Below, one piece after another: positions 1-62,543 of a stretch of DNA of 62,543 bases. The number at the start of each line of letters is the position of its first letter. The first letter of the stretch is position 1. This DNA is from Candidatus Rokuibacteriota bacterium (GTDB lineage Bacteria > Methylomirabilota > Methylomirabilia > Rokubacteriales > CSP1-6). The stretch covers positions 1-62,543 of the forward strand of contig VGLJ01000025.1 of NCBI GenBank assembly GCA_016866775.1. Direction: 5' to 3'. Position numbers and translations under genes: made by a program. Below the pieces are notes generated by a model that saw nothing but the letters and a program-made list of their open reading frames with translations, was not told where the DNA came from and did not search any database.

Positions 1-1370
1 GGCTCGCGCTCGCGACGCTGCTGACCGACCTCGGCGCGGCCGCGGCCCCGCCGTTCGCGCGCACGGCGTTCGCGCTCGCGTCGATGACGCGCGTGGTGCT
101 GGCGATCGCGACGGTCGTGCTCGCGCTCCGGCTCGCGGCCCATCCGGGAGCGCGCGCGGTCTGGGCGTCGCTCGCGACGACGGCGGTGCTGCTCGTCGCC
201 TCGTCGGCGGCGATCAGCCACGCGATGGCGCGGCTCGATCGGCGGCCGCTGTTGCTGACGCTCGATGCGCTCCACCAGCTCGCCGCGGCCGTCTGGGTCG
301 GCGGCCTGGCGCAGCTGATCGCCGTGCCGCGGCCGCTCGACGGGCACGCGCTGCGCCGATTCTCGTCCCTCGCCCTGAGCTCGGTCGTCGCGCTCGTCGG
401 CACGGGTGCCGCGCTCGCGATCGCCTACGTCGGCGATCCCGCGGCGCTGCTCGAGACCGCCTATGGCGTGATGGTGCTCACCAAGGTGACGCTGCTCGCG
501 GCGCTGCTCGCGCTCGGCTTCATGAGCTTCCGGCTCGTGCGCCGCGCGGCGGCGACGGCGCCGGACCGGCGGCTCACGCGCTTCGTCGAAGTCGAAGCGG
601 GCCTCGCGATCACCGTCGTCTTCGCGGCGGCGTCCCTCACGTCGCTGCCGCCCGCCGTCGACGTCACGGCCGAGCGCGCGACGCTGGGCGAGGTCGCCGC
701 GCGCTTCAGCGCGATCCCGCCGCGCCTGGTGAGCCCGGACGTGCGCGACCTGCTGCGGCAGACGAACCCTCAGGGCGGCGTCGCCGAGGTGCGCCTGCGC
801 ATCGAGCGCGAGTGGTCGGAGTTCAACCACCACTGGGCCGGGCTGTTCGTGCTCGCGATGGGGCTCGGCGCGGTCGCGCATCGCGCGGGAATCCGCGCCG
901 CCCGTCACTGGCCGCTCGCGCTCGTGGGGCTCGCGATCTTCCTCGTCGCGCGCAACGACCCCGAGGTCTGGCCGCTCGGACCCATCGGGTTCTTCGAGAG
1001 CCTGGCCCAGCCCGAGGTGCTCCAGCACCGTCTGTTCATGGTGCTCGTGACCGCGTTCGGGATCTTCGAGTGGGCGGTGCGCACCGGGCGGCTCACGCCG
1101 CGGCCGTGGGCCTGCGTCTTTCCCGTGCTCTGCGCCGTCGGCGGCGGACTGCTCCTCACGCATTCGCACACGGTCTTCAGCCTGAAGGAAGCGTTTCTGA
1201 TGGAGGTCACGCACGCGCCCATCGGCGTGCTCGGCGCGTTCGCGGGCTGGGCGCGCTGGCTCGAGCTACGACTGCCGGAGGCCGGATCCTGGCCGGGCCG
1301 TGTCTGGCCCGCGTGCCTGCTCGCCGTCGGTCTGCTGCTGGTCGTCTACAGCGAGGGGCCCGGCGCCTAG
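1..1370 (+). CDS. CopD-family copper resistance/uptake membrane protein, 5' truncated by the window
   Basis: The reading frame is open from the first bases of the window, so the start lies upstream; an internal ATG is at 84. The visible part (over 428 residues) is a polytopic inner-membrane protein with about ten hydrophobic segments. The block LDALHQLAAAVWVGGL near residues 61-76 after that ATG is typical of the CopD domain, whose conserved His is linked to copper handling. A second multi-helix part after residue 250 (HHWAGLFVLAMGLGAV) resembles the C-terminal membrane extension of CopC-CopD fusions. An upstream CopC domain is likely but not visible. It ends at TAG, 42 bp from a convergent gene. 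Confidence 0.75.
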   Translation, partial: LALATLLTDLGAAAAPPFARTAFALASMTRVVLAIATVVLALRLAAHPGARAVWASLATTAVLLVASSAAISHAMARLDRRPLLLTLDALHQLAAAVWVGGLAQLIAVPRPLDGHALRRFSSLALSSVVALVGTGAALAIAYVGDPAALLETAYGVMVLTKVTLLAALLALGFMSFRLVRRAAATAPDRRLTRFVEVEAGLAITVVFAAASLTSLPPAVDVTAERATLGEVAARFSAIPPRLVSPDVRDLLRQTNPQGGVAEVRLRIEREWSEFNHHWAGLFVLAMGLGAVAHRAGIRAARHWPLALVGLAIFLVARNDPEVWPLGPIGFFESLAQPEVLQHRLFMVLVTAFGIFEWAVRTGRLTPRPWACVFPVLCAVGGGLLLTHSHTVFSLKEAFLMEVTHAPIGVLGAFAGWARWLELRLPEAGSWPGRVWPACLLAVGLLLVVYSEGPGA

Positions 1371-1383
1371 AACCGGCGCGGAC

Positions 1384-1397
1384 GGCGGGGCTCCGCC
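1384..1397. terminator. Possible bidirectional terminator hairpin between convergent genes
   Basis: GGCGG and CCGCC form a 5-bp stem with a GGCT loop, 13 bp after the CopD stop and just past the end of the convergent hydrolase gene. There is no T-run, so intrinsic termination is uncertain; in DNA this GC-rich such hairpins also arise by chance. Confidence 0.25.
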
Positions 1398-1411
1398 CGG
1401 CGGGCGGGATG

Positions 1412-2245
1412 CTAGGGCGCGGCCTTGATCCACGCCGCGATCGCGGTCACGACCTCGTCGTCGATCCCGTAGTACCCGTGCGCCGAGTGAGGACCGCAGG
1501 CGCGGTTGCCGGACGCGCCGCCCGCCCCGCCCCTGAAGAGCAGGAGCTCCTTGCGAGCCGTCCGCACGCGGTCGATCAGCGCCCGGGCATCGACGCCGGG
1601 CGTCCCGATGCAGGCGTCCGACTCGTGATGGCCGACGAGCGTCGGCACGCGCAGGTCCTCGAGGCCGGCGTCGAAGACCGTGCCCACGCCGGCCCGCGTG
1701 TCGCGCGTGACGCTCGAGGTGATGACCACGCCGTCGGCGCCGCCGCTCTTCAACCGGGCCGCGACGTTGACGGCGGAGACCGTCCCCTTGCTCGTGCCGA
1801 TCAGCCACACGGGGACCGCGGCGCGCCGCCGTAACGCGGCGATGACCGCGGCGATGTCGGCCGCGTGGGATTCGGTCATGCGATAGCGGCCGAAGCCGCC
1901 GGGATGGTCGGACGGCACGTCGACCACGGCGACGAGGAATCCCTGCCGCGCGAAAGCCTGCCGGTTGCGGACGAGGAAGTTCGCGCCGCGCGGAAACGGC
2001 GGCGACGCCGGGAAGCCGAGCGCGCCCTCCCCTCCGGTGAAGACGATGAGGCCGGCGACGGGCTCTCCGGCCGGCTCGACGACGATGAAGGGTTGCGTGA
2101 CGCCGGGCCGGGGCTCGACCGTACGCCGGGCCTCCGGGGACTGCGCGCCCGCTATTCTTACCCAGGGTCAGGAGAAGGCCAGGCCGAGCGCGACGGTGAC
2201 CACGAACGGACAGGTGACGACCCCAAGTGCTCTGGCGGCGGTCAC
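1412..2245 (-). pseudogene. Secreted alpha/beta hydrolase interrupted by an in-frame TGA
   Basis: A GTG at 2245-2243 overlaps the stop of the upstream HTH gene and opens a 25-codon signal-peptide-like stretch (hydrophobic core FVVTVALGLAF). This is followed in the same frame by TGA at 2170-2168, after which the frame stays open to the stop at 1412. The downstream part is a normal dienelactone-hydrolase-like fold: nucleophile elbow GTSKG, acid in HHESDAC and catalytic His in SAHGYYG. Between the TGA and the GTG at 1927 there is no ATG, GTG or TTG in frame, and restarting at 1927 would lose the first strands of the fold. So the TGA is a nonsense mutation, a base error, or is read through. No known selenoprotein has Sec here and no convincing SECIS hairpin follows. 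Confidence 0.6.
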
Positions 2246-2448
2246 CGCACGAGGTCGGCGAGGCTCACGCGGAGCGCGCGGGCGATCCGCTCCAGGGTCT
2301 CGAGGTTCGGCGGGTGCATCGCGCGCTCCAGCCGCGCCAGCGTCACCCGGTTGAGCCCGGTCTTCGCGGCGAGCGCCTCCTGCGAGAGGCCGCGCGCCTG
2401 CCGGAGCTCGACGACGCGCGCGGCCACTCGCCGGGTGGCGGACGGCAC
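2242..2448 (-). CDS. Small XRE-type HTH regulator
   Basis: This 68-residue protein is nearly all helix-turn-helix: VVELRQARGLSQEALAAKTGLNRVTLARLER is a Cro/C1-type HTH (residues 12-42), followed by the usual two closing helices ending IARALRVSLADLV. The start is a GTG overlapping the TAG stop of the enoyl-CoA hydratase gene by one base, and its own TGA overlaps the GTG of the hydrolase gene, so it is translationally coupled on both sides. With no sensor domain it probably acts as a dimeric repressor, perhaps of its own operon; that is inference. Confidence 0.75.
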   Translation of the reverse strand: MPSATRRVAARVVELRQARGLSQEALAAKTGLNRVTLARLERAMHPPNLETLERIARALRVSLADLVR

Positions 2449-3236
2449 TATCTGCCCTTGAACACCGGGCGGCGCTTCTCGCCGAACGCCTTCACACCTT
2501 CCTGGTAGTCCTCGCTGTTGAAGCAGTCGGCCATGAGCTTGTCGAGCAGCGCGTAGTCGCGCTCCTGCGCGGGCTTCAGGAGCTGCTCCACGGTGTTCTT
2601 CGCGGACTTGATCGTGAGCGGCGCGTTGCGCGCGATCTTCTGCGCGTACTCGCGCGTGAAGCCCTCGAGCTCCGCCTTCGGGACGACCTGGTTGACGAGC
2701 CCCCAGCGCAGCGCGTCCTGCGCGGTGAAGTCTGTGCGCGCGGTGAAGAAGAGCTCGCGCGTGTGCGCGGGCCCGATCAGGTGCACGAGCTTGTCCATGC
2801 CCTTGTAGTGGTAGCCGAGCCCGAGCCGCGCGGCGGGGATGCCGAAGCGCGCGTTGTCCGCCGCGATGCGGAGGTCGGCCGTGATCGCGATGCCGACGCC
2901 GCCGCCCACGCACACGCCGTGGATCATGGCGAGCAGCGGCTTCTGCAGGTGCGCGAGCGCGTCGCTGCCGCGGCCCGAGATCCGGCGGTACTCCGCCTCG
3001 TCCTCGGCGTTGCGCCGCCGGTCCTTGAACTGCGAGATGTCGGCGCCCGAGACGAAGTGGTCGCCGGCGCCGCGCAGGATCACCACGCGGATCGCGTCGT
3101 CCTTCTCGCACTCGGCGACGTACTCCGCCATCGCCTGCCACATCTCCTGGCTCACGGCGTTGCGCTTCTCGGGCTGGTTGAAGACGATCCAGGCGAGCGC
3201 GCCGTCCTTCTCGCGCAGCAGCTTGTCAGTGGGCAT
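2448..3236 (-). CDS. Enoyl-CoA hydratase/isomerase (crotonase) family protein
   Basis: The 262-residue length is typical of crotonases. The oxyanion-hole segments are present: VSGADISQF (about residues 63-71) and HGVCVGGGVGI (about 105-115). At the position of the first catalytic Glu of rat hydratase (usually PE before the LG turn) this protein reads IPAARLGLG, so that Glu is absent, while the Glu in the following helix (HTRELFF) is kept. A simple hydratase reaction is therefore doubtful; isomerase, hydrolase or decarboxylase chemistry on an acyl-CoA is equally possible. It lies 12 bp after the SDR gene and overlaps the HTH gene, so all are probably one operon. Confidence 0.85.
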   Translation of the reverse strand: MPTDKLLREKDGALAWIVFNQPEKRNAVSQEMWQAMAEYVAECEKDDAIRVVILRGAGDHFVSGADISQFKDRRRNAEDEAEYRRISGRGSDALAHLQKPLLAMIHGVCVGGGVGIAITADLRIAADNARFGIPAARLGLGYHYKGMDKLVHLIGPAHTRELFFTARTDFTAQDALRWGLVNQVVPKAELEGFTREYAQKIARNAPLTIKSAKNTVEQLLKPAQERDYALLDKLMADCFNSEDYQEGVKAFGEKRRPVFKGR

Positions 3237-3248
3237 GGGTTCTCCTGG

Positions 3249-4028
3249 TTATCCCTGCATGACCAGGCCGCCGTCGACACTCAGCGCCTGGCCGGTCACG
3301 TACGCGCTGCGCGGTGAGGCGAGGAAGCCGATCACGCTCGCGACGTCTTCGGGCGTCTCCATGCGGCCGAGCGGCACGGCGGCCCTGCGCTGGCGCGTGA
3401 ACTCCTCGGACGACATCCCGAGCAGCGCGCCCTGCTCCTTGGCGACCTTCGTCCACATGTCGGTCTCGACGAAGCCAGGACACACGCAGTTGGCGCGGAT
3501 GCCGTCGGCGGCGTGCGCGAGCGCGAGGCTCTTCGTCATGCTGATCACCGCGGCCTTGCTCGCGTTGTAGGGCAGGTTGGTCTTGCTCCCGACCTTCCCG
3601 GCCATCGAGGCGAGACTCACGATGACCCCGCGCTTCCGGGCGATCATCGCCGGCAGCACCGCCTGCGTCGCGAAGAACACCGCCTTCGCGTTGATGTTCA
3701 TGATCGCGTCCCAGTGCTCCTCGGTGACGTCGAGATTCGCCGCCGCGCGATAGATGCCCGCGTTGTTGATCAGGATGTCGATCCGCCCGAGCTCTCGCTT
3801 CGTGCGCTCGGCCATCGCGGCGAGATCGGCGCGCTTCGTCACGTCCGTCGCGATGACGAGCGCCTTGCGGCCGAGCGCCTGCACCTCGGCGGCGACCTTC
3901 TCCGCGTTCGCCTTGTCGAGCTCGGCGATGACGATGTCCGCGCCCATGCGCGCGAGCTCGAGGGCGGTGGCCCGCCCGATCCCGCGTCCCGCCCCGGTGA
4001 CGATCGCCGCCTGTCCCGCAAGTTCCAT
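3249..4028 (-). CDS. Short-chain dehydrogenase/reductase (SDR), FabG-like
   Basis: This is a 259-residue classical SDR. It has the cofactor motif TGAGRGIG near residue 11, the NNAG motif near 88, catalytic Ser in SLASMAG and the YNASK dyad near residue 154, followed by PGFVETDM and a C-terminal YVTGQALSVDGG signature. The start MELAGQAAIV is chosen because it gives the standard N-terminus; an upstream ATG would add 14 atypical residues. It is the first gene of a minus-strand operon with the crotonase, suggesting oxidation of a 3-hydroxyacyl or similar alcohol, though the substrate cannot be told. Confidence 0.9.
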   Translation of the reverse strand: MELAGQAAIVTGAGRGIGRATALELARMGADIVIAELDKANAEKVAAEVQALGRKALVIATDVTKRADLAAMAERTKRELGRIDILINNAGIYRAAANLDVTEEHWDAIMNINAKAVFFATQAVLPAMIARKRGVIVSLASMAGKVGSKTNLPYNASKAAVISMTKSLALAHAADGIRANCVCPGFVETDMWTKVAKEQGALLGMSSEEFTRQRRAAVPLGRMETPEDVASVIGFLASPRSAYVTGQALSVDGGLVMQG

Positions 4029-4094
4029 GGCGTCCTCCCCAAAAACCTCTCGCGCCCCGGAAGATAGCACGCTCGTGTGCTAGCCTTCCCGGCC

Positions 4095-5219
4095 ATGTCG
4101 GTCGTGATCGTGGGCGGTGGGCTGATGGGCTTGAGCGCGGCGTTCCACCTGCGCCGCGCCGACCCGCAGGTCGCCGTCACGGTGCTCGAGCGGGACCGCG
4201 TCGGCGCCGCGGCCTCCGGCGCGAGCGCGGCCGGCGTGCGGGTGATGGGGCGCGATCCCGCGGAGCGAGCGCTCGCGCTCGAAAGCCTGCGCCGCTGGCC
4301 CGAGCTCGACCGCGAGCTCGACGGCGACACGCGCTACCGGCGCGACGGCGGTCTGCGCGTGGCCGTCGACGATGCCGCGTGGACGGCGGCGCCGCGCTGG
4401 GTCGACGAGCAGCGCGCCGACGGCGTGCCGGTCGAGGTCGTCGACGCGCGGGAGATGCGGAAGCTCGCCCCCGGGCTCGGTCCGCAGTGCCTCGGCGGCG
4501 TCTTCTGCGGGATCGACGGTCAGGCCGAGGCGATGCCGACGGTGAGCGCGTTCGCGACCGCCGCGCGGCGCCTGGGTGCCAGGATCGAAGAGGGCGCGCG
4601 CGTTCGGGGCGTCGTCGTCGAGCGCGGCCGCGTGGCCGGTGTGGAGCGGAGCGACGGCACGCGCATCGCGTGCGACGTCGCCATCGTCGCCGCGGGCGCG
4701 TGGAGCGCCACGCTGCTCGCCTACCACGGTGTCTCGCTGCCGCTCGAGACGCGCGCGCTGCAGATGCTGCTGACGAAGCCCGCGGAGAAGACCCTCGCGC
4801 CGGTGCTCGGCTGCTTCGATCGCAAGCTGAGCTTGAAGCAGCTCGCCGATGGCAGCTTCCTCATCGGCGGTGGCTGGCCCGCCCTCATCACCGACGATGC
4901 GAAGAACGAGTGGGAGATCCTCGACGCCAGCGTGCGCGCCAGCCGCACGATCGCCGCCACGGTCTATCCCGCGACCGCCGCGGTGGCGCTCGCGCGGAGC
5001 TGGGCGGGCCTCGAAGCGTTCACGGCCGACGACGTGCCGGCGCTCGGCCCCGTCTCCGGTATCGCGGGCCTGCTCGTGGCCGCGGGCTTTTCCGGCCACG
5101 GCTTCGCGCTCTCGCCGGCGATCGGCGACATCCTCGCGCGGCTCGCCCTGGGCCTCGACGCGCACGACGCGCTCTGGCATCGGCTCTGCCCCGACCGTTT
5201 CCTCGAGGAGACACGATGA
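4095..5219 (+). CDS. FAD-dependent amine/amino-acid oxidase (DAO family, sarcosine-oxidase-like)
   Basis: The protein has 374 residues counted from MSVVIVGGGLMGLSAAF, which contains the FAD dinucleotide motif at the very N-terminus; the ATG 18 bases upstream would put extra residues before the Rossmann strand. DAO features follow: LERDRVGAAASGASAAG, a central substrate domain, and a C-terminal FAD-binding GFSGHGFALSPAIGD. The family oxidises N-methyl or D-amino acids to imines. The stop overlaps the start of a D-2-hydroxyacid dehydrogenase (ATGA), so the 2-oxo acid made here may be reduced by the next enzyme; that coupling is inference. Confidence 0.85.
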   Translation: MSVVIVGGGLMGLSAAFHLRRADPQVAVTVLERDRVGAAASGASAAGVRVMGRDPAERALALESLRRWPELDRELDGDTRYRRDGGLRVAVDDAAWTAAPRWVDEQRADGVPVEVVDAREMRKLAPGLGPQCLGGVFCGIDGQAEAMPTVSAFATAARRLGARIEEGARVRGVVVERGRVAGVERSDGTRIACDVAIVAAGAWSATLLAYHGVSLPLETRALQMLLTKPAEKTLAPVLGCFDRKLSLKQLADGSFLIGGGWPALITDDAKNEWEILDASVRASRTIAATVYPATAAVALARSWAGLEAFTADDVPALGPVSGIAGLLVAAGFSGHGFALSPAIGDILARLALGLDAHDALWHRLCPDRFLEETR

Positions 5220-6196
5220 AGATCACGATCCTCGACGACTGGCAGGACACGATCCGCACGCTGCCCGCGTTCAAGAAAGTGGCCGCGCACGACGTGACGA
5301 TCTGGAAGGACCACACGAAGGACGTCGACGCGCTCGCGGATCGGCTGAAGGACACCGAGGTGCTCGTGCTCATCCGCGAGCGCACGCCGATCCGCGCGGC
5401 GCTCCTCGAGCGGCTGCCGAAGCTGCGCATGATCACGCAGGCCGGCGTCTTCCCGCACATCGACGTCGCCGCGGCGACGAAGCACGGCGTGATCATCTCG
5501 GTGCAGACGGGGCCCGGGCGCCCCTCGTACGCGACCGCCGAATTGAACTGGGGCCTGATCATCGCGGCCATGCGCCGGATCCCGCAGGAAGCGGCGGCGC
5601 TGAAGGCGGGCAAGTGGCAGGCGTACCCGATGGGTGGGGGGCTGCGCGGCAAGACGCTCGGCATCTTCGGCTACGGCAAGATCGGCGCGGTCGTCGCGGG
5701 GTACGGCAAGGCGTTCGGCATGAACGTGATCGTGTGGGGCCGGCCGTCGACGCTCGACAAGGCGCGGGCGGACGGCTTCGCGCCGGCGAAGAGCCGCGAG
5801 GCGTTCTACGAGGAGTCCGACGTGGTGTCGCTGCACCTGCGTCTGATTCCGGAGACACGCGGGATCGTGACGGCAGACGACCTCGCGCGCATGAAGCCGA
5901 CCTCGCTGATCGTGAACACGAGCCGCGCCGGGCTCATCGCGCCGGGCGTGCTCGAAGCGGCGCTGAAGGCGGGGCGGCCGGGCATGGCGGCCGTCGACGT
6001 GTACGAGGACGAGCCGGTGGTGGGCGGCACCCATCCGCTGCTGGCGATGGACAACGTCATCGCGGTGCCGCACCTCGGCTACGTCGAGTACGGCTCCCTG
6101 TCGCACATGTTCGAAGGGATCTTCGACAACGTCGTCGCGTACGCCAACGGCAGCCCGATCAATATCCAGAATCCCGAAGCGTTGAAGGCGCGCTGA
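5216..6196 (+). CDS. D-isomer-specific 2-hydroxyacid dehydrogenase
   Basis: This 326-residue protein has the family architecture: split catalytic domain, a central NAD-binding Rossmann domain with GIFGYGKIG near residues 148-156, the catalytic Arg in NTSRAGLI, Glu in EDEPV and His in PHLGYVEYG. It interconverts 2-oxo acids and D-2-hydroxy acids with NAD(P). The ATG overlaps the TGA of the DAO gene. It is not a close copy of the second dehydrogenase at 8838-9791, so the pair is probably not a recent duplication. Confidence 0.9.
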   Translation: MKITILDDWQDTIRTLPAFKKVAAHDVTIWKDHTKDVDALADRLKDTEVLVLIRERTPIRAALLERLPKLRMITQAGVFPHIDVAAATKHGVIISVQTGPGRPSYATAELNWGLIIAAMRRIPQEAAALKAGKWQAYPMGGGLRGKTLGIFGYGKIGAVVAGYGKAFGMNVIVWGRPSTLDKARADGFAPAKSREAFYEESDVVSLHLRLIPETRGIVTADDLARMKPTSLIVNTSRAGLIAPGVLEAALKAGRPGMAAVDVYEDEPVVGGTHPLLAMDNVIAVPHLGYVEYGSLSHMFEGIFDNVVAYANGSPINIQNPEALKAR

Positions 6197-6505
6197 CCTC
6201 GACGAGGCCGCTGGCCACGAAGCGTGCCTCCCGCGATCGACTCGACGCGGCCCTCGAGGCGGTGCCACGCGTCGCTCGGTGGCGACGCAGCCCCCCCCGG
6301 GTCGAGCGACATCAGCTGCACGTCACCGATGATGATCGCCTGCAGCTCGTAGGGACGCCTGCCTTCGACCGCGATGACGGTGACCGTGTCGCCGGCCGTG
6401 GGCGTCGCGGCCACTCGACCGTGCCGGTCACGAAGCGTGGATCCCCGGGCGCTGCATCGATCGCACTGGCGACCGCGAAGATCGCGATGCCGCGTCGCGG
6501 CGGCG
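6190..6505 (-). pseudogene. Relic of a small secreted protein, several frameshifts
   Basis: No intact gene fits this 316-bp gap, but the minus strand carries protein-like pieces in successive frames: IAIFAVASAIDAAPGDPRF (secretion-signal-like), then AGDTVTVIAVEGRRPYELQA and RLEGRVESIAG, and then REARFVASGLVEV in the third frame. Pieces that line up in order but change frame are what a decayed gene leaves. The RLEGRVESIAG stretch is reminiscent of small beta-barrel domains, but no family is assigned. Low confidence. Confidence 0.35.
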
Positions 6506-6512
6506 ATCTTCG

Positions 6513-8042
6513 CTATTTCCCCTTGAGCTTGAGGTCCTCGTACGGCGCTGAATACGGGTGTCCCGCGATGGACGTGAGTCCGGATTCCGCCACGCGCGGG
6601 CCGTGGCCGTTGAGGAACGCGAGCTCCCAGACCGGCGCGAACATCGCCTTGTCGTGGATGAGCTGCTGGATGCGGTGCAGGGCCGCCTCGCGCCGTTTCG
6701 GATCGTTCTCGCCGGCCTGCTCGCGCACGAGCCCGTCGATGTCGGGATAGGTCCCGTACGTGAACGTGCCGCCCGCGGCGACGAACGCGTCGAGCCGCGT
6801 CGCGGCGTTGCCCGCCGCGCCGCTCGCGGTCTGGATGATGTTCTTCAGCTTCTTGTCGCGGTTCTGCGCGATGAACGCGGCGCGCTCCAGCGGACGGAGC
6901 TGCACCTTGAGGCCGACGGCCTTCAGGTAGTTGACGACGGCTTCGCCGAGATTCGCGTACGACGAGTCGCAGAAGTACTCGCCCGCGTCGAAGCCGTTCG
7001 GGAATCCCGCCTCGGCGAGGAGCTTCTTCGCCCGCGCGGCGTCGTACGTGGGCTTGGGCGGTTGCCAGAAGAGCTCGAACGAGGCGGGGATGATGCTGCC
7101 CGTGATCTTCGAGAAGCCGAGCGTCTCGGCCTTGTTGATCGCGTCGCGGTCGAAGGCGACGTTCACCGCCTGCCGGACCTTCAGGTTCGCCCACGGCGAT
7201 TTCGGATCGGTCCACTGCTCGGGAAAGACGAGCCAGAACGTCCCGGGCGGATAGTTCGGCTTGAGCGTGAGGCCGGGGGTGCGCCGAAGCTCTTCCGCGA
7301 GCGGCCCGCGGATCGAATAGGCGATGTCGACCTCGCCGCGCTTGAGCGCCACCAGCCGCGTCTCCTCTTCCAGGATCGAGCGGAAGACGAGCCGCTTCAC
7401 GTTCGGCGTCTTGCGCCAGTACCCGTCGAACGCCTCGAGGACCAGCTCCACGCCGGGCTGGAACGAGACGAACTTGTACGGACCCGCGCCGACGGGCGCG
7501 CGCTTGAAGCCGTCGTCGCCCACCTTCTCGACGTACTTCTTCGGCACGACCCACGCCGCGCCCGTGGCCGGGGTGCCGATGAACGTCATGAAGTCGGGCC
7601 ACGGCTGCTTGAAGCGGAACCGCACGCGATGCGGATCGACGACGTCGACGCCGGCCGTCCGCGCCTTGAACGGCCCCGCGCCCGCGCCGCGGTAGCGCTC
7701 GAAGGAGAACTTCACGTCCTCGGCCGTGACGGGATCGCCGTTGTGGAACTTGACGCCCTTGCGCAGGGAGAACTCGTACGTGAGGTTGTCGGGCGAGACC
7801 GTCCACGACTCCGCGAGGCTCGGCGCCATCGCCTGGCCGGGCATCGACTTCACCAGCGCGTCGTGCAGCGCGTAGAGGAACTTGAACGGCGTGATGATCC
7901 CCGCGGTCTCGCCGGGATCGAACCAGCCGGGCGCCATCGTGACGTGGAAGGCCCAGGTGATCTGGCCCTCCGGGGCCGCGAAGGCGAGCGTGGCGGTGAG
8001 GAGGGTCAGGAGCAGCGCCGCGATGAGGGCCCGTCGGATCAT
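6513..8042 (-). CDS. ABC transporter solute-binding protein, family 5 (peptide/nickel type)
   Basis: This 509-residue exported protein has a signal peptide (RRALIAALLLTLLTATLAFA, cleavage near residue 22). Family 5 landmarks are present: LAESWTVSPDNLTYEFSLRKGVKFHNGDPVTAEDVKFSFER (about residues 76-116) and VRQAVNVAFDRDAINKA. It would bind oligopeptides, opines or similar ligands in the periplasm. No permease or ATPase gene lies next to it, so it is an orphan here and may serve a transporter elsewhere. A GGAG ribosome site precedes the ATG. Confidence 0.9.
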   Translation of the reverse strand: MIRRALIAALLLTLLTATLAFAAPEGQITWAFHVTMAPGWFDPGETAGIITPFKFLYALHDALVKSMPGQAMAPSLAESWTVSPDNLTYEFSLRKGVKFHNGDPVTAEDVKFSFERYRGAGAGPFKARTAGVDVVDPHRVRFRFKQPWPDFMTFIGTPATGAAWVVPKKYVEKVGDDGFKRAPVGAGPYKFVSFQPGVELVLEAFDGYWRKTPNVKRLVFRSILEEETRLVALKRGEVDIAYSIRGPLAEELRRTPGLTLKPNYPPGTFWLVFPEQWTDPKSPWANLKVRQAVNVAFDRDAINKAETLGFSKITGSIIPASFELFWQPPKPTYDAARAKKLLAEAGFPNGFDAGEYFCDSSYANLGEAVVNYLKAVGLKVQLRPLERAAFIAQNRDKKLKNIIQTASGAAGNAATRLDAFVAAGGTFTYGTYPDIDGLVREQAGENDPKRREAALHRIQQLIHDKAMFAPVWELAFLNGHGPRVAESGLTSIAGHPYSAPYEDLKLKGK

Positions 8043-8099
8043 GAGCGATCCTCCTGTCTGGGAGCGATCGAGCGAACCGGAGCGGACGGTGCGCGGATT

Positions 8100-8809
8100 C
8101 TACCCGAAGCCGTGGGCGCGCATCGCGCGGCGATACGCGACGGCGACGGCGTCTGGAGCACGTCGTCGGGCTGCTCGAGGTTGTAGTTCCGGGAACTCGT
8201 CCGTGTTCGGCGCGTCCGGCCGGCCGTACGCGTAGCGCAGCACGGGGCCGTCGGTGTTCACGTCGTGCGGCGCCACGACCGGGTGCCGGGATCGCCGAGC
8301 AGGCCGGCGCGCACGAACGCGAAGTGGCCGAAGTCCGTGAAGGTCTCCACCTGACGTGAGGCGTCGCACGCCCAGGCGAACGGGCCCGTGCGCACCGTGC
8401 GCCACGCGGCGTCCTCGGGCTCCGGCACGTCGGGAATGGGCCAGCGCGGCGACGCGAGCGCCACCCACACGACGCCGTACCGTTCCTGCACCGGGTCGAC
8501 GACCGCGCGCGCTCGCGCGGGCACGCGTGTCGGATCGGCGAGCTGCGGGATCGCGGTGCGCGCGCCGTCGCTGCGATAGCGCCAGCCGTGATACGCGCGG
8601 ACGATCTCGTCACCCTCCACGCCGCCGAGCGACAGCGCGGTGCCGCGGTGGACGCAGACGTCGCGGAACGCGTGCGCGGCTCCGCGTGAGTCGCGCCACA
8701 GCGCGAGCGGCTCGCCGAGCAGCGTGGTCGCGCGCGGCGCGGCGCCGACGTCGGCGCCGTACGCGACGGGATGCCAGCACGCGCGCAGCGCCGCGAGGGC
8801 CGTGGACAT
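8100..8809 (-). pseudogene. Rieske [2Fe-2S] oxygenase remnant, frameshifted, truncated and cluster-defective
   Basis: The N-terminal part is a recognisable Rieske domain of a ring-hydroxylating or demethylating oxygenase: ALRACWHPVAYGADV, DVCVHRGTALSLGG and AYHGWRYRSDG. The second half-site, normally CPYHGW, reads RAYHGW, so a cluster-ligand Cys is lost. The frame changes near 8283, then continues as HDVNTDGPVLRYAYGRPDAPNTDEFPEL, and ends about 25 codons later, so most of the roughly 200-residue catalytic domain with the mononuclear iron is missing. The start MSTALAAL at 8809 is used because an upstream ATG would overlap the divergent dehydrogenase. Three independent defects make this a pseudogene. 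Confidence 0.8.
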
Positions 8810-8837
8810 CGCGGGCCGTACGGTACACCATCGCGCC

Positions 8838-9791
8838 ATGCGAATCGTGTTCCCCGACGGCGCCGGCTGCGTGCAGCACCCTTCCGACCTCGATCCGTTG
8901 CGGAAGTTCGGGCAGGTGGACTTCTACGACAACGTGCCGGCCGACAAGGCGCAGCTGATCGAGCGCCTGCGTCCGGCCGACGCGGTGGTCCTCGACTACT
9001 CGGTGATGGACGCCGAGGTGCTGCGCGCGTGCGAGCGGCTGCGCTTCATCAGCTTCCTCGGGATCGGCTACGCGAGCTGCATCGACGTGGCCGAAGCGAC
9101 GCGCCGCGGGGTCGCGATCGCCTACACGCCGGACTACGGCGCGACGTCGGTGGCCGAGCACGCGCTCGCGATGACGCTCGCGCTCACGCGACACATCGGC
9201 CCGGCCTTCGTCAGCGCGCGGGAGGGCACGTGGGAGCCCGGCCGCTTCGCGGGCATGGAATTGCGCGGCAAGACGCTTGGGCTCGTCGGCCTGGGACCGA
9301 TCGGCTCGGAGATGGCGCGTCTCGGCGCCGGGCTCGGCATGCGGCTGCTCGGCTGGACGCGCCGTGCATCACCGGAGCGCGCGGTCCACGGCGTGACGCT
9401 CGTCTCGCTGGAGGAGCTCTTCGCCGCGGCTGACGTGGTGACGCTGCACCTCGCGTACACGCAGGAGTCACACGGCATCATCTCGCGCGCCCTGCTGGAG
9501 CGCATGAAGCCGGGCGCGTGGTTCGTCAACACCGCGCGCGCTCGCCTCGTCGACAACGACGCGCTCGCCGATCTCCTGCGCTCCGGGCGCATTCGTGGCG
9601 CCGCGCTCGACGTGCACGATACCGAGCCGCCGCCCGCCGACTACGTCTTCCGCTCACTGCCGAACGTGTTGATCACCCCGCACATCGGCTACAACACCGC
9701 CGAGGCGTCGTCGAACATGCTCCGCATCGCGATCGCGACGGTGGAGGCGTTCGCGCGAGGCGACCGCCTCCACGTCGTGAACGGGGTCTGA
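8838..9791 (+). CDS. D-isomer-specific 2-hydroxyacid dehydrogenase (second copy)
   Basis: Counted from MRIVFPDGAG the protein has 317 residues. It shows the Rossmann motif GLVGLGPIGSEM near residue 148, the active-site Arg in NTARARLVDN, the Glu region in DVHDTEPP and the His in ITPHIGYNT. The closest family types are phosphoglycerate- and glyoxylate/hydroxypyruvate-type reductases; the substrate is unknown. The open frame extends to 8640, but the ATG at 8838 matches the family N-terminus. It is divergent from the Rieske relic and ends 5 bp before the stop of the convergent peptide gene. Confidence 0.9.
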   Translation: MRIVFPDGAGCVQHPSDLDPLRKFGQVDFYDNVPADKAQLIERLRPADAVVLDYSVMDAEVLRACERLRFISFLGIGYASCIDVAEATRRGVAIAYTPDYGATSVAEHALAMTLALTRHIGPAFVSAREGTWEPGRFAGMELRGKTLGLVGLGPIGSEMARLGAGLGMRLLGWTRRASPERAVHGVTLVSLEELFAAADVVTLHLAYTQESHGIISRALLERMKPGAWFVNTARARLVDNDALADLLRSGRIRGAALDVHDTEPPPADYVFRSLPNVLITPHIGYNTAEASSNMLRIAIATVEAFARGDRLHVVNGV

Positions 9792-9795
9792 GCGC

Positions 9796-9921
9796 CTACC
9801 GGTATTTCGCCGCGAGGGCCTTCAGCGCGGTGACGAACTGCTGATCCGTGGTCGAGGCGGCGACGACGCCGGTGCTCTTCGGGGACGGCGCGGACGTGGA
9901 CTGCGGCTTGATGACTCCCAT
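9796..9921 (-). CDS. 41-residue peptide A, candidate modified-peptide precursor
   Basis: This small gene encodes 41 residues beginning MGVIKPQS and ending ALKALAAKYR, preceded by a strong GGGAGG site 5 bp from the ATG. Two more 41-residue paralogues on the other strand (10054 and 10313) share MG-x-IKPQ at the N-terminus, a Val-rich middle, DQ-x-F and the C-terminal ALKAL-x-x-KYR. Identical length with conservation at both ends and divergence in the middle shows selection on the peptide. It has no Cys, no signal peptide and no membrane segment. It is divergent from peptides B and C. Family unknown; the neighbouring ATP-grasp gene suggests that it is modified. Confidence 0.7.
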   Translation of the reverse strand: MGVIKPQSTSAPSPKSTGVVAASTTDQQFVTALKALAAKYR

Positions 9922-9953
9922 GGTTTCCTCCCGTTCATCGAGTGTGAGAGTGC

Positions 9954-9972
9954 GTCGCCCAGGCTGAGCGAC
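9954..9972 (-). promoter_or_regulatory. Leader motif 1 upstream of peptide A
   Basis: On the minus strand this reads GTCGCTCAGCCTGGGCGAC, related to the element CGCTGCTCRGCCTGCGC found upstream of peptides B and C. A TACGCT hexamer lies 6-7 bases before it, as TACACT does for the other two. It also has a short internal dyad (GTCGC/GCGAC). Confidence 0.45.
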
Positions 9973-9992
9973 GCGCGCAGCGTACTGCGCGA

Positions 9993-9998
9993 TACACT
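9993..9998 (+). promoter_or_regulatory. Possible -10 box for peptide B (TACACT)
   Basis: TACACT is followed after exactly 6 bases by the CGCTGCTC element, and the identical hexamer and spacing recur before peptide C (10249-10254). The -10-like sequence and the repeated spacing suggest a duplicated promoter; no clear -35 is seen. Confidence 0.4.
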
Positions 9999-10004
9999 CC
10001 AACG

Positions 10005-10022
10005 CGCTGCTCGGCCCGCGCC
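10005..10022 (+). repeat. Inverted-repeat arm 2 (5' of peptide B)
   Basis: CGCTGCTCGGCCCGCGCC. Its first 17 bases match the reverse complement of arm 3 (10206-10222) at 16 positions, so the two arms flank the peptide B gene. The B pair carries G at the base where the pair flanking peptide C carries A. Confidence 0.7.
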
Positions 10023-10053
10023 CAACCTGGTCGCACACGACAAGGAGGCGCAC

Positions 10054-10179
10054 ATGGGTACCATCAAGCCGCAACCGAAAGTGACGTCCGCCGCCAAGAT
10101 TACGCTCGTCGTCGTCGCTCCGATCCCGGATCAGCCGTTCGTCGATGCGCTGAAGGCGCTCGTTTCGAAGTACCGGTAA
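10054..10179 (+). CDS. 41-residue peptide B, candidate modified-peptide precursor
   Basis: The peptide has 41 residues beginning MGTIKPQP and ending ALKALVSKYR, with an AAGGAGG site 6 bp before the ATG. It is the most divergent of the three: the Ser/Thr-rich stretches of A and C are replaced by KVTSAAKIT and APIPDQPF, but the N- and C-terminal blocks and the length are kept. Its gene is enclosed by the inverted-repeat arms at 10005-10022 and 10206-10222. The only acidic residues are two Asp, so a classical omega-ester graspetide core (Thr/Ser with several Asp/Glu) is not evident. Confidence 0.7.
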   Translation: MGTIKPQPKVTSAAKITLVVVAPIPDQPFVDALKALVSKYR

Positions 10180-10205
10180 GCCCCGGGCTCCCGTCCCCAT
10201 ACGTC

Positions 10206-10222
10206 GCGCAGGCCGAGCAGCG
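10206..10222 (+). repeat. Inverted-repeat arm 3 (3' of peptide B)
   Basis: GCGCAGGCCGAGCAGCG. It pairs with arm 2 around peptide B (16 of 17) and could instead pair with arm 4 just downstream (10260-10278), so two mutually exclusive RNA hairpins are possible. Confidence 0.7.
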
Positions 10223-10248
10223 ATGATGGGTTCGGGCTCGACTCCGCG

Positions 10249-10254
10249 TACACT
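10249..10254 (+). promoter_or_regulatory. Possible -10 box for peptide C (TACACT)
   Basis: This is the same hexamer as at 9993, again 6 bases before the CGCTGCTC element. The promoter and leader therefore appear to have been duplicated together with the peptide gene. Confidence 0.4.
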
Positions 10255-10259
10255 TGCGG

Positions 10260-10278
10260 CCGCTGCTCAGCCTGCGCC
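10260..10278 (+). repeat. Inverted-repeat arm 4 (5' of peptide C)
   Basis: CCGCTGCTCAGCCTGCGCC, 19 bases, the exact reverse complement of arm 5 (10469-10487). The two arms enclose the peptide C gene. Confidence 0.75.
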
Positions 10279-10312
10279 CGCGTAGTTCCACACTCGACAG
10301 CGTGAGGAACAC

Positions 10313-10438
10313 ATGGGCTCGATCAAGCCGCAGTCCACGCCGGCGCAGTCCGCGAAGAGCACGGTCGTCGTCGTTGCCACCAGCACCGATCAGCAGTTCG
10401 CCACCGCCCTGAAAGCCCTCGCGGCGAAGTATCGCTAG
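10313..10438 (+). CDS. 41-residue peptide C, candidate modified-peptide precursor
   Basis: The peptide has 41 residues beginning MGSIKPQS and ending ALKALAAKYR, closest to peptide A. The middle carries KSTVVVVATSTDQQF. A GTGAGGAA site precedes the ATG. It lies inside a perfect 19-bp inverted repeat (10260-10278 and 10469-10487) and 62 bp before the ATP-grasp gene on the same strand, so transcription into that gene is plausible. A peptide pheromone, toxin or RiPP precursor are all possible; the conserved KYR end could be a recognition site or the site of ligation. Confidence 0.7.
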   Translation: MGSIKPQSTPAQSAKSTVVVVATSTDQQFATALKALAAKYR

Positions 10439-10468
10439 GCACCGCTAGGCCCGACAACGCCAACCACC

Positions 10469-10487
10469 GGCGCAGGCTGAGCAGCGG
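10469..10487 (+). repeat. Inverted-repeat arm 5 (3' of peptide C, just before the ATP-grasp gene)
   Basis: GGCGCAGGCTGAGCAGCGG, the exact reverse complement of arm 4. It ends 13 bases before the ATG of the ATP-grasp gene and directly precedes its GGAGG site, so a stem formed here could control translation of the ligase. Confidence 0.75.
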
Positions 10488-10500
10488 TCACGGAGGACGC

Positions 10501-11744
10501 ATGAAAGCGAGTGTGTTGATCCCGGATGCGGGGACTGGCCCGGCCAACAGCCTCGTCCGCAGTCTTCGCGCCGGCGGGCTCGACCTCCGGCTCGTCGGGT
10601 ACCACAGCGATCCGTTCACGCTCAAGAAGTCGGCGGCGGATCGTAACTACCTCGTGCCGCGCTACGACAGTGCGCGGTTTCTCGACACGCTCCAGCACGT
10701 GATCGACACCGAGAGCGTCGACCTCGTGATCCCGAACAGCGACGACGAGGTCGAATACTTCTCCGAGACCGGCCGCGGGCTCGCCGTCTGCGGGTTCCTG
10801 CCCCGGCCGGAGACCGTGTGGCTCTGCCTCGACAAGTACCGGCTCTACGAGCTCTTCGCGACGAACGGGATCGCGGTTCCCGCGACGTACGCCGTGCCCG
10901 GCCGGGACGGATTGGAAGCGACGTGGCGGCGATTCGGCGGCGTCTCGCCCGTGTGGTGCCGCATCCGCAAGGGCTCGGCGTCCTCGGGCGCCACGCCCGT
11001 CAAGTCGCTCGAGCACGCGCGCGGCTGGATGCGGCAGTGGGAAGAGATCCGGGGTGTCGCGCCGACCTTGTTCACGCTGTCGGAATACCTGCCCGGCCGC
11101 GACTTCGCCTGCCAGTGTCTGTGGAAGCACGGCCGGCTCGTCCTCATCAAGACGGTCGAGCGCCTGTCGTACTTCGGTGCTTCCGATCGAGCCAGCGGCG
11201 TGTCGGGCATCGCCGCGCTGGCGAAGACCGTGGACGACCCGCGGATCGTGGACGTGTGCACGCGCGCCATCCTCGCCGTCGATCCCGAGGCGACGGGCGC
11301 ATTCAGCCTGGACCTGAAGGAGAACGCGCGGGGCGAGCCGTGCGTCGCCGAGATCAATCCCGGGCGGTTCATCACGATGATGAACCTCTTCGATCGCTCC
11401 GGGCGGCACAACATGGCGTCGACGCTCGTCCGGCTTGCGCTGGGCGACGACTGTCTCGACATCGCCGACCCGTACGACGCGGCCGAGGGGTCTTACTTCA
11501 TCCGCCACAGCGACACGGCGCCCGTCGTGCTCCACCGCGACGCGCTGTTCGAGGGTCTCGTGGACGTGCGGGAGGCGCGGCGGGCGTCGTCGAGGCCGAG
11601 GAGCCGTCCGCCGGCGACGCCCGCGTCGCGCTCGAGGTCGCCGGCACCCTCGACACCCATCTGCTCGAGGCGCTCCGCGTGGAGATCGACGAGCTCGCGC
11701 GGCGTCACGGCGTCACGATCACGCAGCTCGGACTCGAGCGATGA
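10501..11744 (+). CDS. ATP-grasp ligase (carbamoyl-phosphate-synthase-like), frameshifted near its C-terminus
   Basis: The first roughly 357 residues form a complete ATP-grasp enzyme: Rossmann-like N-terminal domain (MKASVLIPDAGTGPANSLVR), ATP-binding lobe (CLDKYRLYELFATNGIAVP, residues 109-127) and metal/ATP site ending CVAEINPGRF (residues 281-290). Such enzymes join a carboxylate to an amine via an acyl phosphate. The original frame then becomes Arg-rich nonsense near 11570, while the frame one base back reads VALEVAGTLDTHLLEALRVE and stops at a TGA overlapping the MFS start (ATGA). That fit argues for one lost base in the last 60 codons. Three tiny paralogous genes upstream suggest peptides as substrate; this is inference. 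Confidence 0.75.
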
Positions 11745-12854
11745 GGTTCTGGCTGCTGCCGGCGGCCACGTTCCTCAACACGTTCGTGTGGGGGTTCGCG
11801 CAGGTGAGCCTGCCGTTCTACGTTTCCGAGCTCGTCGCCGGCGATCGCAGCCGGTCGCTCCTGTGGATCGGCTGGATCATGGGCGTGACACCCGTTGGCG
11901 CGATCACGACCGCGCCGATCTGGGTCGAGCTGACGGCGCGCTGGGACCCGCGCCGCTCGTTCACGATCGCCAACGCGCTGCAGGGCCTCGCGTGCGCGGC
12001 CGTGGCCGTCGTGCGCTCTCCCGCTCGAGATCTTCCTGTCGCGCGCGGCGCTTGGCCTCGCGGGACCGTCGAACACGTTCGCGTTCCTCATCGCGGGTCG
12101 CGCCGGCGGCAACGTCACGTGGCAGGTCTCGGTGATGCAGTCCGCGCTGACGCTCGGCATCCTCATGGCGCCGCTCGCCGGCGCGCTCGTGGCCGCGCAC
12201 TTCGGCTATGCCGTCGCCTTCGTCGTTTCAGGGGCGTGCCTCTGGGTTTCGGGCGCCGTCGTCGCGCTCGGCGCGCCGAAGCCGGGCGGAGCGGGAAGCG
12301 GGAAGAAGACCAGGGGCGAGCAATCGTGGCGCGGGCTGGTCTTCGTCTGTGCGCTCGTGGTGATCGCCTACAGCCAGGTGCTCTTCCTCAATTCGGTGAT
12401 GCCGCACTTGCTGCCGGCGCTCGGCGTCTCCCCGGAGCGCAGCCTCGAGTTCGGCGGCTGGCTGCTGTTCGCCTCCGGCGTGGCGATCTCGCTCGGCGCG
12501 CTGGCCGCGCCGTTCCTCTCCGCGCGGCTCGGTGAGCGCCGCATGATCGAGCTCTGTCTCGCGGGGTCGTCGCTGACGCTGATCGCGTTGCCGTCCACAC
12601 TGTGGGGCTTCGTCGCGGTCTGGCTGCTCCACGTCCTGTTCGTCGCGCCGATCCTGCCGGCGATCACCGCACGCCTCGCGCAGAACAACGAGGGCCAGTC
12701 GATCGCCTTCGTCCAGTCTTCGCGCGTGGCGGCGAACTTCCTGGGGCCGGTCATCGCCACCACCCTGCTGTCGGTGATGTCGGCGACCGGAGTCTTCGTC
12801 GCGCTCGCGGTGCTGGGCCTCGCCAGCATCCCGCTCGCGCGACGGCTCACGTGA
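11741..12854 (+). CDS. MFS transporter with a one-base frameshift
   Basis: This is a 12-helix major-facilitator protein of about 370 residues. The first half (LLPAATFLNTFVWGFAQVSL, GWIMGVTPVGAITTAP) is in one frame up to about 12020, where CTCTCCCG appears to hold one extra base; the second half (PLEIFLSRAALGLAGPSNTF, then SVMQSALTLGILMAPLAGAL) is in the next frame to the stop. Both halves belong to one transporter. It starts inside the stop of the ATP-grasp gene, so the two are translationally coupled. The position suggests export of the peptide product or uptake of its co-substrate; direction cannot be inferred from sequence. Confidence 0.75.
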
Positions 12855-12860
12855 AGGCGC

Positions 12861-14165
12861 TCAGTAGCGGTTCGCGATCGGGAGCTCGTTCGCCGGGAAC
12901 AGCGTGATGATCTGGGCGCCGGCCGGCGTCACGATCACTTCCTCCTCGATGCGCGCGGCGGAGGTGCCGTCGGTCGCCGGGCAATAGGTCTCGACGGCGA
13001 ACATCATCCCGGCCTCGAGCTCCATCGGGTCGTCGAACGAGTTCAGCCGGCTGATGATCGGCCGCTCGTGCAGGCCGAGGCCGATCCCGTGGCAGAAGTT
13101 GAGCCCGAACGCCGCCATCTCGGTCTCGAAGCCGATCTCCTGGGACTTCGGGAACGCGCGCGCGATCTTGTCGGTCGTCACGCCGGGCTTGATCAGCGCG
13201 ATCGCCGCGTCCATCCACTCGCGCGCCTTCACGTACGCGTCCTTCTGGGCGCGCGTCGCCTTGCCGACGTTGAACGTGCGGTAATAGCACGTGCGATAGC
13301 CGATGAACGACATGATGATGTCGAAGAACGCCTGGTCGCCGGGACGGATGATCCGGTCGGTGAAGTTGTGCGGGTGCGGACTGCACCGTTCCCCGGAGAT
13401 CGAGTTGATCGCCTCCACGTTGTCCGCGCCCATCTCGTAGAGCCGCTTGTTCGCGAGCGCGACGATCTCGTTCTCCCGCACGCCGGGCTTCAGCGCCTCG
13501 TAGATGTCCTGGTAGACGCCGTCGACCATCGCCGCGGCCATGTTGAGGAGCGTCAGCTCGTCCTGGCTCTTGATCATCCGCGCCTCGAGCATCACCTGCT
13601 GCGCGTCGCGCACCTCGACGCCGAGGTCTTGCAGCGCGAAGAGGAACGGCGGCTCGACGAGGTCGATGCCGAGCGGCATGCCGGCGACGCCTTCCGCCTT
13701 CAGGATGTCGCGGATCTCCTGCGCCGCCTTCTTGAAGAGCCCGGCCTTCGGCGACACGGCGCCGCGCATGCCCGCGAGGCCGGCGAGCGATTGCTTCTCC
13801 GGAATCCACGGCGCGTAGAGCTTGTGATGTCGCGCGGCCGAGCCGAAGTCCCACACCCACGGCTCGCCGTTGCCGGTGAGGAGGCTCCACCGCGTGAGCT
13901 TGTCGCGCGCCCACTCGCCGATGACCGTGCTCGAGATGTAGCGGATGTTGTACTGGTCGAAGACGAGCAGCGCGCCGAGGCCGGAATGCGCGAGCGCCTG
14001 CCGCACGCGGCCGAGGCGATAGGCGTTGAGGCGCCGGAAGTCCACGCGCTCCTCGAAGTCCACCTGCATGTGACCCGGCGCCTGGAGGGGACGATCCCAG
14101 CGGTGCCGCGGATCGACCTCGACGGGGTTGACGCGCTTCAGGCTGGGCGACGGTTTCTTCGCCAT
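12861..14165 (-). CDS. M24-family metallohydrolase (Xaa-Pro peptidase / DddP-like)
   Basis: The 434-residue protein has the creatinase-like N-domain and the pita-bread catalytic domain. Metal-ligand candidates are in order: Asp in GDQAFFDIIM, His in NFCHGIGLGLHERP, Glu in AVETYCP and Glu in RIEEEVIV. The family covers Xaa-Pro dipeptidases, creatinases and the DMSP lyase DddP; length and the long N-terminal tail (KKPSPSLKRVNPVEVDPRHRW) resemble DddP-like proteins, but function is not assigned. It is convergent with the MFS gene (6 bp between stops), so its proximity to the peptide cluster may be accidental. Confidence 0.8.
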   Translation of the reverse strand: MAKKPSPSLKRVNPVEVDPRHRWDRPLQAPGHMQVDFEERVDFRRLNAYRLGRVRQALAHSGLGALLVFDQYNIRYISSTVIGEWARDKLTRWSLLTGNGEPWVWDFGSAARHHKLYAPWIPEKQSLAGLAGMRGAVSPKAGLFKKAAQEIRDILKAEGVAGMPLGIDLVEPPFLFALQDLGVEVRDAQQVMLEARMIKSQDELTLLNMAAAMVDGVYQDIYEALKPGVRENEIVALANKRLYEMGADNVEAINSISGERCSPHPHNFTDRIIRPGDQAFFDIIMSFIGYRTCYYRTFNVGKATRAQKDAYVKAREWMDAAIALIKPGVTTDKIARAFPKSQEIGFETEMAAFGLNFCHGIGLGLHERPIISRLNSFDDPMELEAGMMFAVETYCPATDGTSAARIEEEVIVTPAGAQIITLFPANELPIANRY

Positions 14166-14234
14166 GATTCGCTCCCTCCGGTGAACGGCGGGCGTACTCT
14201 ATCGCACATCAACGACATCAAGTAGGAGGCCGTG

Positions 14235-15455
14235 ATGCGCGTCTTCGTCGTCGCCCTGGTCGTCCTCGGTCTGGTCGCCCCGGCGCCCGCCCGGGCGGCC
14301 GATCCCGTGAAGATCTGATTCATCGCGCCGCTGAGCGGCATCTTCGCGCCCGCGGGCAAGGACATGCACGAAGGCATCAAGATGGCGCTCGAGCAGGCGG
14401 GCTACCAGGCGGGCGCCGCGAAGCTCGAGCTGATCGCCGAAGACCACGAGGGCCATCCCGCGACGGCCCAGGCGAAGTACAGGAAGCTCGTCACGCAAGA
14501 CAAGATCCACGCGCTCGCCGGCGTGCTGCTGTCCAACATCGGCTACGCGCTCGTGCCGCCGATCGAGCGCGATCGCACGCCGTCGCTCTTCCTGACGACG
14601 CCGGACGACCTCACCAAGCGCAAGCCGAGCAAGTACATCCTCCGCTCCAACGTCGCGGCGAGCCAGCCGATGCACGCGCTCGGCGACTACGCGGCGAAGA
14701 CGCTCAAGTACAAGCGCGTGGTGACGATGGCCATGGACAACCCGTTCGGCCACGAGCAGATCGGCGGCTTTCAGCGCGTGTTCGAGGAGAGCGGCGGCAA
14801 GGTCGTCCAGAAGCTCTGGGTGCCGCTGAACGTGGTGGACTTCGCGCCGTTCTTGACCCAGGTTCCGCGCGACGTCGACGCGCTGGTGCAGGTCTTCGTC
14901 GCCGGCCAGGCGGTGCGCTTCGCGAGGCACTACGGCGACAGCGCGTTGCACGGCCGGGTGCCGCTGATCGGCAGCGGCGTGTTCGCCGATCAATCGGCGC
15001 TCGTCGGGATGGGCGACGAGGTCATCGGCCACGTCGGCGCGCTGATCTGGGCCCCCACGCTCGACAACCCCGCCAACCGCGCGTTCATGCGGCTCGCGGA
15101 AGAGAAGCTCAAGCGCACGCCGTCGTACTTCCACGCGGTGATGTACAGCGCCGGGCGGTGGATCATCGAGGCGGTCAAGGCGCTCGACGGGAAGGTCGAC
15201 GACCGCGACCGGCTGCTCGCGGCGATCAAGAAGGCGAGCGAGGCCACGCCCGACCCGCGCGGCCCGATCAAGCTCGACGAGTTCGGCAACCCGACGGAGA
15301 ACGTCTACATCGTCAAGGTCGAGGAGGTCGGCGGGAAGCTGCAGGACACCATCATCCACACGTATCCGATGGTGTCGCAGTTCTGGACGCACAAGCCCGA
15401 CGACTTCCTCAAGACGCCGGCGTACGACCGCAGCTACCCGCCGGTGAAGCCGTGA
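14235..15455 (+). pseudogene. Branched-chain amino-acid-type ABC binding protein with an in-frame TGA
   Basis: The ATG at 14235, behind AGGAGG, opens a signal peptide (RVFVVALVVLGLVAPAPARA). The mature start reads DPVKI, then TGA at 14316-14318, then FIAPLSGIFAPAGKD in the same frame and a full type I periplasmic-binding domain to the stop. The family normally has Gly at this position (KIGFIAPLSG), so the change looks like GGA to TGA. Restart at the ATG at 14364 would give a protein without a signal peptide. Either the gene is dead, the base is an error, or TGA is suppressed. No LIV permease or ATPase genes are adjacent. Confidence 0.7.
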
Positions 15456-15471
15456 GGCTTCGCCTCGATCG

Positions 15472-16315
15472 TTGAAGGTCGGCTTCTTTTTCTGGCCGTA
15501 CGATCCCGCCTACACGGCGCGGATGGCCGCGCTCGGCGAGCGCCTCGGCTTCGATCTCGTCGGCATCGCGGACACGCCGGGCAACGCCATGGATCTGTGG
15601 GTCGCGCTCGGCGTCGCGGCCGCGCACACGGAGCGCGTGCCGCTCGCGGCCTGCGTCACCAACTTCGTCTCGCGCCATCCGCTCGTGACGGCGTCCGCGG
15701 CCACGTCGCTCGCGGCCGTGTGCGGCGGGCGGTTCATGCTCGGCGTCGGCACGGGACACAGCGCCGCGGTGAGCGCCGGTGCCCGGCCATCCACGCCGAG
15801 CGCGTTCAGGGAGGCGCTCGCTCTGACACGGACCAGGCTCGCGGGTCGCGTACCGCTGTACGCGGCCGGCTCGGGCCCGGGCGCGGCCGCTCGTCGCGGC
15901 GCGCACGCTCGACGAGTGGTGGATCGCGTGCCTCGACGTGAGCGCGCGGCGCGAGACCGCGTTCGAGAAGCTCGGCAACATCCTCGGCTTCGTCGCCGCG
16001 TACGTCGTCGGTCCCGATCCGGCGGGACGCGGCGTGCCCGCCGAGCTCGTGCCCGCGATCCACGAGATGCGCCGCACGTACACCACGCGCCGGGCGGACA
16101 TGGACCCGGCGCTCCTGCACCGTCTCGGGCTCTTCGACTATCTCCGTCGCCGGCTCGCGATCGCGGGGACGCCGGAGGACTGCCTGGAGCAAGCGCGCGC
16201 GGCGCGCGCCGCGGGCGCGGAGAACCTGATGCTCACCGTGAGCCTCGCCGCCGACCCCGAGCGGACCGTGGAGCTCTTCGGCCGGGAAGTCCTGCCGGCC
16301 CCCCGGCGCGGGTGA
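15472..16315 (+). pseudogene. LLM-class (F420-type) oxidoreductase with internal deletion and frameshift
   Basis: The N-terminal half is a bacterial-luciferase-like barrel: KVGFFFWPYDPAYTARMAALGERLGFD, then TNFVSRHPLVTASAATSLA and GRFMLGVGTGHSA. After LYAAGSGPGAAA (about 15880) the frame shifts and continues as TLDEWWIACLDVSARRETAF and on to the stop. Relatives have about 35 more residues between these points, so roughly 100 bp is missing as well as the frame. The start is TTG at 15472, 17 bp after the binding-protein gene, and an operon with it is likely. It is non-functional as read. Confidence 0.7.
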
Positions 16316-16340
16316 GGCGATTTTGGGTGACAATGCGGCC

Positions 16341-16772
16341 ATGGCGAAGGAGATCTCGGTCGTTCATCACGCGGATCGGCGGCGAGACGTGATGATGCCC
16401 TACGCGCCCGGCATCGTCGTGCGGCGCGGGAACCTCGTGTTCCTGTCGGGCGTGACGGCGGCGCCGGTCTATCACCATCATCCGCACCGCGAAGAAGACT
16501 TCGACCTGCCGGGGACGATGCGCGAGCAGGCCGTGCTCTGCATGGAGAACCTCAAGAAGACGCTCGAGGCCGCGGGCGCGACGTTCGCGGACCTCGTCTC
16601 CGCGACGCGCTTCCTCACCGACGTCAACGAGCAGGACGACCTCAATCGCGTGTGGGCCGCGTATCTCGCGGGCCACCTGCCGACCACGACCACGGTCGAA
16701 GTCAGCCGCCTCGCCACGCACCCGCGCTGCAAGATCGAGATCAGCGCCATCGCGGTGACCGAAACCAGCTGA
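16341..16772 (+). CDS. RidA-family (YjgF/UK114) deaminase-like protein
   Basis: This 143-residue protein matches the RidA fold in length. Family signals include GNLVFLSGVTA near residue 34, MENLKKTLEAAGATFADLV near 70, and the C-terminal TTTTVEVSRLATHPRCKIEISAIAV, which holds the position of the conserved active-site Arg in relatives. RidA proteins hydrolyse reactive enamine/imine intermediates. The ATG at 16341 gives MAKEISVV; an upstream TTG would add six residues. The stop overlaps the start of the next gene. Confidence 0.85.
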   Translation: MAKEISVVHHADRRRDVMMPYAPGIVVRRGNLVFLSGVTAAPVYHHHPHREEDFDLPGTMREQAVLCMENLKKTLEAAGATFADLVSATRFLTDVNEQDDLNRVWAAYLAGHLPTTTTVEVSRLATHPRCKIEISAIAVTETS

Positions 16773-17674
16773 TGGCCGACCTCGGGTTCGTCGGCCTCGG
16801 AGCGATGGGCAGTCGTCTGGCCAGACGCCTGCTGGACGCCCACTACACGCTCACCGGCTACAACCGCACGCCCGCGAAATCACGGCCGCTCGTCGACGCC
16901 GGCATGCGTCTGGCCGCGACGCCGCGTGGCGTGGCGGCCGCCTCGGACGTCGTCTTCACGATGGTGACCGACGACGCCGCGCTCCGCGCGGTCACGCTCG
17001 GCGCCGACGGCGTGGTCGCGGGCCTGCGCCGCGGCGCCACGCTGGTCGAGATGAGCACCGTGAGCCCCGCGGTGACGCGTGAGATCGGCGACGCGGTCGC
17101 CGCGCGCGGCGCCGCGATGCTCGACGCGCCGGTGTCGGGCAGCACCGTGTCGGTCGAGCAGGGCGTCGCGTCGATCCAGGTCGGCGGCGATGCCGCGGTG
17201 CTGGAGCGCGTGCGGCCCTACCTCGCGGCGATGGGGCCGAACGGCGTCACGCACGTCGGGCCGCTCGGCATCGCGAAGGCGATGAAGGTCGCGACCAACC
17301 TCGGCGTCGCCGTGCAGATCCTCGCGTTCTGCGAGGCCGTCGCGCTCGCGGAGAAGTCGGGCATCGCGCGCGAGGCCGCGGTCGAGGCGCTGATGCGCTC
17401 GGTGATCGCGTCGCCGCTCGTGAAGTACCGCGGGCCGTTCGTCGTCGGCAAGATGGCGGCGCACGCCGCGTTCCCCGTGCCGATGATCCAGAAGGATCTC
17501 CAGCTCGCGCTCGACCAGGCCGGCGCCGTCGGCGTCCCGCTGCCGCTCACGGCGCTCACGCAGGAATGGCTGAGCAAGGCGCGCGCCATGGGCCTCGGCG
17601 AGCACGACTTCGCGATCGTCTTCGACGTGCTGGCGTCGATGAGCGGGCTGCCGCCCGCGCCGAAGACCGCGTGA
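16772..17674 (+). CDS. 3-hydroxyisobutyrate-dehydrogenase-like NAD(P)-dependent oxidoreductase
   Basis: The protein has 300 residues with the N-terminal Rossmann motif GFVGLGAMGSRLARRL, the substrate-binding DAPVSGSTVSVEQG near residue 119 and the catalytic Lys region GIAKAMKVATNLG near 169. This is the beta-hydroxyacid dehydrogenase family, which oxidises 3-hydroxy acids such as 3-hydroxyisobutyrate or tartronate semialdehyde. It overlaps RidA by one base and the DNA glycosylase start by 4 bases, so all three are probably cotranscribed. Confidence 0.88.
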   Translation: MADLGFVGLGAMGSRLARRLLDAHYTLTGYNRTPAKSRPLVDAGMRLAATPRGVAAASDVVFTMVTDDAALRAVTLGADGVVAGLRRGATLVEMSTVSPAVTREIGDAVAARGAAMLDAPVSGSTVSVEQGVASIQVGGDAAVLERVRPYLAAMGPNGVTHVGPLGIAKAMKVATNLGVAVQILAFCEAVALAEKSGIAREAAVEALMRSVIASPLVKYRGPFVVGKMAAHAAFPVPMIQKDLQLALDQAGAVGVPLPLTALTQEWLSKARAMGLGEHDFAIVFDVLASMSGLPPAPKTA

Positions 17675-18285
17675 TCGAGCAAGCCTGCCGCCACCTCGCG
17701 GAGGATCCCGTGATGCGCGAGATCATCCGGCGCCACGGCCCGTGCGATCTCACGCCGCGGAAGCGCTCGCCGTACGAGACGTTGACGCGTGCCGTCGCGC
17801 ATCAGCAGCTCAACGGGCGCGCGGCCGAGACGATCCTCGGCCGCTTCGTCGCGCTGTTCCCCCGGAATGGCCGGTTTCCATCGCCCGAGGCGGTGCTCGG
17901 GCGCCGTCCGAGCGCGCTCCGCCGGGTCGGATTCTCCGCGGCGAAGGTGCGGGCGATCCGCGACATCGCGCGCCACGCGGCCAACGGCGTCGTGCCGACC
18001 TCGCGCGGCTGCGCGCGCCTGAGCGACGACGAGTTGATCGAGCGGCTCGTCCAGATCCGCGGCGTCGGCCGATGGACGGTGGAGATGCTGTTGATCTTCA
18101 CGCTCTGTCGCCCCGACGTGCTGCCCGTCGACGACTTCGGCGTACGCGAGGGCTTCCGGATCGCGTACGGCCGTCGCAAGCAGCCGACGCCCAAGCAGTT
18201 GCGCGCGTACGGCGAGCGCTGGAAGCCATACCGCTCGGTGGCCGCGCGCTATCTCTGGATGGTCGCGAACGAGGCGAAGGCGTGA
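17671..18285 (+). CDS. DNA-3-methyladenine glycosylase II-like (HhH-GPD, AlkA type)
   Basis: This 204-residue HhH-GPD protein removes alkylated bases in base-excision repair. The helix-hairpin-helix reads QIRGVGRWTVEMLLIF (about residues 128-143) and the catalytic Asp lies in LPVDDFGVREG. The TATA-like N-domain of E. coli AlkA is absent, as in the short bacterial AlkA clade. The GTG start at 17671 overlaps the upstream stop. The 3' end overlaps the convergent serine hydrolase gene by 37 bp. Confidence 0.88.
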   Translation: MIEQACRHLAEDPVMREIIRRHGPCDLTPRKRSPYETLTRAVAHQQLNGRAAETILGRFVALFPRNGRFPSPEAVLGRRPSALRRVGFSAAKVRAIRDIARHAANGVVPTSRGCARLSDDELIERLVQIRGVGRWTVEMLLIFTLCRPDVLPVDDFGVREGFRIAYGRRKQPTPKQLRAYGERWKPYRSVAARYLWMVANEAKA

Positions 18286-19343
18286 TCCAGCGCGTCGCGC
18301 GCCTCGTCGCTCGGGCGCGGCTCGAAGTACGCGAACCATGATGCTCCTGACGCGAGGCTCGCGGCCATCGTCCCCATGCTGTCGTTGATCCCGCCCGACG
18401 GTCCGCTTGGCGACTGGCGGTAGCCCCACGTGCCCATGTGGAAGAAATTGTGGCCGCCTGCGACCGGGCGGACGAACAGCAGCGAATAGAAGACCGGCCC
18501 GCCCACGCTCAGCTCCTTGCCCGTGCCCTCGACCAGCCATCGGCGCGTGTCCGCGTTGAGGAACGTTCCCGTCGGCAGGAACGCGCGGTAGAACGCGAGG
18601 TACTCCGGCCCCGAGAGATTCCAGCCGCCGAACGCGCCGAGCACCGCCCACTTCGCATGGAATTTCGCGCCGGCGATCCCGTGCGGGCGTAAGACCGCCT
18701 CCGCGCAGTACGTCTCGTAGGACTGGCCGGTGACCGCTTCGATCACGAGCGCGAGCAGCAGGTGCGGCGCGTTCGTGTACGTGTAGGTGCTGCCCGGCTC
18801 GTCCGTCAGCGTGTGGCGCAGCATCCCCGGGACGAGGTCGTACATCGTGACCTGCGTGACGGCGCGGCGCCCGAGCTGGTCCACGAGGTTGGAGCCGGTC
18901 ACCGGATCGCCGGAGACCCGGGAGAACCCCGCGCGATGAGTGAGGAGCTGCGCGATCGTCACCGTCCCGAGGCGCGCGTCCGCCGGCTTGCGATAGCGCG
19001 TGGCCCAGCGGTCGACGAACTCGGCGAGCGGCGTGTCGAAGCGGAGCGTGCCCTGCTCGATCAGCGTGGTCGTGCACGTGGCGGTGACCGCCTTCGAGAG
19101 GCTCGCGAGCAGCACGCGGCTGCCGCCCGTGAGGCCGCCATACCCTTTCGCGAGCACGAGACGGTCGCCGCGTGCGATCGCCAGCGTCGCACGGCGCACC
19201 TTGTGCTGCTTCACCCAGCGCGCGAACGTCTGTTCCATCGCGTCGACGCTTCGGAGCGGCACGTCCTGGGCGGACGCGGACGCCGTGAGCACGAGGCTGA
19301 CGAGCGCGACGCTCGCGCGCGCGAAGCCGCGCGCGCGCGTCAT
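18249..19343 (-). CDS. Serine hydrolase of the beta-lactamase class C / penicillin-binding family
   Basis: The 364-residue protein has a signal peptide (ARASVALVSLVLTASASA). It has the nucleophile motif SxxK as SLSK within LLASLSKAVT (about residue 83), the second motif YTN within GSTYTYTNAPHLL (about 191), and a likely third motif region near HNFFHMGTWGY. This fold includes esterases, D-aminopeptidases and beta-lactamases, and antibiotic hydrolysis is not implied. The ATG overlaps the stop of the oligopeptide permease, so it is part of that operon and may cleave peptides or lactams handled by the transporter. Confidence 0.82.
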   Translation of the reverse strand: MTRARGFARASVALVSLVLTASASAQDVPLRSVDAMEQTFARWVKQHKVRRATLAIARGDRLVLAKGYGGLTGGSRVLLASLSKAVTATCTTTLIEQGTLRFDTPLAEFVDRWATRYRKPADARLGTVTIAQLLTHRAGFSRVSGDPVTGSNLVDQLGRRAVTQVTMYDLVPGMLRHTLTDEPGSTYTYTNAPHLLLALVIEAVTGQSYETYCAEAVLRPHGIAGAKFHAKWAVLGAFGGWNLSGPEYLAFYRAFLPTGTFLNADTRRWLVEGTGKELSVGGPVFYSLLFVRPVAGGHNFFHMGTWGYRQSPSGPSGGINDSMGTMAASLASGASWFAYFEPRPSDEARDALDHAFASFATIQR

Positions 19344-20164
19344 CCCTGCACGCGCAGCCGCGGATCGAGCGTGTCACGCAGCCCGTCGCCGAGCAGGTTC
19401 AGCGAGAGGCCCGCGACCGTCAGCGCGACGCCGGGGAAGAGGCTCACCCAGAACGCCTCGCGGATCACGTTCTTGCCGCTCGCGATCACGTTGCCCCACG
19501 ACGGCACGTACGGCGGCACGCCGACGCCGAGGAAGCCGAGGATGGCTTCGGCGAGCACGGCGTACGCGAAGATGAACGTGCCCTGCACGAGCAGCGGCGC
19601 CATGCAGTTCGGCAGGATGTGGCGGAGCGTGATGCCGGCGTCGCGGCTGCCGAGCGCCCGCGCGGCCTGCACGTAGTCGAGCTCGCGCAGCGTCAGCACC
19701 GTGCTGCGCACGAGCAGTGCCGTGCGCGGCATGTACACGATCGACAGCGCGAGGATCACGTTCCACACGCCCGGCCCGCGCGCGGCCATGAACGCGATCG
19801 CGAGCAGCACCGCCGGAAAGGCCATGAGCCCGTCGGTGAACCGCATGATCAGCGCGTCGAGGCGGCGGTAGTAGCCGGCCGCGAGCCCGATCGCGATGCC
19901 GCCCACGGACGTCAAGATCATCGTGACGCCGCCGACCAGCAGGGAGACGCGCGCACCGTAGACGACGAGGCTCCACACGTCGCGCCCGAACTCGTCGGTG
20001 CCGAAGTAGTGGCGCGCGCTGGGCGGCTTCAGGCGATTGACCGGGTCGAGCCGCGTGGGATCGTGCGTCGCGACCGCGCCGGCCGCGAGCGCCGCGGCGA
20101 GCAGCAGCAGGAAGATCGCGGCGCCGCCGACCACGCCGGGATTGCGGAGCAGGCGCTTACCCAT
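19340..20164 (-). CDS. Oligopeptide-type ABC permease (DppC/OppC-like)
   Basis: This 274-residue inner-membrane protein has an N-terminal helix, then HDPTRLDPVNRLKPPSARHYFGTDEFGRDVWSLVVYG, the typical DppC sequence before the first domain helix, and five more helices. The EAA loop is seen in YVQAARALGSRDAGITLRHILPN (about residues 183-205). It forms the translocation pore with the gene at 20157 (8-bp overlap). No ATPase gene of the DppD/F type lies in the operon. Confidence 0.92.
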   Translation of the reverse strand: MGKRLLRNPGVVGGAAIFLLLLAAALAAGAVATHDPTRLDPVNRLKPPSARHYFGTDEFGRDVWSLVVYGARVSLLVGGVTMILTSVGGIAIGLAAGYYRRLDALIMRFTDGLMAFPAVLLAIAFMAARGPGVWNVILALSIVYMPRTALLVRSTVLTLRELDYVQAARALGSRDAGITLRHILPNCMAPLLVQGTFIFAYAVLAEAILGFLGVGVPPYVPSWGNVIASGKNVIREAFWVSLFPGVALTVAGLSLNLLGDGLRDTLDPRLRVQG

Positions 20165-21101
20165 AGCGGATCCGCGGGTCGATGAAGACGTAGACGACGT
20201 CGACGATCAGATTCACCACCACGTACGTGGCGGCGGTGACGAGCACCACGCCCTGCACGACCGGATAGTCGCGGCGCAGGATCGCGGAGATGATCAGCCG
20301 CCCCAGCCCGGGAATGTTGAACACGATCTCGGTGACGACCGCGCCGCCGATGAGGATCGCCGTCGTGATGCCGATCACGGTGACGACGGGCACCATCGCG
20401 TTGCGGAACGCGTGGCCCACGATCACCACCCCCTGCGACAGGCCCTTCGCGCGCGCGGTGCGGATGTAGTCCTGCTGCAGCACCTCGAGCATGCACGACC
20501 GCGCGATGCGCGCGATCAGCGCCGACTGGTTGAAGCCGAGCGACACCGCGGGCAGCACCATGTAGCGCACCGCCGCCCACGGGTCCACGAAGATCGACGC
20601 GTAGCCTCCCGCCGGCAGCCACCGGAGCTGCACCGCGAAGAAGTAGATGAAGTTCAGGCTGAGCCAGAACCCGGGGACGCACACGCCGAGGAGCGCGCCG
20701 AACATGAGCACGCGGTCCCACACCGAGCCCGGGTACGCGCCGGCGACGAGCCCCGACGGCACGCCGATGACGATCGCCACGAGCAGCGCGGCGATCGTGA
20801 GCAGCGCCGTCGGCTCGGCGCGCTCCCACAAGGCCTGCGTGACCGGGCGATCGAGGAAGTACGAGCGCCCGAGATCCCCCTGGAGCAATCGCGAGTAGAA
20901 CTTGAGGAGCTGCTCGTGGAGCGGGCGATCGAGCCCGAGCTGGATGCGCGTGGCTTCGATCTGCGCCGGCGTCGCGTCGGGCCCGAGAATCGCGGCCGCG
21001 GGATCGCCGGGGATGAGGTGGATGAGGAGGAAGACGAGCGTGACGACGACGAGCATCACCGGAATGACGGCGAGCACGCGTCTGATCAGATACGCGGCCA
21101 C
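20157..21101 (-). CDS. Oligopeptide-type ABC permease (DppB/OppB-like)
   Basis: This 314-residue permease starts at GTG with YLIRRVLAVIPVMLVVVTLVFLLIHLIPGDPA, the standard DppB N-terminus. GLDRPLHEQLLKFYSRLLQGDLG follows, and the EAA loop is in DYIRTARAKGLSQGVVIVGHAFRNA (about residues 212-236). Its binding protein lies 21 bp upstream. Order on this strand: binding protein, DppB, DppC, serine hydrolase. Confidence 0.92.
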   Translation of the reverse strand: MAAYLIRRVLAVIPVMLVVVTLVFLLIHLIPGDPAAAILGPDATPAQIEATRIQLGLDRPLHEQLLKFYSRLLQGDLGRSYFLDRPVTQALWERAEPTALLTIAALLVAIVIGVPSGLVAGAYPGSVWDRVLMFGALLGVCVPGFWLSLNFIYFFAVQLRWLPAGGYASIFVDPWAAVRYMVLPAVSLGFNQSALIARIARSCMLEVLQQDYIRTARAKGLSQGVVIVGHAFRNAMVPVVTVIGITTAILIGGAVVTEIVFNIPGLGRLIISAILRRDYPVVQGVVLVTAATYVVVNLIVDVVYVFIDPRIRYG

Positions 21102-21122
21102 GTGCTCACCGTCGCCCGATCG

Positions 21123-22667
21123 CTACTTCTCGAGCCAGACTCCCCAGAACCGCGGCCGCTCGGTCTTGTCGCTGAAGCCCTTCACGCTCTTGCGGATCGC
21201 GCGCAGCCCGAAGAGGTCGCCGTAGCGCGCGACCGCGACGTACTCGTAGAACCGCTTGGTCGTCTGCTCCCACAGCGCGTAGCGCTTCTTCTGGTCGGTC
21301 TCGCGCGCCATCTGCGCCATCAGGGTGTTGATCTGCTCGTCGTCCGTCCATCCCGGCCAGTTCGGCCCGAGATAGATGTGATGCGTGGGATCGAAGAAGT
21401 TGCCCATGCCGGTCGTGAACACGTCGTACTCCGCGGGCTTGATGCGCCGCTGGCCGAGCGTGGACCAGTCCATCACCTGAAGATCGATCTTGAAGCCGAC
21501 CTCTTCGAGCTGCTGCTTGGTGACGAGCGCGAAGTCGTACATCCACTTGTACTCCTGCGTCGTCATGAAGCGGATCGGCTGGCCCGAGTAGTTCGCTTCC
21601 TTCAGGAGGCGCTTCGCCTTCTCCTTGTTCCGCTCGTTCCACGGCAGCCCCGCGATCTTCGTGTGCCACGGCAGCTCCCGGAACGCGAGGCTCGAGTCCA
21701 TGCGATAGAACTCGGGCTTGCCGCCGGCGACGGTCTTCATGATCGGCTCGATGTCGAGCGCCGCCTGCCACGCCTGGCGGAGCTTCTGGTTCGTCATCAG
21801 GCCTTCCTTCTTGTTGAAGACCGCGACGAGCCAGTAGTACGGCTTCACGAGCACCGGCTGCACGTCCTTGTTCGCCTTGAGCCGGTCGTACGCGTCGGCG
21901 ACGAGGTCGTCGGCGGCGTCGAGGTCGCCGGACTCGAGCTGCGCGGCGCGGCTCGCCGCGTCGGGCACGGGGATCCAGCGGAGCTCGTCGACGTGCACGA
22001 TCTTCGCGCCGCCGTAGCCGCTCTGCTTGCCCGGCAGCGGCTTGTACTCGTCGTAGCGGGTCATGCGGATGTACTGGTCCGGCTTCCACTCCGCGAGCTT
22101 GAACGGCCCGGTGCCCACCCACTCCGTGATGCGCTGGTCGGGCGGGAACTTGTCCGCGATCTCCTTCGGATAGATGGCGCCGAAGTTGTTCGGGACCGCC
22201 AGCGAGACGACGACGATCGCCGACTTCTCCTTGAGCTTGAGCTCCACCGCGTACTTGTCGGTCGCCTTGAAGTCCACGACCTGGGTCCAGAGCGACTTGC
22301 CGTACGTGGAGCGCTTGCTCCACCGCGAGAGCGAGGCGACGACGTCGTCGGACGTCATCTCCTTGCCGTTGTGGAACTTGATGCCCTTGCGCAGCTTGAT
22401 CGCGTAGGTCAGCCCGTCCTTCGACACCGCCGGCATGCCGTCGGCGAGCATCGGGATCGGCTGGTATTTCTCGTCAAGCGAGTAGAGGCCCTCGAACACG
22501 TGGTTCGTCAGGACCTCGGTGATGGTTTGGGTACCCCAGTGCGGGTCGAGCGAGGGCGGCTCGCCGAGGTTGCCGATCTTCAGCACGCCGCCCTTCTTCT
22601 GAGCCTCGGCGCTGAGCGGCACGGCGACGAGCAGAGCGACGAACGCGAGCGCGATCAGCCTTCGCAT
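21123..22667 (-). CDS. Oligopeptide-type ABC solute-binding protein, family 5
   Basis: The 514-residue exported protein has a signal peptide (RRLIALAFVALLVAVPLSAEA) and the family 5 signature YAIKLRKGIKFHNGKEMTSDDVVASLSR near residues 88-115. The mature N-terminus KKGGVLKIGNLGEPPSLDPH is typical. It heads the operon with two permeases and the serine hydrolase. The ATG at 22667 was chosen because it directly precedes the Arg-rich start of the signal peptide and has a GGGAGG site; the frame is open far upstream as an antisense shadow. Confidence 0.92.
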   Translation of the reverse strand: MRRLIALAFVALLVAVPLSAEAQKKGGVLKIGNLGEPPSLDPHWGTQTITEVLTNHVFEGLYSLDEKYQPIPMLADGMPAVSKDGLTYAIKLRKGIKFHNGKEMTSDDVVASLSRWSKRSTYGKSLWTQVVDFKATDKYAVELKLKEKSAIVVVSLAVPNNFGAIYPKEIADKFPPDQRITEWVGTGPFKLAEWKPDQYIRMTRYDEYKPLPGKQSGYGGAKIVHVDELRWIPVPDAASRAAQLESGDLDAADDLVADAYDRLKANKDVQPVLVKPYYWLVAVFNKKEGLMTNQKLRQAWQAALDIEPIMKTVAGGKPEFYRMDSSLAFRELPWHTKIAGLPWNERNKEKAKRLLKEANYSGQPIRFMTTQEYKWMYDFALVTKQQLEEVGFKIDLQVMDWSTLGQRRIKPAEYDVFTTGMGNFFDPTHHIYLGPNWPGWTDDEQINTLMAQMARETDQKKRYALWEQTTKRFYEYVAVARYGDLFGLRAIRKSVKGFSDKTERPRFWGVWLEK

Positions 22668-22694
22668 GGTAAGCCTCCCGGTCGAGTGGCCGAC

Positions 22695-22700
22695 ATCATA
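22695..22700 (-). promoter_or_regulatory. Possible -10 box for the oligopeptide operon
   Basis: On the minus strand TATGAT lies 27 bp upstream of the ATG at 22667, in the 66-bp divergent gap before srkA, which is less GC-rich than its surroundings. No good -35 at 17 bp was found. Confidence 0.3.
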
Positions 22701-22733
22701 ACTGATCCTCGATGTATTGTTGACGGCCTGACC

Positions 22734-23696
22734 ATGAGCCAAGCGTCGGCCTTCTTCGCGCTCACGCCCGACCGCGTGCTGAGCGCCGTCGAGATCGGCG
22801 GCCTGCGCTGCACGGGCCGTTGCCTGCCCGTGCGCGCGTTCGAGAACCGCGTGTACGAAGTCGAGCTGGAGGACGCGCGCCGGCTGATCGTGAAGTTCTA
22901 TCGCCCCGGGCGCTGGTCGCGCGCGACGATCCTCGACGAGCACCGGTTTCTCACCGATCTCGCGGCGGCCGAGCTTCCCGTGGTGCCGCCGATGGATCTC
23001 GGCACCGGCGAGCTGCTCCCGGAGCTCGACGGCATCTCCTACGCCGCGTTCCCGAGGGTGCGCGGCCGCACGCTCGACGAAGGAGAAGACGAGCGCTTGC
23101 GTCAGGTGGGCCGGCTCATCGGCCGCATGCACGCCGTCGGCGCCGCGCGCGACGCGCCGCACCGCCCGCGCTTCACCGTCGACTTCTACGTACGGCAGCC
23201 GCTCGCGGCGATCCTCGGCGGAAAGTTCATCGCGGAGCCATTGGCGGGACGCTATCGCGACCTCGCGCTTCGGCTCGCGGACATCGTCGAGCCGCGGCTC
23301 GCGGCCGCGCGCACGCAGCGCATCCACGGCGATCTCCACTGGGGCAACACGATCTGGGGCGCCGACGGCCCGATCCTCCTCGACTTCGACGACTGCTGCG
23401 TGGGACCTCCCGTGCAGGATCTCTGGCTGCTCGCGCGCGGCGACGAGGCCGAGGTGACGCATCGCCGCGAGCAGCTGATCGCGGGCTACGAGCTCTTCCG
23501 CGAGTTCGACCGCTCGACGCTCGCGCTGTGCGAGCCGCTCCGCGCGCTGCGCATCATCCACATGTCGGGCTGGATCGCGACTCGCTGGCAGGACCCGTCG
23601 TTCCAGTCGGGCTTCCCGGCGTTCGGCCGCGACAACTACTGGCTGGCGGAGTACGAGGCGCTCTTCCGGATCTTCGAGGGGCTCGGCTCGCCTTAG
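22734..23696 (+). CDS. srkA: Stress response serine/threonine kinase, SrkA (YihE) family
   Basis: This 320-residue protein of the aminoglycoside-phosphotransferase/choline-kinase fold resembles E. coli SrkA closely. It has the diagnostic start region FENRVYEVELEDARRLIVKFYRPGRWSRATILDEH, then VPPMDLGTGELL, the catalytic loop HGDLHWGN (about residue 198) and the metal site LLDFDDC. SrkA phosphorylates proteins at Ser/Thr and protects against stress-induced death in enterobacteria; the role here is inferred. It is divergent from the oligopeptide operon and overlaps the convergent acyl-CoA dehydrogenase-like gene by 4 bp. Confidence 0.88.
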   Translation: MSQASAFFALTPDRVLSAVEIGGLRCTGRCLPVRAFENRVYEVELEDARRLIVKFYRPGRWSRATILDEHRFLTDLAAAELPVVPPMDLGTGELLPELDGISYAAFPRVRGRTLDEGEDERLRQVGRLIGRMHAVGAARDAPHRPRFTVDFYVRQPLAAILGGKFIAEPLAGRYRDLALRLADIVEPRLAAARTQRIHGDLHWGNTIWGADGPILLDFDDCCVGPPVQDLWLLARGDEAEVTHRREQLIAGYELFREFDRSTLALCEPLRALRIIHMSGWIATRWQDPSFQSGFPAFGRDNYWLAEYEALFRIFEGLGSP

Positions 23697-24880
23697 ACGA
23701 ACGGCGAGTCGGTCTCGAGGCCGAGGATGTACGCGCCCGCGGTCTCGAAGTGGACCGGGCGGCCCTGGACCTGCTGCGTCACCGCGTGGATGTCGCGGAA
23801 GCGCCGCTCGAACGGCTGATGCTGGAAGATCGCGGTGGAGCCGGACGCGCTGTACACCGCGCTCACGACCTTCTCGGCTTCGTTGATGGCCCACGTCGAC
23901 GTGAGCCGGATCTGCATCCGCTGGTCGAAGCTGATTTCACCGCCCGCCACCACCGCGCGCCAGATCTCGGTCAGCGAGCCGAACAGGAGCGCGCGCGCCG
24001 AGCGCAGCCGCGCCTCCGCCTGGCCGACATTCGACTGGATCACGGCGTTCATGCGCAGCGTGCTCTTCGCGCCGCGCGGCGTCTTATCGGCCGCCAGCGT
24101 CAGGAACTCGTCGAGCATCGCGCGCGCGATGCCGAGCGCGAGCCCGGCGAAGCCCGACGCGTAGAAGCTACCCGTCGGCACGCAGTAGAGGAGGCCCGGG
24201 TGGCGACGCTCCGACGGCTCGTCACGCTTGGCGGCGTGGGCTTCCGGGACGAAGAGCTCGGTGACCGTGTACTTGTCGCTGCCGGTGCCGCGCAGCCCCA
24301 TCACGTGCCAGATGTCCGTCATCACCGCGTGCTCGACGGGGAACATCATCGTGCGGATGTCGGGCGCGCCGCGGCGCTGCCGGTGCGCGCCGTCGCGCTC
24401 CACGATGGGCACGTGCGCGCCGAGCCACGTCGCGCGCCGCCCGCCGCTCGCGAAGCTCCAGCTCCCGGTGACGCGATAGCCGCCGTCGACGGCCTGCGCG
24501 AACCCGTCGCCGCCCTGCGAGCCCCACGCGAGCACGGCATCGGCCGGTCCGAAGATCTCGCGCGCCGCGGCCGGCTCCAGATACCCGGCCATCATCGAGC
24601 ACACGCAGTTCTGGTTGAGGCACCACGCGGTGCTCGCGTCGGCCTTCGCGACTTCCTCGATCACGCGCACGTAGGTGACGGGATCGATCTCGGCGCCGTC
24701 GAGCGACTTCGGGAGGAGCAGCCGGAACATCCGCGCGCCGTGCATCGTCTTCATCAGCGACGCGGCCACGCGCCGTTCGCGCTCGGTTTCGTCAGCGGCG
24801 GCGGCGATCGCCGGCGCGAGCGATCGCGCGCGCTCGACGTACTCCATCTGCAGGGCCGGTTCGGTCAGGGTCCATTCCAT
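23693..24880 (-). CDS. Acyl-CoA dehydrogenase-like flavoprotein (HpaH/DszC type)
   Basis: This 395-residue protein has the acyl-CoA dehydrogenase fold: all-helical N-domain (VERARSLAPAIAAAADETERERR), a beta-domain with VTGSWSFASGGRRATWLGAH near residue 128 and a helical C-domain (SSARALLFGS-like and YSASGSTAIFQHQPFERRFRDIHA). The C-terminal SASGSTAIFQ...RDIHA block is characteristic of group D flavin monooxygenases and related dehydrogenases, not of classical beta-oxidation enzymes, which have a catalytic Glu. FMN/FAD-dependent hydroxylation of a small molecule is likely. The start MEWTLTEP is at the ATG at 24880. Confidence 0.8.
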   Translation of the reverse strand: MEWTLTEPALQMEYVERARSLAPAIAAAADETERERRVAASLMKTMHGARMFRLLLPKSLDGAEIDPVTYVRVIEEVAKADASTAWCLNQNCVCSMMAGYLEPAAAREIFGPADAVLAWGSQGGDGFAQAVDGGYRVTGSWSFASGGRRATWLGAHVPIVERDGAHRQRRGAPDIRTMMFPVEHAVMTDIWHVMGLRGTGSDKYTVTELFVPEAHAAKRDEPSERRHPGLLYCVPTGSFYASGFAGLALGIARAMLDEFLTLAADKTPRGAKSTLRMNAVIQSNVGQAEARLRSARALLFGSLTEIWRAVVAGGEISFDQRMQIRLTSTWAINEAEKVVSAVYSASGSTAIFQHQPFERRFRDIHAVTQQVQGRPVHFETAGAYILGLETDSPFV

Positions 24881-24921
24881 CGCCCGGTGATGTTCGCCGA
24901 GACTCGCGCGCGATGCAACCG

Positions 24922-26319
24922 CTACCCGGCTGCGGCCGGCGGTTCTGTCGGCGGGTTGGACGCCGGGTCTTCCGCGATCGGATTCGTCAGTGGATGAAGG
25001 ACGTCTATCACGTAGCCGACGTCCAGGCGTTCCCCCCGCCACTCCGGGGTCAGCGTGTGTGAGTCCACCGTGACGGCGTGGGCGGCGTTCGTCTCCAGCA
25101 GTGTTTTCTTCGGGTCCGCAGGCACAGCGGGCGGATCCGGGACATCGGGAATCGTCCAGCCGTTCGGCCGGCGGAACGTCAGCGCGCCATCCGTGTTCCG
25201 CTCGAGCTGATAGCCCTCTTCGTGCACCGCGCGGTGATGGCGGCGGCAGAGCAGCGCGAGATTCGACAGCGTCGTCGGGCCGCCGCGTGCCCAATGCTTG
25301 ATGTGATGTCCCTCGGCGATACGGACACCGCAGCCCGGGAACCGGCAGCCGTGGTCTCGACGGTGTAGTGCTCGACGTATCGCGGCGGGGATCGTCCGCG
25401 TCCGGGCGCCCATCTCGCCGAGCCGACCATCGGCATCCTCGCGCATGACGACACGGCTCGCGTCACAGGCCAGGCGCTGGGACGTTTTCGCGGAAACGCA
25501 GGCTCCGTCTTCGAGCACGGATTGGCCGGGCTGATCGGCGTTCGCCAGGACCGGGGCCTCGACGTGGACGACGACCTGGTAGCGCTCGCCCGGCGCGCCG
25601 GGGTCGAGACCGTGGTGCAGCGCCGTCTCGGCGACCAGCACCAGCGCGTCGGCCTGCTGCTGAGGGAGCGTAGGCGGTTCCGCGGGACCGTTTTGCACAA
25701 CACCCGTGGCAGTCGCGGAGCCACTGGTAGTCGCCGTTCGACGTCGGCGCGGGCAGAGACTCTCGCGCGCTGCCTCCAGCGCGCGAAGAAGGAGTGCCCC
25801 GGCCTCGGGCGTGAGCCGACCCCGGACGACGACGCTGCCGTCGTCGCCGGGATACACGGAGAGGCCGCGCAGCACATGCTGCCGAGTCGCCTCCCGCCGC
25901 TCCGCCTGGCGATCGACGTACCGCCAGCCACGCACGATCCGCTCGACATGCTCTGCGGTGCCGGCACGCGTGACCGCCAGCAAACGTTCTTCGGTCTCCG
26001 GCGTAGCGACGCGAGTCGCCGCACGGACCTTGGCGTACGAGATCTCGCCACGCGCGAGGGCCGCGGCGAGACGCGGCAACGTCCCGAGCGCGCGCGCCAC
26101 GCGCGCGCGCTCGCGGGCGGCCCGGGGATCGAGGCCGACGCGCCAGCTCAGCCACGCGGCGCACGAGCGGAATCCGTTGCTCCACCCACCACGCTCATCG
26201 AACTCACGGATGCGATCGAGCAGCCTCGCGGTCGCCGCCTCGAGGTGTGCCGAAAGCTCGGCGATCTCGTCACCGAGGCGATCGAGGTCGGAATACATCT
26301 GCGGATCGGGGGTCTGCAT
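24922..26319 (-). CDS. DUF222 / HNH endonuclease domain protein (13E12 family)
   Basis: This 465-residue protein has an N-terminal DUF222 helical domain (DRLGDEIAELSAHLEAATARLL; GWSNGFRSCAAWLSWRVGLD) and a C-terminal HNH nuclease domain: CRFPGCGVRIAEGHHIKHWARGGPTTLSNLALLCRRHH near residues 328-365, with the CxxC, HH and final HH metal/catalytic residues intact. The family is common in actinobacteria and some other soil bacteria, often in several copies. Its role (homing-like nuclease, defence, recombination) is unsettled. The ATG at 26319 is preferred over 26331 because a GGAG site lies 6 bp before it. Confidence 0.85.
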   Translation of the reverse strand: MQTPDPQMYSDLDRLGDEIAELSAHLEAATARLLDRIREFDERGGWSNGFRSCAAWLSWRVGLDPRAARERARVARALGTLPRLAAALARGEISYAKVRAATRVATPETEERLLAVTRAGTAEHVERIVRGWRYVDRQAERREATRQHVLRGLSVYPGDDGSVVVRGRLTPEAGALLLRALEAARESLCPRRRRTATTSGSATATGVVQNGPAEPPTLPQQQADALVLVAETALHHGLDPGAPGERYQVVVHVEAPVLANADQPGQSVLEDGACVSAKTSQRLACDASRVVMREDADGRLGEMGARTRTIPAAIRRALHRRDHGCRFPGCGVRIAEGHHIKHWARGGPTTLSNLALLCRRHHRAVHEEGYQLERNTDGALTFRRPNGWTIPDVPDPPAVPADPKKTLLETNAAHAVTVDSHTLTPEWRGERLDVGYVIDVLHPLTNPIAEDPASNPPTEPPAAAG

Positions 26320-26678
26320 CGCGTTCTCCATTTCGTGGTGCGGCGACTCTACACCGCGAATTTGGAGCGCTCTGCGCGCCTCCAGGAACGACGATCGCAG
26401 CGCCTACCCCGATTTTTTCGCCGACGCGGTCGAACGTGCGTCTATGACCACGGGAAGACCGTGCGAACGCGCATTCTTCGCCGAAGACGCGCTCGCGGGC
26501 GGAGCGACACGGGGAATCTGTCAAGGGAAAAATCGAGCGAACCGGCGAGATCGGCAACAGATCGGAGCGAAAATATCGGCGATCAGGCTCGGGCATCACA
26601 CCGACCCCGGCATCACACGGACCCGGTTCGGCGGCGCACTTGGCCACGCCCCCCAGAGCCCCAGCCGGAGACACGCGT
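26320..26678. other. Non-coding divergent region before the selenoprotein operon
   Basis: This stretch of about 360 bp has no supported gene. It is less GC-rich than its surroundings, with runs such as ATTTTTTCG and GGGAAAAATCG. It holds a 13-bp palindrome TCTTCGCCGAAGA (26475-26487) and a 17-bp tandem repeat (26592-26625). It must hold the promoters for the DUF222 gene (minus) and the long plus-strand run starting at 26679; no clear -35/-10 pair was found. Confidence 0.5.
26592..26625 (+). repeat. Tandem 17-bp repeat upstream of the selenoprotein gene
   Basis: GGCATCACACCGACCCC is followed directly by GGCATCACACGGACCCG: two adjacent 17-mers with two differences, about 55-90 bp upstream of the start. 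They could be paired binding sites for a regulator. Confidence 0.6.
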
Positions 26679-27440
26679 ATGATGCAAGCCATGCCGACCA
26701 GGCCCCGCGCCGGGACGCGCGCGCTCGCGGTCATCGCGCTGCTGCTCGCGCTCGGCACCGTCGTCGCGTTCGTCGGGCTGCTGCAGGCCCTGATCCCGCT
26801 GCGGCCCGCGTGGTATCTCGGCACGCTGGCGCTCGCGCTCGTGCTCGGCGCCGCGTCGGTGTGGCGGGCACGGCACTGGCTCACGATCAGCGCGTTCGCC
26901 CTGTCCGTGCTGCTGTTCGGCGCCGCCGTGGTCTTCAACTTCGTCGCGATGCGCGTTCCCGTCACGAAGTCCGTGTTCGTCGTCGGGCAGCCGGCGCCCG
27001 ACTTCACGCTGCCCGACTCGACGGGCAAGGCCGTGCGGCTCGCCGACTATCGCGGACAGAAGCCCGTCGTGCTCGTCTTCTATCGAGGGTACTGGTGACC
27101 CTTCTGCGCGGCGGAGCTCCAAGGGCTTGGAGCGCTCACTCGCGACCTGGAGGCGGCGGGGGCCGAAGTACTGGCCGTCAGTCCCGACTCGAATGAGCGC
27201 AGCCAGGAGCTCGCGCAGCGGTTGCGCGTGAACTACCGGTTCCTCGCCGATCGCGATCTCGCGGTCACCCGGCGCCTCGGCCTCGTCCACGCGGGCGGCG
27301 GGTCCGATGGCAAGGACGTCCCGGTGCCGGCCACCGTCGTGATCGACCGGGCCGGCGTGGTGCGATGGTCGAAGCTGGCCGACAACGTCCAGAGCCGCCC
27401 GGATCCGAAGGACGTGCTCGGCGCGGTGCGCGCGCTGTAA
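26679..27440 (+). CDS. Membrane-anchored peroxiredoxin/thioredoxin-like selenoprotein (Sec at TGA 27096-27098)
   Basis: The 253-residue product has three N-terminal membrane helices (about residues 14-36, 46-62, 67-90) and then an AhpC/TSA domain: [22 protein letters not shown], then [19 protein letters not shown]. Family members have Cys-Pro-x-Cys here, so the TGA at codon 140 replaces the catalytic Cys (U-P-F-C). The same frame continues with a normal peroxiredoxin to the stop at 27440 ([29 protein letters not shown]). A 7-bp hairpin with loop GGGC starts 17 bases after the TGA, as bacterial SECIS elements do. The ATG at 26679 has GGAG 8 bp upstream. It probably reduces peroxides on the periplasmic face. 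Insertion needs SelA/B/C/D encoded elsewhere. Confidence 0.85.
27116..27133 (+). promoter_or_regulatory. Putative bacterial SECIS hairpin of the peroxiredoxin selenoprotein
   Basis: GCTCCAA pairs perfectly with TTGGAGC around the tetraloop GGGC (27123-27126). The loop begins 24 bases after the TGA and has G in its first two positions, matching the published bacterial SECIS rule (loop about 16-37 nt after UGA with an early G). Confidence 0.75.
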
Positions 27441-27449
27441 GATTCCGCG

Positions 27450-27707
27450 ATGGCCCTCTTCAAGACCGAGAAGAAGCCGCCCAGGGCCGGCATCGCCGGC
27501 AAGTGGGACGTCGTCATCGGCGAGGACATGTGCAAGGCGTGCGGCTTCTGCCTCAACGTCTGCCCCGTGCCCGTCTTCGAATACCGCACCGTCCCCAACA
27601 AGCTGGGGTGGTTCCCGATGTACGTGAAGCACGAGGAGCACTGCATCGGCTGCATGCTCTGCTACCAGATCTGCCCGGACTTCTGCATCGACGTGGCGGC
27701 GAAATGA
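27450..27707 (+). CDS. Ferredoxin-like delta subunit of 2-oxoacid:ferredoxin oxidoreductase (2x[4Fe-4S])
   Basis: This 85-residue protein has two four-Cys clusters: CKACGFCLNVCP (residues 29-40) and CIGCMLCYQICP (residues 64-75), each binding [4Fe-4S]. It starts 9 bp after the selenoprotein stop, and its TGA overlaps the ATG of the alpha subunit. In KorDABC-type enzymes this subunit passes electrons from the thiamine site to free ferredoxin. Confidence 0.9.
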   Translation: MALFKTEKKPPRAGIAGKWDVVIGEDMCKACGFCLNVCPVPVFEYRTVPNKLGWFPMYVKHEEHCIGCMLCYQICPDFCIDVAAK

Positions 27708-28933
27708 TCACGGTCAAGGCCGGGGGCCTCGTCGCGCCGTGGATCGAATGGGAGAAGCGGTGCACCGACGGCCGCCGGCTGCTCGAAGCCGGCACGTACG
27801 CGCTCACCGAAGGCGCGATCGCCGCGGGCTGCCGCGTGTTCGCGGGCTACCCGATCACGCCCGCGACGGACATCGCCGAATACATGTCGAAGCGCCTGCC
27901 GCAGGTCGGAGGCTATTACGTGCAGTGCGAGGACGAGCTGGCCGGCATGCACGCGTGCGCGGGCGCGAGCCTCGGCGGGCTCAAGGCGATGACCGCGACG
28001 TCCGGCCCCGGCTACACGCTCATGCACGACGCGTACGGCTGGTCGATCACCAACGAGATCCCGCTGGTCGTCGTCGATGCGATGCGCGTCGGACCGATCA
28101 GCGGCATCACCGGCGCCCCGGGGCAGGGCGAGTTCTACATCGCGCGCTACGCCTCGCACGGCGGCAACTTCGAGACGATCGTGGTCTCGCCGTCGTCCGT
28201 GCAGGAGGCGTTCTGGCTGACGATCGACGCCTTCAACTTGTCGGAACGATTTCGAACGCCGGTAACAATTCTGACGGACCAAGTGATCTCGGATATGTGG
28301 GAGGACCTCTTCATCCCAGCCGACTACGACGGCCTGGATTTTGTACGGCCGCGCAAGCACAACCTGATGATGCCGTTCTATCCCGTCGGCGACGCGTCCA
28401 TCGACGTGCCGCCGAACGTCATCGGGCACGGCACCGGCGTCTGCGTGTCGGCGTACACGCACACCGAAGAGGGCTACGACATCGAGGAGATGGAGGCGCA
28501 GTGGGCGCAGACCTACCGCCTCGTGAACAAGATCCGCCACCACAAGGACGAGCTCGCCCGCTACGAGACGTTCGGGCTCGACGATGCCGAGGTCGTGGCC
28601 GTCGCCTACGGCGCGAACGCCCGCACGGTGAAGACGGGCGTGCTCGAGGCGCGGCGGCGCGGCGTCAAGGCCGGCTTCGTGCGGCTCGTCACGCTGTGGC
28701 CGTTCCTCGACGAGCTGTTCGAGCGGGACTGCCGCTTCGTCGTGTGCGAGCTGAACTACGACGGCCAGCTCGTGCGCGAAGTCCAGCGCGCGGCGCCGCA
28801 CAAGAAGGACGTGCACTTCATGGGCAAGAGCGCCGAGCTGCACACGGTGAGCGAGGTCGCCGCCGGGCTCGACGGCGTGGCCCGGTCGAACCGGCTGCCC
28901 GAGCTTCCTTATATATGGACGGAGGTCAGGTGA
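27704..28933 (+). CDS. 2-oxoacid:ferredoxin oxidoreductase, alpha subunit (KorA-like)
   Basis: The 409-residue protein begins the pyrimidine-binding domain with LTEGAIAAGCRVFAGYPITPATDIAEYM near residue 30 and shows QCEDELAGMHACAGASLGGLKAMTATSGPGYTLM, the classic KorA/PorA signature. GANARTVKTGVLEARRRGVKAGFVRLVTLWPF starts the transketolase C-terminal-like domain. With the next genes it would oxidatively decarboxylate a 2-oxo acid (2-oxoglutarate, pyruvate or a branched-chain oxo acid) to acyl-CoA. A patch at about 28236-28350 has clearly lower GC and unusual codons (TTG, GAA, ATT, TTT, GTA) inside an intact frame. Confidence 0.9.
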   Translation: MITVKAGGLVAPWIEWEKRCTDGRRLLEAGTYALTEGAIAAGCRVFAGYPITPATDIAEYMSKRLPQVGGYYVQCEDELAGMHACAGASLGGLKAMTATSGPGYTLMHDAYGWSITNEIPLVVVDAMRVGPISGITGAPGQGEFYIARYASHGGNFETIVVSPSSVQEAFWLTIDAFNLSERFRTPVTILTDQVISDMWEDLFIPADYDGLDFVRPRKHNLMMPFYPVGDASIDVPPNVIGHGTGVCVSAYTHTEEGYDIEEMEAQWAQTYRLVNKIRHHKDELARYETFGLDDAEVVAVAYGANARTVKTGVLEARRRGVKAGFVRLVTLWPFLDELFERDCRFVVCELNYDGQLVREVQRAAPHKKDVHFMGKSAELHTVSEVAAGLDGVARSNRLPELPYIWTEVR

Positions 28934-28934
28934 G

Positions 28935-29771
28935 ATGAACAAGCTCGCCGCGAAGTACCTGCGCCCCAGCCAGATTCCGACCAAGGCCTGTCACGGCTGC
29001 GGCATCGGGATGATCGAGAACTGGCTCCTGCAGGCGATCGACGAGCTCGGGCTCAAGCAGGAAGACGTGATCTTCGGCACGGGCATCGGCTGCGTCGGAC
29101 GCCAGACGTTCGCGACGTGGGGCGGCGACAACTTCGGCGCCACCCACGGCCGTGCGCTCGCCGTCGCCACCGGCCTGAAGCTCGCGCAGCCCGACAAGAA
29201 GTACCTCATCGTCGTCGGCGATGGGGATGCCGCGTCGATCGGCACCTCGCACCTGATCCACGCCGCGCGCCGCAATCTCGGCGTGACGGTGATCTGCGAG
29301 GACAACATGGGGTACGAGTCCACCGGCGGACAGTTCTCGCCGACGACCCCGGCCGGGTACGTCACGAACTCGAGCCCGTACGGCATGGTCGAGCCGGGCT
29401 TCGATCCCTGCGACGTCGTGAAGGCGGCGGGCGCGACGTTCGTGGCCGAGACGACGGCCACCCAGTGGCACCAGACCGTGAAGATCGTGAAGAAAGCGCT
29501 GCAGAACGATGGGTTCTCGTTCGTCCACGTGCGCTTTCCGTGCAACGAGAACTTCGGCGCCTACGCCCTCGGCACGCGCGACACGCTGAAGAACCTCGAG
29601 TGGATCTACGAGCACACGCAGGGGCGCAAGGCCGACGGCAGCGAGACCGACTTCACGTGGGAGACCGGCATCAAGCACGACGCCTCGAACAGCCGGCCGG
29701 AGTTCTCCAGGCTGCTGCGCGACATGAACGCGCGCGTGAAGGCGGACATGGAGGCGAAGCGCCGCCCGTGA
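28935..29771 (+). CDS. 2-oxoacid:ferredoxin oxidoreductase, beta subunit (KorB-like, TPP-binding)
   Basis: This 278-residue subunit carries the thiamine diphosphate site: KACHGCGIGM near residue 16, then VVGDGDAASIGTSHLIHAARRNLG (about residues 95-118) and EDNMGYESTGGQFSPTTP, which matches the family motif ending in TGGQxSPTTP. It starts two bases after the alpha-subunit stop. Its TGA overlaps the GTG of the gamma subunit. Confidence 0.92.
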   Translation: MNKLAAKYLRPSQIPTKACHGCGIGMIENWLLQAIDELGLKQEDVIFGTGIGCVGRQTFATWGGDNFGATHGRALAVATGLKLAQPDKKYLIVVGDGDAASIGTSHLIHAARRNLGVTVICEDNMGYESTGGQFSPTTPAGYVTNSSPYGMVEPGFDPCDVVKAAGATFVAETTATQWHQTVKIVKKALQNDGFSFVHVRFPCNENFGAYALGTRDTLKNLEWIYEHTQGRKADGSETDFTWETGIKHDASNSRPEFSRLLRDMNARVKADMEAKRRP

Positions 29772-30295
29772 GAACCGAGATCCTGATCTCGGGCTTCGGC
29801 GGGCAGGGCGTGATCCGCATGGGCCAGATCCTCGGGCTCTGCGCGATCAACCAGGGCCACCGCGTGACGATGTTGAAGAGCCACGGCACGGAGACGCGCG
29901 GCGGCTACGTGCGCGCGCAGATCGTGATCTCGCCCGAGTACGTGGACAGCCCGGTGGTCGAGCACGCGGACGTCTTCGTCGCGTTCTCGCAGCCCGCATA
30001 CACGAAGTTCTACGACCTCTGCGGCGGCAAGGTCCTCTACGATCCGGAGCTCGTGGAGAAGGTGCGTGACGACGCGCCCGACCGCCACGTGCCGGTGGCC
30101 GCGACGCAGCTCTCCAAGGAGACGTTCTCCAACCAGCTCTTCGCGAACATGATCATGCTCGGCGCGCTCACGCGGGTGGCCGCGCTCGACTACGAGGCCA
30201 TGCGCAAGGCGATGCTCGCGGTGATCCCGCGCTTCCACGACCAGAACCTCGCCGCCCTCGACCTCGGGCACACGCTCCCGGCCGCTCGCGTCTGA
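29768..30295 (+). CDS. 2-oxoacid:ferredoxin oxidoreductase, gamma subunit (KorC-like)
   Basis: This 175-residue gamma-domain protein begins with GTG and EILISGFGGQGVIRMGQILG, the typical gamma-subunit N-terminus, followed by SHGTETRGGYVRAQIVIS, the motif common to all KorC/PorG subunits. GTG is chosen because it overlaps the previous stop and puts the family start in place. It completes the D-A-B-C gene order of a four-subunit oxidoreductase. Confidence 0.92.
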   Translation: MRTEILISGFGGQGVIRMGQILGLCAINQGHRVTMLKSHGTETRGGYVRAQIVISPEYVDSPVVEHADVFVAFSQPAYTKFYDLCGGKVLYDPELVEKVRDDAPDRHVPVAATQLSKETFSNQLFANMIMLGALTRVAALDYEAMRKAMLAVIPRFHDQNLAALDLGHTLPAARV

Positions 30296-31866
30296 TGCAC
30301 GCGCGGACGTGGCACGCCGCATGGCCGGCGCACCTCCCGCGCTCGCTCGACTATCCCGATGTCCCCGCGTGGTGGCTGCTGGAGCGCAATCTCCCGCGGT
30401 TCGCGCAGCGCGTGGCCGTGCGGGAGGTCGATCACGAGACGCCGGCCGAAGGCCGCGTGCTCACGTACGAGCACCTCGTGCGCGCGGCGCGCGGGATCGC
30501 GAGCGGCCTGCGCGCGGCGGGTGTCGGCCCGGGCACGCGCGTCGGCTACTGCCTGCCGAACTCCGCGGCGCTGATCCTCGGGTACTACGCGACGTGGTGG
30601 GCCGGCGGCACGGTCGTGCCGGCGAATCCCGCCGCGCGCGACGGCGAGGTCGAGCAACAGCTCGGCGACGCGGGCGTGTCGCTCGTCGTCGGGCACGCCG
30701 CCGTCAGCCAGGTGGTCGCCGAGCGGCTGAAAGTGCCGTTCATCGACGGCGCCGCATTCACGGCCATGGAGTCGCTGGCGCCCGCCGCGCCCGCGCCGTG
30801 CGCGGCGGCCGACGACGTCGCCGTGCTGCTCTACACCGGCGGCACGACGGGGACACCGAAAGGTGCGATGCTCACGCACCGGAACCTCGTGGCGAACACG
30901 ATCCAGTTCGCGGAGTGGTACGCGTTCGCCCCGGGCGACGAGACGTCACTCTGCGCGATCCCGTTCTTCCACTCGGGCGGGATGTCCGGCGTGATGAACG
31001 TGCCGCTCTCGGCCGGCGCGACGCTGATCGTGTTCCGCCGGTTCAACGCGTCGTCGGTCGCGCGCGCCGTCGGCCGGCATCGCGTCACGCGGCTCTTCGG
31101 CGTGCCGACGATGTTCATCGCGCTCCTGAACGACCAGGACGGTCGGCGTGCCGATTATTCGACGTTGCGCGCGTGCCGCACCAACGCCGCGCCGCTCCCC
31201 CCGAGCGTGAAGGCCGAGTTCGACGCGCTGGTCGGCCGCGAGGTCCTCGTCGAAGGCTACGGCCTGACCGAGACGAGCCCGCTCACGCACGCGAACCCGA
31301 TCGACCGCGCGAAGCCGGGCTCGATCGGCATCCCGCTGGCCGACACCGACGCGCGGATCGTCGATCTGGACACAGGGAAGGACGTGGCGCCCGGCGCGAG
31401 CGGCGAGCTGCTGATCCGCGGCCCGCAGGTGATGCGCGGCTACTGGAACCGGCCGGAGGAGACCGCGCGCGTCCTGTCCGGCGGCTGGCTGCGAACGGGC
31501 GACGTCGCGACGATGGACGCCGACGGGTACTTCGCCATCGTCGATCGCGCCAAGGACATGATCAACACCGCCGGGTTCAAGGTGTGGCCGCGGGAGGTCG
31601 AGGAAGTCCTCTACGGTCACGACGCCGTGAAGCTCGCGGTGGTGGTCGGCGTCCCCGACGACTATCGCGGCGAGGCGGTGAAGGCGTTCGTGGTGTCGAA
31701 GGCCGGCGCCCGCGTCAGCGAGGCGGAGCTGATCGAGTTCTGCCGGCGGCACCTCTCGACGTACAAGCTGCCGCGCGCCGTCGAGTTCCGAACCGAGCTG
31801 CCCATGAGCGGCGCCGGCAAAGTGCTCCGCCGCGCGCTGCGCGAAGGCCAAGGAGGCCGCCCATGA
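30295..31866 (+). CDS. Acyl-CoA synthetase (AMP-forming, ANL superfamily)
   Basis: The 523-residue enzyme has the ANL motifs: phosphate loop LLYTGGTTGTPKGAML (about residues 178-193), GYGLTETSP near 320, hinge region LRTGDVATMDADGYF near 399 and the catalytic Lys in GAGKVLRRAL at the C-terminus. It activates a carboxylic acid to acyl-AMP and then acyl-CoA. Its start overlaps the KorC stop (TGATG) and its stop overlaps the TctC start, tying ferredoxin-linked oxo-acid chemistry to uptake of an organic acid. Confidence 0.9.
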   Translation: MHARTWHAAWPAHLPRSLDYPDVPAWWLLERNLPRFAQRVAVREVDHETPAEGRVLTYEHLVRAARGIASGLRAAGVGPGTRVGYCLPNSAALILGYYATWWAGGTVVPANPAARDGEVEQQLGDAGVSLVVGHAAVSQVVAERLKVPFIDGAAFTAMESLAPAAPAPCAAADDVAVLLYTGGTTGTPKGAMLTHRNLVANTIQFAEWYAFAPGDETSLCAIPFFHSGGMSGVMNVPLSAGATLIVFRRFNASSVARAVGRHRVTRLFGVPTMFIALLNDQDGRRADYSTLRACRTNAAPLPPSVKAEFDALVGREVLVEGYGLTETSPLTHANPIDRAKPGSIGIPLADTDARIVDLDTGKDVAPGASGELLIRGPQVMRGYWNRPEETARVLSGGWLRTGDVATMDADGYFAIVDRAKDMINTAGFKVWPREVEEVLYGHDAVKLAVVVGVPDDYRGEAVKAFVVSKAGARVSEAELIEFCRRHLSTYKLPRAVEFRTELPMSGAGKVLRRALREGQGGRP

Positions 31867-32813
31867 CGAGGATCGTCGTCGCCCTGCTGCTCGCGCTGGC
31901 GCTGGTGTCCGGGGTGGTCGCGCAGGAGAAGTATCCGAGCCGCCCGATCGACGTCATCTGCACGTGGGGCACGGGGGGCGGCGCGGACGCGATGGCGCGC
32001 CAGATCTCGACCCTCGCGCAGCCGGTGCTCGGTGTCGCGCTCCCGGTCTCGAACGTGCCGGGCGCCTCGGGCAACACCGGCATGGCGCAGCTCCTCGCGG
32101 CGAAGCCCGACGGCTACACGGTGGCGACGTTCATCCAGGACACGCTGATGACGTTGCCGATGGGCCTCGCGCGCTACAAGGTCGACGACTTCGAGTGGGT
32201 CACGCGCACGCAGGTCGCCGACTCGTTCCTGTTCGTGAAGAGCGACGGCCCGTTCAAGACCGTGCAGGAGCTCTTCAAGCACGCGCAGGCGAACCCGGGC
32301 AAGCTGCGCGTGGCGGGCACCGGCTTCGGGACGGTCGACGACGTGAGCGTCCGGGTCCTCGAGAAGAAGGGCTACAAGATGACGATGGTGCCGTACCCGA
32401 AGCCCGGCGAGCGGTACGCGTCGACGCTCGGCGGTCACAGCGAGGCCCTCTACGAGCAGGCGGGCGACGTGCTGCAGTACCTGAAGGCCGGCCAGCTCAA
32501 GCCGCTGGTGATCTTCGCGGAGAAGCGCCATCCCGCGTTCGCGGACGTGCCGACGTCGAAGGAGCTCGGGATCGACCTCACGCTGCCGCAATTCCGCGGG
32601 ATCGTCGCGAAGAAGGGAACGCCGCCCGAGCGCGTGAAGGCGCTCGGCGACGCGATCAAGAAGTCGATGGACACGCCGCAGTGGAAGAAGTTCGCGGACG
32701 ACTGGTACATGAGCCCCGACTCCTACATGGGCCCGGAGACGTTCGGCAAGTGGGTGGCCGCCGAGGTCGACACGCTCGACCGCCTCGTGAAAGAGTTCGG
32801 GCTCCGCAAGTAG
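31863..32813 (+). CDS. tctC: Tripartite tricarboxylate transporter substrate-binding protein (TctC/Bug family)
   Basis: This 316-residue exported protein has a signal peptide (TRIVVALLLALALVSGVVAQ) and then EKYPSRPIDVICTWGTGGGADAMAR, the Bug-family N-terminus with the loop that binds carboxylates. NVPGASGNTGMAQLLAAKPDGYTV is the second conserved block. It captures a carboxylate in the periplasm and hands it to TctAB encoded just downstream. Confidence 0.92.
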   Translation: MTRIVVALLLALALVSGVVAQEKYPSRPIDVICTWGTGGGADAMARQISTLAQPVLGVALPVSNVPGASGNTGMAQLLAAKPDGYTVATFIQDTLMTLPMGLARYKVDDFEWVTRTQVADSFLFVKSDGPFKTVQELFKHAQANPGKLRVAGTGFGTVDDVSVRVLEKKGYKMTMVPYPKPGERYASTLGGHSEALYEQAGDVLQYLKAGQLKPLVIFAEKRHPAFADVPTSKELGIDLTLPQFRGIVAKKGTPPERVKALGDAIKKSMDTPQWKKFADDWYMSPDSYMGPETFGKWVAAEVDTLDRLVKEFGLRK

Positions 32814-33296
32814 ATGGCGGCGCCGCTCGCGGGCGTGATCGTCGCGATCGGACTGCTGTTCGCGTCGCGCGGCCTCGATACCGTGTCCGCGCCCGGCCAG
32901 CTCGGTCCCTCGTTCTGGCCGCGCCTGGTCCTCGCCGGCCTCGTCATCGCGTGTCTCGCGAAAGCGGTGGAGGCGCGCCGCGCGCGCGGCCGCGGCGCGG
33001 CGGATGCCGCCCCTCCGGCGGCGCGCGCGCGGCTCGCGACGGCGATCGCGCTCGTCGTGCTCTACGTCGCGCTCGCTCCGCTGCTCGGGTTTCCGTTGAC
33101 CACCGCGCTGTTCATCGCCGGGTTCCTGGTCCTGGGCGGCGCGGGACGCCCGCTCATGCTCGCGGCGAACAGTTTCGCCGGGACCGTCGCCCTGCTGTAC
33201 CTCTTCGTGAAGCTCGTGTACCTGCCGCTGCCGAAAGGCGGCGGGCCGTTCGAGACGTTCACGCTGGCGCTGTATCGCGCGCTCCGGATCTTCTGA
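32814..33296 (+). CDS. tctB: Tripartite tricarboxylate transporter small membrane subunit (TctB)
   Basis: The 160-residue protein has four predicted helices (about residues 3-17, 38-52, 77-95 and 96-135 as a pair), the usual TctB layout, with PGQLGPSFWPRLVLAGL near residue 26, a common feature of the family. Sequence conservation in TctB is low, so the call rests mainly on topology and on its position between TctC and TctA, with no gap after the TctC stop. Confidence 0.88.
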   Translation: MAAPLAGVIVAIGLLFASRGLDTVSAPGQLGPSFWPRLVLAGLVIACLAKAVEARRARGRGAADAAPPAARARLATAIALVVLYVALAPLLGFPLTTALFIAGFLVLGGAGRPLMLAANSFAGTVALLYLFVKLVYLPLPKGGGPFETFTLALYRALRIF

Positions 33297-33299
33297 GCC

Positions 33300-34787
33300 G
33301 TGGGCGAGCTCCTCGGCAACCTCGGGGTCGGCTTCCTCAACGCGCTGGGCCCGCTGAACTTCCTCATGATCGTCGCCGGACTCGCGATCGGCATCGTCGC
33401 GGGCGCGCTCCCCGGCATCACCATGCTCAACGCGATCGTGCTGGTGCTGCCGTTCACCTACCTGATGGGGATCGTGCCCGCGCTCCTGCTGATGATCGGC
33501 GTCTACTGCGGCGGCGTCTTCGGCGGCTCGATCACGGGCATCCTCTTCAACATCCCCGGCGACCCGATGAACGTGCCCACGACGTGGGAAGGCTACCGCC
33601 TGAACCGGCAGGGCAAGACCCAGTACGCGCTCGGGCTCGCGATCATGAGCTCCGCGTTCGGCGGCCTGGTGAGCGCGCTCTTCCTCGCGTTCTTCGCCCC
33701 GCCGTTCGCGAAGTTCGCGCTCGGATTCTCCACGGTGGAGTTCTTCTCGGTCGTCGTGTTCGGCCTGGCCAGCGTGTCGGTGCTCGGCCAGCACTCGATG
33801 GCGGCGGCGCTCGTGTCGCTCTTCACGGGGATGTTCCTCGGCACGATCGGCACGGAGGCGCAGTACGGGGTCGAGCGCTTCGTCTTCGACGTGCCCTTCC
33901 TCAAGACCGGCGTCGATTTCGTCACCGTGCTCATCGGGTTGTTCGCGATCGGCGAGGTGCTCGACCAGATCGCAGGCACGGCGGAGCCCGCGGCGCACGT
34001 GAACACGCGCGCGGTGCCGCGGCTGCCGTTGCTCGACCTCTGGCCGCTCCGCTGGCCGCTGGCGCGCGGCACCGCCGTGGGCATCGCGGTGGGCGGCCTC
34101 GCGGGCGCCGGCGCCACCGTGTCCTCCTTCGTCTCCTACGGGCTCGAGAAGCAGATCTCGAAGGAGCCGGAGCGCTTCGGCACCGGCCACGCCGGCGGGC
34201 TCGTCGCGTCGGAGTCGTCGGTCAACGGCTCGACCGGCGGCGCGATGATCCACCTGCTCACGCTCGGCATCCCGGGCAGCGCGGCGACCGCGGTGATGAT
34301 GGGGGCGTTCCTGATCCACGGCATCCAGCCGGGACCGCTGCTCTTCACGAAACAGCCGGAGCAGGTGTACACCATCGTCGCCGGCATGGTCCTCGCCAAC
34401 GTCGTCATGATCGCGCTCGGGTTCGTCGCCGCGCTCTCGTTCGCGACGCTGATGAAGGTGCCGGCGGCGATCCTCAACACGTTCATCGTCGTGTTCTGCT
34501 TCATCGGCGCCTTCGCCCTGCGCAACGACATGGCGGACGTCTGGCTGACGATGCTGTTCGGCGTGGCGGGGTTCTTCATGAGGCGCTGGGACCTGCCCAT
34601 TCCTCCGCTCGTGATGGGTATCATTCTCGGGCCGATGGCCGAGGGATACTTCCTCACCTCCATGGTGGCGAACGGGAACGACCTCACGGTGTTCGCCACG
34701 CGCCCGGTGAGCGCGATCGTGCTCGCTCTCGCCGTCGCGCTGCTGGTCTGGCCCGTCGCCAAACGCATGCGAAGGAGAACGACGTGA
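33300..34787 (+). CDS. tctA: Tripartite tricarboxylate transporter large permease (TctA)
   Basis: This 495-residue permease has about twelve helices and the two inverted halves typical of TctA. The first signature is GIVAGALPGITMLNAIVLVLPFTYLMG and GVYCGGVFGGSITGILFNIPGDP (about residues 28-90); the second is ESSVNGSTGGAMIHLLTLGIPGSAATAVMMGA near residue 304. It uses an ion gradient to move the carboxylate. The start is GTG, 3 bp after the TctB stop. Confidence 0.92.
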   Translation: MGELLGNLGVGFLNALGPLNFLMIVAGLAIGIVAGALPGITMLNAIVLVLPFTYLMGIVPALLLMIGVYCGGVFGGSITGILFNIPGDPMNVPTTWEGYRLNRQGKTQYALGLAIMSSAFGGLVSALFLAFFAPPFAKFALGFSTVEFFSVVVFGLASVSVLGQHSMAAALVSLFTGMFLGTIGTEAQYGVERFVFDVPFLKTGVDFVTVLIGLFAIGEVLDQIAGTAEPAAHVNTRAVPRLPLLDLWPLRWPLARGTAVGIAVGGLAGAGATVSSFVSYGLEKQISKEPERFGTGHAGGLVASESSVNGSTGGAMIHLLTLGIPGSAATAVMMGAFLIHGIQPGPLLFTKQPEQVYTIVAGMVLANVVMIALGFVAALSFATLMKVPAAILNTFIVVFCFIGAFALRNDMADVWLTMLFGVAGFFMRRWDLPIPPLVMGIILGPMAEGYFLTSMVANGNDLTVFATRPVSAIVLALAVALLVWPVAKRMRRRTT

Positions 34788-35896
34788 CCGATCCCCACCG
34801 CCTCACCACCATCGAGGCCGTCCTCGTCGAGGTGCCGATGAAGGCGCCGACGCACGGCGTGCACGGCACCGTCTCCACTCAGCGCAGCGCGCTCGTCCGC
34901 GTCGCGAGCGACCGCGGGGCGGAGGGCTGGGGCAACGTCGATCCGACGGTCGGCTACTCGACCATGGCCGTGGCCGACGTCGTGGCCGCGGTCCGGCGGC
35001 TCGCGCCGGCGCTGCGTGGCGCCGACGCGCTGAACGCGCAGCGCGCGCTCGCGATCATGGATCGCGAGCTCCACGAGATGTTCGAGGCCAAGGCCGCGAT
35101 CGAGATGGCGCTGTTCGACCTCGCGGGGCAGGCACTCGGCGTGCCGGTGACGACGCTCCTCGGCGGGCGCGTGCGCGACGAGGTGCGCTTCAACGCCTGG
35201 ATCGGCACGGTGCCCCCCGCGCAGGCCGCCCGCGAGGCGGTGGCGTGGGCGGACCGCGGATTTCGCTCGGCGAAGATCAAGGTCGACGGCGCCACCGACG
35301 AGGGCGTGGCACGCGTGGCGGCCGTGCGCGAGGCCGTGGGCGATCGCCTCGCCCTGCGCGTGGATTTCAACGAGACCCTCACGCGCGACCAGGCGCCGGC
35401 GTTCATCCGCCGGCTGGAGCCGTACGGCCTCACGCTCGTCGAGCAACCGATCCCGCGCGACCAGATCGCGGGACTCGCCGAGATCCGGTCGAAGATCGGC
35501 ATCCCGCTGATGGCCGACGAGAGCGTCACCGACGGCGCGTCGCTGATCGAGATCATCCGTCGCGAAGCGGCCGACCTCGTCAAGGTCAAGGTCATGAAGC
35601 AAGGCGGCTTCCTCAGGACGCGCGCGATGATCGACTGCGCGGCCGCGGCCGGCCTGCGCGTGGTCCTCGGCCACGGGTTCGGCCTCACGCTCTCGACCCT
35701 CGGAGAAGTCGCGCTCGCGGCGGTGAGCGAGGCGGTGATCGACGGGTGCGAGGCCGTCGGCCCCCTGAAGATGGCGGCGGACGTCGTCGTGGATGCCGTC
35801 CGTCTCGACGCCGGCGTCCTCGCTCTCTCGGACGCGCCCGGGCTCGGCGCCGTCGTGGACGCCGACGCCGTCAAACGCTACCGCCTCGACGGGTGA
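34784..35896 (+). CDS. Mandelate racemase/muconate lactonizing enzyme family (enolase superfamily)
   Basis: This 370-residue enolase-superfamily protein has the KxK acid/base motif in SAKIKVDG (about residue 165), metal ligands Asp in LRVDFNET, Glu in TLVEQPIPRD and Glu in MADESVTDG, and the second Lys region VKVKVMKQGGF. The pattern fits the MLE subgroup (cycloisomerase, dipeptide epimerase, N-succinylamino-acid racemase or o-succinylbenzoate synthase); substrate unknown. GTG at 34784 overlaps the TctA stop. Its place between the transporter and HyuAB suggests that it acts on the imported compound. Confidence 0.88.
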   Translation: MTDPHRLTTIEAVLVEVPMKAPTHGVHGTVSTQRSALVRVASDRGAEGWGNVDPTVGYSTMAVADVVAAVRRLAPALRGADALNAQRALAIMDRELHEMFEAKAAIEMALFDLAGQALGVPVTTLLGGRVRDEVRFNAWIGTVPPAQAAREAVAWADRGFRSAKIKVDGATDEGVARVAAVREAVGDRLALRVDFNETLTRDQAPAFIRRLEPYGLTLVEQPIPRDQIAGLAEIRSKIGIPLMADESVTDGASLIEIIRREAADLVKVKVMKQGGFLRTRAMIDCAAAAGLRVVLGHGFGLTLSTLGEVALAAVSEAVIDGCEAVGPLKMAADVVVDAVRLDAGVLALSDAPGLGAVVDADAVKRYRLDG

Positions 35897-35903
35897 GCGC
35901 CTG

Positions 35904-37946
35904 ATGCAGTGGGTCGGTGTCGACGTCGGGGGCACGTTCACCGACGTCGTCGTCTACGACGAAGCCGGCGGCACGCTGGACGTCGGCAAGTCGCCGACGA
36001 GCCCGGCCGATCCGACGGTCGGCCTGCTCAACGCGCTCACCAAGCTGAAGGTCGATCTCGCGGGCACCGGGCGCGTCGTCCACGGCACCACGATCGGCAC
36101 CAACGCGGTGCTCGAGCGCACGGGCGCGCCGGTCTGGCTCCTCACCACGCGCGGATTCCGCGACACGCTCGAGATCGGCCGGACGAATCGCACGATCCTC
36201 TACGACATGCGCGCGCAGAAGCCGGCGCCGCTGGTGCCGCGCACGCGCGTCGTGGAGATCGACGAGCGCGTGACGTTCGACGGCACGGTGCTCCGGCCGC
36301 TCCGCGAGGACGACGTGCGCGCCGCGCTCGCGCGCGTGCGCGAGTCCGCGAACGGCGCGCGCGCCGCGCTGGTCGTGAGCTTCCTGCACAGCTACGCCTG
36401 GCCGGCCCACGAGGACACGGCCGCGCGGATCGCCGCCGAGATGCTGCCGGGCTGGTTCATCTCGACCTCCGCCGACGTGCTGCCCGAGCTCCGCGAGTAC
36501 GAGCGCTGCAGCACCGCGGCCTTGAACGCCTACATCGGGCCGAAGGTCGGCGGCTATCTGACGGCGCTCACGCGCGCGCTGGCCGACCGCGACTATCGCG
36601 GCAAGGTCTTCATCACCACCTCGAGCGGCGGCATCGTGCCGGCGGAGGTCGCCGCGCGCTATCCCGTGCACACCGTGCTCTCCGGTCCGGCGGGCGGCGT
36701 CGCCGCCGCGGTGAATCTGGGGCGGCTCACGGGGCAGCGGAACCTCATCACCTACGACATGGGCGGGACGAGCACCGACGTCTGCCTGATCGAAGACCTC
36801 GAGCCCGCGCTCACGACCGAGCAGCACATCGCCGGGCTGCCGAACCGCACGCCGCAGATCGAGATCAACTCGATCGGCGCCGGCGGCGGCTCGGTCGCCT
36901 GGCTCGACGCGGGCGGCGCGCTGCGCGTCGGCCCGCGGAGCGCGGGCGCCGATCCGGGACCGGCGTGCTACGGCCGAGGCGGGGTCGAGGCGACGATCAC
37001 CGACGCGAACGTCGTGCTCGGCCGCGCCGGCACGGACGTGCCGCTCGCCGGCGAGATCGAGCTCGACGCGGAGCGCGCGCGTCAGGCGCTCGCACGGCTC
37101 GGCGCCGGGCTGCCGGAGGTCGGCGACGTCGCGGCGCTCGCCGACGGCGTCGTCCGGCTGGCCGTGGCGCGGATGGTGTCCGCGATCAAGGAGATCTCGA
37201 TCGCGCGCGGCCACGACCCGCGCGACTTCGCGCTCGTCGCCTACGGCGGCGCGGGGCCGATGCACGCGGCGCTGCTCGCCGACGAGCTCGACATGACGCG
37301 TGTGATCGTGCCGCCCGCGCCCGGCAATTTTTCCGCGTTCGGCTCGCTGATCTCCGACCTGCGCCGGGACTACGTCCGCACGCGACTGCTCCGCACGCGC
37401 GGCGGCGGCGACGCCGCGGTCGAGCGGCTCTACGCCGGGCTCGAGCGCGAGGCGCGCGCGGATCTCGGCGCGGAGGGCGTGGCGCCGTCCGCCATCACGC
37501 TCGTGCGGATGCTCGGCATGCGTTATGTCGGCCAGTCCTGGGAGCTGCTCGTGCGCTGGCCGGACGAGATGAGCGACGGCACGCTCGCGGCGCTGGAGGC
37601 CGCGTTCCATCGCGCGCACGAGCAGCGCTACGGCCACGCGACCGCGCGCGAGGCGGAGGTCGTGAGCCTGCGGCTCACGGCCGTCGGCGCGGTCGCGAAG
37701 CCCACGCCGCCGCGCTGGACGGTGACCGGCACGCCGGCCCAGGCCGAGCGCGTGCGCCGCGAGGTCAGCTTCGACCGCGAACGGCAGCGCGTGGCCGTCT
37801 ATCGTCGCGAGCGGCTGCCGGGCGGGACGCCGCTGAGCGGACCGGCGATCATCGAAGAGATGGGCGCGACGACCGTGATCCCGCCCGGCTGGTCGGCGAC
37901 CGTCGGCCCCTGGGGCGAGCTCGTGCTCACGAGGCAGAGCCCGTGA
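35904..37946 (+). CDS. hyuA: Hydantoinase/oxoprolinase subunit A (HyuA, ATPase subunit)
   Basis: This 680-residue protein starts with VGVDVGGTFTDVVVYDE, the actin-like phosphate loop of the family, and has VVHGTTIGTNAVLERTGAP near residue 53. The hydantoinase A domain carries YDMGGTSTDVCLIED and INSIGAGGGSVAWLD, and a C-terminal beta-domain ends ATTVIPPGWSA. With HyuB it performs ATP-dependent opening of cyclic imides such as hydantoins, 5-oxoproline or related rings, or (acetone-carboxylase relatives) carboxylation. Its stop overlaps the HyuB GTG. Confidence 0.92.
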   Translation: MQWVGVDVGGTFTDVVVYDEAGGTLDVGKSPTSPADPTVGLLNALTKLKVDLAGTGRVVHGTTIGTNAVLERTGAPVWLLTTRGFRDTLEIGRTNRTILYDMRAQKPAPLVPRTRVVEIDERVTFDGTVLRPLREDDVRAALARVRESANGARAALVVSFLHSYAWPAHEDTAARIAAEMLPGWFISTSADVLPELREYERCSTAALNAYIGPKVGGYLTALTRALADRDYRGKVFITTSSGGIVPAEVAARYPVHTVLSGPAGGVAAAVNLGRLTGQRNLITYDMGGTSTDVCLIEDLEPALTTEQHIAGLPNRTPQIEINSIGAGGGSVAWLDAGGALRVGPRSAGADPGPACYGRGGVEATITDANVVLGRAGTDVPLAGEIELDAERARQALARLGAGLPEVGDVAALADGVVRLAVARMVSAIKEISIARGHDPRDFALVAYGGAGPMHAALLADELDMTRVIVPPAPGNFSAFGSLISDLRRDYVRTRLLRTRGGGDAAVERLYAGLEREARADLGAEGVAPSAITLVRMLGMRYVGQSWELLVRWPDEMSDGTLAALEAAFHRAHEQRYGHATAREAEVVSLRLTAVGAVAKPTPPRWTVTGTPAQAERVRREVSFDRERQRVAVYRRERLPGGTPLSGPAIIEEMGATTVIPPGWSATVGPWGELVLTRQSP

Positions 37947-39955
37947 CCGTCGATCCCATCACCCTCGAAGTCATCGGCGAAGGGCTCATCGCGATCGTGC
38001 GCGAGATGCGCGCGACGGTCATCCGCGCGTCGTACTCGCCGGTCATCTGGGACATGGACGACTTCTCGTGCGCGCTGTTCGATCCCGCGGGCCAGATGAT
38101 CGCGCAGTCGGACGACCATCCGGGCCACGTGCTGCCGATGCCGTGGTCCGTGCGCTGCGCGATGGAAGACTTCCAGGACGACCTGCGCCCGGGCGACGTC
38201 ATCCTGCTGAACGACTCGTACCGCGGCGGCACGCACCTCAACGACGTGACGATGCTGTATCCGCTGTTCGACGGCGAGGAGCTGATCGTGTTCCCCGCGG
38301 TGCGCGCGCACTGGTCGGACGTCGGCGGCGGCGCGCCGGGCAGCTATTCCGGCCTCAACACGAACATCTATCAGGAAGGCGTGCGCATCCCGCCGATCAA
38401 GATCGTCGAAGGCGGGCGGCTCAACCGCGCCGCGATGGCGCTCCTGCTCAACAACATGCGGCTGCCGGAAGACCGGCAGGGCGACTTCAACGCGTCGCTC
38501 GGCGCGTGCAAGGTGGCGGAAGGGCGCATCCGCCGGCTCTTGGCGAAGTACGGGCGCAAGACCGTGCTGGACGCGATCGCGCTGAACCTCGACCGCGCGG
38601 AGCGGCGGCTGCGCGCGAAGATCGCGGCGCTGCCCGACGGCGAGTACGTGTACGAGGACTACCTCGAGTACTTCGAGGACGGCGCGCTCGACCCGGTCCT
38701 CATGCGCCTCACGCTGACGATCCGCGGCGACGAGATCGTCGCGGACTTCGCGGGCTCGAGCCCGCAGGTGCCGGGCGTGGTCAATTCCACGCTCGCGACG
38801 ACCGGCGCGGGCGTGGTGGTGGCGGTGAAGGCCGTGCTCGATCCCGACGGACCCATCAACCACGGCACGTTCCGCCCGATCACGCTGCAGGCGCCCGAGG
38901 CGTCGATCGTGGACGTGAAGCTCGACGCGCCGGCCGGCGCGCACGGCGAGGTCCGCAAGCGCGCGGTGTCGGTGATGCTGGGCGCGCTGGCGCAGGTCGT
39001 TCCCGATCTCGTCTGCGGTGACCTGTGCGGCACGTCGTTCCCCAACGCGATCGGCGGGCGCGACGCGCGGCGGCGGCGTGACTACGTGTATTACGAGGCG
39101 CCGTCCGGCGGCAACGGCGCGTGGCGCGGCGGCGACGGGCCGAGCGCCTGGGGCAACATCGACTTCGGCAACGTGCGCACGATCCAGTCCGCGGAAGCGC
39201 TGGAGAGCGGCATGCCGCTCCTCGTCGAGGAAAGCGCGCTGCGCGTGGACTCGGGCGGCGAGGGGACCATGCGCGGCGGGCTCGGCTTCCGTCGCGCGAT
39301 CCGGCTGCTCGAAGGCGAGGCGCGGTATTCGGTGCTGAGCGACCGCGCGGTGCTCCCGCCGTTCGGCGTCGGTGGCGCGGGGCCCGCGGCCCCGGTGAAG
39401 GTCTCGGTCGTCCACGACGGCGCGGAGCGTGACTTCGCGACGCCCGGCAAGGTGACGGGCCACGCGATCGCCGCGGACGACGTCGTCGTGCTGGAGTCCG
39501 CGGGCGGGGGCGGCTACGGCGATCCGCTCGCGCGCGATCCGGCGCGGGTCCGGGACGACGTCGTGGCCGGCCTCGTCTCGCGCGCGCGCGCGCGCGAGGG
39601 CTACGGTGTCGTGTTCACGGCGACGGGTGAGGTGGACGCCGCGGAGACCGCGCGCCGGCGCGCCACGCTCGCCGCGTCACGCCGCACGTTTCCGATCGCC
39701 GCCGACGAGCGCGAGGCCTACGAAGGCCGGCGCGGCCGTCATCGCGTCATTCGACTGGCGCCGAGCGTGGCGTCGGCGGTCGGCGCGAAGACCGGCGACG
39801 TCGTCGAGATGCTCGGCCGGCATCCCGCGCCGCTGCGCGCGTGGGTTCGCGTCGAGACCGACGCGGTCGCGGACCGGATCGCGCTCGACGCGCTCGCCCG
39901 CCGCATCCTCGGCGTCGCGGCCGGAGATCACGTCCGCGTCACGAAGCTCCGCTAG
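37943..39955 (+). CDS. hyuB: Hydantoinase/oxoprolinase subunit B (HyuB)
   Basis: The 670-residue protein begins at GTG with VDPITLEVIGEGLIAIVREM and shows the family block LLNDSYRGGTHLNDVTML (about residues 92-109), HWSDVGGGAPGSYSGL and a closing GGGGYGDPLARDPARV. About 110 extra residues follow this usual end (GRHRVIRLAPSVASAVGAKT), so it is longer than the 582-residue copy at 49766. The 3' end overlaps the convergent yqeY-like gene by 4 bp. Confidence 0.92.
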   Translation: MTVDPITLEVIGEGLIAIVREMRATVIRASYSPVIWDMDDFSCALFDPAGQMIAQSDDHPGHVLPMPWSVRCAMEDFQDDLRPGDVILLNDSYRGGTHLNDVTMLYPLFDGEELIVFPAVRAHWSDVGGGAPGSYSGLNTNIYQEGVRIPPIKIVEGGRLNRAAMALLLNNMRLPEDRQGDFNASLGACKVAEGRIRRLLAKYGRKTVLDAIALNLDRAERRLRAKIAALPDGEYVYEDYLEYFEDGALDPVLMRLTLTIRGDEIVADFAGSSPQVPGVVNSTLATTGAGVVVAVKAVLDPDGPINHGTFRPITLQAPEASIVDVKLDAPAGAHGEVRKRAVSVMLGALAQVVPDLVCGDLCGTSFPNAIGGRDARRRRDYVYYEAPSGGNGAWRGGDGPSAWGNIDFGNVRTIQSAEALESGMPLLVEESALRVDSGGEGTMRGGLGFRRAIRLLEGEARYSVLSDRAVLPPFGVGGAGPAAPVKVSVVHDGAERDFATPGKVTGHAIAADDVVVLESAGGGGYGDPLARDPARVRDDVVAGLVSRARAREGYGVVFTATGEVDAAETARRRATLAASRRTFPIAADEREAYEGRRGRHRVIRLAPSVASAVGAKTGDVVEMLGRHPAPLRAWVRVETDAVADRIALDALARRILGVAAGDHVRVTKLR

Positions 39956-40422
39956 GGACGCTCGGACGCCTTCAGCAGCTCTTCGGCCACGCGCTTGACG
40001 TCGTTGGCCTCGACCTGGCCCTTGTGGGTCTTCATCACGTCGCCGACGAGACGGCCGGTCTGCTTGGCGTCGGTGATGCCCAGCGCCTTCAGCCGCTCGG
40101 CGACGAGCGCGCGAAGCTCCGCCTCGTCCATGCCCTTCGGGAGGAAGCGCTCGCAGAACCCGATCTCGAACCGGAGCTCGCCGGCTTGCCCGGCGCCGCG
40201 ATCGCCGAGCTTCTCGTACTCGGCGAGCGCCTTCTGGAGCTGCTTGCGGTAGGCGCCGATGACGTCGACGACCAGCGCGTCGTCCACCTGCCCGCTGAAG
40301 CCCTTCGCCGTCGTCCGCTCGGTCAGGCGGGTCTTGAGCATGCGCACGACGTTGGCGGTGCGCGTGTCCTTGTCCTTGATGGCGGTCTTCAGCGTGTCGT
40401 CGAGCTCTCGGCTCAGCGCCAT
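39952..40422 (-). CDS. GatB/YqeY domain protein
   Basis: This 156-residue stand-alone YqeY protein begins LDDTLKTAIKDKDTRTANVVRMLKTRL and ends in the helical part KTHKGQVEANDVKRVAEELL, like the tRNA-binding tail domain of the GatB amidotransferase subunit. These proteins are widespread and of uncertain role. It lies 3 bp after the J-protein gene, so the two are probably cotranscribed. Confidence 0.88.
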   Translation of the reverse strand: MALSRELDDTLKTAIKDKDTRTANVVRMLKTRLTERTTAKGFSGQVDDALVVDVIGAYRKQLQKALAEYEKLGDRGAGQAGELRFEIGFCERFLPKGMDEAELRALVAERLKALGITDAKQTGRLVGDVMKTHKGQVEANDVKRVAEELLKASERP

Positions 40423-40425
40423 CCG

Positions 40426-41229
40426 TCAGGCGATCTCGACGGCGAGGTACGCGTCGCCGCGCGAGCCGTCGCGGCGACGGCGGCCCTTGCCGCGCAGCCT
40501 GAGCCGCATCCCGCTTCTGACACCCGCGGGAATCTGCACGACCACGTCGCCGCCGTCCGGCAGCGTGACCTGCTTGCGCACGCCGCGCTGGGCCTCCGCA
40601 CTGGTCACGCGCAGCGGCAGCACGACGTCTCCCGCCACGATCGCGGTCTCGGCGGCCGGCGCCGGCAGACCGAAGAACCACCGGGCCGCGCGCGTGAGCC
40701 CGCGCAGCGCGCGCTGGCCCGGTGCCGACGGCAGCGACTCCGCGTCCGGCGGGCGGCCGCCGCGCAGGGCGGTGCCGACCAGCCGGATCAGCGCGAGGAT
40801 CGGCGTCCACGGCGAGAGGATCACCACGGAGCCCGTCATCACGGTCCGGCCGCCGAAGAGCGTCGTCTGGAAGTCGTGACGGTCGACGCGCACGCCCATC
40901 CGTTGGAGCTCGCGCGCGAGCTCCTCGAAGATGGCGCTGGCGCGCGGATCGGTGAAGAGATCGCGGAAGACCTGCTCGCGGTTCACGCGGAAGTCGCCCG
41001 GGCCGGTGCCGCGGCGCACGCGATCGTACTCGACGCGCTTCGTGCGATCGATCAGGACCGCGTAGGCCTCGCTGATCTCCTTGAAGCGCTCCTCGGCCTC
41101 GGCGTTGCCCGGGTTGCGATCGGGGTGCCACTGCAGGGCCAGGCGGCGGTATGCGCGGCGGATCTCGTCCTCGGTCGCTTCGAGGTGAACGCCGAGGATG
41201 CGGTAGTAGTCACGGTCGTAGCGAGCCAT
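40426..41229 (-). CDS. J-domain protein, DnaJ-like without zinc finger
   Basis: This 267-residue protein has a full J-domain at residues 1-70: [39 protein letters not shown] with the essential HPD motif. The Gly/Phe region and zinc-finger Cys pairs of DnaJ are missing. The middle contains a hydrophobic stretch ([20 protein letters not shown]) and the end resembles the DnaJ C-terminal beta-domain ([27 protein letters not shown]). It should stimulate an Hsp70 and is closer to CbpA-type co-chaperones than to DnaJ. Confidence 0.85.
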
Positions 41230-41276
41230 CCCCCCAAGAATAACTCGACCCGCGCGGGTTTGCGCGTCGCCCCGGA

Positions 41277-42389
41277 TCAGCGCAGACACGACTCCAGCGG
41301 GCTCGGCGCTTCGCCGAGGAACGCGGCCACGGCGGGATGCACGACGGAGCCGCGGCAGACGTTCACGCCCTTCGCGAGCGACGCGTCCCCGCGGATCGCG
41401 CCCGTGATGCCGCGATCGGCCAGCTCGAGCACGTACGGCAGCGTCGCGTTGGTGAGCGCGAACGTCGACGTCCGCGGCACGAGCGCCGGCATGTTCGTGA
41501 CTCCGTAGTGCACGACGCCGAACTGGCGGTAGGTCGGCTCCGCGAGGTTCGTCGGGCGGATCGTGGCGATGCACGCGCCCTGGTCGACGGCCACGTCGAC
41601 GATGACCGCACCCTCCTTCATCGTCCGCACCATCTCCTCGGTCACCAGCACCGGCGCGCGCGCGCCCGCGACGAGCACCGCGCCGATGAGGAGGTCCGCG
41701 CGCCGCACGGCCTGGTCCACGTTGTAGCTGTTCGACATCAGCGTGACGACCTGGTTGCCGTAGAGCTCTTCGACGTGGCGCAGGCGATCGACGTTGACGT
41801 CGAGGATCGAGACGTCGGCGCCGAGGCCGACGGCGGTGCGGAGCGCGTTCATGCCCACGATGCCCGCGCCGAGGATCACCACGTTGCCGCGCGGCACGCC
41901 GGGAACCCCGCCCAGGAGCACGCCCCGGCCGCCGTGCGCGTGGCCGAGATAGAACGCACCCTCCTGGACCGCGAGGCGGCCGGCGACCTCGCTCATCGGC
42001 GTGAGCAGCGGCAGGCTGCCGTCGGGACGCTGGACCGTCTCGTACGCGACCAGCACCGCGTCGGTCTGGCGTAGCGCGTCGGTGAGCGCGCGATCGGCGG
42101 CCAGGTGGAGGTAGGTGAAGAGCGCCTGGCCCCCACGGAGCTGCTTCACCTCGGGCGGCATCGGCTCCTTCACCTTCAGGACCAGCTCGGCCTTGGTCCA
42201 CAGCTCGTCCGCGCTGACCACGCGCGCGCCGAGCGCCGCGTATTCGTCGTCGCGGATGGCGCTGCCGAGGCCCGCCCCCTCCTCGATCAGCACGTCGTGG
42301 CCGCGCTCCGCGAGCGCGCGGACGCCCGCGGGCGTGAGGGCGACACGCTGTTCGCCCGGTTTGATCTCCTTCGGCGCGCCGACGATCAT
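41277..42389 (-). CDS. ald: Alanine dehydrogenase
   Basis: The 370-residue length equals that of bacterial alanine dehydrogenases. Key parts are [20 protein letters not shown] at the N-terminus, the substrate Lys in LVLKVKEPM (about residue 74), the catalytic His in [10 protein letters not shown] (about 96) and NAD-binding [28 protein letters not shown] (about 170-197). It reversibly deaminates L-alanine to pyruvate and ammonia using NAD. It is transcribed toward the J-protein gene with a 47-bp gap. Confidence 0.93.
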
Positions 42390-42546
42390 CGGGTGGCCTC
42401 CGTCTTCATCGTACCGAACTCTGGCGTCGACGCCATGGAGCCGGCGCCAGACCGGCAGACCCCCATCCGGGGTCCCGGCGGGAACGGGCCAGATTTACCT
42501 CATGAAATCGCCTATTTAGAGCTCGGCCCTCCGCGCCGGTGAATTG

Positions 42547-42561
42547 GGCAAAAGTTTTGCC
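42547..42561. promoter_or_regulatory. Perfect palindrome upstream of a secreted-protein gene
   Basis: GGCAAAAGTTTTGCC is a perfect 7-bp inverted repeat around a single G, in a locally AT-richer part of the 227-bp divergent gap between ald and the secreted protein. Such dyads are usual for dimeric repressors; no regulator is assigned. Confidence 0.45.
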
Positions 42562-42616
42562 TACTCGTGGGTCGGCCCGAACAAGTTGCCGGGCGCGAGA
42601 GGAGGGACGGACCGTG

Positions 42617-43386
42617 ATGAAATGCATCGGGATCCTGGCCTCGTTGTGGATGGTCCTCACGATGGGGTTCGTCCCCGTCGCGAGCGCGCAGCAGGCGGTG
42701 CTGTACGAGATCGTGGAGAACCTCGACACGGCGACGCTGGCCGCCGGCCACCGTGTGTCTTACTGGACCGCGCAGGGCACCGCGCAGCCCGGCTCGCCGT
42801 TCTGCCCGGCTTCCATCGTGCCGGCGGGCGTCTCGTCGTGCGTGATCACGGCGTTCGGCACCGACGACATCGATCTCGCCAAGCTCGCGACCAGCCCCGA
42901 CAACGTGGGCACGGTGTGGGCGAACGTGGTCGCCGTCGCGAACGACGGCACCATCGACAACCCCGTGGACGCGCCCGAGATCGCGATCTACAGCGGCCAG
43001 ATCACCGGCAGCCTCAGCATTCTCCCCGAGTCGTCGGGCCGGTCGTGCCGGAGCTCGGCAAGCACAAGAAGGCGCTGGGGCCGGCGCTCTTCCTGATCTA
43101 CATCACGAACGGCAAGTTCTTCCCCGATCAGTACGCGACGGTGCGGACGTCGCCGCCGAGCGTGTTGCCGACGGTGGGCGCGACGGCCACGTTCGAGTCC
43201 ACGTTCCGGCTGCCCTTCAACGTCACCGGGAGCGGAAAAGCCTCCGCGCCTCAGCGGGGCCGGGCCGCGTTCTACCTCGCCGCCGACGGCAGCCTGATCC
43301 GGCTGGACCGGCAGAACGAGTTCTCGCAGGGCTTCCCGCTGCTGCGCGGCGAAGTCTTCTTCGGTCCGCAGGCCGCCAGCCAGTAG
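42617..43386 (+). CDS. Secreted hypothetical protein with one-base frameshift
   Basis: ATG at 42617 opens a signal peptide (CIGILASLWMVLTMGFVPVASA) and a mature part beginning QQAVLYEIVENLDTATLAAG. Around 43030 the frame turns into Arg/Ser-rich sequence, while the frame one base back continues sensibly: VVGPVVPELGKHKKALGPAL, then ITNGKFFPDQYATVRTSPPS and FYLAADGSLIRLDRQNEFSQ to the stop. One base is thus missing near GAGTCGTCGG. The combined protein would be about 256 residues, exported, with no recognised domain. Confidence 0.6.
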
Positions 43387-43389
43387 GGA

Positions 43390-44474
<1,085 letters not shown>

Positions 44475-44478
<4 letters not shown>

Positions 44479-45872
44479 ACTTTCAGCGTCCGATCGATCA
44501 GCGCCTTCAGTTGAGGAATCTTCTCGCCCACCGCCTTCACGTCGTACCGGATGAGCTTCTTCGCGGCGTCCTCGGCCGTCATCACCGCCTCGGACTTCAG
44601 CATCTCCGGCGGGATCTTCACGTTGCGGTTGACGGGGCCGAAGAAGCCCTTCTTCGCCCACGCGAGCTGGCATTCCTCGGCGTTCCAGGTGTCGAGATAG
44701 CGCTGGGTCAGCTCGACGACGGGACGCTTGAAGCCGGTCACCGAGACCATGTGGCCGCTCCACTGCACGGCGCCCTCTTTCGGAATCGCGAACGCGAGCT
44801 TCTTGCCCTGCACGCGGGCCTGCTCCGACCACGCGCCCCAGTGCGGCGCCAGCCACATCTCGCCGCGCGCCACCTCGTCCTCGGCCTTGCTGTTCGAGGT
44901 CGTCCACGCGCCGATGTTCTGCTTGTGCGCCGCCCAGACCTTGATGCCCTCCTCGACGCTCGGGCCCTTCCCGCTGATCACCGCGGCCGCGATGTAGGCG
45001 TCGTAGTAGAGGTCCCACATGACCACGCGGCCCTTGTACTTCGGGTTCCACAGGTCGGCCCAGGAGCTCGGCTTCTCGACGCGGTCGGGGTTGTACATGA
45101 TCCCGAACGGCGTGAGCTGGAAGGTGACACCGAACCCACCCGGCGCCATCAGCTCGGCCGGGATGTTCTTCTTGTTGGGCATCCACTCGTCGTTCGGCTT
45201 CTCCCAGAGCCCGTCGACGATGCCCTTCTGCACGAAGATGTCGTTGAACATCCCCCCGCTGATCACCGGGTTGTTCTTCGCCGCGAGCATCTTCGGATAC
45301 ATGACGGCGTTCGTGGAGATGTCGAGCTTGATCGAGACCTCGGGCCGCGCCTTCTTGAAGGGCGCGATCGAGGACTCCTTGAGGATGTCGGGCACGAGTC
45401 CCGACCAGTGGAGTGTCGCCGAGACGGTCCTGAGCACGTACGGCACCGTGATGACGACGTGCGCCAGGATGAGCCCCAGCACGGTGCGCTGCAGCTTCAG
45501 GGGGTTCAGGACCATCAGCATCGCCACGCCGTACACGATCGCCGGAAAGATCAACGGCGCCACGAACAGGAGCTCGACGAGCTGGCGCCCGGGGAAGCGG
45601 TGGCGGACGAGCGCGAAGGCGGCGAGCGTGCCCGCGGTCAGCGCGACGGCCGTCGCCACCACGGCCACGGAGAGGCTCACGTAGAACGCGCGCAGGAACT
45701 GCGGCTGCTCCACGACGTTCCTGAACCACCGGAGCGAGAACCCGCGCGGCGGAAAGTTCAGCGTGGGGTCCGGCGCGAAGGCGGCGGGGAAGACGACGAC
45801 GATCGGCAGCGCGAGGAAGGCAAGGAGCGCCGCCACGTACCAGCCGAGCAGGCGCTCAGCGCGGTCCGACAT
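44475..45872 (-). CDS. In-frame fusion of a PotC-type permease N-terminus to a PotD-type binding protein
   Basis: The 465-residue frame starts as an ABC permease (residues 1-155: WYVAALLAFLALPIVVVFPA, then LVELLFVAPLIFPAIVYGVA and VITVPYVLRTVSATLHW) and switches at about residue 156-163 to a periplasmic binding protein (DILKESSIAPFKKARPEVS, then AVMYPKMLAAKNNPV and WADLWNPKYKGRVVMWD). The permease lacks its EAA loop and last helices, and the binding protein lacks signal peptide and first strand. An in-frame deletion joining adjacent genes (about 45386-45410) is the simplest reading; assembly collapse is possible. The transporter should be inactive unless the fusion tethers the receptor. Confidence 0.8.
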
Positions 45873-46695
45873 GCCGGAGCAGCGTGAAGTAGACGGTCAC
45901 GACGACCATCGTGGCCGCGACGAGGAGCATGGCCGCCGCCGAGCCGAACGGCCAGTCGATGATCGCCAGCATCTGATCGTAGATCGTGGTCGAGAAGAGC
46001 AGCACCTTGCCGCGGCCGAGCCACCACGGCGTGATGTACGCGCCGATGGTGAGACAGAAGACCAGGATCGAGCCGGCCGCGATGCCCTGCACGGAGAGCG
46101 GGAGCGTGACGCGCCAGAAGGTCCACGCCGGGTTCGCGCCGAGCACCGCGGCGGACTCCTCGAGGGCGGGATCGATCTTGCCGAGCACGCTCGCGATCGA
46201 GAGGATCATGAACGGCAGCAGCACGTGGACCATGCCCACCGTGACCGACCAGAAGTTGTTCATCAGGGGCAGGGGCTCGCGCGTGGCGCCGAGCGCGCGC
46301 AGGAGATTGTTCACCAGGCCCTCGTTGCCGAGCACGATCGTCCATCCGATCGTCCGCACGACGATCGAGACCAGGAGCGGGGAGATCACGAGCAGGAAGA
46401 TCACGTGCTTCAGCCGCGAGCGGGAGCGGACGAAGTAGTACGCGACCGGGTAGCCGAGGACGATGGTGAGGATGGTGACGACGACGGCCAGCGTGAACGT
46501 CGTCTGCGTGACCTGCAGAAAGTACGGCTCCGTGACGAACTTCGCGTAGTGCTCGAGGGTGTACGTGAACGCGCCCGGGAACCTCGTGCGGACGGACAGC
46601 GCGGCCATGTTGGCGAGCGGGAAGAGGAAGAGGGCGGCGAGCAGCAGCCCGGCCGGGGCGAGGAGACCGAGGAACCCGAGGCGCCGAGCCAGCAT
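45856..46695 (-). CDS. Spermidine/putrescine-type ABC permease (PotB-like)
   Basis: This 279-residue permease has six helices. GFLGLLAPAGLLLAALFLFPLANM begins the protein and the intact EAA loop is in EESAAVLGANPAWTFWRVTLPL (about residues 184-205). It is the first gene of the minus-strand operon (PotB, fused PotC/PotD, PotA) and overlaps the fused gene by 17 bp. The ATG at 46695 is 27 bp from the divergent LLM gene; the gap contains TTGTATATAAA, which could serve as a promoter for either side. Confidence 0.9.
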   Translation of the reverse strand: MLARRLGFLGLLAPAGLLLAALFLFPLANMAALSVRTRFPGAFTYTLEHYAKFVTEPYFLQVTQTTFTLAVVVTILTIVLGYPVAYYFVRSRSRLKHVIFLLVISPLLVSIVVRTIGWTIVLGNEGLVNNLLRALGATREPLPLMNNFWSVTVGMVHVLLPFMILSIASVLGKIDPALEESAAVLGANPAWTFWRVTLPLSVQGIAAGSILVFCLTIGAYITPWWLGRGKVLLFSTTIYDQMLAIIDWPFGSAAAMLLVAATMVVVTVYFTLLRHVGPR

Positions 46696-46722
46696 GGCCG
46701 CTGATTGTATATAAAGGCGTCC

Positions 46723-47730
46723 ATGCGGTTCGGCGTGTTCCTTCCCGCCTACGTCACGCCCGGTGAGGCGCCCCCGACGGCTGCGTTCCTCCAGGACTTC
46801 GCCCGCCGCGCGGAGGACGTGGGGTTCGACGGCGTGTGGGTGTTCGACCACCTGTTCGACGCGCCGCCGTCGTATCGCGTCGTCTTCCTCGAGCCGATCA
46901 CCACCCTCGCGCTGGTCATTCCCGCGACCCGGCGGGTGACGGTCGGAACGGGCATCCTCGTCCTCCCGCTCCGGGATCCGGTCGTCACCGCCAAGGAGCT
47001 CGCGAACCTCGACGTGGCGTCGGACGGCCGCCTGGTCTTCGGCGCCGGTGTCGGATGGGACGAGCGCGAGTTTCAGGCCTGCCAGGTGCCGAAGACCACG
47101 CGAGGGCGGCGCATGGACGAGATGCTCGACATCATCAAGGGGCTCTGGACGGGCGAGCCGTTCTCGTACAAGGGCCGGATCTTCACGATCCCCGAGGTGC
47201 GACTCGTTCCGAAGCCGGTGCAGACGCCGCATCCGCCGATCTGGATCGCGGGAGGCACCGTTCCTCCCGGAACGAGCACGCACATCACGACGAGCCGCGG
47301 ATACACCGAGACGCGCTCGATCCAGCGCGCGGCGCAGGTGGGCGACGGCTTGATCACGGCATACCGCGCGTGTCCGGGGCTCGACATGTCCGAGCTCGTC
47401 CGGACGTGGAAGATCCTCGGTGACGAAGCGCGCGCCGCCGGGCGCGATCCGGCCGCCATTCGCTTCGCGCACCAGGACCACCTGTACATCGATCGCGATC
47501 CCACACCGGATCGGTTGCGCGCCGTCCTCGGCCGGTTCAGCTTCAACCGCTACGAGGACACGGCGCCCATCTACCTGATGGGACATCCCGAAGAGCTGAT
47601 CCCGCGGTTCCAGGCGCGCATCGACGCGGGCGTCGAAGAGATCACGTTCAATCTCCTGACGCCGGATCCGCGGCAGCTCGATCTCTTCATGACGGACATC
47701 CGGCCGCACCTCGAAGCGAGAGCGCGGTGA
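46723..47730 (+). CDS. LLM-class F420-dependent oxidoreductase (luciferase-like)
   Basis: The 335-residue luciferase-like barrel starts at MRFGVFLPAYVTPGEA; an upstream in-frame codon would add MYIKAS. Signals are FARRAEDVGFDGVWVFDHLF, VTVGTGILVLPLRDPVVTAKELANLD (about residues 68-93) and GRLVFGAGVGWDEREFQA, as in F420-dependent enzymes of this class; whether it uses F420 or FMN is not certain. Its stop overlaps the GTG of a HyuA gene, so it works with the second hydantoinase pair. Confidence 0.85.
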   Translation: MRFGVFLPAYVTPGEAPPTAAFLQDFARRAEDVGFDGVWVFDHLFDAPPSYRVVFLEPITTLALVIPATRRVTVGTGILVLPLRDPVVTAKELANLDVASDGRLVFGAGVGWDEREFQACQVPKTTRGRRMDEMLDIIKGLWTGEPFSYKGRIFTIPEVRLVPKPVQTPHPPIWIAGGTVPPGTSTHITTSRGYTETRSIQRAAQVGDGLITAYRACPGLDMSELVRTWKILGDEARAAGRDPAAIRFAHQDHLYIDRDPTPDRLRAVLGRFSFNRYEDTAPIYLMGHPEELIPRFQARIDAGVEEITFNLLTPDPRQLDLFMTDIRPHLEARAR

Positions 47731-49766
47731 TCCAGATCGGCGTCGACATCGGCGGCACGTTCACCGACATCGTCGCGCTCGATCGCGACGGGCGCCTGGC
47801 GCTCGCGAAGGTGCCGAGCACGCCCAGGGATCTGCTCGACGGCATCGGCGCGGCCGTCACGAAGGTCCTGCCGCTCGCCGGCGCGAAGCCGCGCGACGTC
47901 GAGCGCTTCATCCACGGCACCACCGTCGCGACCAACGCGATCCTCGAGCAGAAGGGCGCCGTCACCGCCGTCCTCACCACCGAAGGCTTCGAGGACGTGC
48001 TGGAGCTCGGGCGCATGAAGCGCTCGCGGATGTACGACCTCGCCATGGACCCGGAAGTGCCCACCTTCCTCGCGCCGCGACGGCGGCGCCTCGGGATTCG
48101 CGAGCGGCTCGACGCGAAAGGCCGCGTGCTCGTGCCGCTGGACGAGACGGACGTGCGACGGTACGCGCACGCGCTCCGCCTGCAGGGCGTGCAGGCGATC
48201 GCGGTCTGCTACCTGTTCTCCTTCGTGAACCCCGCGCACGAGCGGCGCACGCGCGAGATCATCGCGGAGGTCGCGCCGGAGATCAGTGTCTCGCTGTCGT
48301 CCGACGTCGATCCGACGTTCCGCGAGTACGAGCGGCTGTGCGTGACCGCGTTCGACGCCTACCTCGGCCCGGTGGTGAAGCGCTACCTCGCGGGGCTCGC
48401 GGACACGCTCGCGGCGCTCGGCGTGCCCGGCGTGCCGCTGATCATGCGCTCGCGCGGCGGTATCGTCTCGGCGGCGCTCGCCGCGCAGCAGCCGGTCACG
48501 CTGTTCCTCTCGGGCCCGGCGGGCGGCGTGATCGGCGCGGGATTCGCCGCGGAGCGCTCCGGGGTGCGCGACTTCGTCTCGCTCGACATGGGGGGCACCA
48601 GCAACGACGTCGCGGTCGTGCGGCAAGGCACGCCGCTGCTCGCGAGCGAAGGCACGATCGGTCCGTACCCGGTGCGGACGCCGATGGTGGACGTGAACAC
48701 GATCGGCGCGGGCGGGGGCAGCATCGCGTGGATCGACGCCGCGGGCGGTCTCCGCGTCGGGCCGCGCAGCGCCGGCGCCGAGCCCGGTCCGGCGTGTTAT
48801 GGCCGTGGCGGCGACGCGGCGACGGTGACCGACGCGAGCGTCGTGCTCGGCTATCTCAATCCCGCGCGCTTTGCCGGCGGCTCGATGACGCTCGATCCCG
48901 ACGCCGCCGAGCGCGCCGTCGCGACGATCGGCCAGCGTCTCGGCGTGCATACGGTCACCGCCGCGGCGGGCATCCACCGCGTGGTGAACGCGCGCATGGC
49001 GGACCAGATTCGCTTGATGACGATCAAGCGCGGCTACGATCCGCGGCAGTTCTCCCTCGTCGTCCTGGGGGGTGCGGGCCCCGTGCACGGCGCGGCGCTC
49101 GCCGAGGAGATGGGCATGGCCGAGGTGCTCGTGCCCGAAGCGCCCGGCGTCCTCGCCGCGTTCGGTCTGCTCGCGGCGGCGATCGAGCACCATCACGCGC
49201 GGACGCTGCAGGCGCGCACGGACGTCGCCGACCTCGGCGAGGTCAATCGCTGTCTCGCCGAGCTCGACCGCGCCGGCCGCGCGCGCATGCACGAGGAAGG
49301 CGTGCCCGCGTCCGAGGTTCGCGTGGCGTACGCGGCGGACATGCGCTACGTCGGCCAGGCGTACGAGCTGGAAGTTCCGCTCGCTGCCCCCGTCACGGTG
49401 GAGCGCGTCCCGGAGGTCGTCGCGGCGTTTCACGCGGTGCACGAGCGTGTCTACGGCTACGCGCGGACACAGCAGCCGGTCGAGTTCGTGAACTTCCGCG
49501 CCGTGCACACGTTCCAGCTCCCGAAGCCGGTGGTCCTGCCGACGGCGCGGGCCACCGGCACACTCGACGGGGCGCGGCTCGGCGAAAGACAGGCATACTT
49601 CGGCGCGTACGTGCCGACGGCGATCTACGAGCGCGCCCGCCTGCCGCTCGGCGCGCGCGTGGCGGGCCCGGCGATCGTGGAGCAGACCGACACCACCACG
49701 GTGATTCCACCCGGCGTGACCGCGCACGTGGACGACGTGGGGAACCTCCGCCTCAGGAGAGACTGA
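47727..49766 (+). CDS. hyuA: Hydantoinase/oxoprolinase subunit A (second copy)
   Basis: The 679-residue protein starts at GTG with IQIGVDIGGTFTDIVALDRD, then FIHGTTVATNAILEQKGA (about residue 72), SLDMGGTSNDVAVVRQGT and VNTIGAGGGSIAWIDAAGG, ending QTDTTTVIPPGVTAHVDD. It is the same architecture as the copy at 35904 but clearly diverged, so the two pairs are old paralogues. Its stop overlaps the HyuB start (TGATG). Confidence 0.92.
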   Translation: MIQIGVDIGGTFTDIVALDRDGRLALAKVPSTPRDLLDGIGAAVTKVLPLAGAKPRDVERFIHGTTVATNAILEQKGAVTAVLTTEGFEDVLELGRMKRSRMYDLAMDPEVPTFLAPRRRRLGIRERLDAKGRVLVPLDETDVRRYAHALRLQGVQAIAVCYLFSFVNPAHERRTREIIAEVAPEISVSLSSDVDPTFREYERLCVTAFDAYLGPVVKRYLAGLADTLAALGVPGVPLIMRSRGGIVSAALAAQQPVTLFLSGPAGGVIGAGFAAERSGVRDFVSLDMGGTSNDVAVVRQGTPLLASEGTIGPYPVRTPMVDVNTIGAGGGSIAWIDAAGGLRVGPRSAGAEPGPACYGRGGDAATVTDASVVLGYLNPARFAGGSMTLDPDAAERAVATIGQRLGVHTVTAAAGIHRVVNARMADQIRLMTIKRGYDPRQFSLVVLGGAGPVHGAALAEEMGMAEVLVPEAPGVLAAFGLLAAAIEHHHARTLQARTDVADLGEVNRCLAELDRAGRARMHEEGVPASEVRVAYAADMRYVGQAYELEVPLAAPVTVERVPEVVAAFHAVHERVYGYARTQQPVEFVNFRAVHTFQLPKPVVLPTARATGTLDGARLGERQAYFGAYVPTAIYERARLPLGARVAGPAIVEQTDTTTVIPPGVTAHVDDVGNLRLRRD

Positions 49767-51514
49767 TGACGAGCATCGACCCGATCCTCCTCGAGGTGCT
49801 GCGCAACCGCCTCGACGCGATCGCCGACGAGATGGAGCTCACGCTCCTCAAGAGCGCCGCGTCGCCGATCGTGAAGGAGGGGCTCGACGCGTCCGCCGCG
49901 CTGTTCAACACGCACGGCGAGACGATCGCGCAGGCCGCGGCGATCCCGATCCACCTCGGCGCGCTGCAGTTCGCCGCGCAGCGGATCGTGCGCGCGTTCC
50001 CGCCCGACCGCATGCAGGAGGGCGACGCGTTCCTGCTCAACGATCCGTACGACGGCGGGACCCATCTGCCCGACATCACGCTCGCGATCCCGGTCTTCGC
50101 CGACGGCCGCGCGGTCGCGCTCGCGTGCACCATGTGCCATCACCAGGACGTCGGCGGCCGCACGCCCGGCAGCGTGCCGACGGACGCGACCGAGCTGTAT
50201 CAGGAAGGCGTCATCATCCCGCCGACCCAGCTCTTCCGCGCAGGCGTGCTCGACGAGAACCTCTTCCGCCTCCTCGCGCGCAACGTGCGCCTGCCGGACG
50301 TCTTCACCGGCGATCTCATGGCGCAGGTGGCCGCCGGCCGGCTGGGCGGCGTGCGGCTGCGCGAGCTCTTCGCGGCGCATGGCGCCGCCACCGTCGTGGC
50401 GTACATCGACGAGCTGCTGGCGCGGGCCGAGCGGCTCACCCGCCGCCGGATCGAGGAGATCCCGGACGGCGACTACCCGTTCGAGGACTGGCTCGACGAC
50501 GACGGCGTCGCGATCGGGCAGCCGGTGAAGATCGCCGTGACGCTGCGCGTGCGCGGCTCGGCGATGACGTTCGACTTCACGGGCAGCGATCCGCAGGTGC
50601 GCGGGCCCTTCAACTCCGTGCCGGCGTCGACGATGTCGGCCGTCTACTACGCGGTGCGCGCGATCTCCGACGCGTCGATCCCGAACAACGGCGGCTGCTT
50701 CCGCGCCGTCGACGCCGTCTTGCCGGAAGGCACGATCGTGAACCCGCGCGCGCCGGCGCCGGTGAGCTGCCGGACGGCGACGATCAAGCGCATCGCCGAC
50801 ACGATCCTCGGCGCGCTGGTCGGCGCGCTGCCCGGCAAGATCCCCGCGGCGAACTCCGGCACGCTGCTCGTGATGGCGTTCGGCGGCCGCGATCCCGAGA
50901 CGGGCCGGCCGTTCGTCGCGAGCGAGCTCGCCGCCGGAGGCATGGGCGCGCGTCCCGACAAGGACGGCATCGACGTGATCGAGACGGACGTGTCCAACTG
51001 CATGAACATTCCCGTGGAGTCGGTGGAGATGAACTTTCCGCTCCGCGTTCCACGGGTCCGGCTCTGGAGCGACTCGGGCGGGGCGGGCCGCTTCCGCGGC
51101 GGGCTCGGGCTCGAGAAGGTCTTCGAGGCGACGACGACCGACGTGATGGTCTCGCACCGCGGCGAGCGCTTCGCGTCGTCGCCGTGGGGGCTCGCGGGCG
51201 GCGCGCCGGGCGCCCGCGCGCACGCGTCCATCGTGCGCGCGGACGGCACGCGCGAGGAGCTTCCGTCGAAGAAGATGGTCGTGCTGCATCCGGGCGACCA
51301 GCTCTGGGAGTACATCGCGGGCGGCGCGGGGTACGGCGATCCGCTCGAGCGCGATCCCGCCACGGTCTTCGCCGACGTCCTCGACGGCAAGATCTCGGCG
51401 GCGCGCGCGATCACGGAGTACGGCGTGGTGCTCGCGCCGGACGGCAGCGCGGTCGACGAGGTGAAGACGAAGGAGTGCCGCGAGCGCCTGCGCGCCGGGG
51501 CGCGGTCGTCCTAG
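49766..51514 (+). CDS. hyuB: Hydantoinase/oxoprolinase subunit B (second copy)
   Basis: This 582-residue protein begins SIDPILLEVLRNRLDAIADEMELTL and has LLNDPYDGGTHLPDITLA near residue 90, HHQDVGGRTPGSVPTDATEL, GGLGLEKVFEATTTDVMVSH and the closing GGAGYGDPLERDP. Length is the normal one for HyuB. It forms a complex with the preceding HyuA. The 3' end overlaps the convergent SnoaL-like gene by 4 bp. Confidence 0.92.
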   Translation: MTSIDPILLEVLRNRLDAIADEMELTLLKSAASPIVKEGLDASAALFNTHGETIAQAAAIPIHLGALQFAAQRIVRAFPPDRMQEGDAFLLNDPYDGGTHLPDITLAIPVFADGRAVALACTMCHHQDVGGRTPGSVPTDATELYQEGVIIPPTQLFRAGVLDENLFRLLARNVRLPDVFTGDLMAQVAAGRLGGVRLRELFAAHGAATVVAYIDELLARAERLTRRRIEEIPDGDYPFEDWLDDDGVAIGQPVKIAVTLRVRGSAMTFDFTGSDPQVRGPFNSVPASTMSAVYYAVRAISDASIPNNGGCFRAVDAVLPEGTIVNPRAPAPVSCRTATIKRIADTILGALVGALPGKIPAANSGTLLVMAFGGRDPETGRPFVASELAAGGMGARPDKDGIDVIETDVSNCMNIPVESVEMNFPLRVPRVRLWSDSGGAGRFRGGLGLEKVFEATTTDVMVSHRGERFASSPWGLAGGAPGARAHASIVRADGTREELPSKKMVVLHPGDQLWEYIAGGAGYGDPLERDPATVFADVLDGKISAARAITEYGVVLAPDGSAVDEVKTKECRERLRAGARSS

Positions 51515-51891
51515 GCCACGCCCGTCGAGAACGGGTCGTCGAGCACGAAGCGCCAGGTGCCGTCGGGCTGGCGCCGCAACACTTCCACCGCTTTCCCCGA
51601 CACCGCGCGCGGCGTGCCGTCCGCGTTGGTCCCGCGCATCGTCCACTCGCCGTAACACAGCGCGAGGTCGCCGGTCTTGATGATGGCGCGGGCCGCGACG
51701 TCCATGCGTGGTCGTGTCGACAGGTACGCGGTGTACGCGTGGCGGATCGCCTCGCGTCCGACGATGGCAGGACCCGAGGATCGTGCGAGCACCGCCTCGG
51801 GCTCGTAGAGGTCGACCACCGCCTCGAGGTCGCCCCGGTTGAACGCCTCGCTAAAGATCCGCGTCATGTCTTCGGGAGTCAACGGTCGCAT
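51511..51891 (-). CDS. SnoaL-like / ketosteroid-isomerase-fold protein
   Basis: The 126-residue NTF2-fold protein opens with MTRIFSEAFNRGDLEAVVDLYEPEAVLAR and has GREAIRHAYTAYLSTRPRM and WRFVLDDPFS at the end, the usual order for small SnoaL/DUF4440 proteins. Function is not assigned; members are isomerases, cyclases or stress proteins. The ATG at 51891 has AGGAGAG upstream. It is divergent from the acetyltransferase gene (45-bp gap). Confidence 0.8.
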   Translation of the reverse strand: MRPLTPEDMTRIFSEAFNRGDLEAVVDLYEPEAVLARSSGPAIVGREAIRHAYTAYLSTRPRMDVAARAIIKTGDLALCYGEWTMRGTNADGTPRAVSGKAVEVLRRQPDGTWRFVLDDPFSTGVA

Positions 51892-51936
51892 GGTCGCTCT
51901 CCTGGGTCGGCCACCATAGTACGATCTGGGCTCCCG

Positions 51937-52359
51937 ATGATGCCGGTGATTACGCTGACCGCGAATCCCGACGCGACGGCCCGCTCGGTGATCGAGCAGG
52001 GCTTGAACGGCTACAACGCGCAGCACGTCGCGCGCGACTCGCGCGGGCTCGCCGTGCTCGTCTCCGATCCCGAAACCCAGGACGTGCCCGGCGGGATCCT
52101 CGGCCGGACGTCGCTCGGGATCTGCTTCATCGATGCGGTGTTCCTGCCGGAAACGCTGCGGGGCCGCGATCTCGGCCGGCGCATGATGGACGAGGCGGAG
52201 GACGAGGCGCGCCGTCGCGGCTGTCGCGCGATCGTGCTCTACACGATCAGCTTCCAGGCGCCCGGCTTCTACGAGAAGCTCGGCTATCGGACGTTCGGGA
52301 CGATCGACTGCCTGCCGCCAGGCATCACCCGCCACTTCATGGTGAAGGACCTCGACTGA
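51937..52359 (+). CDS. GNAT-family N-acetyltransferase
   Basis: The 140-residue protein has the acetyl-CoA loop in LPETLRGRDLGRRMMDEAEDEARRRGC (about residues 69-95), preceded by beta-strand SLGICFIDAVFL and followed by VLYTISFQAPGFYEKLGYRTFG, the usual GNAT end. Acceptor unknown. Two adjacent ATG codons (51937, 51940) could both serve as start. Confidence 0.85.
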   Translation: MMPVITLTANPDATARSVIEQGLNGYNAQHVARDSRGLAVLVSDPETQDVPGGILGRTSLGICFIDAVFLPETLRGRDLGRRMMDEAEDEARRRGCRAIVLYTISFQAPGFYEKLGYRTFGTIDCLPPGITRHFMVKDLD

Positions 52360-52375
52360 CCGGAAGGAGTGGACC

Positions 52376-53764
52376 ATGGGCGCAGGACATTCGCAGGGAC
52401 CGTCGGTGATCGAGCGGCTCGCGTCGTACGCGTCCGAGGAATCGTTCGCGAAGCTGTCCGAGGCGACCGTGCGCGCCGCCCGCCGCGCGATCCTCGACAC
52501 GCTCGGCGTGATGCTCGCGGGCACGCGGGAGGACACCGCCGTCCGCGCGCGGACGCTGATCGAGCACCGGACCGGCCACGGCGAGGCGACCGTGGCGGGC
52601 ACGCCGCTGCGCGCGTCGATGGAGGACGCGGCGCTCGTCAACGGTGTCGCCGCGCACGCGCTCGACTACGACGACGTGCAGGCCTCGCTCTCCGGTCACC
52701 CGTCCGTGCCCGTCCTGCCCCCGGCGCTCGCGCTCGCCGAACAGCGCCGCGCGTCGGGCGCGGCGCTGCTGACGGCGTTCGTGGTCGGCGTCGAGATCGA
52801 GGCGAAGCTCGGCCGCGCGGTGAACCCGGCGCATTACGAAATCGGCTGGCACGCGACGTCGACGCTCGGAGTCTTCGGTGCCGCGGCCGCCGCCGGGAAG
52901 CTCCTGGGTCTGTCGTCGGAGCCCATGACGCGCGCGCTGGCGATCGCCGCGTCGATGTCGAGCGGCATCAAGGCGAACTTCGGCACCGACTGCAAGCCGT
53001 GGCACGGCGGGCACGCGGCGCGCTGCGGTCTCGAAGCCGCGCAGCTCGCGGCCGCCGGCTTCACCGGCAATCCCCACGTCCTCGAGCACGGCGACGGCTT
53101 CGGCTCGACGCACGGCGCGGGCATGAAGCCGGACTGGGAGCTTGCGGTCGCGGGCCTCGGCGCGCCTCACGAAGTCGAGAGCCCGGGGATCGGCGTGAAG
53201 CGCTTCCCCGCGTGCGCGAGCACGCACCAGTCACTCGACGCGGTGCTCGATCTCATCGCGGAGCACCGGATCGCCGCCGCCAACGTCGCCGCCGTCGAAT
53301 GCGCGGTGACCTACATGGCGCCGCACCAGCTCATCTACGACCGCGCGGAGACCGGCCTGCAAGGCAAGTTCTCGATGCCGTACTGCGTGTCGGTCGCGCT
53401 GCTCGACCGGACGGTGGGGCTCGCGCAGTTCGCCGACGAGCGCGTGCGCCGGGCCGACGTGCAGGCGCTGATGCCGAAGGTGCGCATGGTCGTCCATCCC
53501 GAGCAGACGACGCGCGAGAGTCTGCCGAACCGGTTCTCCGAGGTCAGGATCACGCTGGCGGACGGCCGCACGCTCGTCCGCCGTGTCGACCAGGCCAAGG
53601 GCCAGCCGCGCAACCCGTTGACCGACGCCGAGCTGGACGTGAAGTTCCGCGACGCGGCCGGGCGCGTGCTGCCGGCGGATCGCGTGGAGGCGCTGCTCGG
53701 CGCCGCGCGCAAGCTCGAGACCGTGCCGGACGTCGCGGAGGTCGCCCGGCTGCTCGGCGTCTAG
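52376..53764 (+). CDS. MmgE/PrpD family protein
   Basis: This 462-residue protein of the 2-methylcitrate dehydratase family has an all-helical first domain (LSEATVRAARRAILDTLGVMLAG; ALVNGVAAHALDYDDVQASLSGHPS, about residues 85-109), then IKANFGTDCKPWHGGHAARCGLEAAQLA and KRFPACASTHQSLDA. Besides methylcitrate dehydratases the family includes cis-aconitate decarboxylases and iminodisuccinate epimerases, so the substrate is open. An AAGGAG site lies 7 bp before the ATG and the gene follows the acetyltransferase by 16 bp. Confidence 0.88.
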   Translation: MGAGHSQGPSVIERLASYASEESFAKLSEATVRAARRAILDTLGVMLAGTREDTAVRARTLIEHRTGHGEATVAGTPLRASMEDAALVNGVAAHALDYDDVQASLSGHPSVPVLPPALALAEQRRASGAALLTAFVVGVEIEAKLGRAVNPAHYEIGWHATSTLGVFGAAAAAGKLLGLSSEPMTRALAIAASMSSGIKANFGTDCKPWHGGHAARCGLEAAQLAAAGFTGNPHVLEHGDGFGSTHGAGMKPDWELAVAGLGAPHEVESPGIGVKRFPACASTHQSLDAVLDLIAEHRIAAANVAAVECAVTYMAPHQLIYDRAETGLQGKFSMPYCVSVALLDRTVGLAQFADERVRRADVQALMPKVRMVVHPEQTTRESLPNRFSEVRITLADGRTLVRRVDQAKGQPRNPLTDAELDVKFRDAAGRVLPADRVEALLGAARKLETVPDVAEVARLLGV

Positions 53765-53827
53765 ACACACTGCCGTGACAACCATGGCGTCGCCGCGGGC
53801 GTAGTCTCCCGGAAGGAGGACACCACC

Positions 53828-54373
53828 ATGCAACGGATCTCCGAAGTCGAGCGGCCGGGTCTCGCGGTGCGGGCCTTTTACAAGATCGGCGAGCGCCTGT
53901 TCGGCAAGGTGCCGACCACCGAGCGCGTCATCGCGCACCGGGTGCCGCTCATGCTGGGCATCGGCGGCCTGTGGGGCTCGATCGAGTGGTTCGGCACCGT
54001 CGAGAGGACGCTGCGCGAGCTCCTCCAGGTGCACGTCGCCGAGCTTCGCGGCAGCGCGTACTGAACGGACGTCCGTCACGCCGTCGGCGTGAAGGCCGGC
54101 ATCCCCGCCACGAAGCTCGCCGCGCTGGACGCGTTCGAGACCGACCCGCAGTTCTCGGAGCGCGAGCGCGCCGCGCTCGCGTTCGCGACCGCGATCGTCC
54201 GCGAGGACCTCGAGGTCGGCGACGCGTGCTGGGCGCGCGTCCGCGAGCACTTCTCCGAGCCCCAGACCGTGGAGCTCGTGTTCTCGATCGGCTTCCAGAC
54301 CTTCGCCACCCAGCTCGCGAAGGCATTCCAGCTCGCCCCGCAAGGCTTCTCGCAACCGCTGCCGACCGCATGA
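53828..54373 (+). CDS. AhpD-like (carboxymuconolactone decarboxylase fold) selenoprotein, Sec at TGA 54062-54064
   Basis: ATG at 53828 follows a GGAGG site. The first 78 codons end LLQVHVAELRGSAY, then TGA, then in the same frame TDVRHAVGVKAGIPATKLAA and on to the stop at 54371-54373. AhpD-like proteins have a Cys-x-x-Cys (or Ser-x-x-Cys) at this place followed by a conserved His; here the TGA at codon 79 stands for the resolving/attacking Cys (S-A-Y-U, then His four residues on). A perfect 7-bp hairpin with loop GTC follows. Read through, the protein has 181 residues, a normal length. It probably acts as a thiol/selenol peroxidase or redox partner. Its stop overlaps the SRPBCC start. Confidence 0.82.
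54076..54092 (+). promoter_or_regulatory. Putative bacterial SECIS hairpin of the AhpD-like selenoprotein
   Basis: TCACGCC pairs perfectly with GGCGTGA around the loop GTC (54083-54085). The loop begins 18 bases after the TGA and G is its first base, within the published spacing for bacterial SECIS elements. Confidence 0.72.
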
Positions 54374-55017
54374 GCTGGCGCGCGGCGCTCGCCGTCGCGG
54401 TGCTCTCGGCCGCGCTGGCGGGCGCCGTCCCCGCGGTGAGCGACGACGATGCGCGTCGCATCGACCGCGGCGAGACCGTCCTCCACCAGCGTCCCGTCGA
54501 GGGATTCCCGTGGCCCGAAGTCGTGACCTACCGTCGCAGCACCGCGTCGCCGACCGCCGTCATGGCGGTCTGGGCCGACATCGACGCGCAAGCGTCGTGG
54601 GTGCCGGAGCTCGTCGCGAGCCGCGTGGTCGCCCGCGAGACGGCGAATGTCTTTCGCGTGCTCTACGAGTACGAGGTGGCGGGGCCGAACGAGCGGTACA
54701 CCTCGGTGATCACGATTACGCGCGATGGCGACGGGTGGCACGCCCGGTGGACGCTCGTCACCGCGCGCTACATGCGTCGTCTCGAGGGCGCGCTGCGCGT
54801 GCTGCCGCGTGGAGACGGCAGCGTGGTGAGCTTCCGCAGCCTCGTCGATCCGGGGATGCTCGGCGCGACGTTCGGCACGCCCGAATCGGTCGGAAGGAGC
54901 CTCGCGGCGACGACGGAGGCCCTGACCGCGCGGGCCGAGCGCCTTGTCACGAGCGAACCGCGTCGTGTCACCGAGCTGGTCGAGCAGCTGAACGGACTCG
55001 CCCGCGCCGATCGCTAG
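54370..55017 (+). CDS. Exported SRPBCC/START-fold protein
   Basis: The 215-residue protein has a signal peptide (WRAALAVAVLSAALAGAVPA). The mature part has the polyketide-cyclase/START pattern: VTYRRSTASPTAVMAVWADIDAQASWVPELVASRVV near residues 52-87, and YTSVITITRDGDGWHARWTLV. Such proteins bind hydrophobic ligands. It starts within the stop of the AhpD-like selenoprotein gene (ATGA), so it is translationally coupled to selenocysteine read-through completing that frame. Confidence 0.75.
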   Translation: MSWRAALAVAVLSAALAGAVPAVSDDDARRIDRGETVLHQRPVEGFPWPEVVTYRRSTASPTAVMAVWADIDAQASWVPELVASRVVARETANVFRVLYEYEVAGPNERYTSVITITRDGDGWHARWTLVTARYMRRLEGALRVLPRGDGSVVSFRSLVDPGMLGATFGTPESVGRSLAATTEALTARAERLVTSEPRRVTELVEQLNGLARADR

Positions 55018-55054
55018 CCCCGGCGGCGCGCGGACTCTCTGAGGGAGGGACGTC

Positions 55055-55708
55055 ATGGATATCGCGATCCCGCTATTCGACGGCATCACCGCGCTCGACG
55101 CGATCGGCCCCTACGAGGTGCTGTCGCGGCTGCCCGGGGCGCGCGTGCGCTTCGTGGCGACGACGCCGGGTCCCGTGCGCACCGACAACAAGCAGCTCGC
55201 GCTCGTCGCCGACGAGCCGCTGTCGGCGGTGCCCCGGCCGGAGATCCTCATGGTGCCCGGCGGCTTCGGTACGCGCAGGCTGATGACACCGAATCCGCTG
55301 CTCGACTGGATCCGCACGGCGCACGAGACCACGCAGTGGACGACGTCGGTGTGCACGGGTTCGCTCCTGCTCGGGGCCGCCGGGATCTTGAAAGGCCTCG
55401 AAGCGACGACGCACTGGGCGTCGCTCGACACGTTGAGCGAGCTCGGCGCGCGGCCGACGCTTCAGCGCGTGGTCGTGCAGGGGAAGGTCGTCACCGCGGC
55501 GGGGGTGTCGAGCGGGATCGACATGGCGCTCACGCTCGCCGCGCGCATCGCCGGCGACGACTTCGCGCAGGCGATCCAGCTCGGCATCGAGTACGACCCG
55601 CAACCGCCGTTCAACGCCGGGTCGCCGACGAAGGCGCCGGCGCACGTCGTCGACGGGCTGCGCGCGCGGATGAAGGCGCGGATGGAGAAGGAGCTGACCG
55701 GGCGGTAG
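55055..55708 (+). CDS. DJ-1/PfpI family protein (isonitrile-hydratase-like)
   Basis: The 217-residue protein has the glutamine-amidotransferase-like fold: IAIPLFDGITALDAIGPYEVL at the start, ILMVPGGFGTRRLM near residue 65 and the nucleophile Cys in TTSVCTGSLLLGAAGIL (about residue 101). The acidic residue in ALDAIGPYEVL and GVSSGIDMALTLAARIAG match isonitrile-hydratase-like members. Gene follows the SRPBCC gene by 37 bp with GGGAGGG before the ATG, so it likely shares the redox operon. Confidence 0.85.
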   Translation: MDIAIPLFDGITALDAIGPYEVLSRLPGARVRFVATTPGPVRTDNKQLALVADEPLSAVPRPEILMVPGGFGTRRLMTPNPLLDWIRTAHETTQWTTSVCTGSLLLGAAGILKGLEATTHWASLDTLSELGARPTLQRVVVQGKVVTAAGVSSGIDMALTLAARIAGDDFAQAIQLGIEYDPQPPFNAGSPTKAPAHVVDGLRARMKARMEKELTGR

Positions 55709-55929
55709 GCGCGGCGCGGGACATGTACGCGCGCCGGCGGAGGCCGAGCGTCGCGTCGCCACGCCGGACCAGCGCGCTGACTTCGCTGCTCGGCGCGGCG
55801 ACCGCGTCGATCCCGTCACGCATCGACGCGAGCAGCGCCTCCGCGTGGGGATGGGAGCGTCGCGGACGCGCGCGTGAAGCCGCCGCGCCGCCCGATCGCC
55901 ACGAACGCCTCGACGTGGTCGAGCTCCAC
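55709..55929 (-). pseudogene. Relic of a LysR-type regulator
   Basis: A GTG at 55929 reads ELDHVEAFVAIGRRGGFTRAS, the canonical start of a LysR winged-helix domain, but the rest of the HTH is missing. Another frame gives MRDGIDAVAAPSSEVSALVRRGDATLGLRR, which looks like part of an effector domain. Total length is about 220 bp compared with about 900 for a complete gene. It lies between the PfpI and M81 genes; a large deletion plus frameshift is the likely history. Confidence 0.55.
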
Positions 55930-55937
55930 GGCCCTCT

Positions 55938-57419
55938 CTAGGGCCGGGCGTCCTTCTCGAACGGGTAGAGCGGCCGGCGGCGGCGGCGGTAGTCGAAGAG
56001 CGAGAGGTCGGAGCTCGTCACGCCGTCGCCGTCGCACAGCACGATGTGGCGCGCGATCGGCTCGAAGCCCGCGCGGAAGTGCTGGCGTGACTTGATCAGC
56101 ACGTAGCGCTTGCGGCGAGGGTCGATCCCCGCGTGCGTGAACACCCCGAGGTCGAACGGCTCCGCGCGCCCCTCCGACACCACGATCTGCAGGGCGCCGG
56201 TGTCGAGCACCGCGGTGCGGCCCATGCGTACGCGAGTCCCCGTCGCCATCGGCCCCGTCACCACGAACTCGCCGTCGGTGATCCGCGCCACCTTGCCCGT
56301 CAGCGTCAGCGGACGGCCCTTCAGGTTGAGCTGCGGCATGTCGATGCGGCCGCCGAGGTCGAGCGTGACGCTCGCGGCGGTCCCCGCGGAGACGATGCGC
56401 GCCACGGCGGAGGGATCGCAGATCGGGCCCGCGACCACGTCGTCGAGCCCCTGCGTGATCACCTCGGCGACCACGCGCATCACGTCCTGCGTGCCGCCGG
56501 ACGCCGTGTTGTCGCCGTGGTCCACCAGCACGATCGGCCCCTCGCCGAGCGTCTTCGCGTGAGCGATCTGCGAGGCGAGCGGCGCGCCCTTGTAGAGGAA
56601 GTCGGCCCGCCGCTCCCACGCGAGATCCAGCATGCGGTCGAGCAGCGCCTGCCCCCGGTCCGTGCGTCCGTCGCAGACGACGATGGCGGAGCACGAGAGA
56701 TGCGGGATGTCCGACTGCGGGAAGCCGCCGAGCACCGAGGCGTTGAGCACGACGCCGCGCGTTTCGGCGTCGATCGCCAGGTCCATGACGTCCTTCATCG
56801 GCTGGCGTGACGGCGTGTGCTCGAGCGTGCTCGTGAGCATCGGGCGGATGCCCCACACCATCACGGGCCGGACCTCGCCGTCGAGCGCGCGGGCGAGCGT
56901 GCGGCCGGCGCGCTGCGCGGTCTCCGCCATGTCCACGTGTGGATACGTGCGATACCCGGTGACGACGGTCGCGTTGTCGACCATCGCCGCGGTGAGCTGT
57001 GTGTGGAAGTCGAGCCCGACGGCGATCGGTAGCCGCGGCGCCACCGCGCGGATCCGTCGCAGCAGCTCGCCCTCGCCGTCGTCCACGTGCTCGGCCACCA
57101 TCGCGCCGTGCAGGGCGAGGAACGCGGCGTCGCAGCCGCCGCGGATCCCGCCGACGATCGCGTCGCACATGTCTTCGTACGCGCGGCGCTCGACGTAGCC
57201 GGACGGGTGCGCGCCGCCCGCGAACGGCACCACGATCTCCGCGCCCACGCGCCGGGCGACGTCGAGGAAGCCGCCGAGCTGCGTGTTGGTGTCCTTGAAC
57301 TCCGCGATCGCGGCGTCGCCGGCGAGCGGCCGGAACGATTCGAGCGGCGTCGGCACGGGCGAGAACGTGTTGGTCTCGTGCATCATCATCGCGATCACGA
57401 TCCGGCGCCGCGCCATCAT
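55938..57419 (-). CDS. M81-family metallopeptidase (MlrC-like)
   Basis: This 493-residue protein starts RRIVIAMMMHETNTFSPVPT, the standard MlrC N-terminus with the His/Glu metal ligands, and contains CDAAFLALHGAMVAE near residue 94, AVGLDFHTQLTAAM near 129 and VLVDHGDNTASGGTQDVMRV (about residue 300), where the C-terminal MlrC domain begins. MlrC of microcystin degraders cleaves small peptides; general M81 substrates are unknown. ATG at 57419 overlaps the lipoprotein stop by 4 bp. Confidence 0.88.
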   Translation of the reverse strand: MMARRRIVIAMMMHETNTFSPVPTPLESFRPLAGDAAIAEFKDTNTQLGGFLDVARRVGAEIVVPFAGGAHPSGYVERRAYEDMCDAIVGGIRGGCDAAFLALHGAMVAEHVDDGEGELLRRIRAVAPRLPIAVGLDFHTQLTAAMVDNATVVTGYRTYPHVDMAETAQRAGRTLARALDGEVRPVMVWGIRPMLTSTLEHTPSRQPMKDVMDLAIDAETRGVVLNASVLGGFPQSDIPHLSCSAIVVCDGRTDRGQALLDRMLDLAWERRADFLYKGAPLASQIAHAKTLGEGPIVLVDHGDNTASGGTQDVMRVVAEVITQGLDDVVAGPICDPSAVARIVSAGTAASVTLDLGGRIDMPQLNLKGRPLTLTGKVARITDGEFVVTGPMATGTRVRMGRTAVLDTGALQIVVSEGRAEPFDLGVFTHAGIDPRRKRYVLIKSRQHFRAGFEPIARHIVLCDGDGVTSSDLSLFDYRRRRRPLYPFEKDARP

Positions 57420-57760
57420 CGCCTCCGCTTGAGCACGACGCGCACGGGCGCGCCCTGAGGGATGGAGAGCTGAGCGACGACGACGTCCTCGTACTCCTTC
57501 GGGCGGACGGCCAGCGACGTCACGGGCGCGTACGCCCGCGCCACGGCCAGGCCGGTGCGGTCGGTCATCGTCTCCTCCAGGGCGGAGCCGGTCACGCTGG
57601 CGCCGGCGAGCGGCCGCTCCTGCTCGTCCTGCACGCTCACGTGCACGGTGCCGACGACGGACCGGAACCGATCGACGGGAGGCTCGGGCGAAATCGAGCA
57701 GCCGGCGAGGGGCAGCGACAGCAGCGTGGCGACGATCGACATCCGCGCGACCGTGAGCAT
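57416..57760 (-). CDS. Small lipoprotein with carboxypeptidase-regulatory-like domain
   Basis: This 114-residue protein has a lipoprotein signal peptide (VARMSIVATLLSLPLAGC, lipobox LAGC). The mature part VVGTVHVSVQDEQERPLAGASVTGSALEETMTDRTGLAVA has the pattern of a transthyretin-like carboxypeptidase regulatory domain, a small beta-sandwich. It is placed 7 bp after the CoA transferase and overlaps the M81 gene, so it is in the same operon; function unknown. Confidence 0.7.
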   Translation of the reverse strand: MLTVARMSIVATLLSLPLAGCSISPEPPVDRFRSVVGTVHVSVQDEQERPLAGASVTGSALEETMTDRTGLAVARAYAPVTSLAVRPKEYEDVVVAQLSIPQGAPVRVVLKRRR

Positions 57761-57767
57761 CGGCGCG

Positions 57768-58952
57768 CTAGACGACGTTCGCGCCACGCAGCGTCTTGAT
57801 CTCGTCCGCCGAGTAGCCGAGCTCGCCGAGGATCGCGTCGGTGTGCTCGCCGAGCATCGGCGCCCGGTGCCGGAACTGGCCCGGCGTTTCCGAGAGATCG
57901 ACCGGTGTCGGCGACAGCGGCACCGGCCGCGCGAGGCCCGGATACGTCGTGTCCGCGAGCAGTCCCGCCCGGCGGATGTGCGCATCGTCGAGCGCCTGCT
58001 GCGGCGTGTAGAGCGGGCCCGCGGGCACCTTCGCCGCCTCGAGCTCCTTCAGCGCCTGCGCGGTCGTCCGCGCTTGGGTCCACTCGCTCATCCGCTTCGA
58101 GATGATCTCGCCGTGGTTGCCGCGCGCCTCGTCGTCCTTGAAGCGCGGATCGCTGAGCCAGTGCTCCTCGCCCATGAGCCCGGCCCAGCGCGCGAACATC
58201 GGATTGCCGATCGCGTACACGATGATCCAGCCGTCGCGTGTGCGGAACACGTCGGACGGCGCGGAGGTCTGCCCGCGATTCTCGGTCGGCACGCGATCGG
58301 CCTGGATGATCTGCTGCTCGACGAGCGTCGGGTTGTTGTACGCCACGGCCGTGCGGAGCAGCGCGCCCTCGACCTTTTGCCCGCGCCCGGTCTTTTGCCG
58401 CGCCATCAGCGCCGCGAGCGTGCCGAACGCCGCGAGCGACGCGGTGCCACAGTCGACCCACGCCACGGCCGCGCGATACGGCTGCTGCAGCGTGCCCGTG
58501 AGGTAGGCGGAGCCGCACATCAGCTGACCGATGCCGTCGAAGCCGTGCTTGTGGCTCCAGGGACCGCCGGCGCCGAACGCCGTGACGGTCGTCAGGATGA
58601 TGTCGGGCTTCACGCGCCGCAGGCTCTCGAGGTCGAGCGCGAGCGCGCGCAGCACCTCGGGCGGCAGGTTGGCGACGACGACGTCGGCCGTGGCCACGAG
58701 CTTCTTCACGATCTCGCGGCCGGCGGGCGACGACGGATCGAGCGTCATCGCGCGCTTGTTGCGATTCATCACCAGGAACATCGCGCCGACGCCGTCGTCG
58801 CCGACGGGCGCGACCCAGCGATCCTCTCCGCCCCCGATGCGCTCGATGCGGATGACGTCCGCGCCGAGATCGGCGAGCAGCGCCGCGCAGTACGGCCCCG
58901 CGATGTAACGGCCGAAGTCCAGGACCCGGATGCCGTCGAGTACGTTCGTCAT
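57768..58952 (-). CDS. Family III CoA transferase (CaiB/BaiF)
   Basis: This 394-residue protein begins with LDGIRVLDFGRYIAGPYCAALLADLGADVIRIE, the family signature, and MNRNKRAMTLDPSSPAGREIVKKL near residue 71. The catalytic Asp is probably the one in AVAWVDCGTASLAAFG (about residue 166). Such enzymes move CoA between carboxylic acids. Its upstream divergent neighbour is an iron-permease fragment, 48 bp away. Confidence 0.9.
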   Translation of the reverse strand: MTNVLDGIRVLDFGRYIAGPYCAALLADLGADVIRIERIGGGEDRWVAPVGDDGVGAMFLVMNRNKRAMTLDPSSPAGREIVKKLVATADVVVANLPPEVLRALALDLESLRRVKPDIILTTVTAFGAGGPWSHKHGFDGIGQLMCGSAYLTGTLQQPYRAAVAWVDCGTASLAAFGTLAALMARQKTGRGQKVEGALLRTAVAYNNPTLVEQQIIQADRVPTENRGQTSAPSDVFRTRDGWIIVYAIGNPMFARWAGLMGEEHWLSDPRFKDDEARGNHGEIISKRMSEWTQARTTAQALKELEAAKVPAGPLYTPQQALDDAHIRRAGLLADTTYPGLARPVPLSPTPVDLSETPGQFRHRAPMLGEHTDAILGELGYSADEIKTLRGANVV

Positions 58953-59000
58953 GGCGCGCAGTATAGCCGCTGGCGTGGGCCTTGCACCGCTGCTCCCGCG

Positions 59001-59333
59001 ATGGAGAACGCTCGTCCGACCGCCAGAGCCCCGCTGCGCGAGCGGTTCCGGCGGTTCGCCCACGCGACGGCGGACCGCGTCGGCGAGCCCTGGGCCTTCT
59101 TCCTCGCGGTGCTGATGGTGGTGTCGGTCTTCCTCATCCAGAACACGCAGAACCGCGACGCGAAGGCGCTCCACCTCAAGCTGGACGAGCTGATCCGTGC
59201 CCTCGAAGGCGCGCGCAACAAGCTCGTGGCGCTCGAAGAGATGACCGACGACGAGCTCGCCGAGCTGCAGGAACAGTTCAAGCGTCTGCACGAGCGCCAC
59301 CCCGGCGAGTCGCAGGGGTCGCGCGCGGCCTGA
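59001..59333 (+). CDS. Low-affinity iron permease family protein with internal deletion
   Basis: The 110-residue protein has HATADRVGEPWAFFLAVLM followed at once by VFLIQNTQNRDAKALHLKLDELIRALEGARNKLVALEE. In full-length members a segment of about 35 residues (loop plus a second helix) separates these parts, so residues around 38-42 mark an in-frame deletion. The C-terminal half is almost textbook for the family. The protein keeps only one membrane helix and is probably not a working permease. Confidence 0.72.
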   Translation: MENARPTARAPLRERFRRFAHATADRVGEPWAFFLAVLMVVSVFLIQNTQNRDAKALHLKLDELIRALEGARNKLVALEEMTDDELAELQEQFKRLHERHPGESQGSRAA

Positions 59334-59417
59334 GGCCGTGCCGCCGAGCTCCGCGGCCCCGTTGACCGCCGAAAGGCGGCGGCGTAGCCTCCCAGCACCA
59401 GCGGCAAGGAGGTCGGC

Positions 59418-60728
59418 ATGAGCGCGACCAAGAGCTTTCCGATCTTCGATTGCGACAGCCACATCGTCGAGCCTCCCGAGATCTGGGACCGGTACGTCCC
59501 GGCGAATGTCCGCACATGGGTGAAGACGCAGTTCCACTTCACCACCGACACGGAGACGCTGCTCATCAACGGCCGCGCGGTGCCCGCGTCGCGCGAGCGC
59601 GCGAACGCGGCGGAGGTCGGCTGGCCGCGGTGGGACAAGAAGGAAGTCGGCCGCCTGACGCCGGGCACCGAGGAGTGGCAGCGGAAGTTCGGACGGCTCA
59701 AGGGCTGCCGCGATCCGCACGCGCGGCTGCGCGACATGGACGCGCTCGGCACCGACCAGGTGATGCTGTTCCCCTCGTGGTTCGTGCGGCTGGCGCTCGT
59801 GCGCGACGTGCAGGCGGCCACGATCCTCGCGCGCGCCTACAACGACTGGGTCGACGACTACGCGTCCGTCGATCGCCGCCGGCTCTTCCCGTGCGCCGTG
59901 CTGCCGATCCAGACCGTGGAAGGCTCGATCGAGGAGCTGCGTCGCGTGGCGAAGCAGGGCTTCAAGGCCGCCGCGGTGCGGCCGTGCTTCTGGAACGGCC
60001 GGTATCCGACGCTGCCCGAGTTCGACCCGCTGTGGCGCGAGTTCGAGGCCCTCGGCGTGGTCCTCGCGATGCACACGTTCCCGTCGCGCGAGGCGCTGAC
60101 GCAGGAGTGGGCACAGCGGATCGCGCAGACGCGGGGCAGCGGCAACGGCCTGCTCTTCACCGACGAGTCGGTCGTCTACTCGCCCGGCCAGTTCATCAGC
60201 AACATCGTGTTCAGCATGGAGCCCACGGTCGACGCGAGCGAGTCGCTCGGCTTCATCATGGAAGCGATGACGTGGCTCACGACGGTCCTGATGACGGGGT
60301 GGCTCGAGAAGTTCCCGCGCCTGAAGTGCGCGGTGCTGGAGTCGAACGCGACGTGGCTGCCGCTCGTGCTCGCGCGCAGCCGCAACTTCCTCGACCTCTA
60401 CGCGTTCCAGCGGACGCCCGAGCTGAAGATCGGCGACCCGTACGAGATCTTCTATCGCCGCTGCGCGATCGCGTTCGAGGGCGACGAGGAGACGCTGTAC
60501 CGGCTGTGGGACATGTACGAGGACGTCGCGATCTGGTCCTCCGACTATCCGCACCACGACGCCGAGGACGCGTGGGAAGCGCTCGAGCTCATGGCGAAGC
60601 ACCACGTGCCCGAGACCGTGCAGAAGAAGCTGCTCGGCGAGAACGCGCGCCGGCTCTACGGCATCGACCCGGTCTTCGTCGTGAAGGAGCGGATCGCGGA
60701 GCACCGGCCCGAGATCCTCGCGTGGTGA
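59418..60728 (+). CDS. Amidohydrolase (amidohydrolase_2 / ACMSD-like)
   Basis: The 436-residue metal-dependent hydrolase starts FPIFDCDSHIVEPPEIWDRY, where members have Asp-x-His metal ligands, contains a His in VVLAMHTFPSREAL (about residue 214) and ends with the metal Asp in VAIWSSDYPHHDAEDAWE (about 373). RRCAIAFEGDEETLYRLWD is a typical family block. It probably decarboxylates or hydrolyses a small organic acid. AAGGAGG lies 6 bp before the ATG; the HyuB gene follows by 12 bp. Confidence 0.87.
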   Translation: MSATKSFPIFDCDSHIVEPPEIWDRYVPANVRTWVKTQFHFTTDTETLLINGRAVPASRERANAAEVGWPRWDKKEVGRLTPGTEEWQRKFGRLKGCRDPHARLRDMDALGTDQVMLFPSWFVRLALVRDVQAATILARAYNDWVDDYASVDRRRLFPCAVLPIQTVEGSIEELRRVAKQGFKAAAVRPCFWNGRYPTLPEFDPLWREFEALGVVLAMHTFPSREALTQEWAQRIAQTRGSGNGLLFTDESVVYSPGQFISNIVFSMEPTVDASESLGFIMEAMTWLTTVLMTGWLEKFPRLKCAVLESNATWLPLVLARSRNFLDLYAFQRTPELKIGDPYEIFYRRCAIAFEGDEETLYRLWDMYEDVAIWSSDYPHHDAEDAWEALELMAKHHVPETVQKKLLGENARRLYGIDPVFVVKERIAEHRPEILAW

Positions 60729-60740
60729 TACGGTAGGGCC

Positions 60741-62396
60741 ATGGCCGATCCGATCACCGTCAGCGTCCTGACCCATCGCTTCGAGGCCATCGTGCAGGAG
60801 ATGGGCGAGGCGATGCTGCGCACCGCCTACTCGCAGATCCTCAACTCGAGCCGCGACTTCTCCACGGCGATCTGTGACAACGAGGCGCGTCTCGTGGCGC
60901 AGGCCGATCACGTGCCGATCCACGTCGGCGCGATCCCGTGGGCGGTGGCGTCGGTGCGGAATGCGTTCGAGGGCCAGGTGCGTCCCGGCGACGTGTACCT
61001 GCTCAACGACCCGTACCACGGCAACAACCACCTGCCGGACCTGACGGCATTCGTCCCGGTGTTCGTCGAGGGCGCGGTCGCGTTCTGGTCGATCAACCGC
61101 GCGCACCAGAGCGACATCGGCGGCGCGACGCACGGCGCCTACAACCCCGGCGCGTTCGAAATCTGGCAGGAGGGTCTCCGCATCACGCCGCTCAAGCTCT
61201 ACGACGCCGGCGTCGTGCGCGAGGACGTCCTGCAGATGATCGTCACCAACGTGCGCCACCCGCACGACTTCCTCGGCGACCTGCGCGCGATGATCGGCTC
61301 CGCGCGCCTCGGCGAGCGGCGGCTGCTGGCGCTCGTGGAGGAGTACGGCGCCAAGACCGTCACCGAGGCCGTCGACGAGATCCTCGACGGCGCCGAACGG
61401 CAGGCGCGCGCGTGTGTCGCCACGTGGAAGGACGGCGTCTATCGCGGCGAGAGCGTGCTCGACGACGACGGGCACGGCGCCACCGACATCGCGATCCGGG
61501 CGATCGTGACCAAGAAGGGCGACGGCCTGATCGTCGATCTCCGCGAGTCCGATCCGCAGGTGAAGGGCTTCGTCAACTCGTCGTTTCCCAACACGATGTC
61601 GTCGGTGCACATGGCGCTGGCGTACCTCATCGACCCGCGCACGCCCAAGAACTCCGGGTCGTTCCGCGTGGTGAAGGTGCTGACGACGCCCGGCACGATC
61701 GTGCATCCGCACCCGCCCGCGCCCGTCACGCTGTCGACCAACCACTGCGCGCAGGAAATCATGGAGGCGATGGTGAAGGCGCTCGCGCCCGCGTGCCCGA
61801 CCCGCGCGATCGCGGGCTGGGGCCGGCGCTTCCGCATCGCGATCAAGGGCGTCAACCCGCGCACGAAGCGGCCGTTCATCTGGCACATGTTCCACGCGCG
61901 TCCGGGCGGCGGCGCCACGGCGGTGGGCGACGGCTGGGAAACGGCGGGTGAGGGGCAGGCCGCCGGCGGGATCAAGTTCGGGAGCGTGGAAGTGGCCGAG
62001 GCGCGCTTCCCGCTGACGTTCGAGCACCACGAGTTCCGCGCCGACTCCGCCGGCGACGGCCGGCATCGCGGCGGTGTGGGTGCGAACCTCCGCCTGCGCG
62101 TCGACATCGACGCGCCGGCCGTCGCGAACACGGCCGGTGACGGCGTCCGCCACACGCCCTACGGCCTGCTCGGCGGCAAGGACGCGCTCCCGCATCGCTA
62201 TCGGCTGCTCTCGAAGGGCCGGCCGCCGCGCGTGCTGAAGACGAAGGAGGTCGGCATTCCGGTCCGCCCGGGCGACGTCTTCTTCGTCGAGTCGTCGGGC
62301 GGGGGCGGCTACGGCCCGCCGTCGAAGCGGTCGCGGGAAGCGCGCGCCTCGGACGCGGCCAACGGCTTCGTCTCGGCCCGCCGCCGCCGTCGCTGA
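60741..62396 (+). CDS. hyuB: Hydantoinase/oxoprolinase subunit B (third copy, without an adjacent A subunit)
   Basis: The 551-residue protein begins DPITVSVLTHRFEAIVQEMGEAML and has LLNDPYHGNNHLPDLTAF (about residues 87-104), HQSDIGGATHGAYNPGAFE and the closing SSGGGGYGPPSKRSR. It is the shortest of the three HyuB proteins in the window and no HyuA precedes it; a HyuA might lie outside the window. It appears to be cotranscribed with the amidohydrolase. Confidence 0.9.
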   Translation: MADPITVSVLTHRFEAIVQEMGEAMLRTAYSQILNSSRDFSTAICDNEARLVAQADHVPIHVGAIPWAVASVRNAFEGQVRPGDVYLLNDPYHGNNHLPDLTAFVPVFVEGAVAFWSINRAHQSDIGGATHGAYNPGAFEIWQEGLRITPLKLYDAGVVREDVLQMIVTNVRHPHDFLGDLRAMIGSARLGERRLLALVEEYGAKTVTEAVDEILDGAERQARACVATWKDGVYRGESVLDDDGHGATDIAIRAIVTKKGDGLIVDLRESDPQVKGFVNSSFPNTMSSVHMALAYLIDPRTPKNSGSFRVVKVLTTPGTIVHPHPPAPVTLSTNHCAQEIMEAMVKALAPACPTRAIAGWGRRFRIAIKGVNPRTKRPFIWHMFHARPGGGATAVGDGWETAGEGQAAGGIKFGSVEVAEARFPLTFEHHEFRADSAGDGRHRGGVGANLRLRVDIDAPAVANTAGDGVRHTPYGLLGGKDALPHRYRLLSKGRPPRVLKTKEVGIPVRPGDVFFVESSGGGGYGPPSKRSREARASDAANGFVSARRRRR

Positions 62397-62446
62397 CCCG
62401 CTGTCGATTTCACGCTCGCCCGTTCGTCTGTAGGTCAGGAGGCCCC

Positions 62447-62543
62447 ATGAAATTTTGTTGATCTACGGCAGCGAGGCTGCGATGGCGAATCGACGGCCCG
62501 AGGACATGATGGCGACGGTGAAGGAGTACGTCGCCGTCGCCGA
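62447..62543 (+). pseudogene. Start of a YciI-like (YCII/DGPF) protein with one-base frameshift, cut by the window end
   Basis: AGGAGG lies 4 bp before ATG at 62447, which reads MKFC and then stops. If one T is added to the TTTT run at 62453-62456 the frame becomes MKFLLIYGSEAAMANRRPED and continues open to the window end, matching the usual start of YciI-related proteins (MKYMLLIYGDE). The lesion lies in a homopolymer, where a sequencing or assembly slip is common. Confidence 0.5.

Follow-up and report, generated by a model that had tools for sequence, protein, structure and literature searches.

The question raised by this locus is whether a TGA codon lying inside an open reading frame is read as selenocysteine (Sec) and, if so, what kind of protein results. 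The window, that is, the whole stretch of 62,543 nucleotides analysed here, comes from a soil and groundwater bacterium (Rokubacteria), whose genome of 5.13 Mb in 159 contigs is 97.5% complete. The named carriers of the gene's orthologues place it in the Rokubacteria / NC10 lineage. The gene lies at positions 53828-54373 of the forward strand. A strong GGAGG ribosome-binding site (53815-53819, +) is located 8 nt before the ATG at 53828, and purine-rich sites like it are found upstream of the orthologues too. The coding region (53828-54370) contains an in-frame TGA at 54062-54064 (+), corresponding to residue 79 of a 181-residue product, and is terminated by a second TGA at 54371-54373. As originally predicted, 102 sense codons separate the internal TGA from this stop.

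If this one gene from a metagenome-assembled genome (MAG) stood alone, one might read the TGA as a genuine stop or blame it on a sequencing error, and regard what follows as a remnant or as a separate gene. In 95 genomes of the phylum, however, we found 18 further full-length close orthologues with identities of 57-72%, together with two that were cut by contig ends. The TGA occupies the same column in all 19 full-length sequences. None of them truncates at this codon, an outcome that the original prediction had named as grounds for abandoning the assignment, and Cys-containing orthologues, for which it had suggested a search, were not found within the clade in these 95 genomes (Cys in 0 of 19). 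The same column is Cys in nine distant CxxC homologues of the alignment, in agreement with the earlier view that the TGA stands at the redox-Cys position of an AhpD fold. Substitution downstream of the TGA is coding-like, with the third codon positions being most variable. The 19 orthologues and this type of substitution exclude a pseudogene or a sequencing error.

The machinery for Sec insertion is also present in the host genome. The selA (592 bits), selB (381 bits) and tRNA-Sec (70 bits) genes are clustered on contig C43, and selD was detected with 336 bits. The absence of such machinery would have spoken against the assignment; its presence bears out the active Sec system that had been expected in this organism. 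Global reassignment of TGA was considered and rejected, since the gene itself uses a TGA, at 54371, as its stop, and a SECIS element follows the internal TGA alone. On the evidence of sequence comparison, the open reading frame at 53828-54373 is a real selenoprotein gene, with Sec79 encoded by the TGA at 54062-54064.

The SECIS element is a bacterial-type hairpin at 54076-54092 (+), TCACGCC-GUC-GGCGUGA, in which 7 bp close a GUC loop. The TGA is followed by the stem after 11 nt and by the loop after 18 nt, exactly as first described. These features fit the published bSECIS rules (PMC13188914), and the minimum free energy of the TGA-plus-45-nt stretch is about -18 kcal/mol. In the window, the G+C content of which is 70%, the score of this hairpin is reached at about 8% of positions. 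Such hairpins are therefore not rare, which leaves room for the interpretation without Sec, and one hairpin alone is weak evidence. The single-sequence fold energy at the hairpin is not unusual (z from -1.0 to +0.3) and was dropped as uninformative, and an Rfam scan gave no real match.

The comparison among orthologues is more informative. The loop starts 18 nt after the TGA in 19/19 sequences, 92.5% of the SECIS cells in their alignment are paired, and the covariation score exceeded those of all 500 shuffles and of all slid controls. The stem pair at alignment columns 17/29 is A-U in 10 sequences, G-C in seven and G-U in two, and is broken in none. The change from A-U to G-C turns CAC..GTG into CGC..GCG, so that H84R occurs together with V88A. 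Since the paired stem is kept through this change, the two substitutions are coupled and the RNA stem drives the change in the protein, which illustrates cleanly how the structure of an RNA can constrain the protein that it encodes. The stem changes cluster on the tree and thus represent few independent events. The original prediction had placed a conserved His four residues after the Sec; the residue is in fact H84, five residues on, and it is Arg in 9 of the 19 orthologues. Codons 81-88 have a synonymous diversity of only 0.15, against values of 0.42 on their upstream and 0.32 on their downstream side (Mann-Whitney p 0.0096). Moreover, when the family was scanned for stems of 6 bp or longer whose loop contains a G, at a loop distance of 17-21, one was found at 94% of 67 TGAs, including those of paralogues with stems unrelated in sequence, versus 4.3% of 10,277 other codons in the same genes. 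With the TGA in 19 MAGs, conserved coding after it, a covarying SECIS element and full Sec machinery, it is extremely improbable that the TGA is a stop or an error; judged by these comparisons, that explanation is refuted for practical purposes.

The gene is not the only candidate of its kind. A second pair of TGA and hairpin, which had also been predicted, exists in the window in a peroxiredoxin-like gene, where the TGA at 27096-27098 (+) is embedded in YRGYWU-PFC and followed by a 7-bp hairpin with the loop GGGC. The sequence is consistent with a real selenoprotein gene. Another in-frame TGA at 14316-14318 (+), near the N-terminus (PVKI-TGA-FIAPLSG), is followed by 378 open codons without a hairpin; this gene looks like one for an ABC substrate-binding protein, and its TGA is probably a point mutation or an assembly error. 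Elsewhere in the genome, selD (L019, contig C31:24695-25639) has one in-frame TGA, so that SelD is probably itself a selenoprotein. Six genes of the AhpD fold in the host genome carry an in-frame TGA, namely the present one, with the motif SAYU, and five others: CPFU (C6:124382-124912), CRYU (C11:15446-15835), CDYU (C6:34658-35047), CHRU (C67:1093-1491) and CVHU (C4:95360-95710). One more AhpD-fold gene has no TGA. Sec-containing AhpD-fold proteins are thus unusually expanded in this genome. According to PMC13188914, Deng et al. 2026 predicted 63 selenoproteins in one MAG of the Methylomirabilota. The number of AhpD-fold Sec genes found here, six in a single genome, fits that report as cited and marks Rokubacteria as heavy selenium users.

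What protein, then, does the gene encode? The product matches the carboxymuconolactone decarboxylase (CMD) family PF02627 with 27.0 bits (E 4.5e-6), above the gathering score of 23. An AlphaFold2 model built from a 55-row alignment is all-helical (pLDDT 92.6, pTM 0.87) and shows the AhpD/CMD fold; an earlier model from a 19-row alignment was poor around Sec79 (pLDDT 74). The best PDB match of the model is the Bmp8 debrominase 6ohj (TM 0.88, rmsd 2.1 Å over 177 columns), and the matches also include many AhpD-like or peroxidase-related proteins. The residues that characterise the AhpD catalytic family are not found, however. Position -3 relative to the Sec, where AhpD-like proteins and CxxU relatives have Cys, is Ser76 (codon 54053-54055, +), and the positions of the proton-relay Glu and of the His differ as well: position 83 (+4) is Arg or Gln, and position 64 is Glu here and Ala in the orthologues. 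We therefore concluded that the protein has the AhpD/CMD fold and is catalytically not an ordinary AhpD. The score against the peroxidase-related family TIGR01926 is 29.0 bits, the cut-off being 81.8.

The SAYU-type proteins form one branch with support of 100/100, and of 100 again when outgroups were included. Position -3 in this clade is Ser, Ala, Thr or Val, and Cys in 0/21 Sec proteins, while all 21 have a Cys at position 134, a count that becomes 23/23 with two further partial members. The relatives show the opposite arrangement: Cys is found at -3 in 60/60 CxxU and 9/9 CxxC proteins, and Cys134 in 0/60 and 0/9. In the window protein Cys134 (codon 54227-54229, +) is the sole Cys besides Sec79, and 17 of the 19 members have no Cys other than Cys134. 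This combination of a lost -3 Cys and an invariant Cys134, the main peculiarity of the protein, had escaped the original prediction. Because the swap is seen in one clade only and happened once, the coupling between the loss of one Cys and the gain of the other amounts to a single evolutionary event. Positions 83, 155, 157, 158, 160 and 164 also differ between the clade and its closest CxxU relatives, which suggests, at the level of sequence, a remodelled active site.

The distribution of the clade should be read with the nature of the search in mind. The carriers that could be named are all MAGs and were found by scanning contigs with two short peptide patterns, an approach that may have overlooked less closely related members elsewhere. 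An orthologue on a contig of AC_69, labelled 'Actinobacteria' (L057/G095), is near-identical to the Rokubacteria gene L031 and has neighbours in common with it; given this near-identity, the contig is probably mis-binned. The orthologue in NC_groundwater_360 ('Deltaproteobacteria'), a genome with its own selA, may reflect transfer or mislabelling. No relative was found in viral contigs.

These facts can be combined into a putative mechanism. The hairpin at 54076-54092 would recruit SelB together with Sec-tRNA-Sec, and SelB would insert Sec at the UGA at 54062. In the model, residue 79 lies near the start of a helix (77-89), at the place that the second CxxC cysteine takes in AhpD, and from there Sec79 would most likely attack a peroxide or another electrophile. 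Cys134 lies near the start of another helix (132-141). Since the neighbouring Cys of CxxU has been lost, the invariant Cys134, of the same chain or of another subunit, would most likely resolve the oxidised selenium, and the enzyme would then be recycled by a thiol reductase. We infer redox catalysis, the Sec79-Cys134 bond, the substrate and the reductant, and regard a redox enzyme in which Sec79 attacks and the relocated Cys134 resolves as somewhat more probable than its negation. As the Glu and His of AhpD are also missing, peroxidase activity may be lost.

It is worth noting that Cys134 could be structural instead of resolving. In that case Sec79 would be resolved by an external thiol, either a low-molecular-weight thiol or a thioredoxin-like protein, and Cys134 would be structural, buried or fortuitous. 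One-Cys designs typically lack the -3 Cys, as the present protein does. In addition, Cys134 stands at a position that is mostly hydrophobic (Leu/Phe) in the relatives, and it may therefore be buried. A distant Cys homologue (L100, SAIC) that has neither the -3 Cys nor Cys134 would likewise count against a relocated resolver. The retention of Cys134 in every member, while nearly every other Cys is absent, is difficult to reconcile with a fortuitous residue, and we consider resolution by an external thiol rather unlikely, though worth taking seriously.

The neighbouring genes bear on the function as well. On one strand, an MmgE/PrpD family gene (52376-53764, +; PF03972, PF19305), the selenoprotein gene, a gene for an SRPBCC/polyketide-cyclase-like protein with a probable N-terminal signal sequence (54370-55017, +; PF10604, E 3.2e-7) and a DJ-1/PfpI family gene (55055-55708, +; PF01965, E 2.2e-25), the last of the presumed operon, follow one another with gaps of 63, -4 and 37 nt. 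The operon with SRPBCC and PfpI genes that had been predicted holds insofar as both adjoin the gene here; as a conserved arrangement it does not, because SRPBCC is common to four relatives only, and PfpI was ruled out as a conserved partner, being next to no orthologue. SRPBCC lies downstream in G065 and G001 and, with its frame interrupted, in G066. Most clade members have no such gene beside the selenoprotein gene; in soil relatives an aldo-keto reductase and an amidohydrolase are found nearby instead. In G083, positions 2016-2231 of L029 hold a C-terminal SRPBCC remnant whose start overlaps the selenoprotein stop (ATGA), as if by internal deletion.

A different chemistry has to be considered at this point. 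By analogy with the fold of Bmp8 and with Sec-dependent deiodinases, the protein might be no peroxidase at all; Sec79 would then act as the nucleophile of a reductive dehalogenase, or of another enzyme, on an aromatic or lipid ligand bound or carried by the SRPBCC protein. Bmp8 is the top structural match, the SRPBCC gene with its overlapping start is present in part of the clade, and the C-terminal helix differs from that of the relatives by E157Q, N158T and N164A, all of which would agree with such a role. Fold likeness at about 20% identity, however, says little on substrate, most members lack SRPBCC, and Bmp8 works by the cysteines of its CxxC motif. We therefore regard a dehalogenase-like function as improbable and keep to the redox enzyme with Sec79 and Cys134.

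The overlap itself agrees with the original prediction: the SRPBCC gene starts at ATG 54370, within the ATGA that contains the selenoprotein stop. Besides G083, the overlap is kept in G001 (ATGCGTAA), and a separate ribosome-binding site for SRPBCC is not clearly visible before 54370. From this arrangement it is plausible that, where the gene is present, SRPBCC translation is coupled to read-through of the UGA; such coupling would make SRPBCC output selenium-dependent. Taken as a whole, the proposal would be that a Rokubacteria-centred clade moved the partner of Sec by 55 residues to another helix, that Sec79 and Cys134, as the sole chalcogen redox pair, form a long-range selenenylsulfide, and that some members of the clade couple the translation of SRPBCC to the reading of UGA as Sec. 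We put this forward tentatively, at a little less than even confidence. The Cys-relocated clade suggests that the partner of Sec can move within one fold, and a clade without the CxxU cysteine could escape CxxU-based searches.

Among known systems, Bmp8 (6ohi, 6ohj) is the closest solved fold, although its identity to the window protein is only about 20% and it employs cysteine chemistry in place of a Sec and a distal Cys. In Mycobacterium tuberculosis AhpD the catalytic roles belong to Cys130, Cys133, Glu118 and His137. The window protein shares the broad fold, and Sec79 corresponds to the second cysteine of that enzyme, whereas the first Cys, the Glu and the His (+4) are not kept and the two structures match only marginally (TM 0.50-0.54, E above 1). 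The nearest curated family, and the best NCBIfam match, is NF053654, 'YciW-related (seleno)protein' (GroundWater_YciW). It is matched by all 19 members, yet the alignment with the window protein, which spans residues 14-173, scores 82.6 bits, far under the cut-off of 310. A partial paralogue with the motif CEFU (L053) reaches 281 bits, which indicates that NF053654 describes a different, CxxU branch.

AhpD-like selenoproteins have been found in the Sargasso Sea (PMC1088965) and GOS (PMC2398784) metagenomes, so that the earlier statement on metagenomic reports is well founded. A 2026 catalogue (PMC13188914) lists AhpD/CMD selenoproteins of the TIGR01926-, PF02627-, NF041238- and NF041047-types, all of them CxxU. 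They resemble the present protein in the fold superfamily, in having Sec as the second residue of the motif pair and in the SECIS directly downstream; they differ in that the SAYU clade has S/A/T/V-x-Y-U and an invariant Cys134. The non-CxxU motif of the clade is absent from the AhpD/CMD entries of that catalogue, and Deng et al. 2026 or Haft and Tolstoy 2025 may already include the clade. AhpD-fold selenoproteins as such are therefore already known, and it is the Cys-relocated variant that is new relative to the catalogue.
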